Notes under the pieces: generated by a model
Seen by the model: the letters and a program-made list of their open reading frames with translations, nothing else
Told to the model about the DNA's origin: nothing
The model's database searches: none
NCBI RefSeq assembly: GCF_001998885.1
Contig: NZ_CP019609.1
Span: 1,290,001-1,354,000 of the forward strand
Source of the DNA: Vagococcus penaei
GTDB lineage: Bacteria; Bacillota; Bacilli; Lactobacillales; Vagococcaceae
Length of the DNA: 64,000 bases
Direction of reading: 5' to 3'
Position numbers and translations under genes: made by a program
Shown here: positions 1-64,000 of the stretch, piece by piece
How positions within the stretch are numbered: the first letter of the stretch is position 1
How the letters are laid out: each line of letters starts with the position of its first letter

Positions 1-355
1 GTTGCTCCATAGTGTGCTCTCCACGTAGACGAGAATAGTTTACGATCCAACGTAATCCTAATGTAGAACGGCGATCTGGACGTACTTCAACGGGTACTTG
101 GTAGTTAGAACCACCAACACGACGAGCTTTAACTTCTAAAACAGGCATAACATTTTCCATTGCTTGTTCGAAAACTTCTAATGGATCATTCCCTGTAGAT
201 TCTTTAATAATATCGAAAGCATCATAAATAATGCTTGAAGCAACACCACGCTTACCGTCGATCATTACACGGTTGATTAAGCGAGTTACTAATTTTGAGT
301 TATACATCGGATCTGGTAATACATCGCGTTTTGTAACAGGACCTTTACGAGGCAT
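1..355 (-). CDS. rpsG: 30S ribosomal protein S7, partial (C-terminal part outside window)
   Basis: The N-terminal 118 codons of ribosomal protein S7 are visible; the family is about 156 residues, so the C-terminal quarter lies beyond the left edge. S7 binds the 3' domain of 16S rRNA and starts assembly of the 30S head. The start is the ATG at 355-353 ([15 protein letters not shown]...), preceded by a strong GGAGGAG site. It lies 47 bp downstream of rpsL on the same strand, which is the normal rpsL-rpsG order of the str operon; fusA and tuf would be expected next, outside the window. Confidence 0.97.
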
Positions 356-402
356 GTGTACTCCTCCTTCCAAAAATTTGTTTTATTTATCTTTTATGTT
401 GA

Positions 403-816
403 CTATTTTTTAGGGCGTTTTGTTCCGTATTTAGAACGACTTTGTTTACGATCAGTTACACCAGCAGTATCTAACGCACCACGAACGATATGGTAACGTA
501 CCCCTGGTAAATCCTTAACACGTCCTCCACGGATTAAAACAACACTATGTTCTTGTAAGTTATGGCCAATCCCTGGGATATAAGCTGTAACTTCAATCAA
601 GTTTGATAAACGAACACGGGCATATTTACGTAACGCAGAGTTAGGTTTTTTAGGTGTCATCGTACCCACACGTGTACATACACCACGTTTTTGTGGAGAG
701 TTCACATTTGTTTGAGATTTTTTGAAACTATTATAACTCTTACCTAAAGCTGGAGAGTTAGATTTTGTTATTTTAGATTTACGAGACTTGCGTACTAATT
801 GATTAATTGTAGGCAT
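403..816 (-). CDS. rpsL: 30S ribosomal protein S12
   Basis: S12 sits at the decoding centre of the 30S subunit and is the classical site of streptomycin resistance mutations. The 137-residue product begins [14 protein letters not shown] and contains the conserved blocks KKPNSALRK and [10 protein letters not shown]; length and ending (KYGTKRPKK) are typical of Gram-positive S12. A longer frame opens at 858, but the ATG at 816 has an AGGAAGGAGG site in front of it and gives the universal N terminus, so it is preferred. It is first gene of the str operon, preceded by a structured leader. Confidence 0.98.
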
Positions 817-967
817 GGTAATTCCTCCTTCCTGAAAAACATTTGTAGACCCACACATCCAGGTGGTTCTTTTTTTTAGTTAAAAAATTAATGCAAGAAC
901 TGCTTGCATAAAATTATGCGTCAGTCATCATGTCTCACATGAGACCTGTGTTTCAAGCACCTTCGTA
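817..967 (-). promoter_or_regulatory. Structured 5' leader of the str operon
   Basis: The transcript between the promoter and rpsL can form three short hairpins in order: GTCTCA/TGAGAC (loop TG), GCATAA/TTATGC, and TGCAAG/CTTGCA with loop CAGTT. The last is followed by TTAATTTTTT and so resembles a weak terminator. This could be an attenuator or autoregulatory leader. The function is an inference; the inverted repeats are visible in the sequence. Confidence 0.45.
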
Positions 968-997
968 ACTATAACATACATAAATTAAAATAGTCAA
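968..997 (-). promoter_or_regulatory. Promoter of rpsL-rpsG
   Basis: Reading the minus strand, a TTGACT box (997-992) and a TATAGT box (973-968) are separated by 18 bp. They lie about 150 bp upstream of rpsL, consistent with a sigma-A promoter followed by a long leader. Confidence 0.6.
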
Positions 998-1102
998 CAC
1001 AAAAAAACAAAAAAATTTTATTTCTTTTTACTTTGAATATGCTTACAATAGATATGGCAACAAAATACAAATACGATAACTAATTTTGGAGGGTATGCAA
1101 GC

Positions 1103-1783
1103 ATGAATTTAAAGCAAGCAGTCGGGATTGAATCAGCAAAATATATCAAGGATGGGATGGTTGTCGGTCTAGGAACCGGTTCAACTGCCTACTATATGGT
1201 GGAAGAAATTGGGCGTCGTGTCAAAGAAGAAAATTTACAAATCATTGGCGTTACCACATCTAAAGCCACAGAGACTCAAGCATTAGCTTTAGGTATTCCT
1301 TTACGAAGTATTGATGAAGTTGAGCACGTTGATATTACAATCGATGGAGCTGATGAAATCTCAACAGACTTTCACGGTATTAAAGGCGGTGGCGCAGCAT
1401 TACTATTTGAAAAAATTGTCGCAACGTATTCTGATAAAGTTATTTGGATTGTTGATGAATCAAAAATGGTCGAACATTTAGGTAAATTCCCACTACCAGT
1501 TGAAGTCATTCCATATGGTAGTCAACAATTATTAAAAAAATTCCAAGAAAAAAACTTAAATCCTAAGATTCGTCTAACATCTGATGAAAAACCATTGCTA
1601 ACTGACAGTAAAAATTATATCATTGATTTGTACTTAGAAAAAATCAGTAATCCAACAGAATTAGCTGAATGGCTCGATCATCAAGTTGGTGTTGTGGAGC
1701 ATGGCTTATTCTTGGATATCACGACATGCGTCATCGTTGGATCTGAATCTGAAGGTGTCAAAACTATCAACGTGTCGCGTTAA
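1103..1783 (+). CDS. rpiA: Ribose-5-phosphate isomerase A
   Basis: RpiA interconverts ribose 5-phosphate and ribulose 5-phosphate in the non-oxidative pentose phosphate pathway (cytosol). The 226-residue protein has the phosphate-binding [10 protein letters not shown] motif near residue 22, the DGADEI block near residue 81 that carries catalytic acids, and the [11 protein letters not shown] segment. Length matches the family (about 220-230). The start ATG follows a GGAGGG site at 1089. It is followed after 21 bp by gpmA on the same strand, suggesting a two-gene sugar phosphate operon ending at the hairpin at 2499. Confidence 0.96.
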
Positions 1784-1804
1784 CCTAGAAAGGGATGGTT
1801 ATTT

Positions 1805-2491
1805 ATGAAAAAATTAGTCTTTGTACGTCATGGTTTAAGCGAATGGAATGCGTTAAACTTGTTTACAGGTTGGGAAGATGTCGATTTAAGTGCTGATGGT
1901 GTGAAAGAAGCCAAAGAAGCCGGTCGTAAAATCAAAGAAGCGAATATCCGATTTGATATTGCTTATACCTCTTACCTTAAACGTGCCATTAAAACCTGTC
2001 ACTATGTGCTAGAAGAATGTGACCAAATGTGGTTACCTGAAGTCAAATCTTGGCGTTTAAATGAACGGCATTATGGGGCACTTCAAGGACTAAATAAACA
2101 AGAGACTGCGGATAAATATGGTGAGGATCAAGTACATCAATGGCGTCGTTCTTACGATACATTACCTCCACTAATTTCACCAGATGATCCAAAATCTGCA
2201 ATAAATGACCCTAAATATGCTTTGCTTGATAAAAAAGTAATTCCTGGTGGTGAAAACCTCAAAGTAACATTAGAACGTGCCCTACCATTTTGGGAAGATC
2301 ATATTGCACCGTCATTAATTAAAGGTGACACAGTACTCGTTGCTGCTCACGGTAATTCACTTAGAGCATTAGCAAAACACATTGAAAATATTTCTGATGA
2401 TGATATTATGGGTCTAGAAATCCCTACAGGGCAACCACTTGTTTATGAACTAAATGATGATTTAACACTATATCGCAAATATTACTTATAA
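1805..2491 (+). CDS. gpmA: 2,3-bisphosphoglycerate-dependent phosphoglycerate mutase
   Basis: This glycolytic enzyme interconverts 3- and 2-phosphoglycerate through a phosphohistidine. The 228-residue protein carries the RHGLSEWN signature with the catalytic His at residue 9, the [11 protein letters not shown] motif, and the second-His motif [11 protein letters not shown] near residue 180. Length is that of the dPGM family. A GAAAGGGATGG stretch just upstream serves as ribosome-binding site. It probably shares a transcript with rpiA and ends at the strong hairpin directly downstream. Confidence 0.96.
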
Positions 2492-2498
2492 TAAATAA

Positions 2499-2536
2499 AA
2501 GTCTACCAACGAAATAACTTTCGTTGGTAGACTTTT
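2499..2536. terminator. Bidirectional terminator between gpmA and brnQ
   Basis: A perfect stem AGTCTACCAACGAAA / TTTCGTTGGTAGACT with loop TAAC is followed by a T run on the plus strand and flanked by A-rich sequence on the other side. It can serve convergent gpmA and brnQ. Confidence 0.9.
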
Positions 2537-3889
2537 TTAAGCATCTTTTTTAAGTTGATAGTGACTAATAATTAAACCAACTAATAAACCAAGACAAGCA
2601 AATGGCACCCAACTTAAACCTAAACGAAACAACGGTAAATAATGATCCGCAAAAGACAGGATATTCATTAATATCGGGTACCTTTGAATAAATGTTTTGG
2701 GCAGTGCATTAATACAATCGATACTCGATGCGACCAACGTAAAAAGTGTTACTGTACGATAGATTACAGGACGTCTATCAAAAATATGAGCTCCAAGTGA
2801 CATTAAAATTAGTGTCATTGCTAAAGGATAAATAAACATCAGAACAGGAATAGAAATTGCAATAAGTCGCGTTAAACCAAAATTAGAAATAATAAATGAA
2901 CTGGTTAAAGCAATAACTACAAATGTGACATAATTCACTTTCGGATATAATAAGTCAAATGTTTTAGCAAATGCTGTAGATAAACCGATAGCAGTTTTAA
3001 CACAAGCGATCAAAACAATAATCGCTAATAAAAAACTACCAAAATTGCCTAAATAATAGTGTGAGATTTGGGCTAGCGTAATACCTCCATTAGCATTAAC
3101 AGAAAATTCACCTAAACTCATGGTTCCAGTTAATGATAACAATGTATAAAGAACCCCCATGATGACAATACCAATCATTCCTGCTTTTGATAACTCGAGA
3201 GCAATATATTTAGGTTGCTTAATACCCAATGATTTCATGCTATCAACAATAATCGTACCAAAAGCTAGTGCTGCTAAGGCATCAAGTGTATTGTACCCAG
3301 CTGTAAAGCCAGTTAAAAATGCATGATTTTGATATCCGCCTTGTATACTAGCATGAGTGATGGATCCCATTGGTTTGAGAAAAGCAAATAAAAGAATAAT
3401 AGCTAACAAAATTAAAAATAACGGGGTTAAAAATTTACCAATATAATCCAAAATTCTACTAGGTTTACGTGAAAAAAACCAAACAACGCTAAAGAAAATT
3501 AATGTAAAAGCCAATAAACTAATGATTTGATAATCTGATTTAACGAATGGTGCGAAACCGACCTCAAAAGATGTAGTTGCTAGTCTAGGTAGCGCAAATA
3601 ATGGACCAATAATTAAATAGAGAATTGTGGTTAATATCTTAGCATAGCGAGGTCCAACACGATTACCTAAATCCATTAAACTTTCGCTATCTGACGTTCC
3701 AAATGCTACGATTCCTAAAAATGGTAAGCCAATACCAGTAACCAAAAATCCCATGTTCGCTAACAAGACATTTGCCCCAGCCTCTTGACCAATTTGAATC
3801 GGAAAAATGAGGTTACCTGCTCCAAAAAATAAACCAAATACCATCATACCGATGTACAGTCGTTCTTTCATTGTTAATTTTAGTTTCAC
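2537..3889 (-). CDS. brnQ: Branched-chain amino acid carrier (BrnQ/LIVCS family)
   Basis: This polytopic membrane transporter takes up leucine, isoleucine and valine with a cation gradient. The 450-residue product has about twelve hydrophobic segments and the family N-terminal motif FGLFFGAGNLIFP near residues 18-30, followed by GQEAG. The start is a GTG at 3889 placed 9 bp after AGGAGG; an internal ATG seven codons in is less well placed. It is monocistronic, converging with gpmA on a shared terminator. Confidence 0.93.
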   Translation of the reverse strand: MKLKLTMKERLYIGMMVFGLFFGAGNLIFPIQIGQEAGANVLLANMGFLVTGIGLPFLGIVAFGTSDSESLMDLGNRVGPRYAKILTTILYLIIGPLFALPRLATTSFEVGFAPFVKSDYQIISLLAFTLIFFSVVWFFSRKPSRILDYIGKFLTPLFLILLAIILLFAFLKPMGSITHASIQGGYQNHAFLTGFTAGYNTLDALAALAFGTIIVDSMKSLGIKQPKYIALELSKAGMIGIVIMGVLYTLLSLTGTMSLGEFSVNANGGITLAQISHYYLGNFGSFLLAIIVLIACVKTAIGLSTAFAKTFDLLYPKVNYVTFVVIALTSSFIISNFGLTRLIAISIPVLMFIYPLAMTLILMSLGAHIFDRRPVIYRTVTLFTLVASSIDCINALPKTFIQRYPILMNILSFADHYLPLFRLGLSWVPFACLGLLVGLIISHYQLKKDA

Positions 3890-3908
3890 GTATTACAACC
3901 TCCTAATG

Positions 3909-3958
3909 AAATATAAAAAAAATAAGCTCAAAATTGATTTACACAATTTTGAGCTTAT
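3909..3958 (-). terminator. Terminator of the rRNA-tRNA operon
   Basis: Read leftward, a 15-bp perfect stem (ATAAGCTCAAAATTG with its complement, 7-nt loop) is followed by TTTTTTTATA. It lies immediately after the last tRNA gene and is placed to end the whole ribosomal RNA transcript. Confidence 0.9.
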
Positions 3959-3959
3959 A

Positions 3960-4031
3960 TGACCCGTACGGGAATCGAACCCGTGTTACCGCCGTGAAAG
4001 GGCGGTGTCTTAACCGCTTGACCAACGGGCC
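3960..4031 (-). tRNA. tRNA-Glu(UUC), copy 2
   Basis: Cloverleaf with acceptor GGCCCGT/ACGGGTC and anticodon TTC in a CTTTCAC loop. The CCA end is not encoded. Last gene of the tRNA array and last member of the second repeated block. Confidence 0.96.
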
Positions 4032-4072
4032 TAGATAAAAAATATTTTATTATTAATAGAGAAAACTTAATA

Positions 4073-4160
4073 TGGAGAAGGAGGGATTTGAACCCTCGCG
4101 CCAGTTTCCCGACCTACACCCTTAGCAGGGGCGCCTCTTCAGCCACTTGAGTACTTCTCC
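4073..4160 (-). tRNA. tRNA-Ser(GCU), copy 2
   Basis: 88-nt class II tRNA with a long variable arm, acceptor GGAGAAG/CTTCTCC and anticodon GCT. Same sequence as the copy at 4800-4887. Confidence 0.96.
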
Positions 4161-4173
4161 ATCCTTAAAATAA

Positions 4174-4247
<74 letters not shown>

Positions 4248-4262
4248 TAATTTTTAAAGAAA

Positions 4263-4333
4263 AGCGGGTGACGAGAATCGAACTCGCGACAACAGCTTGG
4301 AAGGCTGTAGTTTTACCACTAAACTACACCCGC
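4263..4333 (-). tRNA. tRNA-Gly(UCC), copy 2
   Basis: 71-nt cloverleaf, acceptor GCGGGTG/CACCCGC, anticodon TCC in a CTTCCAA loop. Same as the copy at 4990-5060. Confidence 0.96.
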
Positions 4334-4347
4334 TTAATGGATTTGGA

Positions 4348-4420
4348 TGGCGCAGGACAGAATCGAACTGCCGACACACGGAGCTTCAATCCGTTGCTCT
4401 ACCAACTGAGCTACTGCGCC
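4348..4420 (-). tRNA. tRNA-Phe(GAA)
   Basis: 73-nt cloverleaf, acceptor GGCGCAG/CTGCGCC, anticodon GAA in a TTGAAGC loop. It is the only tRNA of this repeated block that has no counterpart in the other copy of the block. Confidence 0.95.
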
Positions 4421-4425
4421 TAAAA

Positions 4426-4498
4426 CGGTCCCGACGGGATTTGAACCCGCGATCTCCTGCGTGACAGGCAGGCATGTTAACCCCTACACCACGGAACC
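4426..4498 (-). tRNA. tRNA-Asp(GUC), copy 2
   Basis: 73-nt cloverleaf, acceptor GGTTCCG/CGGGACC, anticodon GTC in a CTGTCAC loop. Same as the copy at 5066-5138. Confidence 0.96.
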
Positions 4499-4501
4499 TA
4501 A

Positions 4502-4575
<74 letters not shown>

Positions 4576-4586
4576 ATATTTTTAAA

Positions 4587-4676
4587 AGGAGGATAAGGGA
4601 TTCGAACCCTTGCGTGCTTTTACACACCTGACGGTTTTCAAGACCGTTCCCTTCAGCCGGACTTGGGTAATCCTCC
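4587..4676 (-). tRNA. tRNA-Ser(UGA), copy 2
   Basis: 90-nt class II tRNA with a long variable arm, acceptor GGAGGAT/ATCCTCC, anticodon TGA in a CTTGAAA loop. Same as 5227-5316. Confidence 0.95.
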
Positions 4677-4686
4677 GAAATGCTAA

Positions 4687-4758
4687 TGACCCGTACGGGA
4701 ATCGAACCCGTGTTACCGCCGTGAAAGGGCGGTGTCTTAACCGCTTGACCAACGGGCC
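4687..4758 (-). tRNA. tRNA-Glu(UUC), copy 1
   Basis: 72-nt gene matching the copy at 3960-4031 with anticodon TTC. It closes the first repeated block. Confidence 0.96.
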
Positions 4759-4799
4759 AGACTGAATAAATTAAGTTAAATTAATGATATAAATCATTA

Positions 4800-4887
4800 T
4801 GGAGAAGGAGGGATTTGAACCCTCGCGCCAGTTTCCCGACCTACACCCTTAGCAGGGGCGCCTCTTCAGCCACTTGAGTACTTCTCC
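4800..4887 (-). tRNA. tRNA-Ser(GCU), copy 1
   Basis: 88-nt class II tRNA, anticodon GCT; matches 4073-4160. Confidence 0.96.
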
Positions 4888-4900
4888 ATCCTTAAAATAA

Positions 4901-4974
<74 letters not shown>

Positions 4975-4989
4975 TAATTTTTAAAGAAA

Positions 4990-5060
4990 AGCGGGTGACG
5001 AGAATCGAACTCGCGACAACAGCTTGGAAGGCTGTAGTTTTACCACTAAACTACACCCGC
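4990..5060 (-). tRNA. tRNA-Gly(UCC), copy 1
   Basis: 71-nt cloverleaf, anticodon TCC. In this copy tRNA-Asp is the direct neighbour; the Phe gene found between them in the other block is missing. Confidence 0.96.
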
Positions 5061-5065
5061 TTAAA

Positions 5066-5138
5066 CGGTCCCGACGGGATTTGAACCCGCGATCTCCTGC
5101 GTGACAGGCAGGCATGTTAACCCCTACACCACGGAACC
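5066..5138 (-). tRNA. tRNA-Asp(GUC), copy 1
   Basis: 73-nt cloverleaf, anticodon GTC; matches 4426-4498. Confidence 0.96.
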
Positions 5139-5141
5139 TAA

Positions 5142-5215
<74 letters not shown>

Positions 5216-5226
5216 ATATTTTTAAA

Positions 5227-5316
5227 AGGAGGATAAGGGATTCGAACCCTTGCGTGCTTTTACACACCTGACGGTTTTCAAGACCGTTCCCTTCAGCCGG
5301 ACTTGGGTAATCCTCC
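5227..5316 (-). tRNA. tRNA-Ser(UGA), copy 1
   Basis: 90-nt class II tRNA, anticodon TGA; matches 4587-4676. First gene of the repeated block in transcript order. Confidence 0.95.
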
Positions 5317-5351
5317 ATAATATTAGCAAAAACCATACAATTCCATAACAA

Positions 5352-5425
5352 TGGACCTTGTAGGACTCGAACCTACGACCGCCCGGTTATGAGCCGGGAG
5401 CTCTAACCAACTGAGCTAAAGGTCC
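5352..5425 (-). tRNA. tRNA with CAU anticodon, probably tRNA-Ile2 (lysidine-modified)
   Basis: 74-nt cloverleaf, acceptor GGACCTT/AAGGTCC, anticodon arm GGCTCATAACC. It lacks the initiator C1-A72 mismatch and differs from the elongator Met type next to it. Its body resembles the Gram-positive AUA-reading Ile2 tRNA, whose C34 is converted to lysidine by TilS. Identity rests on family memory. Confidence 0.8.
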
Positions 5426-5438
5426 AAGTTATAAATTA

Positions 5439-5512
5439 TCGCGGCGGAGGGGATCGAACCCCCGACCTCCCGGGTATGAACCGGACGCTCTAGCCAGCTG
5501 AGCTACACCGCG
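5439..5512 (-). tRNA. Elongator tRNA-Met(CAU)
   Basis: 74-nt cloverleaf, acceptor CGCGGTG/CGCCGCG, anticodon CAT in the arm GGTTCATACCC, typical of Gram-positive elongator Met. Confidence 0.88.
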
Positions 5513-5521
5513 TAATTAAAA

Positions 5522-5595
5522 TCGGGAAGACAGGATTCGAACCTGCGACCCCTTGGTCCCAAACCAAGTGCTCTACCAAGCTGAGCTACTTCCCG
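5522..5595 (-). tRNA. tRNA-Pro(UGG)
   Basis: 74-nt cloverleaf, acceptor CGGGAAG/CTTCCCG, anticodon TGG in a TTTGGGA loop. Confidence 0.95.
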
Positions 5596-5607
5596 TAAAA
5601 AAGGTGA

Positions 5608-5681
5608 CGCACCCAAGAGGAGTCGAACCCCTAACCTTCTGATCCGTAGTCAGACACTCTATCCAATTGAGCTATGGGTGC
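5608..5681 (-). tRNA. tRNA-Arg(ACG)
   Basis: 74-nt cloverleaf, acceptor GCACCCA/TGGGTGC, anticodon ACG in a CTACGGA loop; A34 would be deaminated to inosine. Confidence 0.95.
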
Positions 5682-5692
5682 TTAAAAAGCAA

Positions 5693-5778
5693 TGCCGAGG
5701 ACCGGAATCGAACCGGTACGGTGATCACTCACCGCAGGATTTTAAGTCCTGTGCGTCTGCCAGTTCCGCCACCCCGGC
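5693..5778 (-). tRNA. tRNA-Leu(UAA)
   Basis: 86-nt class II tRNA with a long variable arm, acceptor GCCGGGG/CCTCGGC, anticodon TAA in a CTTAAAA loop. Confidence 0.95.
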
Positions 5779-5789
5779 TGGAACATAAA

Positions 5790-5861
5790 AGCGGAAGACG
5801 GGGTTCGAACCCGCGACCCCCACCTTGGCAAGGTGATGTTCTACCACTGAACTACTTCCGC
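5790..5861 (-). tRNA. tRNA-Gly(GCC)
   Basis: 72-nt cloverleaf, acceptor GCGGAAG/CTTCCGC, anticodon GCC in a TTGCCAA loop. Confidence 0.95.
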
Positions 5862-5873
5862 TTAGAAATAGAA

Positions 5874-5946
5874 TGCCGGCTAAAGGACTTGAACCCTCGA
5901 CCCTCTGATTACAAATCAGATGCTCTACCAACTGAGCTAAGCCGGC
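5874..5946 (-). tRNA. tRNA-Thr(UGU)
   Basis: 73-nt cloverleaf, acceptor GCCGGCT/AGCCGGC, anticodon TGT in a TTTGTAA loop. Confidence 0.95.
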
Positions 5947-5958
5947 TGTAACTTCTTA

Positions 5959-6040
5959 TGCGGGTGAAGGGACTTGAACCCCCACGCCGTAAGGCGCTAG
6001 ATCCTAAATCTAGTGCGTCTGCCAATTCCGCCACACCCGC
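5959..6040 (-). tRNA. tRNA-Leu(UAG)
   Basis: 82-nt class II tRNA, acceptor GCGGGTG/CACCCGC, anticodon TAG in a TTTAGGA loop. Confidence 0.95.
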
Positions 6041-6045
6041 AAAAA

Positions 6046-6118
6046 TGACCCGTACTGGGCTCGAACCAGTGACCCTCTGATTAAAAGTCAGATGCTCTAC
6101 CAACTGAGCTAACGAGTC
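6046..6118 (-). tRNA. tRNA-Lys(UUU)
   Basis: 73-nt cloverleaf, acceptor GACTCGT/ACGGGTC with one G-U pair, anticodon TTT in a CTTTTAA loop. Confidence 0.95.
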
Positions 6119-6128
6119 TAATTTAAAA

Positions 6129-6201
6129 TGGAGGTTGACGGGATCGAACCGCCGACCCCCTGCTTGTAAGGCAGGTGCTCTCCCAGCTGAGCTAAACCTC
6201 C
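6129..6201 (-). tRNA. tRNA-Val(UAC)
   Basis: 73-nt cloverleaf, acceptor GGAGGTT/AACCTCC, anticodon TAC in a CTTACAA loop. First tRNA after 5S rRNA. Confidence 0.95.
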
Positions 6202-6220
6202 AAAAAAAATACTTATAAAT

Positions 6221-6337
6221 GCGTGGCAACGTCCTACTCTCACAAAGAGAAACCCTTCACTACCCTCGGCGCTAAGAAGCTTAACTGCTGTGTTCGGCAT
6301 GGTTACAGGTGTATCCTTCTTGCCATCGCCACCACAC
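6221..6337 (-). rRNA. rrf: 5S ribosomal RNA
   Basis: About 117 nt on the minus strand, beginning TGTGGTGGCGATGGCAAGAA and ending GTTGCCACGC so that the two ends pair. The CCGAACACAGCAGTTAAGC core is characteristic of Firmicutes 5S RNA. Third rRNA gene of the operon; ends are approximate by a few bases. Confidence 0.95.
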
Positions 6338-6421
6338 TTCTATAAGTGTTCTATTTAATTAAGTGATTGCTCACTCAAAACTGGATTTGAAGTTATCATT
6401 AACATAAGTGACACCGTTTAT

Positions 6422-11114
<4,693 letters not shown>

Positions 11115-11235
11115 GTATGATAACATCTTGCGATGTTTAGCTCATTTAAAAATTTTGCTAGCGAATGTTTCTATTCACTTTAAATATGGTTTGTTTTTAC
11201 TATTGTAAAAACGCCCTACACATTTGGTTTGTCTT

Positions 11236-11257
11236 ACTTTGTTCAGTTTTCAAAGGT
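11236..11257 (-). promoter_or_regulatory. rRNA leader boxA-like antitermination signal
   Basis: On the minus strand the leader reads CCTTTGAAAACTGAACAAAG, the usual Gram-positive rRNA leader boxA region. A related segment occurs in the 16S-23S spacer. Recognition is by similarity to known leaders. Confidence 0.55.
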
Positions 11258-11296
11258 CTAAACTTTTTTAATATTTGTTGTCGTAACAACTTTTAT

Positions 11297-11325
11297 ATCA
11301 TATCAACTTTAAAACATATTGTCAA
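11297..11325 (-). promoter_or_regulatory. rRNA operon promoter, proximal (P2)
   Basis: Minus strand TTGACA (11325-11320), 17-bp spacer, TATGAT (11302-11297). It lies about 180 bp upstream of 16S rRNA. Confidence 0.8.
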
Positions 11326-11381
11326 TACTTTTTTTATTTTTTTATTTTGTCGCTTTATTTATTAATTAGTGCGACTAGAAG

Positions 11382-11411
11382 ATAATACCATGATTACAAC
11401 ATATTCGTCAA
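11382..11411 (-). promoter_or_regulatory. rRNA operon promoter, distal (P1)
   Basis: Minus strand TTGACG (11411-11406), 18-bp spacer, TATTAT (11387-11382), about 85 bp upstream of P2. Tandem promoters are normal for Firmicutes rRNA operons. The remaining 190 bp up to 11604 is AT-rich; a TGATACAAT box at 11541-11549 may be an extended -10 for the divergent response regulator. Confidence 0.7.
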
Positions 11412-11604
11412 CACTTTTTTTAAATATTTTTTTGAAGCTGTTTTTTTAATCGTTTCAAAATTAGCAACGTGATTAATATACTATGATTTGCCAACAATGT
11501 AAATACAAAATTTTATTTTTTTCTATTTACCACGTTTTTTTGATACAATTAAGTTAGTTTTATAACTAATTTTAGACCAAACATAGAAAATTGGAGGAAA
11601 CGGT

Positions 11605-12291
11605 ATGAAAATCTTAGTAGTTGATGATGATAAAGAAATTGTAGAATTACTTAGTATTTATATACAAAATGAAGGGTACGAAGTGGTAAAAGCTTACAAT
11701 GGAAAAGATGCTTTAAGCAAGATTATTACTAGCTCTGATATTGATTTAATGATTTTAGATATTATGATGCCAAAAATGGATGGTATGGAGGTTGTAAAGG
11801 AACTAAGAAAAGAATCGCAAATTCCAATTATTATGCTAACTGCCAAAACTACTGATATGGATAAGATCCAAGGACTAATTGCGGGTGCAGATGACTATGT
11901 AACAAAACCATTCAATCCTTTAGAAATAATGGCCCGTGTTAAATCCTTACTACGTCGTTCTAACATGCAAGTCAAATCTGATGAACCTGATGTTCTCGAA
12001 GTTGGTTCTTTAATCATTAAGAAAGATTCACACGAAGTTGAAACCGATAGCGGAAAAAAAATTCAATTAACTGCTTTAGAATTTGGTATTCTATACTTAT
12101 TAGCTAGTCACCCAAATCGTGTCTTTAGTGCGGATGAAATTTTTGAACGCGTATGGCAGCAAGAAAGTCTAGTTTCAGCAAAAACCGTTATGGTTCATGT
12201 TAGTCATCTACGTGATAAAATCGAAGAAGCAACGAATGGCGAGAAAGTAATTCAGACAGTTTGGGGAGTTGGCTACAAAATTGAAGGATAA
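11605..12291 (+). CDS. OmpR-family response regulator, VanR-like
   Basis: The 228-residue protein has a receiver domain (residues 1-115) with acidic pocket VVDDD, phosphoacceptor Asp52 in LDIMMPKMDG, Thr79 and Lys101 (VTKPFNP), followed by an OmpR/PhoB winged helix that ends in the typical WGVGYKIEG. The start ATG follows TTGGAGGAAA. The receiver and DNA-binding domains read most like VanR-type regulators, which in enterococci control cell-wall precursor genes. It overlaps the histidine kinase gene, and a carboxypeptidase and a beta-lactamase-like gene lie downstream. No ligase or dehydrogenase of a vancomycin resistance cluster is present, so 'VanR-like' describes homology, not resistance. 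Confidence 0.88.
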   Translation: MKILVVDDDKEIVELLSIYIQNEGYEVVKAYNGKDALSKIITSSDIDLMILDIMMPKMDGMEVVKELRKESQIPIIMLTAKTTDMDKIQGLIAGADDYVTKPFNPLEIMARVKSLLRRSNMQVKSDEPDVLEVGSLIIKKDSHEVETDSGKKIQLTALEFGILYLLASHPNRVFSADEIFERVWQQESLVSAKTVMVHVSHLRDKIEEATNGEKVIQTVWGVGYKIEG

Positions 12292-13438
12292 TACAAATAG
12301 AATAAAAAATAAAATTACTCTGACTTCTAAAGAAAAAAGTGAGCTTCTTATAGAAGGAATTGTAACAATTATTCTATTGATTCTTTTAAACTTAGCTGTC
12401 TATATGTTGGTTATTCAGTTTGCAGAAACAAACCAGCCTATTGAAGCAATGCTGTTTAACATTAAAGAATCCATTTACAATACCTTCTATATTGATCATC
12501 CTTATTCACTTAAACTCCTAATTATTTCATTTATGGGTTTAATTGATGTCTTTGTTTTATTTTGGCGCCTGATTCGGCGTTATAAACAAATGCAACAAGC
12601 TCATATTATTAGTGAATTGCATTATATTTCAAGTGGTCACTACAATCATCGGATTCCATTTCAATTAAATGGTGACTTAGGTCGCTTAATCAATAGCATT
12701 AATGCCTTAGTTGATAGTACCGTCAAAGCTATTGAAGATGAACGTTTGATTGAACAATCCAAAGATGAATTAATTACAAATGTCAGTCATGACATACGGA
12801 CACCGCTGACATCCATTATTGGCTATCTTGGCTTAATTGAAGATGGCCAATATCAATCAACTGATGACTTACTAAAATATACTCATACGGCTTATTTAAA
12901 ATCCAAACAAATGAAACTTTTAGTTGACGATCTTTTTGAATATACGAAAGTCAGGCAAGCCGATACACCACTGAACACTATGACATTCAATATGAGTCAA
13001 TTACTTGAACAACTAGTCATAGAATACGAATTAGAGTCAACAAAAAATCAAATCCCAATCGAATTAACGATTGAATCACCTAATTTGATAATGGAAGGTG
13101 ATACGGAAAAACTTGTTCGAGTGTTTGATAATCTACTATCCAATGCTTTCAAATATGGTTTAGATGGCTCTAAAATTGTTATTATGGCTAAAAAAGTAGA
13201 TCAGATGCTTATTATAGAAGTCAAAAACAATGGTCAAGAAATTCCACAGGAAGCATTGGAACACTTGTTCGATCGTTTTTATCGTGTAGAAGAGTCACGT
13301 TCACTCCAAACAGGTGGGTCTGGACTAGGTCTAGCTATTGCTCAAAGTATTGTCGAACTACACCACGGTGAAATCTACGCGACTTCTGCCAATGGTTGGA
13401 CGTCCTTTATCATTAAGTTACCCTTAAAAAACTGGTAA
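12281..13438 (+). CDS. Sensor histidine kinase, VanS-like
   Basis: About 385 residues with two membrane helices (near residues 22-47 and 78-97) enclosing a short external loop, a HAMP-like linker, a HisKA box with the phosphorylatable His near residue 170 (NVSHDIRTPLTS), an N box NLLSNAFKYG and a G2 box GGSGLGLAIAQ. The frame can open with TTG at 12269 or TTG at 12281; the second leaves 12 bp after GGGGAG and is preferred, although neither is ideal. Both overlap the regulator gene, implying translational coupling. The small extracytoplasmic domain and sequence style match VanS-type kinases. Confidence 0.85.
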   Translation: MKDNTNRIKNKITLTSKEKSELLIEGIVTIILLILLNLAVYMLVIQFAETNQPIEAMLFNIKESIYNTFYIDHPYSLKLLIISFMGLIDVFVLFWRLIRRYKQMQQAHIISELHYISSGHYNHRIPFQLNGDLGRLINSINALVDSTVKAIEDERLIEQSKDELITNVSHDIRTPLTSIIGYLGLIEDGQYQSTDDLLKYTHTAYLKSKQMKLLVDDLFEYTKVRQADTPLNTMTFNMSQLLEQLVIEYELESTKNQIPIELTIESPNLIMEGDTEKLVRVFDNLLSNAFKYGLDGSKIVIMAKKVDQMLIIEVKNNGQEIPQEALEHLFDRFYRVEESRSLQTGGSGLGLAIAQSIVELHHGEIYATSANGWTSFIIKLPLKNW

Positions 13439-13452
13439 ATTACAACTAAAAA

Positions 13453-13485
13453 AAACCTAAATTATATCAAATTTAGGTTTTTTTT
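13453..13485 (+). terminator. Terminator after the two-component genes
   Basis: Stem AAACCTAAATT / AATTTAGGTTT with a short loop is followed by eight T residues. It separates the regulator pair from the carboxypeptidase gene, which therefore probably has its own promoter. Confidence 0.88.
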
Positions 13486-13530
13486 GCTATATTACCTTAT
13501 GTAACTTAACAGAAAGGACGAATTTATTAA

Positions 13531-14829
13531 ATGACTTTTTTAAAGAAATCTGTCCACCTATTATTAGCTATTGTGTTATTGACTACTTTCATACTTATTC
13601 CATCTTCTTCTAGTTTAGCTAAAACAAATACCAATCAAGCTGAACCCGTTACTATTTATGCTAAAGCAGCTATGGTCACTGACATAGAAACAGGAAAAAT
13701 CCTCTACGCTAAAAATATTGACGAAGCGCTTGGTATTGCATCTATGACCAAATTAATTACCGCCTATTTAGTTTATGAGTCAGTCGCTAATGGACAAATC
13801 AATTGGACCGATCAAGTCAAGATTAGTGATAGTCTCATTAAAACGACTGAGAATCCTGAATTATCCAATGTTCCACTTTACAAAAATCAAACTTATACCG
13901 TTCAAGATTTATTATACGCATCATTAATTAGCTCGGCGAATGCTGCAACCTCTGCCCTTGCTGAATTTATTAGCGGTTCCGAACCAAAATTTGTGGATCA
14001 AATGCGTGCAAAAATGACAGAATGGGGAATTACCGATTCATTTTTAATTAGCTCATCTGGTCTTGGGACAATGTTTTTAGAAAATGGAAAGTATCCGGGC
14101 TCTCATGATGATGACGAAAATCGATTATCTGCTCGAGATATGACAATCGTTGCTGAACATTTACTAGCTGATTATCCAGATGTGTTGGCCATTACCAAAT
14201 TATCAGAATACATATTGTTTAATGGAACTAAAAATCAAACGCTACTCACCAATTCAAACTATATGTTACCTAATATGCCTTACTACTATGCAGGTGTTGA
14301 TGGCCTAAAAACTGGTACAACTGATTTAGCAGGTGCCTGTTTCATTGGAACCATTGAAAAAGATGGTAGACGCTATATTTCAGTCGTGATGGGAGTAGAT
14401 GAGGAGCATAATCGCTTTATTGAAACACAAAAAATGTTAGATTATGTTTTCCAAACTTGGGTTTACCAACCTGTTGTGACTCAAGGTCAATCAGCTGTCG
14501 AACCTACTATGCCTGTCAATCTAGGTAAAGAAGCAACGGTTCCATTAAAAACCGATCAAACGGTTAGTGCTTGGGTTAACACGAATCAGGCAGAAGCATC
14601 AGTTGATGTCAGTTTCGAACCAAAATCAAGCTACACTAATGGCTTAAATGCTCCGGTCAAAGAAAATAAATTGGTTGGCTATGAACGAATTCAATCTGCT
14701 GACCGATTGGGATTCCTACACCCTCAACAAAATAAAGTAACTCATGTTCCTGTCAAAACAGCGCAATCTATCGAAAAAGTAAACTTTTTTGTCGAAGTTT
14801 GGCACAAGGTACGCAACTTCTTTCACTAA
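13531..14829 (+). CDS. dacA: Serine-type D-alanyl-D-alanine carboxypeptidase (PBP5 family, peptidase S11)
   Basis: The enzyme removes the terminal D-Ala from peptidoglycan pentapeptides on the outer face of the membrane. The 432-residue protein has a signal peptide (about residues 1-30), then the three penicillin-binding motifs SMTK (Ser71), SAN (135-137) and KTG (260-262), a PBP5 C-terminal beta domain, and a final amphipathic helix (FFVEVWHKVRNFF) expected to anchor it to the membrane. The start follows AGAAAGGACG. It is separated from the VanRS-like genes by a terminator but lies immediately after them, a neighbourhood that suggests cell-wall control. Confidence 0.92.
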   Translation: MTFLKKSVHLLLAIVLLTTFILIPSSSSLAKTNTNQAEPVTIYAKAAMVTDIETGKILYAKNIDEALGIASMTKLITAYLVYESVANGQINWTDQVKISDSLIKTTENPELSNVPLYKNQTYTVQDLLYASLISSANAATSALAEFISGSEPKFVDQMRAKMTEWGITDSFLISSSGLGTMFLENGKYPGSHDDDENRLSARDMTIVAEHLLADYPDVLAITKLSEYILFNGTKNQTLLTNSNYMLPNMPYYYAGVDGLKTGTTDLAGACFIGTIEKDGRRYISVVMGVDEEHNRFIETQKMLDYVFQTWVYQPVVTQGQSAVEPTMPVNLGKEATVPLKTDQTVSAWVNTNQAEASVDVSFEPKSSYTNGLNAPVKENKLVGYERIQSADRLGFLHPQQNKVTHVPVKTAQSIEKVNFFVEVWHKVRNFFH

Positions 14830-14871
14830 TTCAATACGAATAAACTGATACTTAAGGTAGGTAAATACTAT

Positions 14872-16170
14872 ATGACCAATAATTCTCGTGTCGATTATGA
14901 TAAATTAAAGAAGAAATACAAACGTCGTCGCTTTTTTTCGCTTATAGTTGGGTTGATTTTCGGCTTAATTATTGCCTTTAATATTTATTATTGGCTGCCA
15001 TTAATCCAAAAAAAAATTGATATACCTGCCATTCCACAAGCTGTCATCGCAACTAGTTCAAGCGAAAAAACTAAACAAAGCTCTAGTACAATTGACTCAT
15101 CAATGACGAATAAGCAAGAAACAGAAACAACAACTAGCACCTCTTATGAACCGAGATTAAACACCAAAAACACGCAAATCTCGGCTTTTTATAAGCCTTT
15201 ATCGGAATCAATAGATAACCAATTAACTGAGGCAAATATTTCTGGAACATTTCTTGGTGTTAAGAACAACCAAATTGTGCTCTATAAATCCTATGGAGAA
15301 GCAGCTAAACAACAAGCTAATCCGCTAGAAAGTTCTTATATGATTGCTTCATTACAGAAATCTGTCACTGCTGTTTTGATTATGTCGCTGATTCAAGAGA
15401 ATAAATTAAAATTGGATACGCCTCTATCTGAATTTTATCCAGATATTCCAAGTAGTAATCAGATTACCATTGACTCAATGCTGTCAATGACTTCTGGACT
15501 AGAACTAGACGATGATAATCGACCAAATTCTCAAAATTCTAGTGATATACTTGATTTTGCCATAAAAAATGTGACACATGAACCACAAAATAAATGGTCC
15601 TATTCCTATGTTAACTACACTTTACTAGCAGGAATAGTCGAAATTTTATCGCATAAACCTTATGAAGAATACACACAAGAAAAAATTATCTCACCGTTGA
15701 ATCTTAAACATTCTTTCTTCTATAATACTCAATCAAAAGAACAAACATTGATTGATACTTATAGTAAAGATAATAATGGAAAACTAAGCAAAAATAATAT
15801 AAAAAAATCTGCCTACATCAATGAGCTAGGAACCGGTAATCTCGCTATGTCGGCTGAAGATTTTTTAATCTTTATTCAAGCAGTTATTGATGGGACACTA
15901 TTGGATAGTAATGAAGTCATTGCAATGTGGACGCCAAATCCAACAACTTTTAACTATACTTACAAGAGTGGCTTTTATCATAAAGATAATTATCTATATG
16001 GTCATGGCTTATTTCATGGCTATGAACCGACTGTCTATATAAGTGAAGATGGCAGTGATGCCGTTATCTTTTTCGCTAATATGTATCAACCAGATAAATT
16101 AAATACTAACTTAGTCCAAGATATTTACCAACAGATAATTGCTCCCTACACTGGTCCTACAGCACAATAA
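14872..16170 (+). CDS. Membrane-anchored class C beta-lactamase-related serine hydrolase
   Basis: The 432-residue protein starts with a basic stretch and one membrane helix (residues 20-44), then a Ser/Thr-rich linker (60-95) and a beta-lactamase/PBP4*-type catalytic domain. Visible active-site motifs are SLQK (Ser160-Lys163) and YVN (246-248); an HGL stretch (YGHGLFHG) late in the protein takes the place of KTG, as in class C and EstB-like relatives. These proteins include penicillin-binding esterases and D-amino-acid hydrolases, so true beta-lactamase activity cannot be inferred. It lies 42 bp downstream of dacA on the same strand and probably shares its transcript. Confidence 0.82.
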   Translation: MTNNSRVDYDKLKKKYKRRRFFSLIVGLIFGLIIAFNIYYWLPLIQKKIDIPAIPQAVIATSSSEKTKQSSSTIDSSMTNKQETETTTSTSYEPRLNTKNTQISAFYKPLSESIDNQLTEANISGTFLGVKNNQIVLYKSYGEAAKQQANPLESSYMIASLQKSVTAVLIMSLIQENKLKLDTPLSEFYPDIPSSNQITIDSMLSMTSGLELDDDNRPNSQNSSDILDFAIKNVTHEPQNKWSYSYVNYTLLAGIVEILSHKPYEEYTQEKIISPLNLKHSFFYNTQSKEQTLIDTYSKDNNGKLSKNNIKKSAYINELGTGNLAMSAEDFLIFIQAVIDGTLLDSNEVIAMWTPNPTTFNYTYKSGFYHKDNYLYGHGLFHGYEPTVYISEDGSDAVIFFANMYQPDKLNTNLVQDIYQQIIAPYTGPTAQ

Positions 16171-16194
16171 CACTAATTGACACATCAGATAAAA

Positions 16195-16490
16195 GGCTAT
16201 ATACTAATGTGTAAGTAAATAGACTAACTATTTGAGAGATTAGTACTTTTCATTCGGTGACTTTTAGAAAGTTGGCGGTCGATGCAAGCCAACAGTCACC
16301 CAAAAGGAATCCACTCTCTAGCAATGCATAACGAAAATTTGTTTAGCAAATCAAAAGTTATGACGGTTTGACCCGTTAACAATCTAACGAAGATACACGC
16401 TATTGTGTAAATTTGGGTGGCACCGCGACGTTCAACCTCTCGCCCCATAAATAATCATTGGATTATTGTGGGGTTGAGAGGTTTTTTTAT
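16195..16490 (+). promoter_or_regulatory. T-box riboswitch controlling serS
   Basis: The serS leader contains the hallmark T-box sequence TGGGTGGCACCGCG (about 16414-16428), which pairs with the free acceptor end of uncharged tRNA. Stem I begins near 16222, with an AGTA stretch (16241) and a GAATCCACTC segment (16306-16315) forming the specifier loop; TCC is the likely specifier codon (Ser). A strong terminator hairpin (CCTCTC...GAGAGG, 16434-16481) ends in seven T residues and competes with the antiterminator. Uncharged tRNA-Ser should therefore promote read-through into serS. Confidence 0.93.
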
Positions 16491-16516
16491 ATCATAATAA
16501 TAAGGAGGAAATAAAT

Positions 16517-17791
16517 ATGTTAGACATTAAATTTATGCGTCAAAACTTCAATACTGTCAAAGAAAAATTATTAACACGAGGTGTCAACGATAGTCTGTTG
16601 ACAGAATTTTTAGACTTAGATCAAGAACGCCGTAATCATTTAGTTGAGGTGGAAACACTTAAAAAACTACGTAACGATGTGTCTCAAGAGATTGCCCAAC
16701 TGAAACGCAACAAAGAAAATGCTGACGAAAAAATCAAAGAAATGAAAGAAGTCGGTGAAAAAATTAAAGTTTTAGATGGTGACGTAACAGATATTGATAA
16801 CCGTCTCCAAGAAATTTCTTATACTCTGCCAAACTTGCCTCATGATGATGTTCCCGTTGGAGCTGATGAAGAAGAAAATATCGAAGTACGTCGCTGGGAA
16901 ACACCTCGTCAATTTGATTTTGAGCCAAAACCTCACTGGGAAATTGCTGAAAATCTAGGCATTTTAGATTTCGAACGTGGTGCTAAGGTAACTGGTAGCC
17001 GGTTCTTATTTTATAAAGGACTAGGTGCTCGCTTAGAACGCGCGATTTATAACTTTATGTTAGATACACACGTCTATGAACATGGCTATACAGAAATGAT
17101 TCCGCCGTATATGGTGAACGATCAATCAATGTTCGGTACTGGACAATTTCCGAAGTTTAAAGAAGATGTTTTCCAATTAGCAGATACCCATTACACGCTG
17201 ATTCCAACTGCAGAAGTTCCTTTAACTAACTACTACCGTGATGAAATTCTTAATGAATCTGATTTACCTGTTTACTTTACGGCTCTTAGTCCTTCATTCC
17301 GTTCTGAAGCTGGTAGTGCTGGACGTGATACTCGTGGATTAATTCGTCTGCATCAATTTAATAAAGTCGAGATGGTAAAACTAGCGAAACCAGAAAACTC
17401 TTATGAAGAATTAGAAAAAATGACTAGCAATGCAGAAACGATTCTCCAAAAATTAAACTTGCCTTATCGTGTTATTACTTTATGTACTGGAGACATGGGC
17501 TTTTCTGCTGCAAAAACTTATGACTTAGAAGTTTGGATTCCAGCCCAAGATACTTACCGTGAGATTAGTTCATGTTCAAACTGTGAAAGCTTCCAAGCAA
17601 GACGTGCGAAAATTCGCTACCGTGATGAAGATGGTAAAGTCAACTTAGTCCATACTTTAAATGGCTCTGGGCTAGCCGTTGGTCGAACAGTAGCTGCTAT
17701 CTTAGAAAATTACCAGAATGAAGATGGTAGTGTCACAATTCCTGAAGTACTCCGTCCTTATATGGGTGGCTTAGATATGATTACTAAATAA
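16517..17791 (+). CDS. serS: Seryl-tRNA synthetase
   Basis: This class II synthetase charges tRNA-Ser in the cytosol. The 424-residue protein has the N-terminal coiled-coil arm (roughly residues 30-105, rich in Lys/Glu) that contacts the long variable arm of tRNA-Ser, followed by the catalytic core with motif 2 ([20 protein letters not shown]) and motif 3 ([10 protein letters not shown]). The length is normal. The start ATG follows AAGGAGG. It is monocistronic between its T-box leader and the hairpin at 17797. Confidence 0.97.
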
Positions 17792-17796
17792 AAAAA

Positions 17797-17830
17797 AATC
17801 CGACGATAGTTGACTATCGTCGGATTTTTT
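17797..17830. terminator. Bidirectional terminator between serS and guaB
   Basis: Perfect stem AATCCGACGATAG / CTATCGTCGGATT with loop TTGA; A-rich before and T-rich after, so it can end both convergent genes. Confidence 0.92.
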
Positions 17831-17840
17831 ATAAACATTT

Positions 17841-19346
<1,506 letters not shown>

Positions 19347-19401
19347 TTATTTTTAACTACAAAGTTACCAAAAATACTAGGCTTAGTCAATTAGAAGTGA
19401 C

Positions 19402-19448
19402 TAAAAAAAGATAAATCTAATGTAGATAGCTACATCAGATTTATCTTT
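19402..19448 (-). terminator. Terminator after the DUF1129 gene
   Basis: A 19-bp nearly perfect stem (arms 19407-19425 and 19430-19448) with loop ATAG is followed on the minus strand by CTTTTTTTAG. Confidence 0.88.
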
Positions 19449-19458
19449 TAATGATATT

Positions 19459-20178
19459 TTAATAACGGCGCATAAATAGGCTACCTTGAATATTAAATTT
19501 TTTCTTCAATAGATAATGGATACCATAAGCTGCAACTCCTAAAACAATCGTTAAAATTGGGTCAAGTGATGGGTTGATTGATTTTGGAATTAATGATGCT
19601 CCCGAGAATAGTAACACCCATGGGATAAAGCAAAGCGCAATAATTCCACCTGACTTCAATGCACCAGGACGTTTACTTTGGTCTGCGCCTGGCAAATCAA
19701 AGCGATAAACAAATTTATAAATAAAGTAAAATGACAGACCACCTGAAATCCCACCAATTAAGATACTAATAATCCCTTGAGTCGCTTGTGGCGTTTTAGA
19801 AATCATTGAAAAAGCACCTGTGATAACGGCTAAGAAAGCAAATAATAATAACGAATTATCTAACCAAACTTTACCGAATGTCATATCTGGAGCAGGTTCT
19901 GGTTTCGTTGCAATGTTAGCTGCTGCTTCACTTGGTGTACCATAAAGTTGCTTGGCTGTCGTTCCCGTTTTTTGACCGGCAATTAACTCTTTTAACATAT
20001 CATTTAATGCTTCGACTTTTCGCTCTTCACTCAAACTACGCTGTTCCAAAGCTTTTTTTAAATCAAAAATAAATTGGTCATTTTTTTTGGTTAGTTTTTT
20101 TTCTAGTTCACGATTTTCGGTTACTTTTTGACGTAACTCTTCAACTGTTGTTTTTTCTGCCACGATTGTCTCTCCCAC
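19459..20178 (-). CDS. DUF1129 family membrane protein
   Basis: A 239-residue protein of unknown function. The N-terminal half (1-90) is charged and predicted helical or coiled coil (ELEKKLTKKND, KALEQRSLSEER); the C-terminal half has four hydrophobic segments that look like membrane helices and ends in a basic tail. This architecture and the position directly after ychF match DUF1129 proteins of lactic acid bacteria. Only 3 bp separate it from ychF, so co-transcription is expected. No catalytic motif is visible. Confidence 0.75.
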   Translation of the reverse strand: MGETIVAEKTTVEELRQKVTENRELEKKLTKKNDQFIFDLKKALEQRSLSEERKVEALNDMLKELIAGQKTGTTAKQLYGTPSEAAANIATKPEPAPDMTFGKVWLDNSLLLFAFLAVITGAFSMISKTPQATQGIISILIGGISGGLSFYFIYKFVYRFDLPGADQSKRPGALKSGGIIALCFIPWVLLFSGASLIPKSINPSLDPILTIVLGVAAYGIHYLLKKKFNIQGSLFMRRY

Positions 20179-20181
20179 TTT

Positions 20182-21282
20182 CTAAACGTTAAAACGGAAC
20201 AACATAACGTCTCCATCTTGCACGATATATTCCTTACCTTCTAGGCGGACACGTCCAGCTTCTTTTGCTTGTGCCATACTACCATAAGCTTTTAAATCCT
20301 CAAATGACACAGTTTCTGCCCGAATAAAGCCGCGTTCAAAGTCTGTATGAATAATCCCTGCACATTGTGGAGCTTTCATCCCATTTTTAAATGTCCAAGC
20401 ACGTACTTCTTGCTCACCTGCTGTGAAATAAGTTGCTAAGCCTAATAAATCATAAGCTGCTCTAATTAATTTATCTAGACCAGATTCCTCGATACCTAAA
20501 GCTTCTAAAAAGTCTGCTTTGTCATCATCATCAAGCTCAGCTATTTCTTCTTCTGCACGTGCACACACTGTAATCACTTCAGCGTTTTCTGTCGCAGCAA
20601 AATCTGTTACTTGTTTCACATAGTCGTTAGTTTCAGCCGTTGCAACGTCATCTTCTGCAACGTTCGCAACATACAATACAGGTTTCGTTGTTAATAAAAA
20701 TAGCCCTTTAACAATTGGTAACTCTTCCGGTGTAAACTCGACCGAACGAGCTGATTGACCTGCCTCTAAAACTGGTTTAATTTTTTCTAACACTGCTAAT
20801 TCAGCGACCGCTTCTTTGTCTTTGGTCTTCGCAATTTTAGCAACTCGTGCATAACGTTTTTCAACTGACTCTAAGTCAGCTAAGACAAGCTCTAAATTAA
20901 TTGTTTCAATATCTGCTAGTGGATCAACACGTCCTTCAACGTGCGTGATGTTATCATCATCAAAACAACGCACTACATGACAAATCGCATCTACTTGGCG
21001 AATGTTACTTAAAAATTTATTTCCTAACCCTTCACCCTTACTAGCACCCTTAACAATTCCAGCAATATCAGTAAATTCAAATGTTGCGGGAACCGTTTTT
21101 TTAGGCTTAACTAATTGAGTTAATTCATCTAAGCGATAATCCGGTACCTCTACCATACCGACATTAGGGTCGATTGTTGCAAATGGATAATTTGCTGCCT
21201 CTGCCCCAGCTTTTGTAATTGCATTAAATAGTGTTGATTTTCCAACGTTGGGTAATCCAACAATTCCTGCTGTTAACGCCAT
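20182..21282 (-). CDS. ychF: Ribosome-associated ATPase YchF (OLA1 family)
   Basis: YchF is an Obg-like P-loop protein that prefers ATP, binds ribosomes and is linked to stress responses. The 366-residue product shows the G1 motif [11 protein letters not shown], switch regions, [20 protein letters not shown], a coiled-coil insertion and a C-terminal TGS domain ([16 protein letters not shown] onward). The frame also opens at a GTG three codons earlier, but the ATG at 21282 gives the standard [12 protein letters not shown] start and better spacing from AAAGGAAAG. Downstream is the DUF1129 gene; upstream is the DUF951 gene. Confidence 0.95.
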
Positions 21283-21299
21283 TTTTTTCACTCTTTCCT

Positions 21300-21503
21300 T
21301 TATTCATTAGATTCTTCATTAGATTCTTTTTTAACTAAAACTTTTTTCATCTTTTTCGCAAACTCACGACGTGGCATCATCACGATGTGTTGACAATTTA
21401 AACATTTAATTTTAATATCCATGCCCATACGAACAATTTCCCAGCGGTTTGTTTGGCAGGCATGAGGTTTTTTCATTTCAACAATATCACCAAGTTCATA
21501 CAT
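21300..21503 (-). CDS. DUF951 family small protein
   Basis: A 67-residue protein with the family pattern [22 protein letters not shown] and a CxxC-like pair (Cys16 and CLNC at 35-38), suggesting a small metal-binding or nucleic-acid-binding fold. DUF951 proteins usually sit next to ychF and the parAB genes in Firmicutes, as here. The tail carries a short acidic repeat (ESNEESNE). The start has GGTAGAACTAG upstream, a GGAGGTAG-like site. The function is unknown. Confidence 0.85.
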
Positions 21504-21618
21504 CTAGTTCTACCTCCATCTATTTCATTTTTCTTGAAAAAGAATACATGCTATATAGTACCATATAACCGGATACTCTTGGTTGCTTTTTCAGATAAAT
21601 TTATCTCTTTAGCTGTTT

Positions 21619-22512
21619 TTACTCATCGTCAAATTGAATTCCTAGAATATCTAAAATTCGAGTTAAATCCTCTGGAGATAGATATTCAATCTCAATTTTC
21701 CCTTTACCTTCTTTATCTTGAACCACCACTGATGTACCAAATTTATCAGTTAATAATTCCTCACTTGTCACGACATAATATGGTTTAGGTGACACAAGTT
21801 TTTTGACTTTTTTCGTATCAGGTTGTTCAGCATTCATATCAGAAACAATTTGTTCCAACTGACGAACGGTTAGATTTTCTTTCAACACACGGTTAGCTAG
21901 TGGGATAATCGCTTTGGTATTTTTCAAACCTAATAACGTTCTTGCTTGACCCATTGATAGTGACTCATTTTGAACTAAATCTTTGACCACTTTAGGTAAT
22001 GTTAATAACCGTAAGTAGTTAGCGATATAAGAACGACTCTTTCCTAATTGCTGTGACAATTCATTTTGAGTTAATTTTAAATTCTTCATTAACATATCAT
22101 AGGCTTCGGCTTCTTCCATTGGACTTAAATCTTCACGCTGTAAATTTTCTAAAACAGCAATTTGCATCATTTGTGCTTCATCAAATTCTCGAATGATTGC
22201 CGGTATGGTTTCTTTACCAGCTAGTTTTGATGCTCTAAATCGTCGTTCACCAGCAATAATTTCATAGCCTTTAACAGATGACTGACGCACAATAATTGGT
22301 TGAAACACACCAGATTGTTTAATTGATTTTGCTAATTCTTCTAACGCTTGATCATCAAAAACTTTTCGTGGTTGGTAGGGATTAGGGCGCAACTCTGAAA
22401 GGGGAATATTTTGAACTTCCTCTAATTTCACATCAACTTCTTCTAACGTTGACATATCTTGAAATAGCGCATTTATCCCGCGTCCTAAACTATTTTTATT
22501 CATCTTCGTCAC
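21619..22512 (-). CDS. parB: Chromosome-partitioning protein ParB (Spo0J)
   Basis: ParB binds parS sites, uses CTP to slide and spread along the DNA, and loads SMC near the origin. The 297-residue protein has the CTPase/ParB N-domain with ELRPNPYQPRK and the GERRFRASKLAG box, a central helix-turn-helix (QNELSQQLGKSRSYIANYLRLL) and a C-terminal dimer domain. It overlaps the end of parA by 17 bp, implying coupling. Candidate parS sites are present at 24135, 26016 and 47806 of this window. Confidence 0.96.
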   Translation of the reverse strand: MTKMNKNSLGRGINALFQDMSTLEEVDVKLEEVQNIPLSELRPNPYQPRKVFDDQALEELAKSIKQSGVFQPIIVRQSSVKGYEIIAGERRFRASKLAGKETIPAIIREFDEAQMMQIAVLENLQREDLSPMEEAEAYDMLMKNLKLTQNELSQQLGKSRSYIANYLRLLTLPKVVKDLVQNESLSMGQARTLLGLKNTKAIIPLANRVLKENLTVRQLEQIVSDMNAEQPDTKKVKKLVSPKPYYVVTSEELLTDKFGTSVVVQDKEGKGKIEIEYLSPEDLTRILDILGIQFDDE

Positions 22513-23266
22513 GATTCATCACTTCCTTCGCTAATGCTTGGTAGACTTCGGCACCTTTAGAACGTGGATCATAATCAATAATCGCTTTCCCATGACTTGG
22601 AGCCTCTGATAAGCGGACATTTCTTGGAATAATCGTATCATATACTCGTTCTCTAAAATACGTCCGGACTTCTTCGACTACTTCCGAACCTAAATTAGTC
22701 CGTGCATCATACATCGTCAGTAACACCCCTTCAATTCTCAACTCAGGATTAAAGTGTTTTTGTACTAAACGGACAGTATTTAATAATTGACTTAGTCCTT
22801 CAAGCGCATAATACTCGCACTGAACAGGAATTAAAATCGAATCACTTGCAGAAAAAGAATTAATTGTTAAATGACCTAATGATGGTGGACAATCAATTAG
22901 AATGTAATCATAATTTTTCTTGATGTCTTGTAACGCTAATTTTAAGCGTGACTCTCTCGCCATCATAGAGGTTAATTCAATTTCAGCACCAGACAATTGA
23001 ATCGTCGCAGGGGCAATATCTAAATTTTCACGATTCGTTGATAAGATGACTGTTTCAATTGGCACTTCATTGACTAAAACATCATAAATATCCTGCGTTA
23101 CATCTGGCTTACGAATGCCAATACCACTTGTTGCATTACCTTGTGCGTCCATATCAACTAATAATACTTTATTTCCCGCATATGCTAAGCAGGCTCCTAG
23201 ATTGACCGTTGTGGTCGTTTTACCAACGCCACCCTTTTGATTTGCAACAGAAATAATCCGTGTCAT
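22496..23266 (-). CDS. parA: Chromosome-partitioning ATPase ParA (Soj)
   Basis: A 256-residue deviant Walker ATPase starting MTRIISVANQKGGVGKTTTT; the signature Lys (KGG) and Walker A Lys are both present, as is the Walker B-like DYILIDCPPSL. With ParB it moves origin regions, and as Soj it also modulates DnaA. It follows rsmG after about 34 bp. No noc gene lies between parA and rsmG, unlike Bacillus. Confidence 0.96.
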   Translation of the reverse strand: MTRIISVANQKGGVGKTTTTVNLGACLAYAGNKVLLVDMDAQGNATSGIGIRKPDVTQDIYDVLVNEVPIETVILSTNRENLDIAPATIQLSGAEIELTSMMARESRLKLALQDIKKNYDYILIDCPPSLGHLTINSFSASDSILIPVQCEYYALEGLSQLLNTVRLVQKHFNPELRIEGVLLTMYDARTNLGSEVVEEVRTYFRERVYDTIIPRNVRLSEAPSHGKAIIDYDPRSKGAEVYQALAKEVMNRDEDE

Positions 23267-23300
23267 ACGTCTTCCTCCTTCACATTGATTTCTCTACTAA

Positions 23301-24020
23301 TTAAATCAATGGTTTCTTATTCGGTGTCCCTGGTTTTCGCGGATACTTGTTTGGTGTTTCTTTAGTTTTTTTAATATCAATAATAAACCGTTGATCATCT
23401 GTAAATGGTAATGAGACTGCTTTTTCTTCAACAAACTTGCCACCTAATAGCGCAATTGATTTCTTCGCTTCGGCCAGTTCTTCATCACTTTTTGCTGCTT
23501 TTAACGCTAAAAAATGACCGCCTTTTTTAACAAGTGGTAGACATAATTCATTTAATACTGCTAATCTTGCCACCGCTCGTGCAGTCACAAAATCAAATTG
23601 TTCTCTAAATTTAGGATTTTGGCCAAATGTTTCGGCACGATCATGGTAAAGTGAAACATTATCCAGTTCTAAAGCTGTTACTAACTCAGTTAAAAATTTA
23701 ATACGTTTGTTTAAAGAATCAACAATAGTAATAGCTAATTGCGGAAAAACAATTTTCAAGGGAATACTTGGAAATCCAGCACCCGAACCTACATCACATA
23801 AATGATACTTTTCAACTGAAAAATCCTCTGCAAAAGCTAACGTAATTGAATCAAAAAAATGTTTTAAATAAACCTCTTCACAATCAGTGATTGCTGTTAA
23901 ATTAATCTTTTCATTCCATTCAACTAGCATTTCAAAGTAGGTAGCAAATTGCTGCATCTGCTTTTCTGTTAAGCTAATTCCATACTTTTCAAGCTCTAAT
24001 TTAAATACTTCTGGCTTCAT
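23301..24020 (-). CDS. rsmG: 16S rRNA (guanine527-N7)-methyltransferase
   Basis: RsmG (GidB) uses S-adenosylmethionine to methylate G527 of 16S rRNA. The 239-residue protein has motif [17 protein letters not shown], the VTARAVARL motif and the EKINLTAI segment. The C terminus has a short Lys/Pro-rich tail. The start ATG has AAAGGAGAG before it, and immediately upstream lies an everted repeat of parS half-sites. Likely operon rsmG-parA-parB. Confidence 0.95.
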
Positions 24021-24036
24021 ACTAACTCTCCTTTTC

Positions 24037-24057
24037 GTGAAACATTGGATGTTTCAC
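24037..24057. repeat. Everted parS half-site repeat / hairpin before rsmG
   Basis: GTGAAACAT-TGG-ATGTTTCAC, a perfect 9-bp inverted repeat. Its arms are the two halves of parS in outward order. It lies in the presumed rsmG leader just before the ribosome-binding site, so it could be an RNA hairpin, a ParB-related element, or both. Confidence 0.5.
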
Positions 24058-24134
24058 AACTAGTTCTACTTTAGCTTATCTCAGAAAAAAGTTCAATTAA
24101 TTCCTTTGAATTCTTCCGAATAATTATATTAAAA

Positions 24135-24150
24135 TGTTTCACGTGAAACA
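24135..24150. other. parS site (perfect)
   Basis: TGTTTCACGTGAAACA, a perfect 16-bp palindrome matching the Firmicutes parS consensus. It lies upstream of rsmG-parA-parB and 8.6 kb left of dnaA. Confidence 0.92.
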
Positions 24151-24396
24151 TTAAAAATAAAAAAACAAAGTAAAAAACTAACTAAAAATAAAATAACATA
24201 AAAAAATAATGTTATTTAAACTCTTATAGCCATATGTTTTAAAACAATATTTAATTTTATTTTGTTTTTTTATTTTATTTTAGATTTTTTCAAGAAAATA
24301 GTGACGTGTTTACTCAATTTGTTCTACTTTTTCAACTCATCAAACTAATTATCAATCAGTACATGTACAAAGGTCTACCTTAATTGAGAAAATCAC

Positions 24397-24481
24397 TTGT
24401 CCACAACGATTTTAAAATGCACTTACATCTAATTATGTGGATAACTTTTTCAAATAAAAAAGAATAGCCATCTGTGGATAA
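24397..24481. other. Small DnaA-box cluster between oxdC and rsmG
   Basis: Contains TTGTCCACA at 24397 (one mismatch), and perfect reverse-orientation TGTGGATAA boxes at 24436 and 24473. The rest of the 24.0-24.6 kb gap is very AT-rich, with the parS site but no gene. The cluster lies outside the main oriC. Confidence 0.65.
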
Positions 24482-24501
24482 ATTATCCTAATGGCTATTC
24501 T
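24452..24501 (-). terminator. Terminator after the oxalate decarboxylase gene
   Basis: Stem AGAATAGCCAT / ATGGCTATTCT with a 19-nt loop is followed on the minus strand by CTTTTTTATTTG. The loop contains a DnaA box. Confidence 0.75.
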
Positions 24502-24587
24502 AAATTGAGATCAAAATCACTAAAACTTAACACTTAATTACATTAATATGTCTTTCGTGTAGGAAGAATGCTCTCAATCATTTATCA

Positions 24588-25748
24588 TTAAGGTCGCTTA
24601 TACCAAATAACTGGTTGAGGTTTATCAGGATTCGGTAATGATTCAACTATTTCCTTGGATATATTGAGATGGTCAGCAACCATTTGAATTGGCGATGTTC
24701 CTAACCATTTATTCAACGAAATATCTGAATAAACTGGCTGTTTAAAAATTTCGACAAACCGTAGTGGTTCATCTCCAATATTTTGGATATAATGACCAGC
24801 AACAATTGGAACTATACCCACATCTCCTGCTTGATAATTAAATGTGCGTGCTAACCCAGATGAATTAAAGACCGTCATTCTCGCCTTACCTTGCAGATAG
24901 TACTGCCACTCAGCAGCTTTTGGGTGCCAATGTAGTTCACGCATACCTCCTGGCTCTACCTCGACAAATGCAGCTGAAATTGTTTCTGCTGTTGGAAAAA
25001 CTTTTTGATCAATAATCCGGACATTACCAGCCTCTGACTGAATGACTTCAGACCGACTTATATGATAAGTAAATGGAGATGGTACTGATCCTTGACTGCT
25101 AGAGCGATTAACTTCAGTAATTGGTCCCGGTACTTGTCCCTTAAAAATATATTTTTCAGCTTTCGGTAGCGAAGATAAGTTTTCTTCTGTTTGTTTAAAA
25201 TTAGCAGCGACAACATCTAATGGTGTATGCAGTAACCAATCCGATAAAAGAAATGTATTATTTTCTGAAAAATCTGCTTCACTAAACACTAATAAAAATT
25301 CACAGCCTTGGTCTAGAGCTTGAATTGAATGCGGAATACCAGCCTCAAAGTTCCATAAATCTCCAGCAACCACATCATCAATAAAACTTCGACCCGATTC
25401 ATCAATTGCTGTCACACGAGCGTTGCCATAAAGCATTAACCCCCACTCAGCTTCCTTATGCCAATGCATTTCCCGATAAGCCCCAGGTTCCAAACTCATA
25501 TTTACACCAGCTACATCTTTTGACGCAGGTAACTCACGATTCGTTATCTCGCGCGTCCAACCACCTTCTTCTAGCCGTTGATGAGCGTCTGAATAACTAA
25601 AGCGTAGATTTTCTACCGTCCCATGATCTGTTTCAGGTGGCACTAAAATATCAGGATTTTCTTGGTCACGTTGTCGATTTCTGGGACCATGATCAATCCA
25701 ACCCTTGCCATCTTTTTTTCTATAAGGTTCCAATTTATTCTTTAGCAT
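24588..25748 (-). CDS. oxdC: Oxalate decarboxylase (bicupin)
   Basis: The enzyme converts oxalate to formate and carbon dioxide and can raise local pH. The 386-residue protein is a two-cupin fold with both manganese sites intact: His95, His97, Glu101, His140 in the first cupin and His273, His275, Glu280, His319 in the second, with the partner Arg92 and Arg270. The lid reads SENN at 161-164, with Glu162 as the catalytic acid that distinguishes decarboxylases from oxalate oxidases; residue numbering coincides with Bacillus OxdC. No signal peptide is visible. It stands alone in the normally tight mnmG-rsmG interval, between an 800-bp upstream gap and its own terminator, which suggests an insertion. 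Confidence 0.92.
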   Translation of the reverse strand: MLKNKLEPYRKKDGKGWIDHGPRNRQRDQENPDILVPPETDHGTVENLRFSYSDAHQRLEEGGWTREITNRELPASKDVAGVNMSLEPGAYREMHWHKEAEWGLMLYGNARVTAIDESGRSFIDDVVAGDLWNFEAGIPHSIQALDQGCEFLLVFSEADFSENNTFLLSDWLLHTPLDVVAANFKQTEENLSSLPKAEKYIFKGQVPGPITEVNRSSSQGSVPSPFTYHISRSEVIQSEAGNVRIIDQKVFPTAETISAAFVEVEPGGMRELHWHPKAAEWQYYLQGKARMTVFNSSGLARTFNYQAGDVGIVPIVAGHYIQNIGDEPLRFVEIFKQPVYSDISLNKWLGTSPIQMVADHLNISKEIVESLPNPDKPQPVIWYKRP

Positions 25749-26015
25749 TTAACCTCATCCTTTACCATTCTATTTTTAATTAGTTATTCATCGTGATTAG
25801 CAAAAATCCAATTTTAAAAATTGATTGTATGAACAGTGATAGTTCTAAATACCGAGACAAATTATTACTTAAATGACATAAAACTTATTCATGTTTACTT
25901 ATTATATCAAAAATGGTGGCTCTCGCCAATTAAAGCCTATGACTACTTTTGTCTTATCATATTTTTTGAGTAAAGATATAATAATATGTATCCTCTTTCT
26001 ATGATGATACCCAAA

Positions 26016-26031
26016 TGTTTCACATGAAACA
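26016..26031. other. parS-like site (one mismatch)
   Basis: TGTTTCACATGAAACA differs from the perfect parS by one central base (CACATG instead of CACGTG). It lies in the AT-rich gap 25749-26566 upstream of oxdC, which otherwise holds only a decayed reading frame. Single central changes may weaken ParB binding. Confidence 0.65.
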
Positions 26032-26126
26032 TTGGGGTGAAAAATTAGTTGGCTAACTATATATTAACTTGCTAAAAGTACTATCGATATATACAAATCA
26101 ATAAAGTTTTATGAGGTTTTATAAAA

Positions 26127-26508
26127 AATGGATGCTAGCGTTTTTTATGATCAATTAAAAGAATTGTATGCAGACAAAAATTATTGAAAAATCAGCTAAA
26201 ATACTACTCATCAATATGTCGCATGACGCTTGTATGGATAACATGACTACTTTTTCAGAGATGATTCCTCAAAAAATTCTCGCTTTATTTTATACTACCC
26301 AACCTGACATTACTAAAAATTATAGGCTTAATTTAAATTTGATTGAAAAAACAATTCGATTTCCTAACATATCTATTTTAAAACAATTTATATAACATTT
26401 ATGAAATTCATAAAACATACGACTTACAAAAATTAATTCCTAATTTTACGTATGTTTATCGTATTTATGGACATATATTAAATAACGTTTTTTTAAATGC
26501 TTATAGAC
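26127..26508 (+). pseudogene. Possible decayed gene of unknown origin
   Basis: Three protein-like stretches follow one another in different frames: a 19-codon piece from ATG 26127 (MDASVFYDQLKELYADKNY), a 75-codon frame at 26168-26395, and an open stretch near 26388-26508 (YEIHKTYDLQKLI...NAYRR). Joined they would give about 130 residues. No family could be recognised. The frames may also be chance in AT-rich DNA, so this is a weak call. Confidence 0.3.
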
Positions 26509-26566
26509 GATGAATCGGTATGCTCGCATTCGCTCTGTTGTATAAAAAAACAAAAAAGACTTATCA

Positions 26567-28465
26567 CTAAGCCTTTTCCTCATCTCTTTTCGCTATTTTT
26601 CCTTGTTCGATATAGACCATTAAAATACTAATATCTGACGGATTCACACCACTTATCCGACTGGCTTGAGCAATCGTTTCAGGACGAATTTTTTCTAATT
26701 TTTGGACAGCTTCTGTAGCTAAACTATTAATCGCATGGTAATCAATATTATCTGGAATTTTTTTAGCTTCCATACGTTTTAATTTTGCCACTTTGTCTTC
26801 TGCTTTTTTAATATAACCAGCATACTTAATTTGAATTTCAACCTGTTCAATAACATATCTTGGTAATTCTTGTTCACACTCTAAGAATGGTAACAAATCA
26901 AGATACTTCAATTCTGGACGTCTTAAAAGTTCACTTGCTAAAATACCATCTCGTAACTCAGCTGAATTTTTAGAGACTAAGAAGGCTTGCAACTCAGCTG
27001 TTGGGCGTAAGCGTAATTTCTCTAGTCGGGCTAATTCAGATTGAATTAGTTCTTTTTTTTCTAAAAAGGTTTGGTAGGATTGATCAGTTACTAAACCAAC
27101 CTCATGGCCAATATCCGTTAAACGCAAGTCCGCATTGTCATGACGCAAGAGTAAACGATATTCAGCACGTGAAGTTAATAGCCGATAGGGCTCAGTTGTC
27201 CCTTTTGTAACCAAGTCATCAATTAAGACCCCAATATACGCATCACTGCGTTTTAAAATCAATGGGTCTTTACCTTGAATTTTTAATGCCGCATTAATAC
27301 CAGCCATTAAACCTTGACAAGCAGCTTCTTCATAACCAGATGTCCCATTTGTTTGACCTGCAGTGTATAAACCAGCAATTTTCATCGTTTCTAATGTTGG
27401 ACGTAATTGATGTGGAACCACAATATCATACTCAATTGCATAACCACTACGCATAATTTCAGCATTCTCTAATCCTTCAACACTCCGTACCATCTCGTTT
27501 TGAACATCTTCAGGTAAAGACGTCGATAGACCCTGTACGTAAACCTCTTCATTATTACGGCCTTCTGGTTCTAAGAAAATTTGGTGGCGCGGCTTGTCAC
27601 TAAAACGAACGACCTTATCCTCAATTGATGGACAATAACGAGCCCCGACCCCTTCAACAATCCCTGTAAACATCGGTGCACGATGTAAATTTCGACGAAT
27701 AATTTCATGGGTCTCTAAATTCGTGTAAGTTAGCCAACAAGATAATTGGTCGGTTAGATACATCGAATCTGGTGTACTAAAGCTAAAGTGATTTGGTGTC
27801 TCATCGCCAGGTTGTTCTTCAGTCACAGAATAGTCGATGGTACTTGATTTCACTCGTGGTGGTGTACCTGTTTTAAAGCGTTCGATTTCTAATCCTAACT
27901 CTTTTAAATGATCGGCTAGCCCAATCGCTGGTAATGAATTATTAGGACCTGATGAATACTTTAATTCCCCAATAATAATTTCTCCACGTAACGCTGTTCC
28001 AGCGGTAATAATAACGGCTTGACTGTAATACTCTGTCCCAGTACTGACAACCACACCTTGACATGCACCGTCTTTAACAATCAATCGTTCAACAATACCT
28101 TGTTTGACAGTTAAATTATCTTCTAATTCTAATGCATGCTTCATTGCGCTATGGTATTGGTGTTTGTCGGCTTGGGCACGTAAGGCTCTCACAGCAGGTC
28201 CTTTACCAGTATTTAGCATCCGCATTTGGACATATGTCTTATCAATATTACGTCCCATTTCGCCACCAAGAGCGTCAATTTCACGGACGACTACACCTTT
28301 TGCCGGACCACCTAGAGATGGATTACAAGGCATAAAACCAATCATATCTAAATTTAATGTAATCAGTAAGGTTTTCATACCCATACGTGCCGCTGCAAGA
28401 CTTGCTTCAGAACCTGCATGACCACCACCAACAACAATCACATCATATGTATTTTCTTGCGTCAT
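26567..28465 (-). CDS. mnmG: tRNA uridine-5-carboxymethylaminomethyl modification enzyme MnmG
   Basis: MnmG (GidA) with MnmE builds the cmnm5 group on wobble U34 of tRNAs reading NNA/NNG codons. The 632-residue FAD protein has the N-terminal [10 protein letters not shown] dinucleotide motif, the [11 protein letters not shown] and [21 protein letters not shown] signatures, and the C-terminal helical domain that binds MnmE. The start ATG has AAAGGGGAG before it. It follows mnmE after 14 bp in one operon. Confidence 0.97.
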
Positions 28466-28479
28466 TTTTTCGCTCCCCT

Positions 28480-29874
28480 TTATTTTCCTAAACAGAATTG
28501 ACTAAATAATTGTGTAATTAATTCATCTTGGACACTTTCACCAATAATCTCACCTAATAAGTCCCAAGCACGCGTCATATCAATTTGAACTAAGTCGACA
28601 GGCATTCCCATATCCAGTGCTGATAAAACCTCTTGTAAGGCTTCCTGAGCTTGTTCTAGGAGCGCCACATGACGTGTATTTGAAATATAGGTTGCATCAC
28701 GTCCATCACTCGAGGCTGCAAAGAAGGTATCTTTAATCGTTTGTTCAAGTTGATCAATACCTTGACTTGACATGACAGAGATAGATAGAATCTCATCATC
28801 AGCAACAAACTGGGCTAAGTCTTCACGATTTAACTGTGAAGGTAAATCCATTTTATTCAATAAAATAATCCGGTGCATGCCTTCTGTTAATCGCAATAAT
28901 TCTTGGTCCATCTCTGTTAAACTTTCGCTTTGATTTAATACTAATAGAATTAAATCGGCGTCTTGCAAAGCTTGACGACTACGTTCTACTCCGATTTTTT
29001 CCACGATGTCTTCTGTTTCACGAATACCAGCTGTATCAACTAATTTTAATGGTACCCCACGTACATTGACATACTCCTCAATCACATCTCGAGTCGTACC
29101 AGCAATTTCCGTAACAATCGCTTTATCTTCACGCAATAAGTAATTTAATAAGCTTGATTTACCAACATTTGGGCGACCAATAATTGCGGTTGATAGACCT
29201 TCACGTAAAATTTTTCCTTGTGTTGCGGTTTGTAGTAAATGAGTAATACGTTCACTCACCTCTTCGGCACGGTCGTGTAAGACTTGGGACGTCAGTTCTT
29301 CAACATCATCATATTCTGGGTAATCAATGTTCACTTCCACTTGTGCTAAGCCATCTAAGATTGTTTGTCTTAAGTCTCTAATTAGCTGTGATAAACGACC
29401 ATCTAATTGTTTAACTGCCAATGCCATCGATTCATCCGTTTTCGCTTGAATTAAATCCATTACAGCTTCAGCTTGTGATAGGTCCATTCGACCATTTAAA
29501 AAGGCTCTTTTAGTAAATTCACCTGGTTCAGCTAATCGTGCACCCTGACGCAATAGTAATTGTAAAATTTGATTCGCAACGACCATTCCACCATGACAGT
29601 TAATTTCAACGATATCTTCTTTGGTGAAAGTTTTAGGCTCACGCATAACCGAAAACATAACCTCATCTAGTACTTGATTAGTTTTAGGATCTTTAACGTG
29701 ACCATAGTGAATCGTGTGACTTGGAACATCGACTAGTGATTTTTTTTGATAATTACTCACTTGAGCGGCAATTTGAATAGCCTCAGATCCAGATAAACGG
29801 ACAATACTGATAGCTCCCTCACCAGGTGGTGTCGAAATCGCAGCAATCGTATCAAATTCTTTGGTGATGTTCAT
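28480..29874 (-). CDS. mnmE: tRNA modification GTPase MnmE
   Basis: MnmE (TrmE, ThdF) is the GTPase partner of MnmG. The 464-residue protein has the N-terminal tetrahydrofolate-binding domain ([21 protein letters not shown]), a helical region, the G domain with [12 protein letters not shown] and NKMD motifs, and the C-terminal CLGK motif with the catalytic Cys. The start is the ATG at 29874, 8 bp after an AGAGGG site. It is preceded by its own promoter and by a structured leader (29909-29974). Confidence 0.97.
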
Positions 29875-29908
29875 GAAATCTACCCTCTTTCATTAAATTT
29901 TTCCATAT

Positions 29909-29974
29909 AAAAAAGTGCCCACTCCACCCCTTAGCGACATGCCGAAACATGACTAAACGGTAGATAAGCACTTT
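29909..29974 (-). ncRNA. Structured leader upstream of mnmE (candidate cis-regulatory RNA)
   Basis: Read leftward, AAAGTGC and GCACTTT close a 66-nt imperfect hairpin. Inside it ACC/GGT, TTAG/CTAA and CATG/CATG can pair around a TTTCGG loop. Six T residues follow, so the element looks like an intrinsic terminator between the mnmE promoter and its start codon. The segment ATCTACC (29965-29959) is complementary to GGTAGAT overlapping the mnmE ribosome-binding site (29884-29878). Regulation is an inference. Confidence 0.45.
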
Positions 29975-30003
29975 GACTGCTAATCATTAGTTAATTCATA
30001 AGC

Positions 30004-30032
30004 ATAATAGCACAAAGCAACCAAATTGACAA
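30004..30032 (-). promoter_or_regulatory. Promoter of mnmE-mnmG
   Basis: Minus strand TTGTCA (30032-30027), 17-bp spacer, TATTAT (30009-30004). It lies just downstream of the khpB terminator, so mnmE-mnmG forms a separate unit. Confidence 0.6.
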
Positions 30033-30046
30033 TTTTAAATTCCTCA

Positions 30047-30077
30047 ACAAAAAAAGCAACCAATTAACTGGTTGCTT
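30047..30077 (-). terminator. Terminator after khpB
   Basis: Stem AAGCAACCA / TGGTTGCTT with loop ATTAAC is followed on the minus strand by TTTTTTTG. Confidence 0.9.
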
Positions 30078-30083
30078 ACTCAA

Positions 30084-30869
30084 TTATTGATCTAATTCAA
30101 CGACTAAATAACGATGTGGCTCTTTGCCTTCAGAATGAGTCCTCAAATCTGTATCTTTTGATAATAAATGATGGACCATTTTACGTTCAAAGGCAGGCAT
30201 TGGTTCTAAGAAAACTGGTTGTCCTGTTTCTCGTACCTCATGAGCTGTCCGTTTGGCTAAGCGTTCCAAAATAGCTTCGCGACGTTCACGATAATCACCG
30301 ACATTTACTGTTACCGTTAAACGGTTTTTAGCAATTCGATGCATATGAACTTGCACTAAATATTGAATGGCATTTAGAACCTTACCATGCTTGCCAATCA
30401 ACAAACCTTTTTTATCTGTTTCTAAATGGAAAATAAGATGGGAGTTGTGTTGCTCAATCTCGACGACAGCTGGAGCATCCATAGCTGATGTAATATCAGT
30501 CAAGAAAATGGCAATCTCTGTTATCGCATCATCATCGGTTAAATTAACTAACTCGTGGGTTTGACTATCAGACACAAGGTCTTCAGTAATCTGTTCATGC
30601 GTTGTTTCCGTCACATTGGTAGATGTTAGTGTCATTGCAGTATCATCTACCACTACAGCTGTACCCTCTTTTTCTAGTGGTTCCTTCGGCATTTCAACTA
30701 CTGACTCATTCACCTGCAAAGATACCTCAGCTAGTTTCTTACCAATTCCTAGAAAACCTTTTTTTCCTTCAGTTAAAATATCCACTGATACATCTGAACG
30801 CTTGACCTTTAATGCTCTCAAACCTGATTCAATTGCTTGCTCTACTGTGTCGCCTGTAAATTTTGGCAT
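30084..30869 (-). CDS. khpB: RNA-binding protein KhpB (Jag/EloR)
   Basis: KhpB forms a complex with KhpA and binds RNA; in streptococci it links cell elongation to the Ser/Thr kinase StkP. The 261-residue protein has the Jag N-terminal domain (1-50, with KKGFLGIGKK), a long acidic linker (about 60-115), a KH domain with GKHGKVLNAIQYL, and an R3H domain (residues 190-261, ending RYLVVELDQ). It follows yidC at 24 bp, the usual arrangement. The start has AGGAGGTTTG in front of it. Confidence 0.94.
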   Translation of the reverse strand: MPKFTGDTVEQAIESGLRALKVKRSDVSVDILTEGKKGFLGIGKKLAEVSLQVNESVVEMPKEPLEKEGTAVVVDDTAMTLTSTNVTETTHEQITEDLVSDSQTHELVNLTDDDAITEIAIFLTDITSAMDAPAVVEIEQHNSHLIFHLETDKKGLLIGKHGKVLNAIQYLVQVHMHRIAKNRLTVTVNVGDYRERREAILERLAKRTAHEVRETGQPVFLEPMPAFERKMVHHLLSKDTDLRTHSEGKEPHRYLVVELDQ

Positions 30870-30893
30870 ATCACAAACCTCCTCATAGTTGAC

Positions 30894-31712
30894 TTATTTC
30901 CGTTTCTTTTTAGGCATATTTGCTTTGCGTAATGCACGCTCAATATCACGTAAGCGTTGTGCTTCTTTTTCACGTTCTTGGCGTAATTTAAATGGATTAT
31001 TAATTAGTAATGTTTGACCTACTTGGAAAGCATTTGATACTACCCAGTAAAGTGATAGCCCACTAGCTAATTGCCAACCCATAAATAGAATTAAGACAGG
31101 CATTAAATACGTCATAGCTTTCATTGCGCCTTGTGTATCTGGCTGTCCCATAGCATTTAACTTCGTACTAATAAATGTGAAAATTGCTGCTAAAATAGGC
31201 AAGATGTAATATGGATCTGGTTTTCCTAACTCAACCCATAAGAACGTTCCAGTCGTTAATGATGGAATCCGAGAAATTGATTGCCATAGTGCCATCATAA
31301 TTGGTAACTGAATTACTAATGGTAAACAACCTGATAACGGATTAACATTGTGTTCACTATATAAGCGCTGTTGTTCTTCTTGTAACTTTCTTACCGTATC
31401 TGGATCTTTTGATGCATATTTTTCTTGTAATGCTTTTAATTTTGGTTGTAACTCTTGGGTTTTTCGCATACTTTTGGTTTGATAATGCATCAAAGGCATT
31501 AAAATAATCCGAATGATAATAGTAAATAGAATAATCCCAATTCCCGGATTGCCAAATGATAAAGCTTCAATTGCTTGACCAAAATAATAAACGATATAAC
31601 GATCCCACACGCCCGAACTGCTCTGACTTACTTCACTCGTACCACAGCCAGTTAAAACAACAACTAATGCTAACATACTCACTACTAAAAGCCATTTTTT
31701 CTTATTTCTCAC
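30894..31712 (-). CDS. yidC: Membrane protein insertase YidC (lipoprotein form)
   Basis: YidC inserts proteins into the cytoplasmic membrane alone or with SecYEG. The 272-residue Gram-positive form has a lipoprotein signal with lipobox LTGC (Cys23), five membrane segments, the conserved hydrophilic-groove Arg near residue 68, and a basic C-terminal tail (NMPKKKRK). The start is a GTG at 31712 after a GTGAGG site; the only nearby ATG is out of frame. It sits between rnpA and khpB. Confidence 0.95.
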   Translation of the reverse strand: MRNKKKWLLVVSMLALVVVLTGCGTSEVSQSSSGVWDRYIVYYFGQAIEALSFGNPGIGIILFTIIIRIILMPLMHYQTKSMRKTQELQPKLKALQEKYASKDPDTVRKLQEEQQRLYSEHNVNPLSGCLPLVIQLPIMMALWQSISRIPSLTTGTFLWVELGKPDPYYILPILAAIFTFISTKLNAMGQPDTQGAMKAMTYLMPVLILFMGWQLASGLSLYWVVSNAFQVGQTLLINNPFKLRQEREKEAQRLRDIERALRKANMPKKKRK

Positions 31713-31723
31713 TCATTCAAACC

Positions 31724-32062
31724 TCACTTTATTAAATTCGCTAATCCTAACACATGTTCAATGTTTGACTTAACATCTTGTTGAGATAACCCAACTACAT
31801 TAGGCCTAGCAATAATAATGATATCTTGGTCAGGTTCAATTCGCATTTTTAAATCAAACAATGACTGCCTTATCAGACGTTTAACGCGATTTCTTGTAAC
31901 AGCGTTACCAATTTTTTTCCCGACTGAAATTCCCACTCGAAAATGTGGATTTTCAGAGTTATTTAAATGGTACACAACAAAGTTACGATTCGCATAAGAT
32001 TGCTTGGCGTGAATGATAGTTTGAAATTCTTTTTCCTTTTTAATTCGATAGGATTTTTTCAT
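31724..32062 (-). CDS. rnpA: Ribonuclease P protein component
   Basis: The 112-residue basic protein assists the catalytic RNase P RNA in removing tRNA 5' leaders. It starts MKKSYRIKKEKEFQTII and shows the RNR-like signature AVTRNRVKRLIRQS near residues 53-66. Length and position between rpmH and yidC are standard. The RNA subunit gene is not in this window. Confidence 0.96.
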   Translation of the reverse strand: MKKSYRIKKEKEFQTIIHAKQSYANRNFVVYHLNNSENPHFRVGISVGKKIGNAVTRNRVKRLIRQSLFDLKMRIEPDQDIIIIARPNVVGLSQQDVKSNIEHVLGLANLIK

Positions 32063-32151
32063 CGTTTCATCCCTTTAATTTCTAATCTAGTTGATGTTAA
32101 ACAACACCTTAATAATAGCATAAACTCACTTCATTTAATGAATTTTTTTAT

Positions 32152-32186
32152 AAAAAAAAATCACTGACTTATAAATTCAGTGATTT
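32152..32186 (-). terminator. Attenuator-like terminator between rpmH and rnpA
   Basis: Stem AATCACTGA / TCAGTGATT with a 9-nt loop is followed on the minus strand by a long T run. It overlaps the rpmH stop codon and would limit read-through into rnpA, which usually needs far less expression. Confidence 0.8.
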
Positions 32187-32319
32187 ATGCTGCTAAAACT
32201 TTTCTACCTTTACGACGTCGGCTAGCTAACACACGACGACCATTTTTTGTGCTCATACGTTTACGGAAACCGTGAACTTTTTGACGTTTACGTTTCTTTG
32301 GTTGATATGTTCTTTTCAT
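32185..32319 (-). CDS. rpmH: 50S ribosomal protein L34
   Basis: A 44-residue, very basic protein starting [18 protein letters not shown] and ending RKGRKVLAA, matching L34 over its whole length. The start codon is preceded by GGGAGGTGCAG. It is the gene adjoining oriC on the left, as in nearly all Firmicutes. Confidence 0.98.
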
Positions 32320-32439
32320 GTAACTGCACCTCCCATAGCATAGTCTATTACTCTAATTACATTAGACATACTATAGCATTATACAAAGACTTTACTCTTT
32401 TTGTCAATAGTTCTTGCAAAAGAAGTCAATAAAAGACGT

Positions 32440-32790
32440 CCACAAATAAAAAAAAGATATGCACACCACTGTTTACGAGCCTCAATTAAAATTTAGTTAA
32501 CCTTAGCTTTTTCCACTAGTTATCAACAAGTTAACAGGGTGTTAATTATTATCCACAGGACTAAAAAAATTGTTAATATCTATCTTTAAGCACTGTCATA
32601 TTAACCTCTTGATCTGTTGATAACTTTGTTGATTAGTGATTTTTTATAAAATTACCCACAATTTATTAATTGCTTGTGGATAACCTAAAGTGGATACTGT
32701 TATTTTGTTATCCACATCTTAGAAAGCAGTGGAAAACTTTTTTAATTAATGCTAGAATAAACAAGCAAACTAATTTAAAGGAGGATAGAT
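32440..32790. other. oriC: oriC, part upstream of dnaA (DnaA-box cluster)
   Basis: Perfect TTATCCACA boxes lie at 32549 and 32708, and a perfect reverse box at 32675-32683. One-mismatch boxes lie at 32520 (TTATCAACA), 32615 (reverse) and 32652 (TTACCCACA). The surrounding DNA is strongly AT-rich. The stretch 32320-32440 between rpmH and the cluster holds the rpmH promoter region and no gene. Location before dnaA is the standard Firmicutes arrangement. Confidence 0.92.
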
Positions 32791-34134
32791 ATGCTCAACA
32801 TTGATTATATATGGAAGGAACTCGAAGATGATTATCGCAAGTTATTAACACCTCCCAGTTTTAACGCTTGGATTGAACAAGCCACACCGTTAAGCCTAGA
32901 AAATAATACCTTGACGATTGAAGTCCCTTCGTCTTTACATAAGGAGTACTGGGAAAAAAACTTAGCATCAAAAATTGTTGAAACAGGGTTCAAATTAACT
33001 GGAACAGAAATTACACCAATCTTCATTATTCAAAACGATCAAATGTTACCAGAAAAAAAAGAGTACAATCGTGAAGTCAATATTCCTGATATCGTTTTTG
33101 AAAATGGCAAAAAAGCTCTACTAAATTCTAAATACACCTTTGACACTTTCGTTATCGGTAAAGGTAATCAAATGGCGCACGCTGCAGCATTAGTTGTTGC
33201 AGAAGATCCTGGTGCAACCTATAATCCACTGTTTTTTTATGGAGGAGTGGGCTTAGGAAAGACCCATTTAATGCATGCTATCGGCCATCAAATGTTGACT
33301 AATCAACCAAATGCCCGAATAAAATATGTCACTAGTGAATCATTTGCTAACGATTTTATTAACTCGATTCAAAATCGAACATCTGAAGCTTTTCGACAAG
33401 AATATCGTAATGTAGATTTACTCTTAGTTGATGATATTCAATTTTTTGCTGATAAAGAGGGGACACAAGAAGAATTTTTCCATACATTCAATACTCTCTA
33501 TAATGATGGTCGACAAATTGTTCTGACTAGTGATCGTCTACCAAATGAAATTCCAAAATTACAAGAACGCTTAGTATCGCGCTTTGCTTGGGGCCTATCC
33601 GTAGATATTACTCCTCCAGACTTAGAAACGCGAATTGCTATTTTACGTAAAAAGGCCAATGCTGAAGGTCTCGAAATTCCAGATGATACACTCAGTTATA
33701 TTGCTGGTCAAATTGATTCCAATATTCGAGAACTTGAAGGAGCATTGGTTCGTGTTCAAGCTTTTGCAACAATGAATGGTAATGATATTACGACTAGTTT
33801 AGCGGCTGATGCGTTGAAAACCTTAAAACCTGCTAGTAAGAAAAAAGAATTGTCTATCTTGTTAATTCAAGAAGAAGTTTGCTCTTACTACCATTTAAAA
33901 TTAAAAGATTTAAAAGGAAAAAAACGCGTTAAATCAATTGTTGTACCAAGACAAATTGCTATGTATTTATCACGTGAACTAACTGATAATTCTTTACCAA
34001 AAATAGGGGCAGAATTTGGTGGAAAAGACCATACCACAGTGATTCATGCCCATGAAAAAATTCAACAACTACTTAAAACCGATCCAACCACTCAAAAAGA
34101 AGTGGCCGAAATTAAAAATATCCTAACTAATTAG
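32791..34134 (+). CDS. dnaA: Chromosomal replication initiator protein DnaA
   Basis: DnaA binds DnaA boxes as an ATP-dependent filament and opens the origin. The 447-residue protein has domain I (1-80, helicase-loading contacts), a short linker, the AAA+ domain III with Walker [10 protein letters not shown] near residue 150 and Walker [10 protein letters not shown] near 210, and domain IV with the box-recognition helix-turn-helix [14 protein letters not shown] near the C terminus. The start ATG follows AAAGGAGG. DnaA boxes flank the gene on both sides. Confidence 0.98.
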
Positions 34135-34280
34135 CATGTGGAAAACTTTCAGAATGACCCTTGAGTTATCCACATGTTATTAACATGTCTAAAGACTTTA
34201 GTTTTTTTGGCTTTTAAGACTTATCCACAGTACTAACAAGCCCTACTACTATTACTATATTATTTATATTAATTTATAAG
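34135..34280 (+). other. oriC, part between dnaA and dnaN: DnaA boxes and DnaA-trio unwinding element
   Basis: Perfect TTATCCACA boxes lie at 34166-34174 and 34221-34229. After the second comes a spacer with CCC (34241-34243), then CTACTACTATTACTATATTA (34243-34262), whose complement reads as 3'-GAT-5' type trios, then AT-only DNA. This is the order DnaA box, GC-rich spacer, DnaA-trios, AT-rich region known for the basal unwinding system of Bacillus. Confidence 0.75.
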
Positions 34281-34291
34281 GAGATATCACA

Positions 34292-35422
34292 ATGAAAGTA
34301 ACTTTAAATCGAGCAGCCTTTCTAGAAGAATTAGCCACCGTTCAACGCGCTATTTCAGGAAAAACAACTATCCCTATTTTAACCGGGGTTAAATTAAAAT
34401 TAACTGAAGCTGGCTTAACATTAACAGGAAGTAACGCTGATATATCCATCGAAACTTTTTTAAGTGTCGCTGACGAAAAAGCCAATATGATTATTGAAAG
34501 TACAGGTGCAATCGTCTTACAAGCACGCTTTTTCAATGAAATTGTCCGTAAATTACCTGAAGCAACTTTAACGTTAGAATTAACTGACAACAATCAAGTC
34601 ATTATTACATCAGGACAAGCACTGTTTAATGTGAATGGATCAAATGCCGACAATTATCCTCATTTACCGGTTATTGATAATCAACCATCATTCGAATTAT
34701 CAGCACGTGTCTTAAATAAATTAATTAGTGAAACAGGTTTTGCAGTCTCTTTACATGAAAGTCGTCCAATTTTAACTGGTGTTCATTTTGTTTTAAGTGA
34801 CAATCGTTTACTTGCTGTTGCGACAGATAGCCATCGTCTAAGTCAACGAACTATTGAACTTGAAGGGGACAATCAGGATTTTAATGTTGTTATTCCTGGT
34901 AAAAGTTTACAAGAACTATCAAAAACGTTTAAAGATGAAGATGCGAAAGTCGCTATTTCAATGATGGATAATCAAGTGTTATTCAAAACTGAAAATATGT
35001 TATTTTATTCTCGGTTGTTAGAAGGAAATTATCCTGACACAAATCGTCTAATACCAACAACTTTTAATACAGAAATTAAATTTAATGTACCAGAGTTTCT
35101 TTCGGCAATTGATCGTGCATCTTTATTGTCACATGAAGGTCGGAATAATATTGTTAAATTAGCGATTACACCTGATAACGTAACAATTTATGGTAATTCA
35201 CCGGAAATCGGGAATGTACAAGAATCATTGAGCTATTTATCTGTTAGTGGAGAGGCTATTGATATTTCGTTCAACCCAGATTATATGAAAGATTCTTTGA
35301 AATCTTTCGGAAACATTGATGTAATTATCAAGTTTATTTCACCAATACGACCATTTACTTTACAACCGGCCGATGGTGATATTGATTTCATTCAATTAAT
35401 TACACCTGTACGAACAAATTAA
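34292..35422 (+). CDS. dnaN: DNA polymerase III beta subunit (sliding clamp)
   Basis: The 376-residue protein folds as three similar domains and dimerises into the ring that tethers the polymerase to DNA. It begins MKVTLNRAAFLEEL and ends with the conserved PxR motif region (LITPVRTN). The start follows ATAAGGAGATATC. It is placed immediately after the origin unwinding element and is followed by a hairpin terminator. Confidence 0.97.
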   Translation: MKVTLNRAAFLEELATVQRAISGKTTIPILTGVKLKLTEAGLTLTGSNADISIETFLSVADEKANMIIESTGAIVLQARFFNEIVRKLPEATLTLELTDNNQVIITSGQALFNVNGSNADNYPHLPVIDNQPSFELSARVLNKLISETGFAVSLHESRPILTGVHFVLSDNRLLAVATDSHRLSQRTIELEGDNQDFNVVIPGKSLQELSKTFKDEDAKVAISMMDNQVLFKTENMLFYSRLLEGNYPDTNRLIPTTFNTEIKFNVPEFLSAIDRASLLSHEGRNNIVKLAITPDNVTIYGNSPEIGNVQESLSYLSVSGEAIDISFNPDYMKDSLKSFGNIDVIIKFISPIRPFTLQPADGDIDFIQLITPVRTN

Positions 35423-35424
35423 AA

Positions 35425-35462
35425 ATAAATGAGCTGGTAGAAATTATCAGCTTATTTTTTTT
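35425..35462 (+). terminator. Terminator after dnaN
   Basis: Stem AATGAGCTGGTA / TATCAGCTTATT (one mismatch, one G-T pair) is followed by eight T residues. Confidence 0.8.
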
Positions 35463-35573
35463 GATTTCAGCAAAAAATCAAATATTTTACGTTCTAATTG
35501 ATTTATATCTAAAATGGCAAAATCTATCTAATTGATAGTGGGGTGCTTTAAATGTCATTATATGAAAGATTAT

Positions 35574-35602
35574 TTGTTTTTAAGGAATAAAAAAGGTATA
35601 AT
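35574..35602 (+). promoter_or_regulatory. Promoter of yaaA-recF-gyrBA
   Basis: TTGTTT (35574-35579), 17-bp spacer, TATAAT (35597-35602), 38 bp before yaaA. It would drive the operon separately from dnaA-dnaN. Confidence 0.65.
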
Positions 35603-35640
35603 AGACTAGTGTATAAAATGAAAAGAATAGGTGAAAAATT

Positions 35641-35874
35641 GTGAAAAAAACTTTTTTATTAACTGCGGACTATATTACTTTGGGCCAATTATTAAAAGAA
35701 GTTGATGTCATTTCTAGTGGTGGTATGGCTAAGTGGTATTTACAGGAACATGCTGTTTATGTTGATGGTGAATTAGAAAACCGTCGTGGCCGTAAATTGT
35801 ACGCTGAGATGATGATTGATATACCTGGGGTGGGTACTTTTTTTATGGCTAAAAATCCAGAAGAAACGGATTAA
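35641..35874 (+). CDS. yaaA: S4-domain protein YaaA
   Basis: A 77-residue RNA-binding S4-domain protein (TLGQLLKEVDVISSGGMAKWYL, then VYVDGELENRRGRKLY) of the YaaA/RlbA type found between dnaN and recF in Firmicutes; its exact role is unresolved. The start is GTG at 35641 with an AGGTG site 9 bp upstream. It is nearly contiguous with recF (2 bp). Confidence 0.92.
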   Translation: MKKTFLLTADYITLGQLLKEVDVISSGGMAKWYLQEHAVYVDGELENRRGRKLYAEMMIDIPGVGTFFMAKNPEETD

Positions 35875-35876
35875 TT

Positions 35877-38938
<3,062 letters not shown>

Positions 38939-38967
38939 CCAATTAATTATTATAAGGAGAGTCGTTC

Positions 38968-41502
38968 ATGTCTGAGGAACTAAGAAGTAATATACAAGAT
39001 GTCAATTTGACTGAAGAAATGCAGACATCGTTTATTGACTATGCAATGAGTGTTATCGTGTCTCGTGCATTGCCCGATGTTAGAGATGGCTTGAAGCCTG
39101 TTCACCGCCGTATTTTATATGGGATGAACGAGATGGGTGTAACACCTGATAAAGCCCATAAAAAATCAGCCCGGATTGTTGGGGATGTCATGGGTAAGTA
39201 TCATCCCCATGGTGATAGTGCAATCTATGAATCAATGGTCCGAATGGCGCAACCATTTAGTTACCGTCAAATGCTTGTCGATGGCCACGGAAACTTTGGC
39301 TCAGTCGATGGTGATGGTGCAGCTGCGATGCGTTATACCGAAGCTCGTATGAGTAAAATTGCCGTTGAAATGTTACGTGATATTAATAAAAATACGGTTG
39401 ATTTTCAAAATAACTATGATGAAACAGAACGTGAACCCGCTGTTTTACCTGCTCGTTTTCCAAACTTACTAGTTAATGGAACAACAGGTATTGCAGTTGG
39501 GATGGCGACTAATATTCCACCTCATAATTTGGGTGAAGTGGTAGATGCAATTCAGTTATTAATGGCAAATCGTGAGGTGACGACTGCTGAATTAATGGAA
39601 GTTTTACCTGGACCAGATTTTCCAACTGGTGCATTAGTGATGGGAAAATCGGGGATTCGTAAAGCTTATGAAACCGGTAAAGGTAAAATTATTGTTCGGG
39701 CAAAAGTTGAAATTGAAGAAAAAGCTAATGGTAAAGAACGTATTATTGTCACAGAAATTCCTTACATGGTCAATAAAGCCAAATTGGTAGAGCGAATTGC
39801 TGAATTACACCGTGAAAAACGTGTGGAAGGCATTACGCAATTACGTGATGAATCGTCACGTAAAGGGATGCGGATTGTAATTGATATTCGTCGAGATGTT
39901 AGTGCAACTGTCGTTTTAAATAATCTGTATAAATTAACGTCACTACAAACAAGTTTTGGTTTTAATATGTTGGCGATTGTGAATGGTATTCCTCAAGTGT
40001 TGAGCTTAAAATCAATTTTAGAACACTATTTAGCTCACCAAGAAGAAGTGATTGTTCGGCGAACAGAATTTGATAAAGCAAAAGCAGAGGCCCGTGCTCA
40101 TATTCTAGAAGGCTTGCGGATTGCATTAGATCATATTGATGAGATTATTCGAATTATTCGTTCTTCAAAAGCAGATGATATTGCGAAACAAGCATTGATT
40201 GAGACATTTAAATTATCTGACCGTCAAGCACAAGCTATTTTAGATATGCGTTTACGCCGTTTAACTGGTTTGGAGCGTGAGAAAATTGAAAATGAATACC
40301 AAGAACTATTGGCATTCATTGAAGACATGGCCGATATTTTAGCGAACCATCAGCGTGTATTAGAAATTATCAGCACGGAGTTAGACGAAATTAAGCGTAA
40401 ATATAGTGATGCTCGTCGTACTGAATTATTAGTAGGTGAGTTATTAAGTCTTGAAGACGAAGATTTAATCGAAGAAGAAGATGTCGTCATTACTTTGACA
40501 AATAATGGTTATATCAAGCGAATGGCTAGTTCAGAATTTAGAACACAGCACCGTGGCGGTCGTGGTGTCCAAGGTATGGGCGTTCATGATGATGATTTTG
40601 TTGAAAATCTGGTATCATGTTCAACTCACGATAGTCTATTATTCTTTACTGATACTGGAAAAGTTTATCGAGCAAAAGGGTACGAAATTCCAGAATATGG
40701 TCGGACAGCGAAAGGCATTCCAATTATTAATTTATTGGGAATTGATTCGTCAGAAAATATTGAAGCGATTATTAACATTGCTGGTAAAGCTGAAGCAGAT
40801 GAATACTTGTTCTTTACGACAAAACTTGGAACAGTTAAACGGACATCGGTGAAGGAATTTGCTAATATTCGTACTAATGGACTAAAAGCAATTGGCCTAA
40901 AAGAAGGCGACTCACTAATTAATGTCGCGTTAACTAATGGTGAACAGACAATGATTATTGGAACGCATAAAGGCTACTCTGTCACGTTCAATGAACAAGC
41001 AGTTCGTGCAATGGGCCGGACGGCAGCCGGTGTGCGAGGTATTCGTTTAAGAGAAGATGATTATGTGATTGGTATGGATTTACTATCACCTGATAGTGAA
41101 GTCCTAATTATCACTGAAAATGGTTATGGTAAACGAACGGCTGCGAAAGAATACCCAATCAAAGGTCGTGGTGGTAAAGGAATTAAAACAGCGAACGTTA
41201 CTGCTAAAAATGGTCCTTTAGCTGGTTTAACCACTGTAACTGGTGAGGAAGATATTTTATTAGTGACGAACCGTGGCGTCATTATTCGTTTTGGTGTTGA
41301 ATCAGTCTCACAAACTGGTCGCTCGACACAAGGTGTCCGTCTTATTCGTTTAGAAGAAGATGCGATTGTTTCCACAATGGCTAAAGTAGATCCAGAAGAA
41401 ATTGAAGAAGTCATTGAAGAAATAGATACGCTGATTGTAACCGATGAACAAATAAGTGATACAGAAAATGAGCTAACGACAACTGACTCAACTGAGGAAT
41501 AA
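38968..41502 (+). CDS. gyrA: DNA gyrase subunit A
   Basis: The 844-residue GyrA cuts and rejoins DNA. The catalytic Tyr is in [11 protein letters not shown] near residue 123, the quinolone-resistance region reads [17 protein letters not shown] with wild-type-like Ser and Glu, and the C-terminal beta-pinwheel includes the GyrA box ([10 protein letters not shown]). The acidic tail ([10 protein letters not shown]...) is common in Lactobacillales. The start follows ATAAGGAGAG. A strong hairpin ends the operon. Confidence 0.98.
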
Positions 41503-41523
41503 GTCGTTTGATTCTTAAATAAA

Positions 41524-41570
41524 GGAACCGGATTGCTGCATCATTCGATGAGGCAACCCGGTTTCTTTTT
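41524..41570 (+). terminator. Terminator after gyrA
   Basis: Stem GGAACCGGATTGC / GCAACCCGGTTTC with a 16-nt loop is followed by TTTTT. Confidence 0.88.
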
Positions 41571-41916
41571 AGTTGTTAAAAAAATTTTAATTTCATTGCG
41601 TCAAGTTCTGATTTTCTTTGGATTAAGTTATATCGTAAGAAGCTTTTTAAGATGGTTTAAGAAGCTTTTTATAGTAAGTTGATATCTTGGGTTAGATAAT
41701 AATAATACAGTCTTGTATAGTGTAAAAATCACTGTTAAACTACTAATATCAATTAAACACCTAGCTATAAATAGTTGAGCGAGTGATACGACACTTTGAC
41801 CTCACAGCAACGTGCTTTTTAAGTAACGTATTTCCGTCGTAATGCCATAGTAAGTCCAGTTAGCTCACGTCACAGTGGGTTATTTTTTATAAAAAAATAA
41901 AGGACGTGGTGTCACA
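41571..41916. other. Non-coding stretch after gyrA
   Basis: No gene is seen. The stretch holds a direct repeat AAGAAGCTTTTTA (41637 and 41660) and an AT palindrome TTATTTTTTATAAAAAAATAA-like segment near 41879-41900. Both may simply be low-complexity DNA. Confidence 0.5.
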
Positions 41917-42126
41917 ATGTATGTAAAAATGAATGTTAAGATAAGTGTTATAGCGGAAGTTAGCGATCAAGAGTTTGATTCATTATTTTGAAGAGAGTCA
42001 AATTTACCGAGAGTCACCGTTAAACCAGTCAGCTATTAGTAAAAAGCCTATAAATTGGATGGAATCGATGTCAAAAAAAAGGTTATATCTGATGTAAATA
42101 GACTGATTAAACTGTTGTTCCTTTGA
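41917..42126 (+). pseudogene. Decayed small gene downstream of gyrA
   Basis: A start codon at 41917 opens MYVKMNVKISVIAEVSDQEF and stops at 41989. Plausible protein text continues in the next frame (EESQIYRESPLNQSAISK, about 41990-42043) and then in the third (KAYKLDGIDVKKKVISDVNR, to a stop at 42124). Two frameshifts would join them into one protein of roughly 68 residues. No family was recognised. It may be a broken small gene or a chance series. Confidence 0.4.
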
Positions 42127-42167
42127 CTTTTATAATCAATTCTTCTAACATTAAAAGGAGTGAAAAA

Positions 42168-42392
42168 ATGTTAAAAAAGATATTTTATACCAAACCAAGT
42201 AGTGGCGCGCAGGACTATCCGTTTAGCTTACATTCACCAATTTTAACGGCTTGTCCTAATGGCTCTATTTATAACATTGATTTAAGTAGTATTAAACAAA
42301 TGCCCTTTTACGAAATCGAAAATGTTGTATTTATGAAAAAATTTATGCTAGATCCTAAACGTTTTATGTATTATACCTTTAAAGATGAGTAA
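42168..42392 (+). CDS. Hypothetical protein, 74 residues
   Basis: A small protein beginning MLKKIFYTKPSSGAQDYPF and ending RFMYYTFKDE. The start has a good AAAAGGAGTG site 7 bp upstream, and a terminator follows directly, so the frame looks genuine; an upstream in-frame ATG at 42123 lacks a ribosome-binding site. It has two Cys/Pro-containing loops but no signal peptide, membrane segment or known motif that I recognise. It lies in the accessory segment between gyrA and rpsF. Confidence 0.6.
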   Translation: MLKKIFYTKPSSGAQDYPFSLHSPILTACPNGSIYNIDLSSIKQMPFYEIENVVFMKKFMLDPKRFMYYTFKDE

Positions 42393-42410
42393 ATTTCATT
42401 GATTGATACA

Positions 42411-42461
42411 CACGAAAGTACCTCTCAGATTTTTAGAGAGATGCTTTCGTGATTATTTTTT
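42411..42461 (+). terminator. Terminator after the 74-residue protein gene
   Basis: Stem CACGAAAGTACCTCTC / GAGAGATGCTTTCGTG (two mismatches) with a 9-nt loop is followed by ATTATTTTTT. Confidence 0.85.
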
Positions 42462-42506
42462 CTTTCGTGTATTTCGTGTATACTGATGACTAAAAGGAAT
42501 GATTGT

Positions 42507-43094
42507 ATGGGACTAATCGTAATTATTGGTGCTCAAGCATCTGGAAAAATGACTGTCGGAAAAGAATTAGCAAATCAAATTCCTGGAAAATTATTATTTA
42601 ATCATCAAACCCTCGATTTGTTTGCAAATTATTTAGGGTATACACCTGTTGCTTTTAAATTGTCTGATCAGACACGAAAAGAGTTATTTAAAGCCTTTGT
42701 GGCTAATCCTGAACAGAATGTAACGGAACAGATTATTTTTACGGTAGTGATTGATTTCAATGAACGAACGGATGTGGCTTTTTTGTCAGATATAACGCAA
42801 ATTTTTAGACAAGCACAACAAGACGTGTATTTTGTTGAACTAATTACTGAATTAGAGGAGCGTATGAAACGCAATGTACATCCTGATAGATTACAAGCCA
42901 AACCATCCAAAAGAGACATTGACTTTTCAATGAATGAATTACTTATGACGGCTAAAAATAATCGCTTAGAAAGTAACCCTGGTGAAGTCGAACAATTATT
43001 TCCTGATATTCCTTATTGTCGGATACTTAATACTAATTTATCACCGAATGACGTTTGCCAAGTAATAATCAATCAGTTTCAGTTAGGCAACTGA
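42507..43094 (+). CDS. P-loop NTPase, kinase-like
   Basis: A 195-residue protein starting MGLIVIIGAQASGKMTVGKEL, a clear Walker A motif (GAQASGK) at the N terminus, as in small nucleotide or shikimate kinases and related AAA-type proteins. A basic stretch (ERMKRNVHPDRLQAKPSKRD) could be a lid. The frame also opens at 42486, but the ATG at 42507 stands 9-10 bp after AAAGGAA and places the beta-strand before the P-loop normally. The substrate is unknown. No partner gene is adjacent. Confidence 0.7.
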   Translation: MGLIVIIGAQASGKMTVGKELANQIPGKLLFNHQTLDLFANYLGYTPVAFKLSDQTRKELFKAFVANPEQNVTEQIIFTVVIDFNERTDVAFLSDITQIFRQAQQDVYFVELITELEERMKRNVHPDRLQAKPSKRDIDFSMNELLMTAKNNRLESNPGEVEQLFPDIPYCRILNTNLSPNDVCQVIINQFQLGN

Positions 43095-43308
43095 AAGAAT
43101 CATCTTGTTAGTATCACTGATTCCAGTTTAGATAGTTATTTTATTTAATGGTCAGATTTAAATTATCTGACCGTAGTCATTCTTAATTTATCTTTTAATC
43201 ACAAAGAAGAAAAAAGACTAATAGTTATCATTTGTATTAATTTAACATCACTGATACAATTAATTTGCAGGTTATGTATAGTAACCAAATAAATTAGAGG
43301 TGGTTAGA

Positions 43309-44205
43309 ATGATGACAGAACCAAAATTGATTGATCCTAGAACATTGTATTATACAGAGGACTATCCTCTTCAAGATCAAGGCAAGCCTGCTCTGCAAGA
43401 CAAGATGACCCCTAAACCTGATTGTGGCGAAACTACTTATAAAGGTGCGAATGAACTTGAAAATCGTCGTGTATTAATTACTGGTGGTGATTCTGGTATC
43501 GGTCGTGCGGTGGCAATTGCCTATGCTCGTGAGGGTGCGGATGTTGCCATCCAATTTATTCCTGGCGAAGAGAAAGATGCGGAAGAAGTTGCTCATTATA
43601 TCCGAGAGGCTGGTCGCAAAGCGCTATTACTTCCTTATGATTTGCGAGATGATGACTCACCAAAAGAAATGGTTGAAAAAACCGTAAATGAATTTGGTGG
43701 TTTGGACACACTTGTACTTAATGCCGCACAACAAATTTCGCAAACAGATGATGACGCATTTTCTGTCCAACAAGTGAAAGATACGTTTATGATTAATATT
43801 ATCTCTATGTTTACTTTAGTTGATGCTGCGACAGCTTATTTACCTGCTGGTGGTGCGATTGTGACTACAACATCTATTCAAGCAACTAATCCTAGTCCAC
43901 ATGTGTTAGATTATGCGGCCACAAAAGCTGCCATTTCAAACTTTACTGTTGGTTTGGCGAAACGCCTTATACCTAAAGGCATCCGAGTGAACGGTGTTGC
44001 ACCTGGTCCATTTTGGACTCCGTTACAACTTGATCATGGACAACCAGAATCCGCTATACCAGTTTTTGGTCAAGATAGCTTAATGGGTCGTTCTGGTCAA
44101 CCAGTTGAGTTGGCTCCTGTTTATGTTTTCTTGGCTTCTAACAAAGCAAGCTATGTCACAGCTCAAATTTATGGTGTGACTGGCGGCGAAGCAATTAACC
44201 CTTAG
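43309..44205 (+). CDS. Short-chain dehydrogenase/reductase (YdaD/GSP39-like)
   Basis: A 298-residue oxidoreductase with a 45-residue N-terminal extension common to general-stress SDRs, then a Rossmann domain with TGGDSGIGRA (NAD(P)-binding), the NAA motif (VLNAAQQ), a catalytic Ser in TTTSIQ and the YAATK catalytic Tyr-Lys pair. It ends with VTGGEAINP. The start is one of two adjacent ATGs (43309 or 43312) after AGAGGTGG. The substrate is unknown. Monocistronic, converging on the methyltransferase gene. Confidence 0.85.
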   Translation: MMTEPKLIDPRTLYYTEDYPLQDQGKPALQDKMTPKPDCGETTYKGANELENRRVLITGGDSGIGRAVAIAYAREGADVAIQFIPGEEKDAEEVAHYIREAGRKALLLPYDLRDDDSPKEMVEKTVNEFGGLDTLVLNAAQQISQTDDDAFSVQQVKDTFMINIISMFTLVDAATAYLPAGGAIVTTTSIQATNPSPHVLDYAATKAAISNFTVGLAKRLIPKGIRVNGVAPGPFWTPLQLDHGQPESAIPVFGQDSLMGRSGQPVELAPVYVFLASNKASYVTAQIYGVTGGEAINP

Positions 44206-44219
44206 AATGAATAAAAATA

Positions 44220-44266
44220 AAATAGCACTGACATAGCTTAAGTAAAGCGACGTCAGTGCTATTTTT
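44220..44266. terminator. Bidirectional terminator
   Basis: Stem AAATAGCACTGAC / GTCAGTGCTATTT with a 19-nt loop, T run on the plus side and A-rich sequence on the other, between convergent genes. Confidence 0.88.
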
Positions 44267-44273
44267 TAGTTTA

Positions 44274-45035
44274 TTAGTTTACGGTTGAATTATCTGGTTT
44301 AGTAGCAAAAAATGTGATAAGTGAATCCTGTGTATTTTTACCATAACCAGCTTCATAAGTAACCGAGGTAAAGCCAGCCTTTTCTAACAAGGAGATAAAT
44401 TCCTGAATACCATACCAGTATAATGTAAAATGCGACAATTCTGTTTGTGTTACCTGTCCGTTAGAGACCAATTCATAACGATGAACATAAGAAACTTTTT
44501 GTTGATGCCAGTCCATATTTTGAGCAGTACTCGTAAATAAAAGACCTTCAGTATCTGTCAAAGGATAGTTACTAATACTTACTTCTTGTTCATTAAACCA
44601 GGTTGGTAGTTCTAAATCTACAATGAGAGTACCACTTGCTTCTAAGTGTTCGTAAAAAGACGTCAGAATATCAAGAATCAAATGATTAGGAATGAGACAC
44701 AGACTTCCTGTTGGCATGATAATTGCTTCATACCGTTTTTTTAGGGCTAATTTCGTCAAATCCCCTTGGTAAAGCGTTCCTTTAACGTGATGAAGAGCCA
44801 TATTTTTTTCGCACTGAGCGAGCATTGCAGAGGATAAATCAACCCCTTCAATATCTAATCCCTTTTCTAAATATGGAATCATCAGACGCCCTGTTCCCAC
44901 ACCTGCTTCTAAAATAGTACCTGTCAGTTGCTCTAAATATTGGTAATAATACTCTAAATCACCATTAATTGAAAAACCAACGGGCTTAGTTAAATCATAT
45001 AGTCTAGTACTCAGTTCACCATATTCGATAAACAT
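44274..45035 (-). CDS. SAM-dependent class I methyltransferase
   Basis: A 253-residue protein with a Rossmann methyltransferase core: motif I LEAGVGTGRLMIPYL near residue 38, an acidic residue ending the second strand (IEGVDLS), and a motif IV-like region IIMPTGSLCLI. The C-terminal half is beta-rich. This general type methylates small molecules or nucleic acids; the substrate cannot be inferred. The start follows AGGAGTTGATT. Surroundings give no pathway clue. Confidence 0.78.
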   Translation of the reverse strand: MFIEYGELSTRLYDLTKPVGFSINGDLEYYYQYLEQLTGTILEAGVGTGRLMIPYLEKGLDIEGVDLSSAMLAQCEKNMALHHVKGTLYQGDLTKLALKKRYEAIIMPTGSLCLIPNHLILDILTSFYEHLEASGTLIVDLELPTWFNEQEVSISNYPLTDTEGLLFTSTAQNMDWHQQKVSYVHRYELVSNGQVTQTELSHFTLYWYGIQEFISLLEKAGFTSVTYEAGYGKNTQDSLITFFATKPDNSTVN

Positions 45036-45181
45036 ATATCAATCAACTCCTATGTGGTTAATAAAATAACTATTAAAAAAAACTCTTTGTGTAAATTATA
45101 CTATATTGGCATTTTTTTTCGATTTTTTATCTATGGTTGATAACATAGAGATGTAATTATGCAAAGGAAAATAGTAGGACT

Positions 45182-45385
45182 CTATTCTTGTTCATTTAGG
45201 GTGTTTGTGGCTTTTATTTCTAAATTAGTTGGATTGGTGCCTGGTGAGATAGCCATCGCGCTAGAATTTAATCCGTTATTCACTAGAGTTTTCTCCCACT
45301 TTTTTTCTAAATTGACTCCCTGAGCTCGCAACTGATCATTTTTAATACGAATCTTCTCTGATTTCAATAATTTTTTGCCTCTCAT
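45182..45385 (-). CDS. Hypothetical protein, 67 residues
   Basis: A small charged protein beginning MRGKKLLKSEKIRIKNDQL, basic in the first half and polar/acidic at the end (NTLNEQE). A very good GGAGG site lies 7 bp before the ATG, which supports expression. There is no signal peptide, membrane helix or motif I recognise. Confidence 0.55.
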   Translation of the reverse strand: MRGKKLLKSEKIRIKNDQLRAQGVNLEKKWEKTLVNNGLNSSAMAISPGTNPTNLEIKATNTLNEQE

Positions 45386-45484
45386 AAAAATTCCTCCAGT
45401 GCTTTTCTTTCATTGTAACACGATTAGTCTAGAAGATAGATTGATGAAATAGTCTAAGATATAGCCGTATTTTTAAATGACTAA

Positions 45485-45513
45485 TAAAAAAAACTCTCAT
45501 TATCTGAGAGTTT
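45485..45513 (-). terminator. Terminator after the DUF6056-like gene
   Basis: Stem AAACTCTCA / TGAGAGTTT with a short loop, followed on the minus strand by seven or more T residues. Confidence 0.8.
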
Positions 45514-45554
45514 TTGAGTCAATACTAGGTCGTATGTCTTAAATATAGTCGCTT

Positions 45555-46865
45555 TCAGTCACCGACTATTGACTTAACACCAAAATATTTTGCCATCCAT
45601 ACATTAAACCAGGCATTTTTAGAAGGATGTAGATTTGCTGTTCCATTGTATGGATTATATAGTGATTTAGAGGGTGTCAATCTTTTTAAGACAACCGAAT
45701 CGTTCGGACTAGATTTTTTTAAAATGTTTAGTTGTTGATTGACTTCTCTAGTATTGATTGCAATATCTGAGAAAGCCTTAAAGTAAATAAAGCCTGATAC
45801 TAAGAGTATTAAAAAAGTACCAAAAAGCTGTAATTTAATTATTTGATAGCACATATTTAGTAAGTAAGCTAAAATGATGATTAGTAACATTGACGATATA
45901 AATAAAGTCCTTAGAGGAACTTCAGGAGACAATATTAAGCTATAAATTGAAGAAAAATAACCAATTAGCAATATCGTTAGATAATAGATATTAGTTTTCT
46001 TCATTTTTTTAGTAAGGACCAAGTAGATAATTAAACTAATAATCATGATATATAGATAGATAAATTGCGACAATGTGAGTTGAGTGATCATCTTAAAATG
46101 TTGTATTAAAATTTCTGGTGTAATGTCCATGGCCCCACGTTTCAGTGAACCTGGGGACTTCATCATTAACATAAAACCCAAACTTGATGACAGTATGCCT
46201 GTTATTCTCCACACACTAATTTTTTTATTATTTAATAAACTCCAAAATAGTAATAAGATGGCTATTATTATAATTGTTGGTCCACTATTTTCGTTAGTTG
46301 CTCCCGATAAAAAACCTAAAATAATGGACACAGTTAAAGTTAGTAGATTCGTTTGATAGCTTTGTAGATTAAATAAAAGGAATCCAAGGTATATTAACGA
46401 TGTCCACAAATAATTTGCTGAACCTGACATCCAAAGTACTGTTTTACCAAATTCAGGAATAAACAACCATAATAATAAAAGTATTTGTAAAGTTAATAAA
46501 TTTTTATTCTTTAATCTATTTGTTGATTTGGTGATACCTAAAATAAGAATTGCTACTGCTAAAAATGCTAGACTATTAAAAATATTAAATATAGCTTTAT
46601 TAAATTGCATAAAAAATTGGAGTATAGAATGAGCGACAAATCGACCATTCCACACGGTATAATGTCTTATTTTTGACCGAATAATTGACTGCCAGCCACT
46701 GATTTTTTCAAGATGTTCTGTGGGAAATGGTTCTTTATAAACATAATGATAGATGTAGTCATCAGACGTAAAAAATGTTAGATTGTTCAATAATAATAGT
46801 AAAAAAAAGAATAGTATGAGTATTCCCCAAAAAAATATTTTATCTTTTTTATTATTCATATTCAC
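45555..46865 (-). CDS. Polytopic membrane protein, DUF6056-like
   Basis: A 436-residue protein with about eleven hydrophobic segments. After the first helix comes an external loop with FFTSDDYIYHYVY and later YTVWNGRFVAH; an acidic SDD pair after helix 1 followed by a conserved WNGR block is the pattern I associate with DUF6056/GT-C-like membrane glycosyltransferase relatives. The C terminus has a soluble segment (NGTANLHPSKNAWFNVW). The transferase role is an inference from architecture. No glycan biosynthesis genes are adjacent. Confidence 0.6.
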   Translation of the reverse strand: MNMNNKKDKIFFWGILILFFFLLLLLNNLTFFTSDDYIYHYVYKEPFPTEHLEKISGWQSIIRSKIRHYTVWNGRFVAHSILQFFMQFNKAIFNIFNSLAFLAVAILILGITKSTNRLKNKNLLTLQILLLLWLFIPEFGKTVLWMSGSANYLWTSLIYLGFLLFNLQSYQTNLLTLTVSIILGFLSGATNENSGPTIIIIAILLLFWSLLNNKKISVWRITGILSSSLGFMLMMKSPGSLKRGAMDITPEILIQHFKMITQLTLSQFIYLYIMIISLIIYLVLTKKMKKTNIYYLTILLIGYFSSIYSLILSPEVPLRTLFISSMLLIIILAYLLNMCYQIIKLQLFGTFLILLVSGFIYFKAFSDIAINTREVNQQLNILKKSSPNDSVVLKRLTPSKSLYNPYNGTANLHPSKNAWFNVWMAKYFGVKSIVGD

Positions 46866-46973
46866 GAGACTCCTTTAATAAATAATTAAAGTAACAATAA
46901 CATAATATTTTGTCTAATTAAATAAAATTTCTGTTCTTTTTATACATAAAAGTAGACATTTTTAAAAAAACGC

Positions 46974-47002
46974 TTCCATTTTTATAATAATCATGCTATA
47001 AT
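46974..47002 (+). promoter_or_regulatory. Promoter of the 41-codon gene transcript
   Basis: An extended -10 element TGCTATAAT (TATAAT at 46997-47002) with a poor -35 (TTCCAT at 46974) 17 bp upstream. Confidence 0.6.
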
Positions 47003-47008
47003 ACGAAG

Positions 47009-47085
47009 TGTAAGGGATAGAAGTCCCCCATGAGGTGATCCACTGAAGACTGAGTAATTTAGAAGGTTGCAAGAGGAGAAAACTT
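47009..47085 (+). ncRNA. Structured leader of the 41-codon gene
   Basis: The leader starts near 47009 and is about 77 nt long. It contains GGGA/TCCC (47013-47027) and further short complementary segments before the AGAGGAG ribosome-binding site. Whether the whole 280-nt transcript acts as an mRNA, a regulatory RNA or both cannot be decided by reading. Confidence 0.4.
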
Positions 47086-47211
47086 ATGGATAGTATGTAC
47101 GAAGAAGGCTACATACATCTTGCAAAGAAACAAGAAGATGAGTACGTACAAGAGAAGGAGCGTGGGGATGTGTCATATTCCTTACAGGTAAAGGATTTGC
47201 CTAGCAATTAG
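47086..47211 (+). CDS. Putative small protein, 41 residues
   Basis: ATG 47086 follows AAGAGGAGAAAACTT, an excellent ribosome-binding site, and opens MDSMYEEGYIHLAKKQEDEY; the last residues are VKDLPSN. The composition is acidic and hydrophilic, with no membrane segment. The stop codon lies inside the ascending arm of the terminator hairpin (47200-47289), so translation to the end would affect hairpin folding. The codon region itself can fold (GTATGTA/TACATAC at 47095-47120). No family is recognised. Confidence 0.5.
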   Translation: MDSMYEEGYIHLAKKQEDEYVQEKERGDVSYSLQVKDLPSN

Positions 47212-47289
47212 TTAACGCAGTCATGAACAGTTAAGCAGTAAGGTATCATTGTTCAAAGTTAACGTGATAATTGCTAGGTTATTTTTTTT
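47200..47289 (+). terminator. Long terminator hairpin after the 41-codon gene
   Basis: Outer stem CCTAGCAATTA / TAATTGCTAGG, inner stems GTTAAC/GTTAAC and TGAACA/TGTTCA, then TTATTTTTTTT. The arms are interrupted by small loops, giving an unusually long (79-nt) extended hairpin. About 200 bp of AT-rich DNA without a gene follows before the rpsF leader. Confidence 0.8.
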
Positions 47290-47429
47290 GTCCCAAAAAA
47301 TTTAAACCCAAAAGCGAATCTTAAATATGATAACCATAACGTAATCATAGTAAATGAAAAAAGATCAAATAATTTATTGCTAAAGCTATTGCGTTCATTG
47401 AATTAAAACTGTATAATGTTCTAATGTGA

Positions 47430-47494
47430 GTAGACAGGTAAGTTTACTTTCCTTGTTCCTATATTTTTTAGGAACCTTAAGTCCATAAGGAGGT
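47430..47494 (+). promoter_or_regulatory. rpsF leader, candidate S6:S18-binding motif
   Basis: The leader holds GTTCCTA/TAGGAAC (47454-47475) and CCTTA/TAAGG around AGTCCA (47474-47490), next to the AGGAGG ribosome-binding site. A hairpin here is consistent with S6:S18 autoregulation known from rpsF leaders, but the exact consensus was not verified. Confidence 0.4.
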
Positions 47495-47502
47495 GAAAAT
47501 CA

Positions 47503-47802
47503 ATGAATCAGGCAGTTAATTACGAAATTATGTACATTATTCGTCCTAACATTGAAGAAGAAGCAAAAGGTGCTCTTGTAGATCGTTTTAATACTATCTT
47601 GAAAGACAATGGAGCTGAAGTTTTAGAATCTAAACAATGGGAAAAACGTCGTTTAGCTTATGAAATTAAAGACTTCCATGAAGGCATTTACCATATTGTA
47701 AAAGTTTCTTCAACAAATGCTGACGCGATTAATGAATTTGATCGTCTTGCTAAAATCAATGCTGACATTTTACGTCACATGGTTGTTAGAGAAGAAAACT
47801 AA
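47503..47802 (+). CDS. rpsF: 30S ribosomal protein S6
   Basis: The 99-residue S6 pairs with S18 in the platform of the 30S subunit. It shows [11 protein letters not shown] at the start and [19 protein letters not shown] in the centre. The start follows AAGGAGGTG. It heads the rpsF-ssb-rpsR operon; in related genomes this operon directly follows gyrA, whereas here about 6 kb of accessory DNA intervenes. Confidence 0.97.
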
Positions 47803-47805
47803 AAA

Positions 47806-47821
47806 TGTTTCACGTGAAACA
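47806..47821. other. parS site (perfect) between rpsF and ssb
   Basis: TGTTTCACGTGAAACA, identical to the site at 24135. It lies inside the operon in the 42-bp rpsF-ssb gap, 15 kb right of dnaA. Confidence 0.92.
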
Positions 47822-47844
47822 TTAAAACGATAGGAGATGTGCAA

Positions 47845-48354
47845 ATGATTAATAATGTGGTGTTAGTCGGAAGACTTACTAAAGATCCAGATTTACGTTT
47901 TACGTCAAATGGATCAGCTGTTGCCTCGTTTACTTTGGCAGTTAACCGTAATTTCACTAATCATAGTGGAGAACGCGAAGCTGACTTTATTAATTGTGTT
48001 ATCTGGAGAAAACCTGCTGAAACACTTGCTAATTATGCTCGTAAGGGTACTTTATTAGGTGTGGTTGGTCGGATTCAAACCAGAAATTATGAAAATCAAC
48101 AAGGTCAACGTGTTTATGTGACAGAAGTAGTATGCGAAAACTTCCAATTATTAGAGTCTAAAAATGCGTCTGAAAAAAGACAGCAACATAGTGGCGATTT
48201 TAATAGTAATTTTTCTCAAGACCAAAATAATCAATCATTTGAACAACCTTCATTTTCAAGTAAAAATGACATGCCGAATTTTGATCGAAATAGTGATCCT
48301 TTTGAAGGTTCTTCACAAAAGATTGATATCTCGGATGACGATTTACCATTCTAA
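47845..48354 (+). CDS. ssb: Single-stranded DNA-binding protein
   Basis: SSB protects single-stranded DNA and recruits partners at forks. The 169-residue protein has an OB fold ([18 protein letters not shown] ... [15 protein letters not shown]), a low-complexity Gln/Asn/Ser linker (about 110-160) and the acidic partner-binding tip DDDLPF. The frame also opens with GTG at 47839, but the ATG at 47845 has better spacing to AGGAG and gives the universal start. Confidence 0.96.
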
Positions 48355-48375
48355 GATAGAATAGGAGGAGCACAA

Positions 48376-48618
48376 ATGGCAGCTCAACAAAGAAGAGGCG
48401 GAAAAAAACGTCGTAAAGTATGTTACTTCACATCAAATCATATCGAACATATCGATTACAAAGATGTTGATTTATTACAAAGATTTGTTTCTGAACGTGG
48501 CAAAATTTTACCACGTCGTGTAACAGGTACAAGCGCTAAATATCAACGACCATTAACTATCGCTATTAAACGCGCTAGAATTATGGGATTATTACCATTC
48601 GTTGGTGAAGAAGCATAA
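48376..48618 (+). CDS. rpsR: 30S ribosomal protein S18
   Basis: The 80-residue S18 has the conserved [18 protein letters not shown] and [14 protein letters not shown] blocks. The start follows AGGAGGAG. Last gene of the operon; a hairpin terminator follows. Confidence 0.97.
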
Positions 48619-48631
48619 AAGTTCAACTAAC

Positions 48632-48664
48632 AAGCATTCACTAGTTTATAGTGGATGCTTTTTT
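48632..48664 (+). terminator. Terminator after rpsR
   Basis: Stem AAGCATTCACTA / TAGTGGATGCTT with loop GTTTA (one mismatch) is followed by TTTTTT. The next 94 bp hold the rplI promoter region (TAAAAT-like box near 48700) but no gene. Confidence 0.88.
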
Positions 48665-48758
48665 GCATCTTGCTATGTTTATGAAAACTTCAATAATTAT
48701 GGTAAAATAGTGATTAGCTAATAGGCTTAATAATGATAATACAAGGAGTGGATGATAG

Positions 48759-49211
48759 ATGAAAGTTATTTTCTTACAAGATGTTAAAGGCAAAGGTAAA
48801 AAAGGTGAAGTGAAGGATGTTGCAGTTGGGTATGCCCAAAACTTTTTATTAAAAAAAGGCTTAGCTAAAGAAGCAACACCGCAAGCATTAAGTGAATTAA
48901 AAGGGAAAAATAAAGCTAAAGAAAAAGAAGAAGCTGAATTACTTGCTGAATCAGAGCAACTTAAAGAAATTATTGAAAAAGAAGGTTTTGAAGTTGTTTT
49001 AAAATCAAAAGCTGGCGAAGATGGTCGTTTGTTTGGTTCAATTCCGTCAAAACAAATTGCTGATGCATTAGAAAAACAACACAAAATTAAAGTAGATAAA
49101 CGTAAAATGGAATTAAATCAACCAATTAAAGCATTAGGTTATACGAATGTACCAATCAAATTACATAAACAAGTAACAGCGAAGTTACGTGTACATGTCG
49201 TAACAGAATAA
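48759..49211 (+). CDS. rplI: 50S ribosomal protein L9
   Basis: The 150-residue L9 has the N-terminal RNA-binding domain ([20 protein letters not shown]), the long connecting helix (about residues 40-75, Lys/Glu-rich) and the C-terminal domain ending VHVVTE. The start follows AAGGAGTGGATG. Operon with dnaB. The gdpP gene usually found just upstream is absent. Confidence 0.97.
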
Positions 49212-49233
49212 GAGATAGATAGGAGTATGTTGA

Positions 49234-50598
49234 ATGGAAATGATTCAACAAGATCGAATACCACCTCAAAGTGTCGAGGCTGAACAAGCCGTATTAGGCT
49301 CAGTTTTTCTAAATTCAGATGCCATTATTGAAGCGATGGAGTATATTGATGCGCAAGATTTTTATCGACGTGCACACCAACTGATTTTTCAAACGATGGT
49401 TGAATTAAATAATAAGAATGAGCCAATTGATGTTATAACAATTAAGGATGAACTTGAGCAAAAAGGCTTGATGGAAGATATTGGTGGACTCAGTTACTTA
49501 TCAGAATTAACAGTAAATGTCCCGACAGCTGCTAATGTTGGCTATTACGCTAAAATTGTTGAACAAAAAGCACTACTACGCAAGTTGATCCAAACGGCTA
49601 CAGAGATTGTCACAAGTGGTTTCGAGCAAGGGGACGATGTTGAGTCTATTTTAGATGATGCTGAACGTCGCATTTTAGAAGTCTCGGAAAAACGTAATCG
49701 AAGTGGATTTTTAGCTATTTCGGATGTATTAGGTGAATCGATTAGTCAAATCGAGAAGTTGGCCCAACAAGGTGATACAATTACCGGTTTACCAACTGGT
49801 TATCATGCCTTAGATAAGATGACTGCTGGTTTACAGCCAGAAGAGTTAATTATCTTAGCTGCACGTCCAGCTGTTGGTAAGACGGCATTTGCTTTAAATA
49901 TTGCTCAAAATGTTGGAACTAAGACAGATAAATCTGTTGCGATTTTTAGTTTAGAAATGAGTGCTGAATCATTAGTTAATCGGATGCTTTGTTCGGAAGG
50001 TTTAGTGGATGCGAGCCATTTAAAAACGGGGCAACTAACTGATGAAGAGTGGGATAACTTAATTATAGCAATGGGAAGTTTATCTCGAGCGAGTATCTTT
50101 ATCGATGATACACCTGGGATTAAAATTTCTGAAATTCGAGCTAAATGTCGTAAATTAGCCCAAGAACAAGGTAATTTAGGCCTAATTTTAATCGATTATT
50201 TACAATTAATTGAAGGAACTGGTCGTGAAAATCGTCAGCAGGAAGTTTCCGAAATTTCTCGACAGTTGAAGAAATTATCTAAAGAGTTACATGTACCAGT
50301 TATTGCCTTGTCACAGTTATCTCGTGGTGTTGAGCAACGTCAGGATAAACGTCCGGTTTTAAGTGATATTCGTGAGTCAGGTTCGATTGAGCAAGATGCG
50401 GATATTGTGGCCTTTCTTTATCGTGATGATTACTACCAACGCGAAGGTGATGATGAAGATGGCGATAACCAAGCACCAAATAATGTGATTGAAGTAATTA
50501 TTGAAAAGAACCGTAGTGGAGCACGTGGAACAGTCGAATTATTGTTTGTTAAAGAGTATAATAAATTTTCATCACTTTCGACACGTGAAGAGTATTAA
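49234..50598 (+). CDS. dnaB: Replicative DNA helicase
   Basis: DnaB (DnaC in Bacillus naming) unwinds DNA as a hexamer at forks. The 454-residue protein has the N-terminal primase-contact domain (RIPPQSVEAEQAVLGSVF) and the RecA-like domain with Walker A AARPAVGKTAFALNIA near residue 210, Walker B LILIDYLQLI and the RSGARG region near the C terminus. The start ATG at 49234 follows AGGAGTATGTTGA. It is 22 bp after rplI. Confidence 0.97.
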   Translation: MEMIQQDRIPPQSVEAEQAVLGSVFLNSDAIIEAMEYIDAQDFYRRAHQLIFQTMVELNNKNEPIDVITIKDELEQKGLMEDIGGLSYLSELTVNVPTAANVGYYAKIVEQKALLRKLIQTATEIVTSGFEQGDDVESILDDAERRILEVSEKRNRSGFLAISDVLGESISQIEKLAQQGDTITGLPTGYHALDKMTAGLQPEELIILAARPAVGKTAFALNIAQNVGTKTDKSVAIFSLEMSAESLVNRMLCSEGLVDASHLKTGQLTDEEWDNLIIAMGSLSRASIFIDDTPGIKISEIRAKCRKLAQEQGNLGLILIDYLQLIEGTGRENRQQEVSEISRQLKKLSKELHVPVIALSQLSRGVEQRQDKRPVLSDIRESGSIEQDADIVAFLYRDDYYQREGDDEDGDNQAPNNVIEVIIEKNRSGARGTVELLFVKEYNKFSSLSTREEY

Positions 50599-50687
50599 TG
50601 TTCGTTTTTATTAAAAAATTACAGTTTTTTAATGTTAAATGTTCGAAAATAATTGATTGAACTAGGGTTTACTGGTAAAATAGTTAA

Positions 50688-52010
<1,323 letters not shown>

Positions 52011-52025
52011 TTAACGATTTAGGAG

Positions 52026-52053
52026 GGGAGAGTTGTCAAACTCTTCCTTTTTT
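52026..52053 (+). terminator. Terminator after purA
   Basis: Stem GGGGAGAGTT / AACTCTTCC with loop GTCA-type and a following run of six T residues. The hairpin is close to the next ribosome-binding site. Confidence 0.7.
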
Positions 52054-52081
52054 GATATAAACAAGGAGAGGAGTGTGGAAA

Positions 52082-52957
52082 ATGACAGACAAATTTGATT
52101 TATTAGTTGATTCATGTTGTGATTTACCTTATGAAGTAATTGAAAAAAATCGTGTACAACTCATTAGTATGGTTGTAAATCTTAACGGAAAAGAATATAT
52201 TGATGATCTAGGTAAAACTTTTGATTATGGATGGTTTATGGATGCACTTAAAGAGGGCGCTATGCCTAGTACGTCGCAGATTAATTTAGGTACATATTTA
52301 GAATGTTTTAAACCATATATAGATAGTAAGCAACCGTTACTTTATCTTTCTTTTTCATCAGGTCTAAGCGGGTCTTATCAAAACGCGGTAAGCGCGTTAC
52401 AAATGTTAAAAGAGGAAAATGAAGTCGTCAACGTTACCATTATCGATTCAAAAGCTGCTTGTTTGGGTGAGGGCTTACTAATAACTCATTTAATGCGTTT
52501 GAAAGAGGAAGGCAAGACATTAGAAGATGTCCTTGTTTGGTTAGATGAGCATATGGATTATTTACACTCATGGGTAACGGTCAATGATTTGAATCACTTA
52601 GAACGTGGTGGCCGCATTTCTAAAACATCTGCAGCTATTGGTAGTTTAATAAAGATTAAACCAATTATTGTGATGAATGCAGATGGAAAATTGATTAATA
52701 TTGGTAAAGTGCGTGGTCGGAAGCATTCATTAAAAGAATTAGTGCAAAAAACAGGTGAAACAATTCGTGATAGTGAAGAACAAGAATTATTTGTGGCATA
52801 TGCAGGTGATTTAGAGGCTGCAGAAATGGTAAAAGAATTGTTATTGGAATCATTAGACATAAAAGGTGTACGGTTATTTCCAATGGGACCAACGATAGCT
52901 AGTCATACAGGTTATGGCGCAATTGCTATCTTCTCTTTTGGAGAAAAAAGAGCTTAA
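52082..52957 (+). CDS. DegV family fatty-acid-binding protein
   Basis: DegV/FakB-type proteins carry fatty acids to the kinase FakA for phosphorylation. The 291-residue protein has an N-terminal DSCCDLP motif (the first Ser/Asp region of DegV), [21 protein letters not shown] and the RGGRISK motif near residue 180. A GTG frame opens at 52073, but ATG 52082 is 8 bp after GAGGAG and is preferred. No FakA gene is nearby. Confidence 0.88.
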
Positions 52958-53033
52958 TCATATGCGTTTTAGTGCCTAATTTAGTCGTCCTATTATCGGT
53001 CTTATTTGCAATTATTTATTATTTAATAGAAAA

Positions 53034-53077
53034 AAATGTGTCTATTACGCGTATCAAACCACGTAATAGGCACATTT
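53034..53077. terminator. Bidirectional terminator between degV and the ABC-F gene
   Basis: Stem AAATGTGTCTATTACG / CGTAATAGGCACATTT (one G-T pair) with a 12-nt loop; A-rich before and T-rich after. Confidence 0.88.
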
Positions 53078-53083
53078 TTATTT

Positions 53084-54706
53084 TTAGTTAAATAATCCTT
53101 GTAATTGCTCTTTGACAGTTGCATTTTCTAAGAATTCATCATAAGTTGTTTCAGCACGATCGACAACGCCTTTATCAGATACAGCAATAATTCGGTTTGC
53201 TGTTGTTTGAATAAATTGGTGGTCATGTGATGAGAAGAGAATTGAGCCATTGAAGGCAATTAAGCCATCATTTAAAGCAGTAATTGATTCTAAGTCTAAG
53301 TGATTCGTTGGATCGTCTAAAACTAGAACGTTTGCTTTTGATAACATTAACTTAGATAACATACAACGGACTTTTTCGCCCCCTGACAAGACATTAACTG
53401 GTTTCAAGACTTCTTCACCAGAGAAAAGCATTCTTCCTAAGAAACTACGTAAGAAGGTATTATCATCTTCTTCTTTTGACGCATATTGTCGTAACCAGTC
53501 CAAGATTGGTTGCTCTTTTGAAAATTCCTCGCTTGTATCTTTTGGTAAGTAAGCTTGACTAGTTGTGACTCCCCAATGTACAGTACCAGAATCAGGTTCT
53601 AAGTCGCCCATAATAATTTTGAATAATGTTGTCGTTGTGATATCGTCTTTTGCTACAAAGGCAACTTTATCATCTTTATTTAAGATAAATGTCACATTAT
53701 CAAGAATTTTCTTACCATCAATTGTTTTAGAAACATTTTCGACACGTAGTAGGTCATTTCCAATTTCACGCTCTGCTTTAAAGCCTACAAATGGGTAACG
53801 ACGAGAAGATGGTTGAATATCATCTAATTCAATTTTTTCAAGCATTTTTTTACGTGATGTGGCTTGTTTTGATTTTGATGCATTGGCGCTAAAGCGTGCG
53901 ATAAATTCTTTTAGTTCTTTGACTTTTTCTTCTTTTTTCGAGTTTTGGTCAGCTTGTAATTTTGCTGCTAACTGACTTGACTCTAACCAAAAATCATAAT
54001 TTCCAACATATAATTGGATTTTACCAAAGTCTAAGTCAGCCATATGCGTACAGACTTTATTTAGGAAATGACGGTCATGGGAAACGATAATAACAGTATT
54101 ATCAAAGTTAATTAGAAATTCTTCTAACCAAGCAATTGATTCAATATCTAAACCGTTTGTCGGCTCATCAAGTAAAAGAACATCAGGTTTACCAAACAAA
54201 GCTTGCGCAAGTAAGACTTTAACTTTTTGACCTGCAGGTAATTCACCCATTTTTAAGTCATGTAAAGCTTCTGGGATGTTTAGACCTTGAAGTAAGCTAG
54301 CTGCTTCTGACTCGGCTTCCCACCCATTTAATTCGGCGAATTCACCTTCTAATTCGGCTGCTTTAATGCCATCTTCATCGGTAAAATCCTCTTTCATGTA
54401 AATGGCATTTTTTTCTTGCATAATTTCATATAAGCGTTTATGTCCCATAATAACGGTTTCTAAAACAGTTGAATCTTCATAATCAAAATGATTTTGTTTT
54501 AATGTCGCTAGACGCTCATCTGGGCCTAAAGCAACATTTCCAGTTGTCGGGTCAATTTCACCAGATAAAATCTTTAGGAATGTCGATTTTCCAGCACCAT
54601 TGGCACCAATTAAGCCGTAGCAATTTCCTGGGGTAAATTTAATATTCACATCATCAAATAATTTACGATCTGGAAATTGTAAACTAACGTTTGTTACTGT
54701 AATCAT
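53084..54706 (-). CDS. ABC-F family ATPase (YkpA/YbiT-like)
   Basis: ABC-F proteins have two ABC domains and no membrane segments, and act on the ribosome or related complexes. The 540-residue protein has a normal first domain (GANGAGKST at residues 34-42; ELPAGQKVKVLLAQAL; DEPTNGLD), a charged linker (about 245-300) and a second domain with LSGGEKVR and DDPTNHLD but no proper Walker A: the loop reads AKDDITTTTLF. This variant resembles the YkpA/YbiT subgroup. The start follows a GAGGATTACATCC site. It is monocistronic. Confidence 0.85.
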   Translation of the reverse strand: MITVTNVSLQFPDRKLFDDVNIKFTPGNCYGLIGANGAGKSTFLKILSGEIDPTTGNVALGPDERLATLKQNHFDYEDSTVLETVIMGHKRLYEIMQEKNAIYMKEDFTDEDGIKAAELEGEFAELNGWEAESEAASLLQGLNIPEALHDLKMGELPAGQKVKVLLAQALFGKPDVLLLDEPTNGLDIESIAWLEEFLINFDNTVIIVSHDRHFLNKVCTHMADLDFGKIQLYVGNYDFWLESSQLAAKLQADQNSKKEEKVKELKEFIARFSANASKSKQATSRKKMLEKIELDDIQPSSRRYPFVGFKAEREIGNDLLRVENVSKTIDGKKILDNVTFILNKDDKVAFVAKDDITTTTLFKIIMGDLEPDSGTVHWGVTTSQAYLPKDTSEEFSKEQPILDWLRQYASKEEDDNTFLRSFLGRMLFSGEEVLKPVNVLSGGEKVRCMLSKLMLSKANVLVLDDPTNHLDLESITALNDGLIAFNGSILFSSHDHQFIQTTANRIIAVSDKGVVDRAETTYDEFLENATVKEQLQGLFN

Positions 54707-54930
54707 ATGGATGTAATCCTCACTTTATTTTTTATTCATGATAGTCATGGCATCTTCCCGATTATATCGAGGTTATTGAGTGAATGCAAGTATGTTGGAA
54801 GGAATAACGTAAAAAGAAAAAGTTTAAGCATCTCTTAGCCTGACGTGGCAACTAACCTGGAACGATAAGTTACTCGAACCATTTTAATGTACGACGATCA
54901 GACTATTGGAAATGGGTAACTAACTTAAAA

Positions 54931-54973
54931 ATTAACACAACGGACAGTCGCTTGATATGTCCGCTGTGTTAAT
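54931..54973 (-). terminator. Terminator after the polyprenyl synthase gene
   Basis: Stem ATTAACACAACGGACA / TGTCCGCTGTGTTAAT (one mismatch) with an 11-nt loop is followed on the minus strand by TTTTTAAG. The right arm runs into the stop codon. The remaining 220 bp up to the ABC-F start hold no gene. Confidence 0.8.
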
Positions 54974-55959
54974 TAATGTTGCCTTTTTAAAATCATTGCT
55001 GTTAATTGATAGATTGTTTCTTTTGTTTGTAGCTTATTATCTGGTAGTGATTGAATAAGAGTTAGCGCCTTTTTAGTATAGTCCTCAGCCAACTGATAAG
55101 CTTGTTCAACCCCCTCAAATTTTGTGACTAACTCATAAACTTTCTTGGTATCGTCGTCAGTCATTTGGTCTTTTTTGCTTAGTAAATTAGTAAATGCATC
55201 AGGATTTCTTTGTAACGCACAAATCAGTGGCAAACTGTATACTCCCTGTTTGACATCTTCTAGGACTGGTTTACCAATAGTCTCTTGATTTTGAGAATAG
55301 TCTAAAATATCATCGATAATTTGAAAGGTAATCCCAATAGCTTTACCAATTTCACGGCAAGTCGTAGCTAATTTGCGAGAGCCGCCATTTTCGTAACAAC
55401 CTAGGAAGCAGCTTAAAGCGAATAACTCAGCAGTTTTTCCTGAAATATTTTTTAAATAGTCATCAATAGTCACATCTAATTGATAGCGTGAATTCATTTG
55501 ACCTAATTCTCCTAATAAGACAGTTTCCATACTAGTTGAGTTTAGTTGAATGCTTTTTAAGGAATCAGAATAGTTAGCTAAAAGTTTAAAACAAACAATA
55601 AATAAGTAATCTCCAGCATAAACGGCCACATCTTTACTGAATTTTGTTTGTAGGGTGTTAACTCCACGTCGCATATCCGCTTCATCCACGATATCATCAT
55701 GTATTAGTGTTGCTGTATGCAACGTTTCAATTGCGGCAGCTAAGGCCACGCTTTTTTTGACATTCTTTTTTCTACCTAATTCTGCGAATAGGAGTAAGTA
55801 AGCGGGACGTAATAGCTTACCACCAGCATGAATGATAGCTAGAATGGATTGCTCCACTTCTTTATTTGGTAGATTGATTGAGGAAGTCATTAGGTCAAGC
55901 GTCGCAGCTAATTCTTTTTTTAGGGTAGGATACTGGTTCCACATTGGATGAATTTGCAT
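54973..55959 (-). CDS. dmkB: Polyprenyl diphosphate synthase (DmkB/HepT-like)
   Basis: A trans-polyprenyl synthase of 328 residues that would make the isoprenoid side chain of demethylmenaquinone. The two Asp-rich motifs are visible: HDDIVDEADMRRG near residue 90 and FQIIDDILDYS near 218, with the GGK/LRP substrate motif at the start. It lies in the same direction after eetB (23 bp) and ndh2. Its place in this cluster, and not with general isoprenoid genes, supports a role in the EET quinone pool. Confidence 0.88.
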   Translation of the reverse strand: MQIHPMWNQYPTLKKELAATLDLMTSSINLPNKEVEQSILAIIHAGGKLLRPAYLLLFAELGRKKNVKKSVALAAAIETLHTATLIHDDIVDEADMRRGVNTLQTKFSKDVAVYAGDYLFIVCFKLLANYSDSLKSIQLNSTSMETVLLGELGQMNSRYQLDVTIDDYLKNISGKTAELFALSCFLGCYENGGSRKLATTCREIGKAIGITFQIIDDILDYSQNQETIGKPVLEDVKQGVYSLPLICALQRNPDAFTNLLSKKDQMTDDDTKKVYELVTKFEGVEQAYQLAEDYTKKALTLIQSLPDNKLQTKETIYQLTAMILKRQH

Positions 55960-55982
55960 CTTATTGACTCCTTTAAGATATG

Positions 55983-56507
55983 TTAATCATAATTAATTTT
56001 AAATTCTTGCATTGTTTTAACGTGTGTCATCAAATAGTTAGCGGCAATACCAATTGCAATACCTGCTAGAATGCCAATCCAAGATAAGACAGGTAAGTAG
56101 AGCATGACTGTCCAAGAACGTGCAATCCAACTAGCTACGAGAAGCTGGCCAACATTATGTAAAAAACCACCTAAGGCACTAATTCCAATCGTACTAATAC
56201 GTTTTGGCCCCAGTGATTTGACAAGTAGCATACCAAAGTAACTCAAGAGAGCCCCTGCAGCACTATACATTAGCGTTGAAATTGTTCCACCTAATAGTGT
56301 GGTTAGAAAAAGACGCATAATAACAAGTGTAAAACTATCTTTTGGTGGCATTGTGAAGAGTGCAATTACAGTAATTAAATTGGCTAAGCCGAGTTTTGCT
56401 CCTGGTGCAATGGCAAATGGAAAAGGAATCATGTTTTCTAATAGGCCAATGATTACACCTTGAGCAACGAGTAAAGCAATATAAATTAAGCGTTTATTTT
56501 TAGTCAT
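55983..56507 (-). CDS. eetB: Gx transporter family membrane protein (EetB-like)
   Basis: A 174-residue protein with five membrane segments (LLVAQGVIIGLLENMIPFP first, a Gly-rich last one) and the PFAIAPGAKLGLANLI motif of the Gx transporter/HepA-component family, called EetB in the Listeria EET locus. It is thought to be a membrane part of the electron transfer system, possibly with EetA. In Listeria eetA is adjacent; here it is not found. It sits between ndh2 and dmkB on the same strand. Confidence 0.82.
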   Translation of the reverse strand: MTKNKRLIYIALLVAQGVIIGLLENMIPFPFAIAPGAKLGLANLITVIALFTMPPKDSFTLVIMRLFLTTLLGGTISTLMYSAAGALLSYFGMLLVKSLGPKRISTIGISALGGFLHNVGQLLVASWIARSWTVMLYLPVLSWIGILAGIAIGIAANYLMTHVKTMQEFKINYD

Positions 56508-56632
56508 GGTGATTCTCCTAACATAGTGAGAATACTATTATTTTGCAGTTAGAGCAATTAAATTATATAAAATAAAGTTCTAGAAGTTATTCTTCTAGAA
56601 CTTTATTATGAGTCATTAACTTTGATTATGAC

Positions 56633-58573
56633 TTAGTGCCCATAGCGTGATTTAATGTCGCCATACCACCAGTTACCTAGTGTGCGTTGTAACCATGGGA
56701 TTACCCATTTGTCTAAACCAAAGGCACGTCCAGAACCGTTCATCAAGGCAAAGGCAACAAACAAGAACCAAATATTTACCCAGTAGAACATTCCTGATAG
56801 ACAGAACATAATAACCAGAACAATAGTTGCAGCATTGGCTAACCAAGTGAATAGACCAACGATGATTGCTAAGGCAATACAAATTTCAACAATTGTCATG
56901 AATTTTTGCATAAACAAAGCAACCTCTTGATTAGGCATCATGAATTTCATGATTGAACCAAACCAATCTGGCATCGACTTGAACACTGTCATTGGTGTTT
57001 CGCCATATGCATAACTTAAACCAAAGATAGGATCTGGGGCAGCGGCAGCGGCAGCGGCAGCCGCATCGACTGCACCAGTTGCGGCTGTTGTAGCTTCGGC
57101 AGCTGAGGCACCAGAAGTAGCATCAGCTGTTTGTTGTAGCCATGGGAATGGGAAGACAACAGTGTCTGTAAACCAAGAACCTTCACCAAACCAAGTGCTA
57201 GGTTTCAAGACTTGACCGTTACCAACAACTTTTTTCATGGATTCAACTAACCAAACAGCACCATAAAATACGCGTAGAGGTACTGACCATAAAACATTAC
57301 TATTACGTGAGGTGTGTCCACGGAAAATATTCCGTTCGTCTTTAATACGGAAGAATTCGTGCATGATGTATTGGAACATATAGTAGCCTGAACGAACGTC
57401 AAAGAAGTAACGCAAATTAATGATATGTTTCATTAACATAGCGAAAAAGCCACTCATATGAATCTTATCAAAGACACAGGCTACAGCATATTTTGAACCA
57501 ATTGATACCATGAAGCCATCATATTTGCCTTTATAGGCTTCTTTTTCACCACCAGCAATGGCAGCAATAATATTTTTTGCTGCACAGTGTCCTGTTTGCT
57601 CAGCTGCTTGAACGATTTGAGGTGTTGGACGGTTTTCTTTATCCGTTTCTTCGAAGTAAACCAAATCACCAACAACATAAATATTTTTATCTTCATAGCC
57701 TTTTGCTTGCATAAATTCATTGGCAACTAAGCGATTAGCACGGGCTTTTTCCATACCAAATTCTTCGGCATCGCTATTAGCCTTCACACCAGCTGTCCAA
57801 ATCAATGTATTCGTTGCAATTTTGTCACCAGATTTTAAGACAATATGATCTTCGGCAACTTCAACAATCGGTGTGTCTTTTAAAATTTGAACTTTTTTCT
57901 TAACTAAATATTTTTCAGCTTTTGCAGCATCGTTACGGTCAAGCATATTTAAAATAGTTGGAGCTGCTTCAACGACCAGTAAGCTAATATCATCAGGTGA
58001 AATTTTGTTGTCAAAAGCCAGACGATCTTTCCAGTCGATTAATTCACCGACCATTTCAATACCTGTAAAGCCTGAGCCACATACAACAAAGGTTAGCATC
58101 GCTTTGCGTTTTTCAGCATCCGGTTCTAGAGCTGCTAAAGCGACCGTACGCTCAATATGATGACGTAGCTTAATTGCATCTTCCATTGACCATAAAGTGA
58201 ATCCGTTTTCTTTAACTCCAGGTGTACCAAAGTCATTTGGCTCGCCACCCATTCCTAGAACAAGGTAATCAAATGCAAAAGACCCGTCTTGTGTTGTGAC
58301 AACTTTTTTCTCTTTATCAATAGTGACAACTTCGTCTGTGATAACACTCACATTCTTACGTTTGCAAAATAGACGGTGCAAATCATATTGAATAGCAGTT
58401 GGTTCAACACGCCCACCAGCAACTTCATGAAGTTCAGTCATCATGGTTTGATAAGAATGACGATCAATTAATGTAATATGAACATCATTTTTTTTCAATT
58501 TTTTCGACAGCATTTTAGTTGCTGCAACTCCGGAATATCCGGCACCAACAACAACGATTTCTGTTTTAGCCAT
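56633..58573 (-). CDS. ndh2: Type II NADH dehydrogenase with C-terminal membrane domain (Ndh2, EET)
   Basis: Ndh2 transfers electrons from NADH to demethylmenaquinone in the EET pathway. The 646-residue protein has an FAD-binding GAGYSGVAA motif (residues 10-18), an NAD-binding domain (VVCGSGFTGIE) and a quinone-side region in the first 400 residues. The C-terminal 200 residues contain an alanine-rich linker (TAATGAVDAAAAAAAAAPDP) and four or more membrane segments of the DoxX-like type, characteristic of EET-linked NADH dehydrogenases. The start is ATG 58573 after AAAGGAGAG; an upstream ATG at 58591 has no site. Divergent from pplA. Confidence 0.9.
   Translation of the reverse strand: MAKTEIVVVGAGYSGVAATKMLSKKLKKNDVHITLIDRHSYQTMMTELHEVAGGRVEPTAIQYDLHRLFCKRKNVSVITDEVVTIDKEKKVVTTQDGSFAFDYLVLGMGGEPNDFGTPGVKENGFTLWSMEDAIKLRHHIERTVALAALEPDAEKRKAMLTFVVCGSGFTGIEMVGELIDWKDRLAFDNKISPDDISLLVVEAAPTILNMLDRNDAAKAEKYLVKKKVQILKDTPIVEVAEDHIVLKSGDKIATNTLIWTAGVKANSDAEEFGMEKARANRLVANEFMQAKGYEDKNIYVVGDLVYFEETDKENRPTPQIVQAAEQTGHCAAKNIIAAIAGGEKEAYKGKYDGFMVSIGSKYAVACVFDKIHMSGFFAMLMKHIINLRYFFDVRSGYYMFQYIMHEFFRIKDERNIFRGHTSRNSNVLWSVPLRVFYGAVWLVESMKKVVGNGQVLKPSTWFGEGSWFTDTVVFPFPWLQQTADATSGASAAEATTAATGAVDAAAAAAAAAPDPIFGLSYAYGETPMTVFKSMPDWFGSIMKFMMPNQEVALFMQKFMTIVEICIALAIIVGLFTWLANAATIVLVIMFCLSGMFYWVNIWFLFVAFALMNGSGRAFGLDKWVIPWLQRTLGNWWYGDIKSRYGH
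57037..57064. repeat. Hexanucleotide repeat in ndh2 coding for the Ala linker
   Basis: AGCGGC is repeated about four times on the plus strand, coding for a nine-Ala run in the linker. Each unit adds two residues, so slippage would keep the frame. Confidence 0.75.
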
Positions 58574-58754
58574 ATTAACTCTCCTTTTCAATTTAAAATT
58601 AGAATAATAATGAAATAATAATAGCGATTACGTGAAAAAAAATACACAATCGATACCATTATATATTCTGTGATAAAAAAAGTCTATCGAAATCTGAATA
58701 GTTCACTAATAATATAGCTCAATTATATAAGAAAGGGGATGTTTCATTAGAAAA

Positions 58755-58772
58755 TTGTGAAAAAATTATCAA
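58755..58772. promoter_or_regulatory. Rex-like operator candidate in the ndh2-pplA intergenic region
   Basis: TTGTGA-AAAAAT-TATCAA resembles the redox-sensor Rex consensus TTGTGA-N6-TCACAA at ten of twelve positions. It lies in the 289-bp divergent region, 91 bp before pplA. The remainder is AT-rich with a TATACA box near 58799 as the probable pplA -10. Confidence 0.3.
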
Positions 58773-58862
58773 TAGGTTTGCATTTTTAGGATGTTTGTTA
58801 TACAATTTATTTTGTAAAAAGGTTTTCAAACAATTAAAAAATAAAAAAGGCAGGTATTTATT

Positions 58863-59420
58863 ATGAAAATGAAAAAACTGATTTCTAGTGTGACGCTATT
58901 AGCATTATCAACATTAGTATTAGCTGCTTGTGGCGATAAAAAAGACGATAAAAAAGACGAAGGAACAAAAGCTTCATCATCAGAAGTTGTAAAAACTGAA
59001 TCTTCTGAATCAAAAACATCTGATTCTAAATCAACTGCAAAAGCTGAATTAAAAGACGGTGAATACACATTAGAAGAAAAAAATGAAAATAATGGTTACC
59101 GTACAGTCTTTACAATTGTTGTGAAAGACGGCAAAATTGCTGAGTCTAAATATGACAATATCAACAAAGACGGCAAGTCAAAAACTGGTGACGCAGAATA
59201 TAACAAAATGATGAAAGAAAAATCTGGTACTTCACCAGACATCTTTATCCCAGAATTAAATAAAGCTTTAGAAGAAGCTCAAGATCCAGATGTAGTTGAT
59301 GTGGTTTCTGGTGCAACACATTCATCAAATTCTTTCAAAGATTACGCAAAACAATTAGTTGCAGCAGCTGAAAAAGGCGACACAGCTAAAATTGAAATTG
59401 ACAACAAAGTAGAAAAATAA
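58863..59420 (+). CDS. pplA: FMN-binding lipoprotein (PplA-like)
   Basis: A 185-residue membrane-anchored lipoprotein: signal with lipobox LAAC (Cys23), a Ser/Lys/Glu-rich linker (25-60), then one FMN-binding domain with D-x-x-SGATHSS, in which Thr152 is the likely attachment site. PplA carries FMN put on by an ApbE/FmnB enzyme and passes electrons to extracellular acceptors. Listeria PplA has two FMN domains; this protein has only one. The next gene encodes the FMN transferase. Confidence 0.9.
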   Translation: MKMKKLISSVTLLALSTLVLAACGDKKDDKKDEGTKASSSEVVKTESSESKTSDSKSTAKAELKDGEYTLEEKNENNGYRTVFTIVVKDGKIAESKYDNINKDGKSKTGDAEYNKMMKEKSGTSPDIFIPELNKALEEAQDPDVVDVVSGATHSSNSFKDYAKQLVAAAEKGDTAKIEIDNKVEK

Positions 59421-59557
59421 GTCACTGACTTCGTTCTTTTACAGGTTAAGAGTCACGATTAGCGACAAGTCCTATACCTAGGATTTGTCGCTATTTCTAT
59501 TAAAAAACGACTATGGTATAGTGTGTGTAATCATAAAATAAATTGGGGATGAAGAAC

Positions 59558-60625
59558 ATGCAAAAAAGAATAAACTGGTTGCTTTTGTTGCTACTTCCAG
59601 TACTCGTTGTTATAGGCATAACAGGTTGTGGTAAAAAAACAGAGCCGACCACAAAACTAAGGCAGGAACCTTATTCTGATCAGCAGTTTTTAATGGGGAC
59701 GTATGTGAAAGTACAAATTTTCGATGAGGATAAAAAAGATATCTTACCTAAAGTTTATGACCGTATCAAGGAATTGGATAAAAAAATTACGGTTAATGAG
59801 CCGGGTTCTGAAGTTGATGAGATTAATCAAAATGCGGGTGTTAAGCCAGTTAAAGTATCAGAAGATGTGTTTAGATTGATTCAAGAATCGGTTAAATATA
59901 GTGAAGAATCGTCTGGTGGGTTTGATTTAACGGTTGGACCAATTATACAACTTTGGCATATTGGGTTTGATGATGCACGTAAACCTAGTCAAGAAGAAAT
60001 TGATACCGCTCTAAAATTAGTTGATTACCATAAAGTTAAATTGGATGAAAAACAGCAGACAGTTTATTTAGAGGAAAAGGGAATGTCACTTGATTTAGGT
60101 GCGATTGCTAAGGGATTTATTACAGATGAAGCAATTAAAGTTTTAAAAACGAATGACGTGACGAGTGCTATTGTTGACTTAGGTGGTAACGTGTATGTAC
60201 TTGGTAATAGTCCCCGGGGAAAAGATGGCACATGGCGTGTTGGAATTCAAGATCCGAATGAAGCACGAAATACCGTTGTCGGTTCAGTTGCAGAGAAAAA
60301 TAAATCGTTGGTGACATCAGGCATCTATGAACGTAATTTAACAGTTGACGGTAAGACGTATCATCATTTGTTTAACCCAAAAACTGGCTATCCATTTGAA
60401 AACGATATTGCAGGAGTGACGATTATCTCAGATACTTCTATAGCAGGAGATGGTCTATCAACGGCTATTTTTTCAATGGGAGTTAAAAATGGCTTGGCTT
60501 TTGTTGAAAAACGTCCAGATGTCGAGGCAATTTTTGTTACTAAAGAGGATCATATTTATTTAAGTAAAGGTATACGTGATAATTTTAAGTTGAATGAGGA
60601 ATCACATTATGTGATTAAGCAGTGA
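59558..60625 (+). CDS. fmnB: FAD:protein FMN transferase (FmnB/ApbE), lipoprotein
   Basis: The enzyme splits FAD and attaches FMN to a Thr in target proteins such as PplA. The 355-residue protein has a lipoprotein signal with lipobox ITGC, the QQFLMGTYVK start of ApbE, SGGFDLTVGP, LDLGAIAKGF and the GDGLSTAIF motif with metal-binding residues. The start ATG 59558 is 9 bp after GGGG; TTG 59543 in the same frame is less plausible. It follows pplA by 137 bp. Confidence 0.92.
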   Translation: MQKRINWLLLLLLPVLVVIGITGCGKKTEPTTKLRQEPYSDQQFLMGTYVKVQIFDEDKKDILPKVYDRIKELDKKITVNEPGSEVDEINQNAGVKPVKVSEDVFRLIQESVKYSEESSGGFDLTVGPIIQLWHIGFDDARKPSQEEIDTALKLVDYHKVKLDEKQQTVYLEEKGMSLDLGAIAKGFITDEAIKVLKTNDVTSAIVDLGGNVYVLGNSPRGKDGTWRVGIQDPNEARNTVVGSVAEKNKSLVTSGIYERNLTVDGKTYHHLFNPKTGYPFENDIAGVTIISDTSIAGDGLSTAIFSMGVKNGLAFVEKRPDVEAIFVTKEDHIYLSKGIRDNFKLNEESHYVIKQ

Positions 60626-60660
60626 AAGAAGGTTTTGAGTAAAAATAAGGAGTTAGGGTT

Positions 60661-61602
60661 ATGACAGTTAAAGTATTTTTAGAATTAGTTGAAATTCGAA
60701 CTAAACTTGCAAGCTTGTTTCCATTCGTGATTGGCTGGTTATTTTCACTTTACTATTTTGAGCAGGTTAATATTGAAAATATGATTTTATTTTTTGCTGC
60801 CATGCTGTCATTTGATATGGCAACGACAGCAATTAATAATTTGATGGATTATAAAAAAGCTCATGATAATGAATACCAAAAAACGATGAATATTGTTGGT
60901 GTCGCTAGTTTGGATGTTAAGCATGTTTCGTGGCTTATTTACGGTATGATTGCCTTTTCTAGTGTGATTGGCTTAATCTTAACTTATCGGACAAGTTTAT
61001 TACTGCTTATGATGGGCGGTTTATGTTTTTTAATTGGAATTTTTTATACATTTGGACCTGTTCCATTATCTCGAATGCCTTTGGGCGAAATGTTTAGTGG
61101 CGTGACGATGGGGTTTGGTATTTTTTTCATCACTATCTATCTTAATATTGCGCACCTAGATATTATAACCTTTGTCTGGCAAGGGAATTTAATTGGTCTT
61201 TATGGTAATGTCTCCCAATTAGTCGCTATCGTTTGGGCTTCCTTGCCTTTGATTTTTACCATTGCTAACATCATGTTGGCTAATAACCTATGTGATTTAG
61301 ACCAAGATGTTAAAAATCATCGTTATACTTTACCGTTTTATCTTGGACGCGAGAATGGTATTCGTCTGTTTAATGTATTGATGTATGGATGTTACGCCAC
61401 TATTATCATTGGTATTATTTTTGGCGTATACCACTGGGTAATGTTTGTGGTTTTATTGACTTTACCGAAAATTAAAGCCAATACGCAATTATTTACTCAA
61501 AAACAAATTAAGTCTGAGACATTTAGTGTATCTATTAAAAATTTAGTTTTATTTAACGGTGCTCAAATTATTGGTTTACTACTTAGTATCGTATTACGCT
61601 AA
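60661..61602 (+). CDS. dmkA: 1,4-dihydroxy-2-naphthoate prenyltransferase (DmkA/UbiA family)
   Basis: This integral membrane protein joins DHNA to a polyprenyl chain to give demethylmenaquinone. The 313-residue protein has about eight membrane segments and the Asp-rich motif NNLMDYKKAHDNE near residue 60 (NxxxD type), with a second one NNLCDLDQDV near 210. The start has AAGGAGTTAGG before it. It lies 35 bp after fmnB. A terminator follows. Confidence 0.9.
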   Translation: MTVKVFLELVEIRTKLASLFPFVIGWLFSLYYFEQVNIENMILFFAAMLSFDMATTAINNLMDYKKAHDNEYQKTMNIVGVASLDVKHVSWLIYGMIAFSSVIGLILTYRTSLLLLMMGGLCFLIGIFYTFGPVPLSRMPLGEMFSGVTMGFGIFFITIYLNIAHLDIITFVWQGNLIGLYGNVSQLVAIVWASLPLIFTIANIMLANNLCDLDQDVKNHRYTLPFYLGRENGIRLFNVLMYGCYATIIIGIIFGVYHWVMFVVLLTLPKIKANTQLFTQKQIKSETFSVSIKNLVLFNGAQIIGLLLSIVLR

Positions 61603-61623
61603 TAGCCTGATAACTTATAAAAA

Positions 61624-61679
61624 AACAATTAATTATCAGTGACGTACAATCAATGTGCCTGATAATTAGTTGTTTTTTT
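61624..61679 (+). terminator. Terminator after dmkA
   Basis: Stem AACAATTAATTATCAG / CTGATAATTAGTTGTT with a 19-nt loop is followed by TTTTTTT. Confidence 0.88.
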
Positions 61680-61764
61680 AATTAAAGATACCTAAGTAAT
61701 TGTCAGATAGTCAAAATTTTTGGTATGATACGACTATTAGAGAGAGTTGTTGGAGGTGTATTGG

Positions 61765-62763
61765 ATGAAAGTGACAATTAAAGATATCGCAAGTATGGCT
61801 GGGGTTTCAACGACAACAGTATCGCAGATTTTAAATAATAAGGGGCAACGTTTTAGTGAAGAAACTAGACGTCGAGTCTTAAAGGCAGTTGCAGACACAG
61901 ATTATAGCCCAGATTATTTTGCTAAAAATATGGTACAAAAAGAATCCAAAACGGTGGGAATGATTGTACCAGATGTGACAGATTTATTTTTCTCGAAAGT
62001 AATTGAAGGTGTGGAATCATATTTGAATGAAAAAGATTACATGATTTTATTATGTAATTCAAAACACTCTGAAACAATGGAGCGGAAGTATATTAAACAA
62101 TTACAAAATCGTTCAGTTGCGGGGATTATTTTGGCTAGTCCCAATGCCATTGAACTCGAAAAATATATGCGTAGTTGTCCAAACATGCTAATTGACCGTG
62201 GATTAAATACACGTGAGCAAGGAAATATTTTAGTGGATGAATATGGCGGTTACTATGATGCAGTGCAATATTTAATCGATAATGGACATAAAAAAATTGG
62301 GATGCTAACTAATGAGTCTGGTTATTATGAAATGACTGACCGCTACCAAGCCTACTATGAGTGCTTACTAAACAATGGGTTAGATTATGATTCGTCCTTT
62401 ATTGAAGACGGCCCTGTCTCGATTCAAGGTGGTTATGAAGCAGCAACACGCTTACTTGCTCGTGAAAATTTGACAGCGCTTTGTTGTGGAAATGATCAGA
62501 TGGCAATTGGAGCATACCGAGCAGCTTTTGATAAAGGATTATCTATTCCTGATGACATTTCAATCGTTGGATTTGATAATCTTGAGATTACAGCATTTTT
62601 AAATCCACCTTTAACGACAGTGGATCAGCCAGCTTTTGAAATTGGCTATACAGCGGCAAAATTACTTTTCCGTGCGATTAATTTTCCTGAAGATCAAATT
62701 CCTAATATTAATTATGAGGCTAATTTAATTGTCCGAGCTAGTACAAAAAATATTGACAGATAG
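61765..62763 (+). CDS. LacI/RbsR-family transcriptional regulator
   Basis: A 332-residue repressor with an N-terminal helix-turn-helix and hinge (MKVTIKDIASMAGVSTTTVS, then SEETRRRVLKAV) and a periplasmic-binding-like sensor domain (GMIVPDVTDLFFSKVIEG, then NMLIDRGLN). A longer frame opens at 61747, but ATG 61765 follows TGGAGGTG. It is closest in style to RbsR, so a ribose or nucleoside ligand is possible. The two 18-20 bp palindromes between it and pdp are its likely operators. Confidence 0.87.
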   Translation: MKVTIKDIASMAGVSTTTVSQILNNKGQRFSEETRRRVLKAVADTDYSPDYFAKNMVQKESKTVGMIVPDVTDLFFSKVIEGVESYLNEKDYMILLCNSKHSETMERKYIKQLQNRSVAGIILASPNAIELEKYMRSCPNMLIDRGLNTREQGNILVDEYGGYYDAVQYLIDNGHKKIGMLTNESGYYEMTDRYQAYYECLLNNGLDYDSSFIEDGPVSIQGGYEAATRLLARENLTALCCGNDQMAIGAYRAAFDKGLSIPDDISIVGFDNLEITAFLNPPLTTVDQPAFEIGYTAAKLLFRAINFPEDQIPNINYEANLIVRASTKNIDR

Positions 62764-62782
62764 ACTAAGCTAATGTTATAGT
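62753..62782 (+). promoter_or_regulatory. Promoter of the pyrimidine phosphorylase gene
   Basis: TTGACA (62753-62758) overlaps the end of the LacI-family gene, and TATAGT (62777-62782) lies 18 bp away with an extended TG. Transcription would start near 62789. Confidence 0.7.
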
Positions 62783-62814
62783 CTAAATGTAAGCGCTATA
62801 TATACAAAAAAGAA

Positions 62815-62866
62815 CTTGTAAACCGCTTTACAAGTTTTATTAGTCAAAGTAAACCGCTTTACAAAG
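62815..62866 (+). promoter_or_regulatory. Paired LacI-family operators upstream of pdp
   Basis: CTTGTAAACCGCTTTACAAG at 62815-62834 and AAGTAAACCGCTTTACAAA at 62847-62865, centred 31 bp apart. Both are inverted repeats of GTAAA/TTTAC around CCGC. They lie downstream of the promoter. A cre-like TGTAAGCGCTATAT is at 62788-62801. Confidence 0.75.
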
Positions 62867-62894
62867 CGGACTAATGTATGGAGGTTTGTGCAAC

Positions 62895-64000
62895 ATGAGA
62901 GTAGTAGATATTATACAAAAGAAACGTGACCAAAGTGTTTTGTCACAAGAAGAAATTAACTTCTTAATTGATGGTTACACGGATGGTTCAATTCCAGATT
63001 ATCAGATGAGTGCCTTTTTAATGTCAGTTTTTTTCAACGACATGACAGATGAAGAAATTACTTACTTAACTATGGCTATGAGTCAATCAGGTGATATGAT
63101 TGATTTATCTGAAATTGAAGGCATTAAAGTAGATAAGCATTCAACTGGTGGTGTAGGTGATACTACAACATTAGTTTTAGCACCATTAGTTGCCTCGGTT
63201 GGAGCAGCCGTTGCTAAGATGAGTGGACGTGGCTTAGGTCATACAGGTGGAACGATTGATAAGCTAGAAGCAATTCCTGGTTTCCAAGTGGAAATTCCGA
63301 ATGATGAATTTATTAAGTTAGTAAATGAAAGTCATGTGGCAGTGACTGGTCAATCAGGCGACTTAGCGCCAGCTGATAAGAAAATTTATGCATTGCGTGA
63401 TGTGACTGCAACAGTTGATTCAATTCCGTTAATTGCAAGTTCTATTATGAGTAAAAAAATTGCTTCTGGAGCGGACGCTATTGTCTTAGATGTGACAACT
63501 GGTGATGGCGCTTTCATGAAGAATTTAGCCGATGCAGAACGATTAGCACATACAATGGTGCGTATTGGTAAATTAGCCAATCGTCAAACAATGGCAATTA
63601 TTTCTGATATGTCACAGCCTTTAGGTAACGCGATTGGAAATGCTAATGAGATCAAAGAAGCGATTGATGCTTTGAAAGGTGATGGCCCAGCTGACTTGAT
63701 GGAAATGGTTTATGTTTTAGGAAGTCAAATGGTTGTCTTAGCTAAAAAAGCTGATTCATTAGAAGAAGCACGTAAGATGCTTGAAGAAAGTATTGCTTCA
63801 GGTCAAGCACTCGATAAATTTAAAGAAATGATCCGTAACCAAGGTGGCGATGACTCTGTTGTTGACGATCCATCGAAATTACCACAACCTGCCTATTTGA
63901 TTGAGGTACCTGCTAAACGTAGTGGGGTTATCTCTAAAATAGTCGCTGATCAAGTTGGTGTGGCAGCAATGTTATTAGGAGCTGGACGACGCACTAAAGA
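62895..64000 (+). CDS. pdp: Pyrimidine-nucleoside phosphorylase, partial (C-terminal part outside window)
   Basis: The enzyme splits uridine, thymidine or deoxyuridine with phosphate in nucleoside salvage. The 368 codons present include the phosphate/thymidine signature [37 protein letters not shown], and [19 protein letters not shown]; the family is about 433 residues, so some 65 are cut off. ATG 62895 follows ATGGAGGTTTG. The upstream paired operators and LacI-family gene suggest repression relieved by a nucleoside or sugar phosphate. Confidence 0.95.

Follow-up and report, generated by a model that had tools for sequence, protein, structure and literature searches.

A short element between gyrA and rpsF of Vagococcus penaei raises the question of whether this locus makes a peptide, a regulatory RNA or both. 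It lies in a stretch of 64,000 nucleotides, which we analysed as a whole and call the window, and an earlier note made from the letters of this stretch read it as a 41-codon gene embedded in a structured, self-contained transcript, either a translated small protein or a dual-function regulatory RNA. The extended –10 promoter, near-ideal ribosome-binding site, single short frame and interrupted terminator that it described are all present (Table 1), and the stop codon of the frame (TAG, 47209-47211) does lie inside the ascending arm of the terminator (47200-47216). The full RNA (47004-47289) folds better than all 200 of 200 dinucleotide shuffles (z –4.5), so that the structure is more than chance. 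The terminator escaped a simple terminator scan, whose limit on loop length it exceeds. Two elements of the proposed gene lie within this transcript, the Shine-Dalgarno sequence AGAGGAG (47072-47078), 7 nt before the ATG at 47086, and the ATG itself, which is included in the 3' strand of P3 (CUUAUGG, 47083-47089). Judged by comparison with its relatives, the element is a copy of a non-coding RNA and not a 41-codon gene.

Table 1. Features of the element in the window (positions counted from the first letter of the window).
Feature	Position	Strand	Remarks
cre-like box AAAAAACGCTTCCA	46965-46978	+	over the –35 region; presumed CcpA operator
Extended –10 promoter TGcTATAAT	46994-47002	+	predicted start about 47008
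Predicted non-coding RNA	47004-47289	+	core 47004-47194 plus terminator; fold, covariance models
P1 5' strand GUAAGGGAUA	47010-47019	+	partner 47176-47185 UAUUCCUUAC; covariation
P2 5' strand GUCCC	47023-47027	+	partner 47165-47169 GGGAU; 3 of 5 pairs with both-sided changes
P3 5' strand CCAUGAG	47028-47034	+	partner 47083-47089 CUUAUGG; covariation
41-codon frame, judged non-gene	47086-47211	+	V. vulneris comparison, shuffles
P4 hairpin GUAUGUA..UACAUAC	47093-47116	+	loop CGAAGAAGGC; covariation
P2 3' strand	47165-47169	+	covariation
P1 3' strand	47176-47185	+	covariation
Long interrupted terminator	47200-47289	+	CCUAGCAAUUA/UAAUUGCUAGG, inner GUUAAC/GUUAAC, U8

The only other genome of the genus with a DNA match along the element is that of Vagococcus vulneris SS1995 (G013), where the copy also stands directly before rpsF. 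The two transcripts have the promoter, P1-P4 and the terminator in common, the stem of the latter changing in step from CCUAGCAAUUA/UAAUUGCUAGG in the window to CCUAGUAAUCA/UGAUUACUAGG in V. vulneris, with two compensatory pairs, and the cre-like box of V. vulneris, AGAAAACGCTTTCT, has an offset identical to that of the window. The upstream neighbours differ, being a DUF6056 gene in the window and a DUF308 gene in V. vulneris; the former encodes a membrane protein and occupies 45555-46865 on the opposite strand.

A first model with an automatic two-sequence structure (R1) was replaced by R2, a core covariance model built from the window and V. vulneris sequences, and by its successor R3. Searching with R2 gave three further clear copies (G394, G354 and G421). 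In a set of four sequences, 10 of 29 pairs had changes on both sides and 98% of cells were paired, a percentage inflated by fitting the alignment to the model structure, and R3 was built from these four. Matches to R3 were present in 38 of 105 genomes of Enterococcaceae and in 41 of 395 of Lactobacillales (training sequences counted in). The E values of model matches in other Lactobacillales genomes went down to 1e-16 to 1e-8. A sample of 399 genomes of the class gave matches in Vagococcaceae and Enterococcaceae alone, and a full copy (L122) is present in one genome (f5) from a further family of Lactobacillales. The 55 copies that we placed belong to Vagococcaceae, Enterococcaceae and that one genome. 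Aligned, these copies show both-sided changes that preserve the pairing at 20 of 29 pairs (0 of 500 shuffles). Cells with both-sided changes numbered 137, whereas shuffles gave 43 and sliding of the partner no more than 22. In this comparison the fit to the model structure favours pairing, but relatedness is unchanged in the slid controls. All seven pairs of P4 had both-sided changes in this set, and the 15 distinct long forms alone had them at 16 of 29 pairs.

Most Enterococcus copies are shorter, without P3 and with P1, P2 and P4 kept; one of the long forms, L067, forms P3 as UAAUUAG/CUAAUUA. The P4 loop often reads CGANGUAGGY in homologues, and most of the homologues inspected have comparable terminators. 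Three false matches (L066, L068 and L060) were rejected on inspection. Comparison of the copies thus shows a structured RNA family that spans Vagococcus and Enterococcus. The window RNA matched no Rfam covariance model above gathering or at relaxed thresholds, none of the copies tested matches Rfam, and searches of Pfam, NCBIfam and PHROGs returned nothing for the 41-aa peptide, in agreement with the statement of the earlier note that neither peptide nor RNA could be placed in a known family. Single members may already figure in enterococcal catalogues of transcripts, the family being unrecognised; the copies between queT and a lipid kinase gene may, for instance, be among the numbered sRNAs listed for E. 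faecalis and E. faecium, such as the conserved pair sRNA_112/sRNA_005 (PMC7724050). The phages, plasmids and viral contigs searched hold no match to the element, and a phage or plasmid origin was rejected; viral matches to the P4 loop were chance ones in coding-like sequence.

The CcpA cre consensus is TGWAARCGYTWNCW, and CcpA normally represses where a cre covers the –35 region. The window's own box, AAAAAACGCTTCCA, has two mismatches to this consensus and is a weak one. Across the family, 48 of 55 copies have a cre with at most two mismatches (2.2 expected from shuffled versions of the same upstream sequences) and 40 have one with at most one mismatch (0.18 expected). The box has an offset of –37, –38 or –39 from the first base of the model in 42 copies and of –28 in 6, two positions one helical turn apart. 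It is missing from the uspA-adjacent copies of G394 and G354, from L078 (diverged upstream), from L112 and from three promoterless copies in G002. In most homologues TGnTATAAW and GTGTAAGG are as far apart as in the window, and most copies inspected begin GUGUAAGG, a few bases past the extended –10; for the copies in the gap between queT and the lipid kinase gene the predicted transcript start is AGUGUAAGG. A cre-bearing promoter conserved across the family is likewise shown by this comparison of upstream sequences.

The best explanation of the element, and in our judgement a probable one, is a CcpA-repressed, trans-acting regulatory RNA that is made when the preferred sugar runs out. We infer its transcription, its repression by CcpA, its action in trans and its targets as follows. 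The locus would produce a stand-alone, untranslated, non-coding regulatory RNA of about 280 nt, in which a long-range P1/P2 stem joins the 5' end of the core to its 3' end, enclosing one or two hairpins, with the long terminator after it. While the preferred sugar is present, CcpA and HPr-Ser-P would block transcription at the cre over the –35 region; upon sugar depletion or entry into stationary phase this repression would be released, and the RNA would then act in trans. Its likeliest mode of action would be base-pairing with mRNAs for carbon metabolism or the cell surface. The strength of the fold, the fact that V. vulneris keeps the fold and not the frame, the covariation, the cre boxes at fixed spacings and the changing gene contexts speak for this explanation, as do the parallels with 6S RNA and Ref19C described below, and the weakness of the window's cre and the three promoterless G002 copies speak against it.

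These G002 copies, which are the 3' ends of a gene for a 31-aa peptide, also bear on a possible but rather unlikely alternative, namely that the RNA serves as a scaffold for protein binding or processing, such as a sponge or stability element, and does not regulate by base-pairing, its promoterless copies being 3'-UTR uses. Consistent with a scaffold, conservation is far stronger in the structure than in any single-stranded seed, with strong covariation in P1, P2 and P4; however, the conserved P4 loop CGANGUAGGY looks like a seed in many copies, and nearly every copy has a regulated promoter of its own, as a regulator would. The G002 locus itself (L111:2300-4300, G002:C1:260800-262800) consists of three tandem repeats of ~560 bp, each with a Shine-Dalgarno sequence, a 31-aa peptide MINLFKVLAADIKAGMLMRLNGISFKDAHIV whose last residues vary, and a promoterless RNA copy with its terminator. 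The repeats adjoin an ABC transporter and pieces of a radical SAM/SPASM gene that is apparently broken, and the whole looks like a peptide natural-product cluster with the RNA as 3' UTR. Because these copies are promoterless and stand behind a short peptide gene, the RNA module may have another use, for example as a 3'-UTR element. A separate 33-bp match in G002 (L003) covers only the promoter and first bases, and the type I toxin-antitoxin reading it raised was rejected, the match being judged unrelated; at the site (L003:1501-1800, G002:C2) a short RNA that has a promoter of its own faces a small hydrophobic frame of about 35 aa, LESILAIAIPIVGLITAIVNLVKAIVEAKKEQKK, an arrangement that resembles a type I toxin-antitoxin pair.

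It is improbable that the CcpA-repressed RNA proposed here is a diverged copy of one already known, such as 6S RNA, Ern0160/Ref19C or an Rfam sRNA, no Rfam family being found even at the relaxed thresholds. The 6S RNA of lactic acid bacteria is, like the window RNA, non-coding and in many Enterococcaceae has a cre over the –35 region that is regarded as inhibitory, the same arrangement as in the window family (PMC8414754). However, the fold of the window RNA differs from the 6S rod, and the only match of RF00013 in the genome is at 1088974-1089163, away from the element, so 6S was rejected along with the Rfam families.

Ern0160, an E. faecium RNA encoded between queA and mgtA, pairs with mRNAs of LysM proteins, and Ref19C (EF0869_EF0871) of E. 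faecalis lies in the same place (PMC12870237); both have been described as intergenic and without an ORF, and as long (362-474 nt, against about 280 for the window RNA). We compared the queA locus of ten genomes, the published RNAs being represented here by locus and not by their own sequences. In eight of these, all enterococcal (L125-L128 and L130-L133), the queA-mgtA gap carries, on the strand opposite queA, an extended –10 and, at a fixed distance of 32 nt upstream of GUG(U/C)AAGGAAGG, a cre box; the sequence reads GUGUAAGGAAGG in seven of the eight and GUGCAAGGAAGG in one. The spacing from cre to GUGUAAGG equals that of the –28 class of the window family, and the extended –10, the GUGUAAGGA 5' end and the stand-alone character are alike, the promoter and the first ~9 nt being common to both. 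However, the core model run on the queA loci of the ten genomes reached about 15 bits at best, which is not significant, and none of the 55 copies was recognised between queA and mgtA. We therefore claim for the queA-mgtA RNA a control and a 5' start in common with the window family, and no membership. For Ref19C, a level of 374 in exponential phase climbs to 119,683 once early stationary phase is reached (PMC3166299), which would fit release from CcpA, and by analogy the same would be expected of the window RNA; CcpA control goes unmentioned in the available portions of the publications on Ern0160/Ref19C.

The 41-codon frame encodes a peptide of 41 aa, MDSMYEEGYIHLAKKQEDEYVQEKERGDVSYSLQVKDLPSN. 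Frames of at least 41 codons starting with ATG occur in 6.3% of 2000 dinucleotide shuffles of the same RNA, and in 15.5% of 2000 when GTG and TTG starts are allowed, so the frame alone is ordinary. The peptide has no convincing match in the genomes of the family. In V. vulneris a 1-nt deletion follows the ATG of the frame and the AGAGGAG Shine-Dalgarno sequence is lost, the fold being retained; the same ATG there reads MDVCTK*, the frame being broken by 1-nt and 8-nt indels. The ATG reads another frame in G394 and G354 than in the window, it is missing in L067 and the other more distant long-form copies inspected, and most family copies are without any long ATG frame. A small protein gene was rejected, the frame being unconserved in relatives and the peptide having no match in Pfam, NCBIfam or PHROGs. 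A dual-function RNA, one transcript that both regulates and encodes a short peptide in the window species, is for the same reasons very unlikely, despite the good spacing of Shine-Dalgarno sequence and ATG in the window and a second such pair, AAGGAG-N7/8-AUG before P1, which is kept in the window, V. vulneris, G394 and G354; the products of this second ATG (MCHIPYR*, a 31-aa peptide or MNRFLTRYKGLTIGEG) are in different frames. SR1 of Bacillus subtilis, which is under CcpA control and contains a frame of about 40 codons, is a tempting parallel, but its peptide is conserved and the window frame is not. Of the original proposal the RNA half stands, backed by the covarying family and the conserved promoter, and the peptide half is unsupported, frame and Shine-Dalgarno sequence being absent from V. 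vulneris; a good Shine-Dalgarno sequence and a 41-codon frame can arise within a structured RNA.

The surroundings of the copies vary. In Enterococcus about 25 copies are flanked by queT, which is usually on the opposite strand, and by a same-strand gene for a YegS/DAGK-type lipid kinase, several are beside uspA and others are scattered, and G394 and G354 each have a standard copy plus a window-like copy next to uspA. The window copy stands before rpsF in a stretch that is accessory, as the earlier note stated: rpsF directly follows gyrA in several relatives, and here some 6 kb separate gyrA (38968-41502) from rpsF (from 47503). The RNA moves or duplicates among loci, which makes action on a neighbour gene unlikely. 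We rejected, as hardly credible, a role in cis as leader or attenuator for the gene downstream, which is rpsF in the window and mostly the lipid kinase gene in Enterococcus, where most copies are on the same strand and mostly 100-350 nt upstream. The changing gene contexts, with a downstream gene that varies by lineage, argue against it, as do the strong terminator at the end of the RNA, the promoter-like sequence belonging to rpsF itself and the separate rpsF leader, present without the RNA in other genomes of the family. That rpsF leader (47430-47500), GUGAGUAnnn...CUUUCCUUGUUCC..GGAACC..AGUCCAUAAGGAGGUG, is conserved in other genomes of the family, had no Rfam match at the gathering threshold and is probably an S6:S18 autoregulation element. 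Elsewhere in the window, a tRNA cluster (3960-6201) contains an internal near-repeat, the tRNAs at 3960-4676 recurring at 4687-5316 in similar order and with equal scores.

The best-known RNA that works in the way we propose for the window RNA is RsaI (RsaOG) of Staphylococcus aureus, which is repressed by CcpA and released on glucose starvation (PMC9266662). RsaI has known targets and has no sequence or Rfam match with the window RNA, whose family would behave similarly if our reading holds. A catabolite-controlled sRNA is thus known as a kind of thing, and the family itself is absent from Rfam. Few enterococcal sRNAs have been found to be conserved beyond a species or linked to a regulator; here the structure is conserved over two families and the predicted input is CcpA, which suggests that part of enterococcal sugar control may run through RNA. 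More speculatively, the window family and the Ern0160/Ref19C RNAs could form a superfamily derived from one module (a cre, an extended –10 and a GUGUAAGGA 5' strand that a later part of the RNA closes), a tentative idea under which carbon catabolite control in enterococci and vagococci would have an RNA arm with these two branches, the module being also reused as the 3' UTR of tandem peptide genes.
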